This document shows, one piece after another, positions 1-16,011 of a stretch of 16,011 nucleotides of DNA; the first letter of the stretch is position 1; each line of letters begins with the position of its first letter. The stretch covers positions 1 to 16,011 of the forward strand of contig JAAEOI010000697.1 of the NCBI GenBank assembly GCA_024244665.1. Direction: 5' to 3'. The notes under the pieces are model-generated. The model searched no databases. It saw only the letters and a list, made by a program, of their open reading frames with translations, and was not told the DNA's origin. The stretch comes from Bacteroidota bacterium. Its GTDB lineage: Bacteria > Bacteroidota > Bacteroidia > Bacteroidales > GCA-2748055. A program made the position numbers and the translations under genes.

Positions 1-141
1 TCCCGGACCTTGGGTAATACTCCATTCTCGGCTTCCTTTTTGCTGAATCAGGCCCTGGTCATGAATATGAATTCATCCAGATCCTTGTTTCTGATCTGAG
101 AAAGTATATCACTGCCAAATAGTTATCAGATCAGGTTTTAG

Positions 142-149
142 TACTTTTG
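142..149 (+). promoter_or_regulatory. Bacteroidota-type -7 element candidate (TACTTTTG)
   Basis: TACTTTTG matches TAnnTTTG, the known -7 consensus of the Bacteroidota primary sigma factor. No clear TTTG -33 box lies at the usual distance upstream. The element ends one base before a possible GTG start at 151, so a transcript from it would begin at about 155. This favours the ATG at 172 as the permease start. The 141 bases before it hold only short open frames that I cannot assign. Confidence 0.4.
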
Positions 150-171
150 CGTGAAGATTAATAATTCTTCC

Positions 172-2586
172 ATGCTGCGATTTATCCCCAACTACATCCT
201 TGCCTTCTTCCGTCAGGTATCACGGAATAAAGTGTTTACTATCCTCAACCTCCTTGGACTATCTGTGGGCATGGCAGCATTTATGCTCCTTCTGCAGTTC
301 GTGGTATATGAGAATAGTTTTGATGAGTTTCACCATGATAGCAACAACATCTACCGGGTCCGTTATGATGGCTACCGGAACGGACAACGGATGTTTGCTT
401 GTGCCGCTGCTGTACCGGCAGTGGGTCCAGCCATGAAAAATAATTTCCCCGAGGTACTTGAGTACTCCTGGGCCTTCCCTTTATCAGGGGTGCTTACCAA
501 TGATCAAAACATCTCCTACCGGGAAAGGAAAATCCAGATAGCCACCCCCTCCTTTCTCTCTATGTTCAACTGGGAGATGATTGCCGGAGACACTTCTGCC
601 CTTTCCAAACCCAATGCCGTTGTGTTAACCGAATCCACCGCAAAAAAATATTATGGTGATGAGGACCCAATTGGTAAAACACTGAAGTTTGGAGATGAGT
701 CTGAATTGGAAATAAGGGGGGTGATCAGGGATGTGCCGGAGAATTCACATATCAAATTCAGTGCGCTAATTTCTGCTGAAACCCTGCATCAATGGAGCGA
801 TGGAGCCTCAAGAACTGCATGGGGCTGGTACGATTTCAACACCTATATTCTCCTGGAAGAAGGGGCCGGTCCGCAGCAGTTCCAGGAAAAATTTGCAGAC
901 TGGCTGGCTAAAGATAGAAAAGAAGACTGGGGAGATGACAGGTACCAGGAATTTAACCTGCAGCCATTGGAGGATATTCATCTCCACTCCGACCTGTTGC
1001 AGGAATCGGAACCGGAAGAGCAGGGAGATGCCGATTCGGTCATGATCCTGGCCATCATCGCCATGGCAGTTCTGGGAATTGCCTGGATCAATTACATCAA
1101 CCTATCCAGCAGCCGGGCGCTGGAGCGAGCCCGGGAAGTTGGAATCCGCAAGGTGGTCGGCGGACAAAAAAGCCAGTTAATCGTGCAATTCCTCACTGAA
1201 TCTCTGCTGATGAATATCCTGGCCGCCGGGATCTCCCTGGTCATCGTGGCATTTTTCCTTCCCTACTTCAACCAGCTTACGGAACGATCACTTTCACTCT
1301 CGCTTTTTGGCGAACCCCTATTCTGGAGCGGACTGGTGGCACTGTTCCTTTTCGGGGCATTTATGGCGGGCCTCTACCCGGCCTTTGTTCTCTCCTCTTT
1401 TAAGCCGGTCCTTGTCCTGAAAGGCAAATTCAGCGATCATGGAAAGGGTTTCCTGATGCGGAAGGCCCTTGTGGTGTTCCAATTTACCGCCTCGGTCGCC
1501 CTGATTGCCGGGACCTTCCTTGTCCATTCACAGGTAAGGTATATGCAGAAGATGGACCTGGGGGTGGATATCGAACAGCAGATGGTACTGCGCGGACCAG
1601 GTTCAGTGACCGACACCATTTTCCAGGAAGTCTACCAGACATTCAAAACTGAGGTGAACCGGATTGGCGGGATCGAAAACCTGACCTCTTCATCCAATAT
1701 TCCCGGCGATGAGATCTTCTGGGCCAACGGGATCAAAAGAGTCGATGAAGAGGAGAGCAGGGGTGTGATCTATGTGATTGGAATGGATGAGGAATATCTC
1801 TCAGCCTTTGATATTGAATTGCTGGCCGGGAGGAACTTCTCGCCCGAATACGGGACCGAGGATCTGGCCGTTATTATCAACCAGCGTGCCGTTGATTTCC
1901 TGGAATTTCCCACTCCCGCCGATGCAATTGGCCAAAAGGTGAACTTTCACAACGAGGAACGGCTCATTGTGGGGGTCATCGCCGATTACCACCAGATGTC
2001 TCTCAAGCAGGAACCAATCCCCCTGATATACCGTTACTTTCCGGCCTCCGATGACTACTTCACCATGAAGATTGATCCCAAACAGATGGATGCATCCATG
2101 GCCAGTCTGGAGAAAATCTGGAACCAGTTTTTTGAGGGAAATCCTTTTGAAACCTTCTTCCTGGACGAGTTTTTCGACCGACAGTACAGGATCGAAAAAC
2201 AATTAAACACAGCGGTGGGATTTTTTGCCCTGGTGGCCATCCTGATCGCTGCACTTGGGCTTTTCGGACTCTCATCCTACACCACCCTGCAGCGTACCAA
2301 AGAGATCGGGATCAGGAAGGTGAACGGGGCCAGTCCGGGCCGGATACTTAGACTGATCTCCAAAGATTACCTGGTATTGATCCTCCTTTCTGTGATTATC
2401 GCTAGCCCGCTTACCTGGTTTCTGATTCGCAGGTGGCTGGAGGCATTTCCCTACAGGGTCCCGCTTCACTGGTGGGTATTTCTGAATACCGGGGTACTTG
2501 CACTTGTCATCGCACTTGTGGCTGTCAGCATCCAGACCCTGAGAGCGGCCAATAAGAATCCGTCAGAATCACTGAAATATGAATAA
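172..2586 (+). CDS. ABC transporter permease, MacB/FtsX type
   Basis: Inner-membrane permease of the MacB-like class, 804 aa from the ATG at 172 (811 aa from GTG 151). A TM helix near residues 18-43 follows the family signature RNKVFTILNLLGLSVG. A periplasmic MacB_PCD-like domain fills about residues 44-285. The first FtsX domain (about 290-425) carries the cytoplasmic motif REVGIRKVVGG. A TM helix near 435-460 (ALVVFQFTASVALIAG) starts the second half, with a second periplasmic region and a C-terminal FtsX domain (about 685-804) with TKEIGIRKVNGA. Length and the duplicated layout are normal for this Bacteroidota family. It would pair with a separate ATPase to export or mechanically act on a lipid, peptide or antimicrobial; no ATPase is in the window, so the substrate is unknown. 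ATG 172 is preferred because the promoter-like element abuts GTG 151 and family members usually start M(L/F)R. Confidence 0.9.
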   Translation: MLRFIPNYILAFFRQVSRNKVFTILNLLGLSVGMAAFMLLLQFVVYENSFDEFHHDSNNIYRVRYDGYRNGQRMFACAAAVPAVGPAMKNNFPEVLEYSWAFPLSGVLTNDQNISYRERKIQIATPSFLSMFNWEMIAGDTSALSKPNAVVLTESTAKKYYGDEDPIGKTLKFGDESELEIRGVIRDVPENSHIKFSALISAETLHQWSDGASRTAWGWYDFNTYILLEEGAGPQQFQEKFADWLAKDRKEDWGDDRYQEFNLQPLEDIHLHSDLLQESEPEEQGDADSVMILAIIAMAVLGIAWINYINLSSSRALERAREVGIRKVVGGQKSQLIVQFLTESLLMNILAAGISLVIVAFFLPYFNQLTERSLSLSLFGEPLFWSGLVALFLFGAFMAGLYPAFVLSSFKPVLVLKGKFSDHGKGFLMRKALVVFQFTASVALIAGTFLVHSQVRYMQKMDLGVDIEQQMVLRGPGSVTDTIFQEVYQTFKTEVNRIGGIENLTSSSNIPGDEIFWANGIKRVDEEESRGVIYVIGMDEEYLSAFDIELLAGRNFSPEYGTEDLAVIINQRAVDFLEFPTPADAIGQKVNFHNEERLIVGVIADYHQMSLKQEPIPLIYRYFPASDDYFTMKIDPKQMDASMASLEKIWNQFFEGNPFETFFLDEFFDRQYRIEKQLNTAVGFFALVAILIAALGLFGLSSYTTLQRTKEIGIRKVNGASPGRILRLISKDYLVLILLSVIIASPLTWFLIRRWLEAFPYRVPLHWWVFLNTGVLALVIALVAVSIQTLRAANKNPSESLKYE

Positions 2587-2636
2587 CCACTATGTATGAG
2601 ACCGGCACCTTCCGCAGGCTTGTACATTGACTCAAA

Positions 2637-2682
2637 AAGGGAGTGAGCACCATCCTGGAAAGGGAGTGAGCACCATCCTGGA
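2637..2682. repeat. Perfect 23-bp tandem duplication
   Basis: Two identical 23-base units (2637-2659 and 2660-2682) lie head to tail; each contains GGGAGTGAGCACCATCCTGG. They sit 50 bp after the permease stop, in the 208-bp gap between convergent genes. The origin is unclear: slipped-strand duplication, or a relic of a mobile-element end, since some IS families carry short repeats near their termini. No transposase is nearby. Confidence 0.85.
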
Positions 2683-2697
2683 CAGAAATTGCTCACT
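2665..2697. repeat. 8-bp inverted repeat (stem-loop) overlapping the second tandem unit
   Basis: AGTGAGCA (2665-2672) is the exact reverse complement of TGCTCACT (2690-2697), with a 17-base loop. The left arm is inside the second copy of the 23-bp duplication. No T-run follows in either direction, so it is a poor intrinsic terminator. It could be a remnant of a mobile-element end or a transcript-end structure for the convergent genes. Confidence 0.5.
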
Positions 2698-2794
2698 GCG
2701 AGAACTCTACCCGGGTTTATCTGCTCCGATCCCCGGCAATATGTGAGGGGTGGGGGTGCCACCAATTTCATGTTCCTGGTAATTGAGAAGATAG

Positions 2795-5371
2795 CTACTC
2801 CATCCTGACACTTGTTGTTAGGCTGCCCCTTCCCCGGGTATCAAAGGTTCGCAGCGAAATGGTACCTGTCACCTCCACAGGTCCTTCATAAAGAGGCGAG
2901 TCCATACATGGCTCTGATCCATCGGTGGTATAGCGGATGGTCAAACCCGGGAAATCCACATTGGCATGGAGCCGACCCTCCTGAATGATGGCACCAGGGG
3001 CCGGCAGTCTGTAGTTAAATCCTCCAAAGAGGTAGTCAAGCCGCGGCATCTCACGATAACCGATGGTATGGGCAAAGTCGTTCCAGTCCCTGTTGATGGC
3101 CCCTGTCCGCTCATCCCTGTCCGGAATATCACCCCAATCAGCCTGTCCCGACCAGGCTCTCTCGGCCAGGCCCAACATCTTTGGAAGCAGAGCATACTCC
3201 AGTATCTCAATCCCGATCACCCTCTCACTCCAGATTTGACCCTGAAGGCCAACAATGTTCTTCCTGGCTCCAGGCAAAAGGAATTCCATATCCTCAAAAC
3301 TCTTTTCCGGATTAAAAGGTCTGCGATAGCGATCGCTCAGTGTGGTATTGAATACATTGAAGGGGGCAAAAGTAAAGGCCCGACGGGTATTGACAAATCC
3401 TCCCCAATAGTGCCCTGGTTCGGCCGGATGATGATTGTATGCCAGGTCAATGTAGAAATTATCTACGTTACACAGAACCACGGGATACCCAGCATTGGCC
3501 ATCCGGTTTCCCAGGTCAAGGAAATCACCCAGGCTATTCCAGACATATGGCACCATCCCCTTCCCTGCAAAAACGGGATTTGGTACCCATTTCCCATTAT
3601 CATCCTTCTTCAAGGCAATCTCTTCCCACCCTGCCATTACAAGGTTCTTTCGGGAAAGAATCTCAAGTAAACGCCCCTCAAAATAGACCTGCAACTGAGA
3701 CGGATTATCAATTTCAGTCTGAGATTCAAGAAATGCTTCACAGATAGGTGATCCGGTCCATGAACCGGCAGGGACCTCATCACCCCCGGTGTGAACTACC
3801 TTCAGCTCCAATCCTGCATCTTTATACATTAATGAAAGTTCATCCACCACCTTCTCGAAAAAAAGAAATGGAGCCTCTTTACAGACGCATGAAATATTAT
3901 CAGTATAATTCTGAGCAGAGTTATAAATGGATTGGTCATCCGGATCGGCAAGTCTGTAGAGCTCGGCCTCCTCTTCTCTTCCTTCACCCATCAGGCGCTC
4001 ATACCTGGCCTCCATTGCAAAAATAGCGGCCCGGGAGTGCCCCGGGAAATTGATCTCGGGAATTACCTCAACATGGTTCTTTGCAGCAAACCTGAGCAAG
4101 TCCACGAAATCCTCCCGGGTAAGGTACCCGCTGCCCACACCATTCTCCGGATCGGGATCGGGTCCGGAACCATAAGCAGGGATCAGCCAATCCTTGCTGT
4201 CCAGGGTATGGCCCCTGAATCCACCCACATCAGTAAGTTCAGGCAATCCGGGAATCTCCAGTCTCCATGCCTCATCATTGGTCACTGAAAAATGAAGCTT
4301 GTTCAGCTTATAAAATCCCATCGCACTGATCAGTTTCCGGACCGATTCAGGTTGATGATAATTCCTGGCCACATCCAGCATGATTCCACGATAATGGAAA
4401 GCAGGTGTATCAGTGATACTTACACAATTTATCACAAGTTTTCCTTTAGGCTTCTTCCAGGCCTCAACAGGCACCATGGAAAGAAGGCTCTGGATGCCGT
4501 AAAAAAGACCGGCAGTATCCCCGCCTTCAATATGTATCCCTTCACCTTCAGCTACTTTGAGGTGATAGCCCTCCTCCGAACCCGATCCGGAGATGGACAG
4601 GTTTATCAGGTTGGTTCCCTCTCCATGTCCGGGTACCATACCAGGCCTTACCCCCATTAACAGCTCTAACATATCAGCCAGGTAGACCGCTTCATTTTCA
4701 AGCCCCTTCATGTATCGGATTACCAATCCGCTCCTGAGAATTTCTGAACCTCCCCTTACCCTAAGCACAGCTGGTGTAGGGATCACTCTGATAATCCCGG
4801 AAGGATCCAACTCTTCAAGTCCGGCATTCTGTTGGTAGATCCAGGCTGCATCGGGCAAAGGAATCCCGCTAGATTCAGGAAAAATCTTTTCAAGAGGCGG
4901 AAAGGGTAAGACCTTGTAATCTTGAATGGCCATGGCCTCCTCTTTCCCGTTTTCCCCGATCTCATATACAATGTAAATTCCTGAAGGAGCTTCCACCTCC
5001 TTGATCACACTCCCTGGTTTATTATAAGCGATTTCGACTTTTTGCCCGGGGCCAAGCAGAAAGCCCTCCATGGGAGAGATGCAAAGCAGGTCTCCGTTCA
5101 GATGACGTATCCTGACCTTGCCGGTAACCGACTCCTCCACAACTCCCATTCCCATCTGGCTGAAGTATAACTTCCAGTTGACGTCATAAAGGGTCTGTTT
5201 ACCTGTGTTTTGGATAACAAATACTGCGCTTGAATAGCCCTCCCGGGGATTGTTCCCTTTGAGTTCCCAGGTCAGGTGAATTTCCTCTGCTGAAGGCAGG
5301 CCCGGTTTACTGGTGGAACCACAGGAAGAAAGAATCAATGCTGCCATAAGAAAGAAGATTGTTTTTGTCAT
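2795..5371 (-). CDS. GH20 beta-N-acetylhexosaminidase (chitobiase-like lipoprotein)
   Basis: Hydrolyses terminal beta-linked GlcNAc/GalNAc from chitooligosaccharides or glycans by the substrate-assisted GH20 mechanism. The 858 residues start with a lipoprotein signal (lipobox ILSSC, Cys17), so it is probably anchored in the outer or periplasmic membrane face. Domains: CHB_HEX-like carbohydrate-binding domain, about 29-150 (WKLYFSQ and NGDLLCISP motifs); GH20b-like domain, about 190-310; catalytic TIM barrel, about 325-735, with VIPEINFPGHSRA (436-448) and the catalytic pair D531-E532 in HTGGDE; C-terminal chitobiase-like beta domain, about 785-858 (IRYTTDGSEP). The motif usually read as DDxxW appears as NDEAW at 365-369, a mild departure. 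It is divergent from an N-acetyltransferase-like gene across a spacer with a perfect inverted repeat, suggesting shared control. Family assignment is secure; natural substrate is inferred. Confidence 0.95.
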   Translation of the reverse strand: MTKTIFFLMAALILSSCGSTSKPGLPSAEEIHLTWELKGNNPREGYSSAVFVIQNTGKQTLYDVNWKLYFSQMGMGVVEESVTGKVRIRHLNGDLLCISPMEGFLLGPGQKVEIAYNKPGSVIKEVEAPSGIYIVYEIGENGKEEAMAIQDYKVLPFPPLEKIFPESSGIPLPDAAWIYQQNAGLEELDPSGIIRVIPTPAVLRVRGGSEILRSGLVIRYMKGLENEAVYLADMLELLMGVRPGMVPGHGEGTNLINLSISGSGSEEGYHLKVAEGEGIHIEGGDTAGLFYGIQSLLSMVPVEAWKKPKGKLVINCVSITDTPAFHYRGIMLDVARNYHQPESVRKLISAMGFYKLNKLHFSVTNDEAWRLEIPGLPELTDVGGFRGHTLDSKDWLIPAYGSGPDPDPENGVGSGYLTREDFVDLLRFAAKNHVEVIPEINFPGHSRAAIFAMEARYERLMGEGREEEAELYRLADPDDQSIYNSAQNYTDNISCVCKEAPFLFFEKVVDELSLMYKDAGLELKVVHTGGDEVPAGSWTGSPICEAFLESQTEIDNPSQLQVYFEGRLLEILSRKNLVMAGWEEIALKKDDNGKWVPNPVFAGKGMVPYVWNSLGDFLDLGNRMANAGYPVVLCNVDNFYIDLAYNHHPAEPGHYWGGFVNTRRAFTFAPFNVFNTTLSDRYRRPFNPEKSFEDMEFLLPGARKNIVGLQGQIWSERVIGIEILEYALLPKMLGLAERAWSGQADWGDIPDRDERTGAINRDWNDFAHTIGYREMPRLDYLFGGFNYRLPAPGAIIQEGRLHANVDFPGLTIRYTTDGSEPCMDSPLYEGPVEVTGTISLRTFDTRGRGSLTTSVRME

Positions 5372-5387
5372 CAGAAACTCATTTTTT

Positions 5388-5422
5388 ATTTAGTAGTTTA
5401 GTCAACTGTAAAACTACTAAAT
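5388..5422. promoter_or_regulatory. Candidate bidirectional operator: perfect 12-bp inverted repeat
   Basis: ATTTAGTAGTTT (5388-5399) and AAACTACTAAAT (5411-5422) are exact reverse complements separated by 11 bases. They lie in the 69-bp spacer between the divergent GH20 and acetyltransferase genes. On the minus strand the half-site ACTAAA also occurs twice, 8 bases apart. The stem is A+T-rich and has no T-tract placed as in a terminator, and both genes start outward from it, so a dimeric repressor or activator site is the better reading. A weak -7-like AAGATTTG (5428-5435, one mismatch) lies just before the plus-strand gene. No regulator gene is adjacent. Confidence 0.6.
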
Positions 5423-5440
5423 CATTCAAGATTTGCCTTA

Positions 5441-6553
5441 ATGACCGGAACAACTGCCCCTAAAATGAAAAGATTGATCTCCCTTGATGCCCTCAGGGGT
5501 TTTACCATTGCAGCCATGGTTATCGTGAACGATCCCGGGAGCCTGAGCCATATCTACCGACCGCTGGGGCATGCAAAGTGGAACGGTTGTACAATTACTG
5601 ATCTGATCTTTCCCTTTTTCCTTTTTATGGTGGGTATCTCCATCACCCTGGCCTACTCCAGGCGTCTCGATGCAAATGTGCCGGTGAAAAGCCTCTATCG
5701 TAAAATCATTATCCGTTCCGCAAATATCTACCTTTGGGGGATTTTTCTCTGGTTGTGGCCCGAATTCGATTTTGGAGCCATCAGGTGGGTGGGAGTATTG
5801 CCCAGGATCGCCATAGTATTCCTTGTCTGTGCAATCCTGTTTCTGAACACCAGTTGGAAACAGCAGGTAAAAATCGGGGCCGTCATCCTGATCCTATACT
5901 GGATTGTCGTTGCATACATCCCCATACCGGGCCTTGGAAAACCCGACCTGTCGGTGGCCGGGCAAAACTGGGCCAACTACCTGGATTCAATCATCCTTCC
6001 TGGAGTCCTTTATCGGGAGACCTGGGATCCTGAAGGATTCCTCAGCACCTTCCCTGCAATTGCAACTGGAATAGCAGGGATGCTCATTGGCAAGGTATAC
6101 CTTAGTGTAAAAGACGAGAATAAAAAACTGGTGTGGTTGTACTTTGCAGGCTTTACCATGTTCCTTGCCGGTGGGTTCTGGAACTGGTTCTTCCCCATTA
6201 ACAAACACATCTGGACAAGTTCGTATGTACTCTATTCTGCCGGACTTGGCACCCTGGGGCTGGCCACCTGCATCCTTGTGGTGGATATATGGGGCTTTAC
6301 AAAATGGACCTTCCTGGGAAGGGTGTATGGAGCAAATGCCATCACATCTTACGTGATGGCCGGAATGCTGACCCTGGTTTTCTACAGCATCAAGTTCGGA
6401 GGCTCTTCATTGAATGCCCTTTGGATGGAAGCATTGACTGGTATTGGATTCGATCCTAAATTTGCATCCATGCTCTATGCCATAATCTATATGCTTATCA
6501 TCTTCGTCCCGGCACTAATTCTATACAGGAAAAAGATTTTCATTAAAATATAA
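5441..6553 (+). CDS. Heparan-alpha-glucosaminide N-acetyltransferase-like membrane protein (HGSNAT/DUF5009 family)
   Basis: Multi-pass inner-membrane acyltransferase of 370 aa. The N-terminus carries the family signature SLDALRGFTIAAMVIVN (14-30). Next comes HAKWNGCTITDLIFPFFLF (44-62); in human HGSNAT the equivalent His is the residue proposed to carry the acetyl group from acetyl-CoA across the membrane to the amino group of glucosamine, so H44 is the likely counterpart. About ten hydrophobic helices follow, ending in a basic tail. Bacterial members commonly sit beside GlcNAc or chitin genes, and here the gene is divergent from a GH20 hexosaminidase with a shared palindrome, which supports amino-sugar acetylation or transport. 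The start is ATG 5441; the second Met (5465) is a fair alternative because many members start close to the SLDALRG motif. Substrate is inferred. Confidence 0.9.
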   Translation: MTGTTAPKMKRLISLDALRGFTIAAMVIVNDPGSLSHIYRPLGHAKWNGCTITDLIFPFFLFMVGISITLAYSRRLDANVPVKSLYRKIIIRSANIYLWGIFLWLWPEFDFGAIRWVGVLPRIAIVFLVCAILFLNTSWKQQVKIGAVILILYWIVVAYIPIPGLGKPDLSVAGQNWANYLDSIILPGVLYRETWDPEGFLSTFPAIATGIAGMLIGKVYLSVKDENKKLVWLYFAGFTMFLAGGFWNWFFPINKHIWTSSYVLYSAGLGTLGLATCILVVDIWGFTKWTFLGRVYGANAITSYVMAGMLTLVFYSIKFGGSSLNALWMEALTGIGFDPKFASMLYAIIYMLIIFVPALILYRKKIFIKI

Positions 6554-6617
6554 GCCGAACACCACAGGAAACATTAGCGGCTCAATTGCGTATACTAACT
6601 TTTTGAACCATACACAA

Positions 6618-7463
6618 ATGAACGAATCCGAAAACCAGGTTTACAACCCAACCAACGATCCAATTCAACCCCACACTCAGTTAAGCTCCTGCATCGAAAT
6701 CCTTGGATTCGACGAAATGGTGGCCAGGGGAGAACTCAACAAAATCCAGGTTCTGTATGAACGAATCGGACAGGAGATCTATAACACCCGTAAGAAAAAC
6801 TACTCCTGGGGATTCAGAGTAATCGAACCACAGTTCCTTAACTTCTCTGAACGCATTATCCTGACCTCAAGGCTCTATAAGGAGGAGACCCTTGCCGACC
6901 TGAACAGTGTGGTTTTCAAACTTTTTATTGAATTCAATAACATCATCCTCTCCACGGCCCTCCATATGCAAATACCCTTACGGGGAATGATCCGGATCGG
7001 GGAAACCTACCGGGGAGCCGTTCGATCGCGTAAACCGGCGATTATGTCGGGAAACGACCCTCTGATCCTATCCGACCTGCTGAAAGTATTCTCAATTGGA
7101 GAGATTTTTCCCAATGGTTTTTCCGAAGGGCTGATCCCTGCTGTGGATGTTCCATTCCATTTTGGTTCGGGGCTCTGCAAATCATTTTCTTCAATCACCA
7201 ACCTGGACTCGATTGGGATTTTCATGCCTGAGGAATACAATAAGAAAAACACAGCCGATGTAACCATCTTATCCAATATGATGGCTGATACCGACATAAA
7301 CGGCGAAAAATATTTAGCCTGTAACTGGAAAGAGTGGATGAGTGAACACTTCAATTGCTCGGCCGATACCATCCTTGCTTTTGCGGAAACTGAAGCAAAG
7401 GGGTCCACCGGATCACATTGCAAAAAGTGGCAGAGCCTGATTGACTACTCTGCAAGTCTTTAA
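6618..7463 (+). CDS. Hypothetical protein resembling a degenerate nucleotide-cyclase-like domain
   Basis: A soluble 281-aa protein with no signal peptide or TM helix and no family I can name with certainty. The order of short motifs recalls class III nucleotide-cyclase folds: CIEILGFDEMV (25-35) where active enzymes have FxDIxGF, NFSERIILTSR (75-85) where they have FSDSI-like, then IPLRGMIRIGE (119-129) and LDSIGIFMP (196-204). Both expected metal-binding Asp positions would be Glu here (E28, E78), so it is probably a non-catalytic or altered relative, if the resemblance is real. ATG 6618 is chosen; an in-frame TTG at 6603 would add five residues. The TauE/SafE gene starts 5 bp after the stop, suggesting co-transcription. 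The upstream acetyltransferase ends 64 bp before and may or may not be in the same unit. Confidence 0.7.
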   Translation: MNESENQVYNPTNDPIQPHTQLSSCIEILGFDEMVARGELNKIQVLYERIGQEIYNTRKKNYSWGFRVIEPQFLNFSERIILTSRLYKEETLADLNSVVFKLFIEFNNIILSTALHMQIPLRGMIRIGETYRGAVRSRKPAIMSGNDPLILSDLLKVFSIGEIFPNGFSEGLIPAVDVPFHFGSGLCKSFSSITNLDSIGIFMPEEYNKKNTADVTILSNMMADTDINGEKYLACNWKEWMSEHFNCSADTILAFAETEAKGSTGSHCKKWQSLIDYSASL

Positions 7464-7468
7464 AGAGA

Positions 7469-8224
7469 TTGCACAGTTTTCTCGCTTCATACGACCTCTC
7501 CTCTCTCCAGTGGCTGCTGCTGGCCCTGAGCGGATTGCTGATCGGGATGTCAAAAACCGGCATCTCGGGTCTTGGTCTGATGGTGGTGCCCTTGCTGGCC
7601 AATGCATTTGGTGGCAGGGTATCAGTTGGATTGCTGCTTCCAATCCTGATTTTTGCAGATATCTTTGCTGTCACCTGGTACAACAGGCATGCTCAGTGGA
7701 AGCATATACTCAGTCTGATCCCATGGGCCCTGGCAGGAATTCTGGCAGCTACCCTGCTTGGTAAAAATCTGTCCGATTCCACATTCAACCGCTTACTTGC
7801 CATCCTTGTGGTTTCAGGTATTGTCATTCTCATCTGGCAGGATATCAGATCCGGTAAGGTAAAAATTCCGGAATCGAAGTGGTTTGCTGCCACTCTCGGC
7901 TTCCTGGGCGGATTCGCCACAATGATAGGGAATGCGGCAGGACCGGTGATGGCTCTCTACCTGCTCTCCATGCGCCTCCCGAAAAACAGCTTTATCGGAA
8001 CCGGTGCATGGTTCTTCTTTATAGTGAACCTATCAAAGGTCCCACTGCATGTTTGGTCGTGGAAAACAATTACTATGGAATCTTTTATCCTGGATTTGAT
8101 GATGATTCCTGCCATTGCAGCTGGCGCTTTCCTTGGAATCTGGCTGGTACGGTTGTTCCCCGAAAGACTCTACAGGATCCTGATAATTGTCACTACTCTT
8201 CTATCAGTACTGCTCCTTTTCTAA
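7469..8224 (+). CDS. TauE/SafE family sulfite/organic-anion exporter
   Basis: Polytopic inner-membrane protein of 251 aa, the usual length for the TauE/SafE family, whose members export sulfite, sulfoacetate or related organic anions. Seven to eight hydrophobic helices are visible in two similar halves. Family features include LIGMSKTGISGLGLMVVPLL (24-43), the loop GLLLPILIFADIFAVTWYNR (54-73), and in the second half GFLGGFATMIGNAAGPVMAL, with its conserved Asn-Ala-Ala-Gly stretch. The start is TTG 7469: an in-frame stop lies upstream at 7442, and the next ATG (7547) would delete part of the first helix. It follows the preceding gene by 5 bp. Its stop overlaps the stop of the convergent receiver gene on the other strand. 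Substrate cannot be deduced; no taurine or sulfonate genes are nearby. Confidence 0.88.
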   Translation: MHSFLASYDLSSLQWLLLALSGLLIGMSKTGISGLGLMVVPLLANAFGGRVSVGLLLPILIFADIFAVTWYNRHAQWKHILSLIPWALAGILAATLLGKNLSDSTFNRLLAILVVSGIVILIWQDIRSGKVKIPESKWFAATLGFLGGFATMIGNAAGPVMALYLLSMRLPKNSFIGTGAWFFFIVNLSKVPLHVWSWKTITMESFILDLMMIPAIAAGAFLGIWLVRLFPERLYRILIIVTTLLSVLLLF

Positions 8225-8637
8225 TCCAGTTTGCCCGGGTTGGGCAAGATAGAGTCTTTGCCAACAGATTCATCATTCAGAAGTTCCTGGACAGCTGAAA
8301 GCATATCCTTTATAGCAAACGGTTTGGCGATCATTTTGCTTGCGCCGAAAATCTTTGCAATCATCAGATAATTATCAGCAGAAACCTTCCCTCCCCCAGA
8401 CATGGCAATGATTTTCAGATCTGATTTTAATCTTTTCATTTCCCGGATGGTCTCTAAACCCTCTTTTTCAGGCATGATGATGTCTGTGATCACCAGGTCG
8501 GGCTTGCATTTCTTCAAAAGCTCAATTCCTTCAACCCCATTTGTTGCCAGTTCAGTCTCATAACCGGAACGTTCAAGCATTTTTTTCAGCATGAACAAAA
8601 TGTTGGTTTCATCATCAATGATCAGAATCTTGTACAT
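8221..8637 (-). CDS. Single-domain response regulator (CheY-like receiver)
   Basis: A 138-aa stand-alone receiver. Acidic pocket D8-D9, phospho-acceptor D52 (VITDIIMP), conserved Ser80 (IAMSGG) and Lys105 (IAKPF) are all present, so it should be phosphorylatable. After the receiver fold (about 1-122) comes only a short tail of about 16 residues, with no DNA-binding or enzymatic output domain. It starts 8 bp after the hybrid kinase stop and is the third gene of the methyltransferase-kinase-receiver operon, so it probably takes phosphate from that kinase and acts through protein-protein contact or as a phosphate sink. In the Ralstonia phc locus the kinase PhcS is also followed by receiver proteins; equivalence is inferred. 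Confidence 0.93.
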   Translation of the reverse strand: MYKILIIDDETNILFMLKKMLERSGYETELATNGVEGIELLKKCKPDLVITDIIMPEKEGLETIREMKRLKSDLKIIAMSGGGKVSADNYLMIAKIFGASKMIAKPFAIKDMLSAVQELLNDESVGKDSILPNPGKLD

Positions 8638-8645
8638 CAGTAGGC

Positions 8646-10625
8646 TTATTTTATTTTCTTGTCTGTGAGTACCTTACGAATGAGTTCGCTAAATTCACTA
8701 AGGATTAGAGGTTTTGAAATGATATCCGCAATTCCATACTGTTCCATGGCATCCTTCGGAATCGAATCCTGGTAACCTGTGATAATTATCGATTTCAGCT
8801 CAGGCCTGATCTGTTTCATCTTTCCAATCAGTTCAGTACCCATCATCTTCGGCATAGCATGATCGGTCACAAGCAGATCGTATTTTTCAGGGTTTTCCGT
8901 GAATTCCTGCAGTGCTTCCAGGCTATCGCTCTTAATATCTACAGAATATCCCAAGTTTTCCAACATTCTTTTGCCCATAAATGTAATTTCTTTTTCATCA
9001 TCTACAAACAAAATACTGCCATGACCTTTCTTTACCTTCTGGACTGTACCCTGAAGTGGCACATAATCCTGAGAGTGCTGGGGAAGGTAAATTATAAAAG
9101 TCGCGCCATCTCCCGGTTCACTCTCTACGACAATGGTGCCGTTATTGTTATTCACGATTCCATGAACCACAGAAAGACCAAGTCCTGATCCGGAACCCAC
9201 CTCTTTTTTGGTGAAGAAAGGCTCAAAGATTCTTTCAATGGTCCGCTTATCCATCCCGTGCCCGGTATCAGAAATAATTAACCTCACATAGGTACCCTTC
9301 TGGATTTTAGCCGAACCATTGATGGGGCGGGTACCTACCTTCATCTTATCCAGCTTGATACTCAAAACTCCCCCGCTAACCATCATTGCATGGTAGGCAT
9401 TGGTGCAGAGATTCATAATGATCTGGTGCATCTGGGTAGCATCTGCCATCACTGTCCCTGTATCTGCATTCAGTTCCTGCCGGATCTCAATATTGGATGG
9501 GAAAGAGGCCCGGATCAGTTTCAACACCTCCTTTATTATATCATGCAGCATCAGGGGTTTCTTGTCAAAATCCACCTGACGGCTGAAAGTAAGTATCTGC
9601 TGCACGAGGTCTTTCCCCCGTGTGGCGGCTCCATTGATCTGTTCAATATCATATTTTAGGATGCTCTCATCCGACAACTCTTCAAGTGCCATTTCAGCAT
9701 ATCCAAGGATCGGTGTGAGAATATTGTTGAAGTCATGTGCAATACCGCCGGCCAGGGTCCCGATGGTCTCCATTTTCTGCAGTTGAATGAGCTGGCCCTC
9801 AATTTTGGCCTTCTCCTTCTCATGATGCTGACGAATTTCGATCTCAGTAAGAAGATCCTTGTTGGCCGTGGTAAGCTGGCGGGTCCTCTCCTGAACACGC
9901 TTTTCAAGTGCATTATTGGCAGCCTTCACCTTCATCTGCTCCTTCTCCAGGAGGATCCTCATATAGAAATCCCGTCTAACCGATATCTCCATAAAGTAGC
10001 TGATAAACATACCTATAACGTTGGCACTGATAAAGAAAAAATTGTTATTGATCAGGATCTCAATAGGGGTGTCCGAAATCCAGATAGCTGCCACTTCATA
10101 AGAAGCAACAATGGACCAACCAACAACAGTGGCATAAATAAAACGCGACTTGATAAAGGTATACCCAATGAGCAAAATCAGGAACAATCCTGCATAGTAA
10201 GAATAATTACCTGCCTTGTTGGATGCAAAAATCGTCATCACAATGATCGCAAGACCAGTGACATACATGATCGAAGCAAGCACAGGTTGCATGAATTTCT
10301 TAAAATGGCCGCTGAAAGAAAAAACGATAACAGACAGCAAAAGCGGGGAGATGATACAAAAACGGATGAACCAGAACATGCTCTTCAGTTCAGGGAACAG
10401 GAGCGCATCCAGAAAGGCAAATATCCCAAAAAAGAAGATGGCAATAATCAGCGCGAACCGCATGGGATTCAGAGAGCGATTGAAATAATCCTCCTTGAAG
10501 TCCTTCTCGTAATGCCTGATTTTTCCGTTGAAGGCCAGGGTAACCTTGTTTAACTTCCAGTCGTCCTGACCGGTGGTGGGCATCCCCAACAGATTCCTGC
10601 TGAATAATCCTCGAAAATTCTTCAT
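8646..10625 (-). CDS. Hybrid sensor histidine kinase, six-TM input with C-terminal receiver
   Basis: A 659-aa membrane kinase. Six TM helices lie at about 56-77, 84-104, 111-133, 142-160, 162-183 and 190-213. The last segments contain SDTPIEILINNNFFFISANVIGMF-like text (starting near 184), a pattern I recall from six-TM input domains of some cyclases and kinases. A coiled coil (about 215-285) leads to HisKA with H297 in AHDFNN, then HATPase_c with the N box (NLCTNA, N409), DTGHGM (453-458), FEPFFTKK and GSGSGLGLS. The C-terminal receiver (about 536-655) has VDDE, phospho-acceptor D588 and K638. The input domain has only short loops outside the membrane, fitting a hydrophobic ligand, as in PhcS, LqsS and CqsS quorum-sensing kinases. 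Its ATG directly follows the methyltransferase stop with no intervening base, which implies translational coupling. Confidence 0.93.
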   Translation of the reverse strand: MKNFRGLFSRNLLGMPTTGQDDWKLNKVTLAFNGKIRHYEKDFKEDYFNRSLNPMRFALIIAIFFFGIFAFLDALLFPELKSMFWFIRFCIISPLLLSVIVFSFSGHFKKFMQPVLASIMYVTGLAIIVMTIFASNKAGNYSYYAGLFLILLIGYTFIKSRFIYATVVGWSIVASYEVAAIWISDTPIEILINNNFFFISANVIGMFISYFMEISVRRDFYMRILLEKEQMKVKAANNALEKRVQERTRQLTTANKDLLTEIEIRQHHEKEKAKIEGQLIQLQKMETIGTLAGGIAHDFNNILTPILGYAEMALEELSDESILKYDIEQINGAATRGKDLVQQILTFSRQVDFDKKPLMLHDIIKEVLKLIRASFPSNIEIRQELNADTGTVMADATQMHQIIMNLCTNAYHAMMVSGGVLSIKLDKMKVGTRPINGSAKIQKGTYVRLIISDTGHGMDKRTIERIFEPFFTKKEVGSGSGLGLSVVHGIVNNNNGTIVVESEPGDGATFIIYLPQHSQDYVPLQGTVQKVKKGHGSILFVDDEKEITFMGKRMLENLGYSVDIKSDSLEALQEFTENPEKYDLLVTDHAMPKMMGTELIGKMKQIRPELKSIIITGYQDSIPKDAMEQYGIADIISKPLILSEFSELIRKVLTDKKIK

Positions 10626-11519
10626 TTATGCAGCCCTAATTCTTAAAAACAGGTTTACTCCCAATGCTTCCATTTCAACTTCCACCTGCTCTTCACTTGC
10701 TTCAGCCTCCAGGGCCATCCTCACCAGGTCGTACTTGGAGCGGTGATTCAAATACCAGTCCGACAGCACTTCCATGAGCCTCCTTGTCGGATTGCTGTTC
10801 GAGAAGTTACCGATGATAAACTCTCCTCCTTCATTGAGATACTTATAATATTTATTGATCATATAGATGAAATGCTTGTCCTTGAAATAATCAAAGAGTC
10901 CTGCACTCCAGATCAGATCATACCAGTGGTAGGGTTTGTACCTCAATACATTAATCTTGATGTACTCGATAACATCCTCAAAATCCTGGTTCTGCGATCT
11001 GGCAAAATCAATTGCATTCTGGTCAAAATCCACCAGGTCGAATTTGATATTGCTTTCGGGATGATCATTCAGGTAATCATGAACATCTGTAGCCGGCCCT
11101 GAACCAAGGATCAGAACCCGTTTTTTCCCTTCCCCGGGTTTATCAATCTCAGCGCACCTGGAGAGAAAATAGTCTTTCCTGTTGCGCACGGCGTGTGCAC
11201 CAGCCTGGTCCTGGAAAAACCGGTCCCAGTTACTGTACCTGGAATCAGGGTTCACATACCCCTTATAGATGTTATGAATGAGCGAATAATCCCCGGGGTA
11301 TCCGTAAGGCTTTACAAAACCATGACCAATCAGGGTATTTTCATTGAGGGATTCCCTAATGACATCTCTGAACAATCCCAGCTCTTCATCCTCAAGATTG
11401 TTCACTATGGCAGTAAATTCCTTATACTCTTCAGGCTCAGGACCTCCTTTTTCAACAAGTGCAACAAGAAAATTGCGATCCTCATTAGAAAGATGATTAT
11501 AAGTAACAGTAGGGTACAT
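10626..11519 (-). CDS. PhcB-like class I SAM-dependent methyltransferase
   Basis: A 297-aa cytosolic protein. The N-terminal part (about 1-115) carries KPYGYPGDYSLIHNIY (70-85) and NWDRFFQ...AVRNRKDYF, which I recognise as typical of the PhcB-related family. A Rossmann methyltransferase core follows: VLILGSGPATD (135-145) is SAM motif I, LVDFDQNAI (162-170) the acidic loop, WSAGLFDYF (204-212) and GGEFIIGNFSNSNPTRRLME (231-250) late family motifs. Ralstonia PhcB makes 3-hydroxy fatty-acid methyl esters used as quorum signals; many relatives are uncharacterised. Here it is the first gene of an operon with a six-TM hybrid kinase and a receiver, the same component types as phcB-phcS-phcR, so signal synthesis is a reasonable but untested inference. 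The 244-bp region upstream is shared with a divergent cytochrome gene. Confidence 0.85.
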   Translation of the reverse strand: MYPTVTYNHLSNEDRNFLVALVEKGGPEPEEYKEFTAIVNNLEDEELGLFRDVIRESLNENTLIGHGFVKPYGYPGDYSLIHNIYKGYVNPDSRYSNWDRFFQDQAGAHAVRNRKDYFLSRCAEIDKPGEGKKRVLILGSGPATDVHDYLNDHPESNIKFDLVDFDQNAIDFARSQNQDFEDVIEYIKINVLRYKPYHWYDLIWSAGLFDYFKDKHFIYMINKYYKYLNEGGEFIIGNFSNSNPTRRLMEVLSDWYLNHRSKYDLVRMALEAEASEEQVEVEMEALGVNLFLRIRAA

Positions 11520-11763
11520 AGGTTTTTAACTATTAATTAAAGAATAAATAGCAATACTACTTTAAACATGATTTCAGAAAATCAACCTTAAATGGTTGCT
11601 TGACACAAATCGGAACTAGTTTTCGGTTGAAGTATACGCAATTTGCTCATCCGGGTTACAAAGAATGAAAAATAGTGTATGATAGAATCGGTTTAAATAA
11701 GTGTGCATCACATGTCTTGCTTGAAAAAACAGGCGAAATTCGCTTTCTTTAAGCCATCTGATT

Positions 11764-13290
11764 ATGAGACGAAAAAGAAATAAATTCGGAAGGTTTCTAT
11801 TCCTTTCCGGTATAGTGTTGACAGCACTCCTGATATTCATTGGAAACAAGGCTATTGTACATACATCGGATGATGAATATTGCGCTTCATGCCATATTCA
11901 CCCCCATTCCACCCAGAGCTGGAAGCTCTCTACCCATTATGATAACAAGATGGGAATCCGTGTTCATTGCGTGGAGTGCCACCTGCCACCTCACGGGGAA
12001 GGATACCTGCTCGAAAAGGCCAGAACCGGGACAAGGGATGTCTGGTCCAAATGGTTCAAGGATCCTGAAAGCCTGAATTGGGAAGCCAAGTCTCAAATCG
12101 ACTATGCAATGGGCCATACCTTTGAGACCTCCTGCATCAAATGCCACCAGAACAACTACCCGCTGGGTTTGAGTGATGACGGGCTGGCGGCTCACCTCTA
12201 TTATGAGCGGCAGGAGGGTGCTCTCCACTGCATCAATTGTCACATTACAGTCGGGCATCATGATCCCAGCAGGCTGCACGCCAAGAATGTCGATTTTGGT
12301 ATCACCGAAACACCTGACGAAGAAATTTACACTGAGCCCGGTGTCATGGAGGGATTCAATGATTTCACTGAAAACATCCCCGGTTCCAATGTCAGCTTCC
12401 AAATGCTTGCCATCCCGGGGGGAACTTTCCGCATAGGCAGCCCCGAAGATGAACCCTTCCGATGGGAGAATGAAGGCCCGGTCACTGAAGTTACGGTCAG
12501 TCCCTTCTTCATGGCCAGGGTTGAAGTCACCTGGGCTGAATACATGTCATTCTTTAAACAGACCGGTGCGAAAGGAAAAACCTCTGATGCCTATCTCAAT
12601 GTTGAAAAGGATAATAAAGTGGATGCCATTTCCGGACCAACACCCCCGTGGGGTGCTCCCGACCAGGGCTGGGGTAAAGGAAGCATGCCGGCCATCACCA
12701 TGACTCACCACGCTGCAGAGGTTTATTGCCAGTGGCTTTCCAAGATCACCGGTAAAACATACAGGTTACCAACAGAGGCTGAATGGGAATATGCAGCAAG
12801 GGGCGGAACCACAACCCCCTATTTCTTTGATGGGGACCCGAAAAAATATGTGAAACAGGGAATCAGGAATAAGCTCTTTGGAGTGGATACAACTACCATC
12901 AACAGTTTCATTTCCTATGCCGAGAACAGCAATTCCCGTACCACCGTGCCCGAATTGAAGGAAGAAAATCCTTTTGGCCTGGTCAATATGCTAGGCAATG
13001 TTTCTGAATTCTGCTCGGACTGGTATGCGGAAGATGCTTATTCAGGGTATCCCGGGGGAAAGGTATCGGATCCAACCAGACAGGAAACGGGAGAGGAACA
13101 CGTGATCAGGGGAGGCTCGTTCCGGGATGGTGCCGAAAAAGTCCGGAGCGCATCTCGGGAAGCAACAAGAACAGTGGCCTGGTTAAAAACCGATCCACAG
13201 ATGCCCAAGAGTATCTGGTGGTATTCTGACTGTATCCACGTGGGATTCAGAGTCGTTTGTGAAACTACTGAACCGGAAATGAAAGAATAA
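11764..13290 (+). CDS. NapC/NrfH-like tetraheme cytochrome c fused to a SUMF1/FGE-like domain
   Basis: A 508-aa membrane-anchored periplasmic protein. A basic N-terminus and one TM helix (about 10-28) lead to four CXXCH heme sites: CASCH (40-44), CVECH (69-73), CIKCH (124-128) and CINCH (156-160). This is the arrangement of NapC/NirT/NrfH quinol dehydrogenases, which pass electrons from menaquinol to periplasmic reductases. Residues about 210-500 form a SUMF1 (formylglycine-generating-enzyme-like, C-type-lectin fold) domain: MLAIPGGTFRIGS (214-226), RLPTEAEWEYAARGG (334-348), NMLGNVSEFCSDWY (408-421), VIRGGSF (447-453) and GFRVVCE (494-500). In the C-terminal core, where true FGEs have catalytic Cys residues, this protein reads VRSASR, so sulfatase activation is unlikely. 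No nitrite or nitrate reductase is next door. Continuous reading frame argues against an assembly artefact. The next gene follows after 46 bp. Confidence 0.93.
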   Translation: MRRKRNKFGRFLFLSGIVLTALLIFIGNKAIVHTSDDEYCASCHIHPHSTQSWKLSTHYDNKMGIRVHCVECHLPPHGEGYLLEKARTGTRDVWSKWFKDPESLNWEAKSQIDYAMGHTFETSCIKCHQNNYPLGLSDDGLAAHLYYERQEGALHCINCHITVGHHDPSRLHAKNVDFGITETPDEEIYTEPGVMEGFNDFTENIPGSNVSFQMLAIPGGTFRIGSPEDEPFRWENEGPVTEVTVSPFFMARVEVTWAEYMSFFKQTGAKGKTSDAYLNVEKDNKVDAISGPTPPWGAPDQGWGKGSMPAITMTHHAAEVYCQWLSKITGKTYRLPTEAEWEYAARGGTTTPYFFDGDPKKYVKQGIRNKLFGVDTTTINSFISYAENSNSRTTVPELKEENPFGLVNMLGNVSEFCSDWYAEDAYSGYPGGKVSDPTRQETGEEHVIRGGSFRDGAEKVRSASREATRTVAWLKTDPQMPKSIWWYSDCIHVGFRVVCETTEPEMKE

Positions 13291-13336
13291 TCCTTACATT
13301 GTTACGAAATATTTCAACTCATAATACCAAGTATAC

Positions 13337-14674
13337 ATGAAACCTAATAAACTTACAAGCAGACGCAATTTTCTTGAGAAATCTGCCATCGGCGCCATCG
13401 GTGTGATCGGTGCCAGCCAGATAGTTAAATCCTGTACCACGGGAGAAACTACCGGTAAAGTTACCGAACCCACCATTCTTGACATTGCCCCCGACGGGCA
13501 GCCCATCAGGGCAGGTGTTGTCGGTTGTGGCGGGCGCGGTTCCGGAGCAGCCATTAACTTCCTTAGTGCAGGACCAAACCTCAGCATAGTAGCCATTGCT
13601 GATGTTTTCCAGGACCGAATCGACGGAATCCGGAAAAAACTGAAGGATGCAAAAGATGTTGAGCTAGCTGACGCGAACTGCTTTACCGGTTTTGATGCCT
13701 ACAAGAAACTGCTCGAGGTAGACCTGGACCTGGTCATCCTGGCTACCCCTCCTTTCTTCCGCCCCGAACATTTCCAGGCCTGTGTTGCAGCCCGTAAACA
13801 TGTATTCATGGAGAAACCTGTTGCAGTTGATCCGGTTGGTGCACGTGCTGTAATGGCCGCCTCCAAGCAGGCTGAAGCAGCAGGCTTATGTGTGGTTACA
13901 GGAACTCAGCGCAGGCACTCATGGAACTATCAGAATGTTTTGGCACGTCTCAGGGCTGGTATGATTGGGGATATTGTATCAACCAATGTATACTGGAACC
14001 AGAACAAGCTGTGGCACAAAGAGAAGCTGCCCGGGTGGACAGAAATGGAGTTTATGCTCAGGGACTGGGTGAACTGGACCTGGCTTTCGGGAGACCACAT
14101 CGTGGAGCAGCACGTTCATAATATTGATGTAAGTAACTGGTTTGTAGGAAATCATCCTGTTGAGGCTGTCGGTATGGGCTCCAGGCTTAGGAGGCCAACG
14201 GGCGACTGCTATGACAATTTCAGCGTCGACTTTATTTATGACAAGAGCGTTCACATGAACAGCATGTGCCGCCAGATCAACGACTGTTTTACTAGTGTGA
14301 GCGAGCAAATCAGAGGAACCAAGGGGTATACCAACGGCGGAAATACCATCTGGGATGCCGACGGAAATGTTCTCTATGAATACATACCACCTGTTGATGC
14401 AGATGGCGAATCCACAATGACCAGCCCCTATGTGCAGGAGCACATCGACCTGGTATCTGCCATCCGGACAGGTAACCAGATCGTAGAAGCCGAAGAGACT
14501 GCAAAATCTGTGCTGACCGCCATTATGGGACGTGAGTCTGCCTACACCGGCAAGAAAGTAACCTGGGAAGAGATGATGGCCTCCGACCTCGAACTGGGTC
14601 CCAAAGGAGAACTTGCACTGGGTCCGGTCGACATGGAAGCTGTTATCCCGATAGCCGGATCAGCCCCTGAATAG
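13337..14674 (+). CDS. Tat-exported Gfo/Idh/MocA family oxidoreductase
   Basis: NAD(P)-dependent sugar or cyclitol dehydrogenase/hydrolase-type enzyme of 445 aa. The N-terminus has a twin-arginine motif (SRRNFLEKS, 8-16), a hydrophobic stretch and a possible lipobox ending at Cys33, so it is probably folded in the cytoplasm and exported, as is common for Bacteroidota members. The Rossmann domain begins with RAGVVGCGGRGSGAA (58-72); the family EKP motif is at 159-161 (FMEKPVAVDP), and VEQHVHNIDVSNWF (256-269) marks the active-site helix. The C-terminal alpha/beta domain and length are normal. It lies 46 bp after the cytochrome-SUMF1 gene on the same strand and is followed by a strong terminator, so the two probably form one operon. 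The tightly bound cofactor and the substrate are not predictable from sequence. Confidence 0.93.
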   Translation: MKPNKLTSRRNFLEKSAIGAIGVIGASQIVKSCTTGETTGKVTEPTILDIAPDGQPIRAGVVGCGGRGSGAAINFLSAGPNLSIVAIADVFQDRIDGIRKKLKDAKDVELADANCFTGFDAYKKLLEVDLDLVILATPPFFRPEHFQACVAARKHVFMEKPVAVDPVGARAVMAASKQAEAAGLCVVTGTQRRHSWNYQNVLARLRAGMIGDIVSTNVYWNQNKLWHKEKLPGWTEMEFMLRDWVNWTWLSGDHIVEQHVHNIDVSNWFVGNHPVEAVGMGSRLRRPTGDCYDNFSVDFIYDKSVHMNSMCRQINDCFTSVSEQIRGTKGYTNGGNTIWDADGNVLYEYIPPVDADGESTMTSPYVQEHIDLVSAIRTGNQIVEAEETAKSVLTAIMGRESAYTGKKVTWEEMMASDLELGPKGELALGPVDMEAVIPIAGSAPE

Positions 14675-14675
14675 C

Positions 14676-14717
14676 AGAGATCTGAAAACAGGCATAAGAG
14701 ATCTGAAAACAGGCATA
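14676..14717. repeat. Perfect 21-bp tandem duplication
   Basis: Two identical 21-base units (14676-14696 and 14697-14717), each containing GATCTGAAAACAGGCATA, lie between the Gfo/Idh stop codon and the terminator stem. It begins within two bases of the stop codon. It is probably a local slippage duplication; no function is evident. Confidence 0.9.
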
Positions 14718-14719
14718 AT

Positions 14720-14763
14720 AAAACCGGGTGGCTCCTTCAATTGAGCCACCCGGTTTTTCTTTT
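14720..14763. terminator. Strong bidirectional intrinsic terminator
   Basis: AAAACCGGGTGGCTC (14720-14734) pairs perfectly over 15 bp with 14743-14757 around an 8-base loop. On the plus strand the stem runs into a T-rich tail (TTTTTCTTTT, 14754-14763). On the minus strand it is followed by TTTTATTAT. It lies between the convergent Gfo/Idh gene (ends 14674) and the TIM-barrel gene (stop at 14779), so it can end both transcripts. Confidence 0.93.
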
Positions 14764-14778
14764 CCGGCCTCAATACCT

Positions 14779-15705
14779 TCAGAACTGGTCCACACTCGCA
14801 TAAGCCTCGATCACAGCCAGCTCCCCTTCCTTACCTCCCATGGAGTTTCCGTGCTCCATCCCCACGATCCCTGTATACCCTTTCTCGTGGATGTGCTTAA
14901 ATACATTCTTATAATTGATCTCACCTGTGGTGGGCTCCTTACGGCCGGGGTTGTCCCCCACCTGGAAATAGGCAATCTCCTCCCAGGCCAGGTCCATGTT
15001 GGGAATCAGGTTCCCTTCGTGAATCTGCTGGTGATAGAGGTCATCCAGAATTTTACAGGCTGGGCTGTCCACTGCCCTGCAAATTTCATATCCCTGGGAA
15101 ATCTTGTTCAAAAACAGGCCTGGATGGTCCCTGAAATTCAGGGGTTCCAATACCATGGTCAAATCGTATGGTTCAAGAATCTCACTGGCCCGCCTCAGTG
15201 CATTGACCACATTGGCTGTCTGAAATCCCATGTCCTTCCGGAGATCCACAAATCCGGGAACTACTGTCATCCATCGGGCATTGACCCTCTTAGCTACCTC
15301 AACCGACTCCTTGATCTCCTTTAAAAAAGAGTCCAGCTTATCCTGTCTCCCGCTGGCGAGATCGGGTTCGGTCCAATAGATGGTATGGGCCACAAATACA
15401 CCCATCTCCATTCCCAGGTTTGACATTTTTGAGGCAATCTTCTCCTGCATGGAAATCTCTCTTCCCTTCATCCCGTTATCTTCGATGGCAGAAAATCCTG
15501 CATCAGCCATAAACTGAAGCTGATCAATCAGGATTTCCCCGGCATTGTGCTTAAACATACCGAAGTGGGGCGCATATTTCAGCTTAAACTCACATTTTTC
15601 TGCTTGAGCAGGCTGATTTTCGACAGAAGAAGCCTGAACAATTCCTCCGGTGGCCAATAGTGCCGATGCCGCAGCACCGTTCTTTAAAAATGATCTGCGT
15701 TTCAT
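14779..15705 (-). CDS. Tat-exported hydroxypyruvate-isomerase-like TIM barrel (sugar phosphate isomerase/epimerase family)
   Basis: A 308-aa protein of the xylose-isomerase-like TIM-barrel superfamily. The N-terminus is a Tat signal (KRRSFLKNG, 2-10, then a hydrophobic region), so it acts in the periplasm. The mature barrel runs from about residue 40. Likely metal-site residues are E187 (VLEPLN), D222/H225 in ILDDLYHQQIHEGNL (219-233) and E284 (MEHGNS). The DxYHxQxxEGN and QVGDNPGRKEPTTGEINY segments match the hydroxypyruvate isomerase (Hyi)-like branch better than other epimerases. Actual substrate is unknown: many exported members are annotated only as isomerase/epimerase-like. It is convergent with a Tat-exported Gfo/Idh/MocA enzyme, a family often found with such TIM barrels in sugar-derivative clusters. 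The 56-bp gap to the upstream same-strand gene gives no clear promoter. Confidence 0.9.
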   Translation of the reverse strand: MKRRSFLKNGAAASALLATGGIVQASSVENQPAQAEKCEFKLKYAPHFGMFKHNAGEILIDQLQFMADAGFSAIEDNGMKGREISMQEKIASKMSNLGMEMGVFVAHTIYWTEPDLASGRQDKLDSFLKEIKESVEVAKRVNARWMTVVPGFVDLRKDMGFQTANVVNALRRASEILEPYDLTMVLEPLNFRDHPGLFLNKISQGYEICRAVDSPACKILDDLYHQQIHEGNLIPNMDLAWEEIAYFQVGDNPGRKEPTTGEINYKNVFKHIHEKGYTGIVGMEHGNSMGGKEGELAVIEAYASVDQF

Positions 15706-15761
15706 AGGTTAGCGTTTGGTGTATTGGATTTTTGGATTGACCTAAATTAGCAAATAATTTA

Positions 15762-16011
15762 CTACACCGAGAACCAGAAATTCAATTTGAACATTAAAAC
15801 ATGATTCCCTTCAACACCGAAAAGATCACCCGTGATATCGGTAATTGGATTGAATAGGCTCTCCCACCCCGACCGATCGTGGGCCCACACCAGGTAAAGG
15901 GTTGAACCCAGTTTGTACTCCCAACGGAAAACCAGGTTGGATCTGAACTGCATAAAGCTGAAATCGGGATTGTCAAAATTCAGAGACTCGCCAATATGAT
16001 CAAAGGAATAA
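15762..16011 (-). CDS. C-terminal fragment of a DUF5916-like outer-membrane barrel protein (5' end beyond window)
   Basis: The minus-strand frame is open from the right edge of the window to the TAG at 15762-15764, giving 82 residues with no start needed inside. It includes NPDFSFMQFRSNLVFRWEYK, then LGSTLYLVWAHDRSGWE, and ends MFKLNFWFSV. I recognise this as the C-terminal pattern of DUF5916 proteins (carbohydrate-binding family 9-like domain plus beta-barrel), common in Bacteroidota: RSNxVxRWEYxxGSTLxxVW and a terminal amphipathic strand rich in aromatics. The Met at 15953 is internal, not the start. Function of the family is unknown. It may be co-transcribed with the TIM-barrel gene 56 bp downstream, but there is no direct evidence. 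Confidence 0.7.
   Translation of the reverse strand, partial: YSFDHIGESLNFDNPDFSFMQFRSNLVFRWEYKLGSTLYLVWAHDRSGWESLFNPITDITGDLFGVEGNHVLMFKLNFWFSV

What the first reader, a model, noticed from the sequence alone, without database searches (positions are those of the whole stretch)
8221..11519. PhcB-like methyltransferase, six-TM hybrid kinase and receiver in one operon: possible fatty-acid methyl-ester signalling in a Bacteroidota
The three genes are packed on the minus strand with 0 and 8 bp between them. The methyltransferase carries motifs of the PhcB family (GYPGDY, SAGLFDYF, IGNFSNSNPTRRLME). The kinase input is six helices with almost no periplasmic domain, as in PhcS/LqsS/CqsS, and a CheY-like protein follows. 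In Ralstonia, phcB-phcS-phcR-phcQ is a complete quorum system using 3-hydroxy fatty-acid methyl esters. Such a circuit is not, to my knowledge, described for this phylum. The functional equivalence is inference from motifs and gene order.
Basis: partly seen in the sequence, partly recalled or inferred. Interest (0 to 1): 0.8.

Follow-up and report, generated by a model that had tools for sequence, protein, structure and literature searches.

The report
Methyltransferase and six-helix kinase signalling operon
Some Bacteroidota bacteria carry a compact gene set that probably makes a small fatty signal and senses it with its own membrane receptor, organised like, but not the same as, a quorum-sensing system known from plant-associated bacteria.

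Summary
In detail: methyltransferase, six-helix hybrid kinase and receiver lie in one minus-strand operon, gaps 0 and 8 bp. The operon is conserved: in 13 of 13 loci of the genome scan the kinase follows the enzyme, and 14 of 18 sampled Bacteroidales genomes with the enzyme have this kinase type in its operon. Six of these have a longer operon adding a receiver-kinase and a LytTR regulator. More divergent Bacteroidota pair the enzyme with a kinase whose input is not detectably related. The window kinase input is distantly homologous to PhcS (profile score 68.6, best of 24 controls 28.3). But the enzyme lies outside the PhcB clade and lacks about 150 N-terminal residues of PhcB. The cited motifs are mostly family-wide. 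The input also occurs in kinases without the enzyme, and its nearest solved structure is a diguanylate cyclase, ImcA. Best reading: a self-contained synthase-receptor circuit with a lipophilic, probably acyl-ester, signal. It works like Phc but is not a member. The molecule is unproven. New variant of a known kind.

The parts
10626..11519 (-). Class I SAM-dependent methyltransferase, 297 aa, first gene of the operon; GYPGDY (residue 73), LGSGPATD (138), SAGLFDYF (205), IGNFSNSNPTRRLME (236), WYLNHR (255)
   Evidence: model pLDDT 86.5 with class I methyltransferase fold; family tree
8646..10625 (-). Six-TM hybrid histidine kinase, 659 aa (6TM input - HisKA - HATPase - REC)
9921..10529 (-). Six-helix membrane input domain (residues 33-235), distant homologue of the PhcS input
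9579..9758 (-). HisKA domain (residues 290-349), predicted phospho-accepting His297 in IAHDFNN
9078..9443 (-). HATPase_c domain (residues 395-516)
8682..9014 (-). Receiver domain of the kinase (residues 538-648), predicted phospho-acceptor Asp588
8221..8637 (-). Stand-alone CheY-like receiver, 138 aa, predicted phospho-acceptor Asp52, no output domain
11520..11763 (.). 244-bp region between the operon and the divergent cytochrome gene; presumed promoter region, not analysed
   Evidence: coordinates

Best explanation
The operon encodes a self-contained synthase-receptor circuit. The methyltransferase makes a lipophilic small molecule, most likely by methylating the carboxyl of an acyl chain (inferred). 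That molecule stays in or crosses the membrane and is detected inside the membrane by the six-helix bundle of the kinase (inferred). The kinase then autophosphorylates on His297 and passes phosphate to its own receiver and to the stand-alone CheY-like receiver, which relays by protein contact because it has no output domain (inferred from domains). In sister operons the chain includes a LytTR DNA-binding regulator, so there the circuit probably controls transcription. It works like Phc but is a parallel branch, not an orthologous Phc system. That the signal is specifically a 3-hydroxy fatty-acid methyl ester I put at about half of the stated confidence.
For: Gene order kept: kinase directly follows the methyltransferase in 13 of 13 scan loci, receiver in 11 of 11 whose contig reaches that far (one kinase frame broken, L014). 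14 of 18 methyltransferase-bearing Bacteroidales genomes have this kinase type in the same operon, and in one more the ends of two contigs are consistent with it. In 295 Bacteroidales genomes 16 of 18 with the methyltransferase have the input, against 20 of 277 without it (Fisher p 9e-15; genomes not independent). In seven further Bacteroidota genomes the enzyme (37-42% identical where intact) is beside another multi-TM hybrid kinase. A Pseudanabaena plasmid has a relative tail-to-tail with a kinase of the same input type. Input homologous to PhcS: hhalign score 68.6, 191 collinear columns, best of 24 controls 28.3. All 18 checked conserved residues are shared with seven PhcB rows, against 14-16 in rhizobial, Enterobacter and Pseudanabaena members (columns were chosen for conservation). 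Relatives sit in acyl-chain settings: fused to polyketide synthases in Enterobacter and in a Bacteroidales genome, and beside a FeeM-type N-acyl synthase and a fatty-acid desaturase in Deinococcus.
Against: No substrate evidence: the model is a generic class I methyltransferase. PhcB is a separate clade on a stem of 2.76 changes per column. The input occurs without the enzyme in 20 of 36 Bacteroidales genomes that have it and in 15 of 17 in the phylum sample, where co-occurrence is not significant (p 0.089); inputs of kinases not beside the enzyme match PhcS equally well (71.0). The PhcS-input HMM scores the window kinase alone only weakly (5.0 bits; permease control 1.1). The nearest solved structure, ImcA, is controlled by a partner protein, IsmP, in an iron response (passages). 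Members in G262, G267, G027, G490, G562 and G574 have no six-TM kinase neighbour.
Confidence: 0.5

Rival explanations
1. Cell-autonomous envelope control: the methyltransferase modifies a membrane lipid, quinone or other envelope component, and the six-TM kinase senses the state of the membrane rather than a released signal. No cell-cell signalling is involved.
For: A six-TM input with almost no periplasmic part reads the membrane interior; the input class occurs in genomes without the enzyme; the divergent neighbour encodes a multihaem cytochrome fusion, seen beside the operon in 8 of 13 scan loci (two of the other five contigs start too close to tell).
Against: The enzyme family is found with kinases of two input types that show no detectable relation, which favours a link to a sensed product over one particular lipid. 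The cytochrome gene is not beside the operon in L013-L015 while the pairing stays.
Confidence: 0.27
2. Protein methylation: a CheR-like enzyme methylates the kinase or a receiver to adapt its sensitivity.
For: Weak Pfam CheR match (E 0.09 for the window enzyme; 0.0011 for Paraburkholderia PhcB); the Deinococcus relative is annotated CheR.
Against: The match is far below the cut-off and only in the SAM fold; the kinase has no chemoreceptor signalling domain. PhcB, with the same weak CheR match, is reported to make a methyl ester (PMC10653808, passages; PMC8578825 and PMC9197120, abstracts in the listing).
Confidence: 0.12
3. The genes are neighbours without functional link.
For: Both genes also occur apart.
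Against: 0-bp spacing, conservation at 61-84% identity, and pairing again in other operon types and on a cyanobacterial plasmid.
Confidence: 0.04

Closest known systems
Phc system (phcBSRQ) of Ralstonia/Cupriavidus/Paraburkholderia
   Same: Methyltransferase of the same broad family (26-30% identity to 11 PhcB-type rows), kinase with a homologous six-TM input, receivers in one operon. The sister operons add a receiver-kinase protein with the architecture described for PhcR (PMC10653808, passages).
   Different: Methyltransferase outside the PhcB clade and about 165 residues shorter, nearly all at the N-terminus; kinase is hybrid; no PhcQ-like gene in the window operon; sister operons include a LytTR regulator, whereas PhcR, PhcQ and ChpA are described as lacking a DNA-binding site (PMC11960443, passages).
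LqsA/LqsS and CqsA/CqsS
   Same: Autoinducer synthase with a six-TM histidine-kinase receptor for a lipophilic ligand (PMC4821796, passages); lqsA and lqsS lie in one cluster (PMC10653808, passages).
   Different: Different synthase and signal. The kinase inputs were not compared because no CqsS or LqsS sequence was fetched.
ImcA, six-TM diguanylate cyclase of Pseudomonas aeruginosa (PDB 8WCN)
   Same: Nearest solved structure of the input: profile A2 E 0.0015 over positions 3-193, Foldseek E 4.9e-3, TM 0.58 of query, probability 1.00. The narrower profile A5 gave E 0.43.
   Different: Drives a cyclase; inhibited by the protein IsmP in an iron response (PMC10904736, passages).
Six-TM anchors of adenylyl cyclases
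   Same: Weak profile match of AC5 (E 0.012) and weak fold match of AC9 (Foldseek E 0.94, probability 0.97); proposed orphan receptors (PMC4821796, passages).
   Different: Cyclase output; ligands unknown.

Membership tests
Phc quorum-sensing system | Methyltransferase groups with PhcB | tested here: not met
   Seven PhcB rows form their own clade, 100/100 support, stem 2.76; the window enzyme lies in the Bacteroidota clade
Phc quorum-sensing system | PhcB length, with a long N-terminal region before the methyltransferase domain | tested here: not met
   297 aa with GYPGDY at 73, against 463-506 aa with the motif at 222-259 in seven PhcB rows
Phc quorum-sensing system | Kinase input homologous to PhcS | tested here: met
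   hhalign probability 96.6, E 5.6e-10, 191 columns, score 68.6; the 24 controls reach at most 28.3; the first, smaller profiles gave 31.4 against at most 22.7
Phc quorum-sensing system | Synthase, kinase and receiver in one operon | tested here: met
Phc quorum-sensing system | PhcQ (receiver plus C-terminal region) | tested here: not met
   No such gene in the window operon
Phc quorum-sensing system | PhcA-type LysR target | not testable with these tools
   No whole genome is held for the window
Phc quorum-sensing system | Product is a 3-hydroxy fatty-acid methyl ester | not testable with these tools
   Needs chemistry
MASE8 input domain (Pfam PF20968) | Match above the curated cut-off of 26.2 bits | tested here: not met
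   Window kinase not listed up to E 10; relative L013 12.6 bits over positions 8-154 of 154. PhcS proteins P0122 and P0283 also fall below the cut-off with this copy (17.6 and 10.3 bits), although the protein database tags them PF20968.4 (for P0283 and the relatives of P0122)
Broad PhcB-like class I methyltransferase family | Shared conserved residues (K70 P71 G73 Y74 G76 D77 A206 G207 L208 F209 D210 Y211 N238 P244 M249 W255 L257 R260) | tested here: met
   18 of 18 in the window and in 33 further rows' near-complete sets; fewest in Pantoea (9, does not cover the first six), L102b (12), Enterobacter and Pseudanabaena (14)
LqsS/CqsS kinases | Input homologous to LqsS or CqsS | not tested
   No such sequence was fetched

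The most novel reading that the evidence does not exclude
A broad, mostly unnoticed class of synthase-receptor circuits in which one acyl-directed methyltransferase family is paired with interchangeable six-helix membrane kinases: at least two input types in Bacteroidota, PhcS in Burkholderiales and a cyanobacterial version. This would give Bacteroidota their own diffusible fatty-ester language, with Phc as only its best-known member.
Probability: 0.35. Interest if true: 0.78.

Novelty: new variant of a known kind. Interest (0 to 1): 0.56.

Why it matters
Little is known of dedicated signal synthase-receptor pairs in Bacteroidota (my general knowledge, not a search result). A compact operon with an enzyme, a membrane receptor and, in relatives, a DNA-binding regulator makes the question testable by expressing one gene and reading the lipid extract. 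The recurrence of the enzyme family beside two different multi-TM kinase types also gives a handle on what such inputs, including the orphan six-TM anchors of cyclases, detect.

Tried and rejected
Single-sequence BLASTP of the sensor against the Paraburkholderia PhcS sensor found nothing; only profiles did. A first profile comparison with 13 and 15 sequences gave only probability 28 (score 31.4). The input of the second kinase type did not match PhcS or the window type. I recall similarity of that type to CqsS/LqsS but had no sequence to test it; among NCBIfam models its kinase half matches LuxN best (three kinases scanned). A narrower sensor profile (A5) matched ImcA only at E 0.43, against 0.0015 for the broader A2. 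Genes beside the 17 phylum-sample sensors were read only from their first residues and matches to my own profiles; I saw no signal-synthase pattern, but they were not family-scanned. The window's own genome could not be searched. An origin inside the PhcB clade was rejected by the tree, with the caution that the Pseudanabaena, Pantoea, Enterobacter, Deinococcus and L102 rows have long branches and unsure places. The tree used the query and 6 of the 120 PhcB-type proteins listed, and a hand-picked 29 rows from Bacteroidota loci. The profile set of inputs not beside the enzyme used 14 of 17 loci; the three weakest (L117-L119) were left out. Corrected on checking: I first held the cited motifs to be equally family-wide; one search shows the exact AGLFDY set in PhcB, most Bacteroidota and Deinococcus rows but not in rhizobial, Enterobacter or Pseudanabaena rows.

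Full report
What is there. The window carries three tightly packed minus-strand genes: a 297-aa class I methyltransferase (10626-11519), a 659-aa hybrid histidine kinase (8646-10625) and a 138-aa receiver (8221-8637), with gaps of 0 and 8 bp. Pfam finds HisKA, HATPase_c and Response_reg above cut-off in the kinase, no input domain, and only sub-cut-off general methyltransferase models in the first gene. The input is modelled as six long helices joined by short loops, at moderate confidence (mean pLDDT 71.4, pTM 0.57). The methyltransferase model is good (pLDDT 86.5) but generic: 1095 PDB chains match at E 0.001 or better.

Host. Among the 120 protein hits listed, those with an organism name are Bacteroidota or Bacteroidales MAGs, and JGI labels several 'extracellular factor (EF) 3-hydroxypalmitic acid methyl ester biosynthesis protein'. 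No whole genome is held for the window.

The pairing is conserved. One scan of genome contigs matched 170 stretches, of which 13 encode a relative; all 13 are Bacteroidales-type MAG loci, 61-84% identical. In 13 of 13 the kinase follows the methyltransferase; in the 11 whose contig reaches far enough the receiver follows the kinase. In L014 the kinase frame is broken. In an evenly drawn sample of 395 Bacteroidota genomes 12 have the enzyme at E 1e-10 (profile A1). One of them, the centre genome, has the window type of operon. In seven more (G142, G214, G194, G206, G049, G028, G080) the enzyme sits beside a 703-830-aa kinase with two receivers; six hydrophobic segments are counted in the input of six of these eight kinases, four in L034 and five in L042. 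Pfam, run on six of the eight, gives HATPase_c and two Response_reg stretches above cut-off in each and HisKA below cut-off. Intact enzymes of this group are 37-42% identical to the window's; the G080 one is broken. Four genomes have no such neighbour (G262, G267, G027, G162; in G162 the gene is broken and lies near a contig end). In 295 Bacteroidales genomes 18 have the enzyme (profile A3). In 14 of the 18 a kinase with the window-type input is in the same operon. In G455 enzyme and kinase are on two short contigs whose ends fit one operon (L099, L120). G490, G562 and G574 lack the link; G490 has window-type inputs elsewhere and another kind of kinase 0.9 kb away.

A longer sister operon. In six loci (L093-L098) the order is kinase with window-type input, receiver (fused or separate), a 352-368-aa receiver-kinase, a 243-268-aa receiver with a C-terminal part, then the methyltransferase. 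Pfam shows Response_reg-HisKA_2-HATPase_c for the first and Response_reg-LytTR for the second in six of six. The first has the architecture described for PhcR, a receiver plus kinase domain (PMC10653808, passages). The second gives the circuit a DNA-binding output that the window operon lacks.

Co-occurrence and its limits. In the Bacteroidales sample the window-type input occurs in 36 of 295 genomes; 16 of the 18 enzyme-bearing genomes have it, against 20 of 277 others (Fisher p 9e-15). The genomes are related, so the p-value is too small. In the phylum sample the input occurs in 17 of 395 genomes and only 2 of these also have the enzyme (p 0.089). So the input is a general module, and the enzyme is the part that is usually paired.

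Kinase input against PhcS. The yardstick came from a Paraburkholderia graminis plasmid with a methyltransferase, a six-TM kinase and two response-regulator genes in a row. Its methyltransferase is 67-69% identical to the listed Cupriavidus and Massilia proteins, and several listed homologues carry the PhcB product name; its kinase matches proteins named PhcS. Input profiles compared with hhalign gave score 31.4 with small sets (13 and 15 sequences; best control 22.7) and 68.6 (probability 96.6, 191 collinear columns) with 20 inputs, 19 of them beside the enzyme, against 15 PhcS inputs. The 24 controls (SafE transporters and reversed profiles) reached at most 28.3. Fourteen inputs from kinases not beside the enzyme match PhcS equally well (71.0). 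The second kinase type does not match (15.0). Single sequences are weak: the PhcS-input HMM gives the window kinase 5.0 bits, sister-operon kinases 4.1-15.6, a permease control 1.1. The Pseudanabaena plasmid kinase, 25% identical to the window input, stands tail to tail with a methyltransferase of this family. A survey of CPR and DPANN genomes found no PhcS homologue there that matches the PhcS sensory region (PMC7567580, passages); here that region is what matches.

Solved structures. Input profile A2 matches ImcA (8WCN) at E 0.0015 and adenylyl cyclase 5 at 0.012, with HHAT acyltransferases in between over a short stretch. Foldseek ranks ImcA first (E 4.9e-3, probability 1.00); adenylyl cyclase 9 follows at E 0.9 with probability 0.90-0.97 among unrelated helical bundles. 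The narrower profile A5 gave ImcA only E 0.43. ImcA is inhibited by the protein IsmP in an iron response (PMC10904736, passages). So a related input need not bind a fatty ester.

Methyltransferase against PhcB. BLASTP gives 28% identity over 245 residues to the Paraburkholderia enzyme. A 42-row tree puts the seven PhcB rows in one clade (100/100) on a stem of 2.76 changes per column, and the window enzyme in a Bacteroidota clade. Of 18 conserved residues checked, the window enzyme, the seven PhcB rows and the Deinococcus row have all; rhizobial rows have 16, Enterobacter and Pseudanabaena 14. PhcB carries about 150 more residues before GYxGDY (222 or later against 73). Several outgroup rows have long branches, so their places are unsure.

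Why an acyl substrate is likely. Relatives are C-terminal parts of polyketide synthases in Enterobacter and in a Bacteroidales genome (two such domains), and a Deinococcus relative lies next to a FeeM-type N-acyl amino acid synthase and a fatty-acid desaturase. PhcB itself is reported to make 3-hydroxy fatty-acid methyl esters (PMC10653808, passages). This is context, not proof. Two rhizobial relatives looked at lie near EAL or GGDEF genes instead, and a Pantoea one near none of these.

Mechanism, with steps marked. Shown: operon, domains, conserved pairing, input homology to PhcS. Inferred: acyl-carboxyl methylation, a lipophilic signal, detection within the membrane, phosphorylation of His297, Asp588 and Asp52. 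Unknown: chain length, release from the cell, targets.

Print record. No paper describing PhcB-type signalling in Bacteroidota was among the listings (one search lists 30 of 91 papers, one search lists 12 of 58). Four joint hits were opened by passages and mention PhcB or the ester only in a list of surveyed synthases, in discussion, as a freezer brand or in references; the others were judged from titles and abstracts. Subscription papers are mostly not held, so this is not proof of absence.

Verdict. Observation confirmed. Interpretation partly supported: it works like Phc at the level of organisation, but it fails three tested membership features (clade, length, PhcQ) and the signal is unproven.

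Noticed in passing
window 11764-13290 (+): Divergent neighbour: a 508-aa protein joining a NrfH/NapC-type multihaem cytochrome region (residues 16-165) to a PvdO-type region (213-468), both below NCBIfam cut-offs; it lies beside the operon in 8 of 13 scan loci.
   Followed up: partly
window 7469-8224 (+): TauE/SafE-family permease, convergent with the receiver gene and overlapping its end by 4 bp; seen beside it in 9 of 13 scan loci, two of the other contigs ending before it.
   Followed up: partly
window 6603-7463 (+): 286-aa protein with no Pfam match, conserved next to the permease or receiver gene in 5 of 13 scan loci.
   Followed up: no
L102 439-8775: 2778-aa polyketide synthase in a Bacteroidales genome ending in two tandem stretches that match this methyltransferase family.
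   Followed up: partly
L040 5541-6998: 485-aa fusion of a cyclic-nucleotide-binding domain to a methyltransferase of this family in a Bacteroidota genome.
   Followed up: no
L043 6776-7669: Pseudanabaena plasmid protein that is a six-TM input of the window type (33% identical) with no kinase domain.
   Followed up: partly
L044 4831-8472: Paraburkholderia caribensis kinase with an input 35% identical to the second Bacteroidota kinase type, directly after a KASIII-type synthase gene: another possible synthase-receptor pair.
   Followed up: no
L049 347-3705: Deinococcus plasmid cluster of fatty-acid desaturase, FeeM-type N-acyl synthase and two methyltransferases.
   Followed up: no
L014 6915-8898: Kinase frame broken within the HATPase region in this MAG; left as is.
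   Followed up: no
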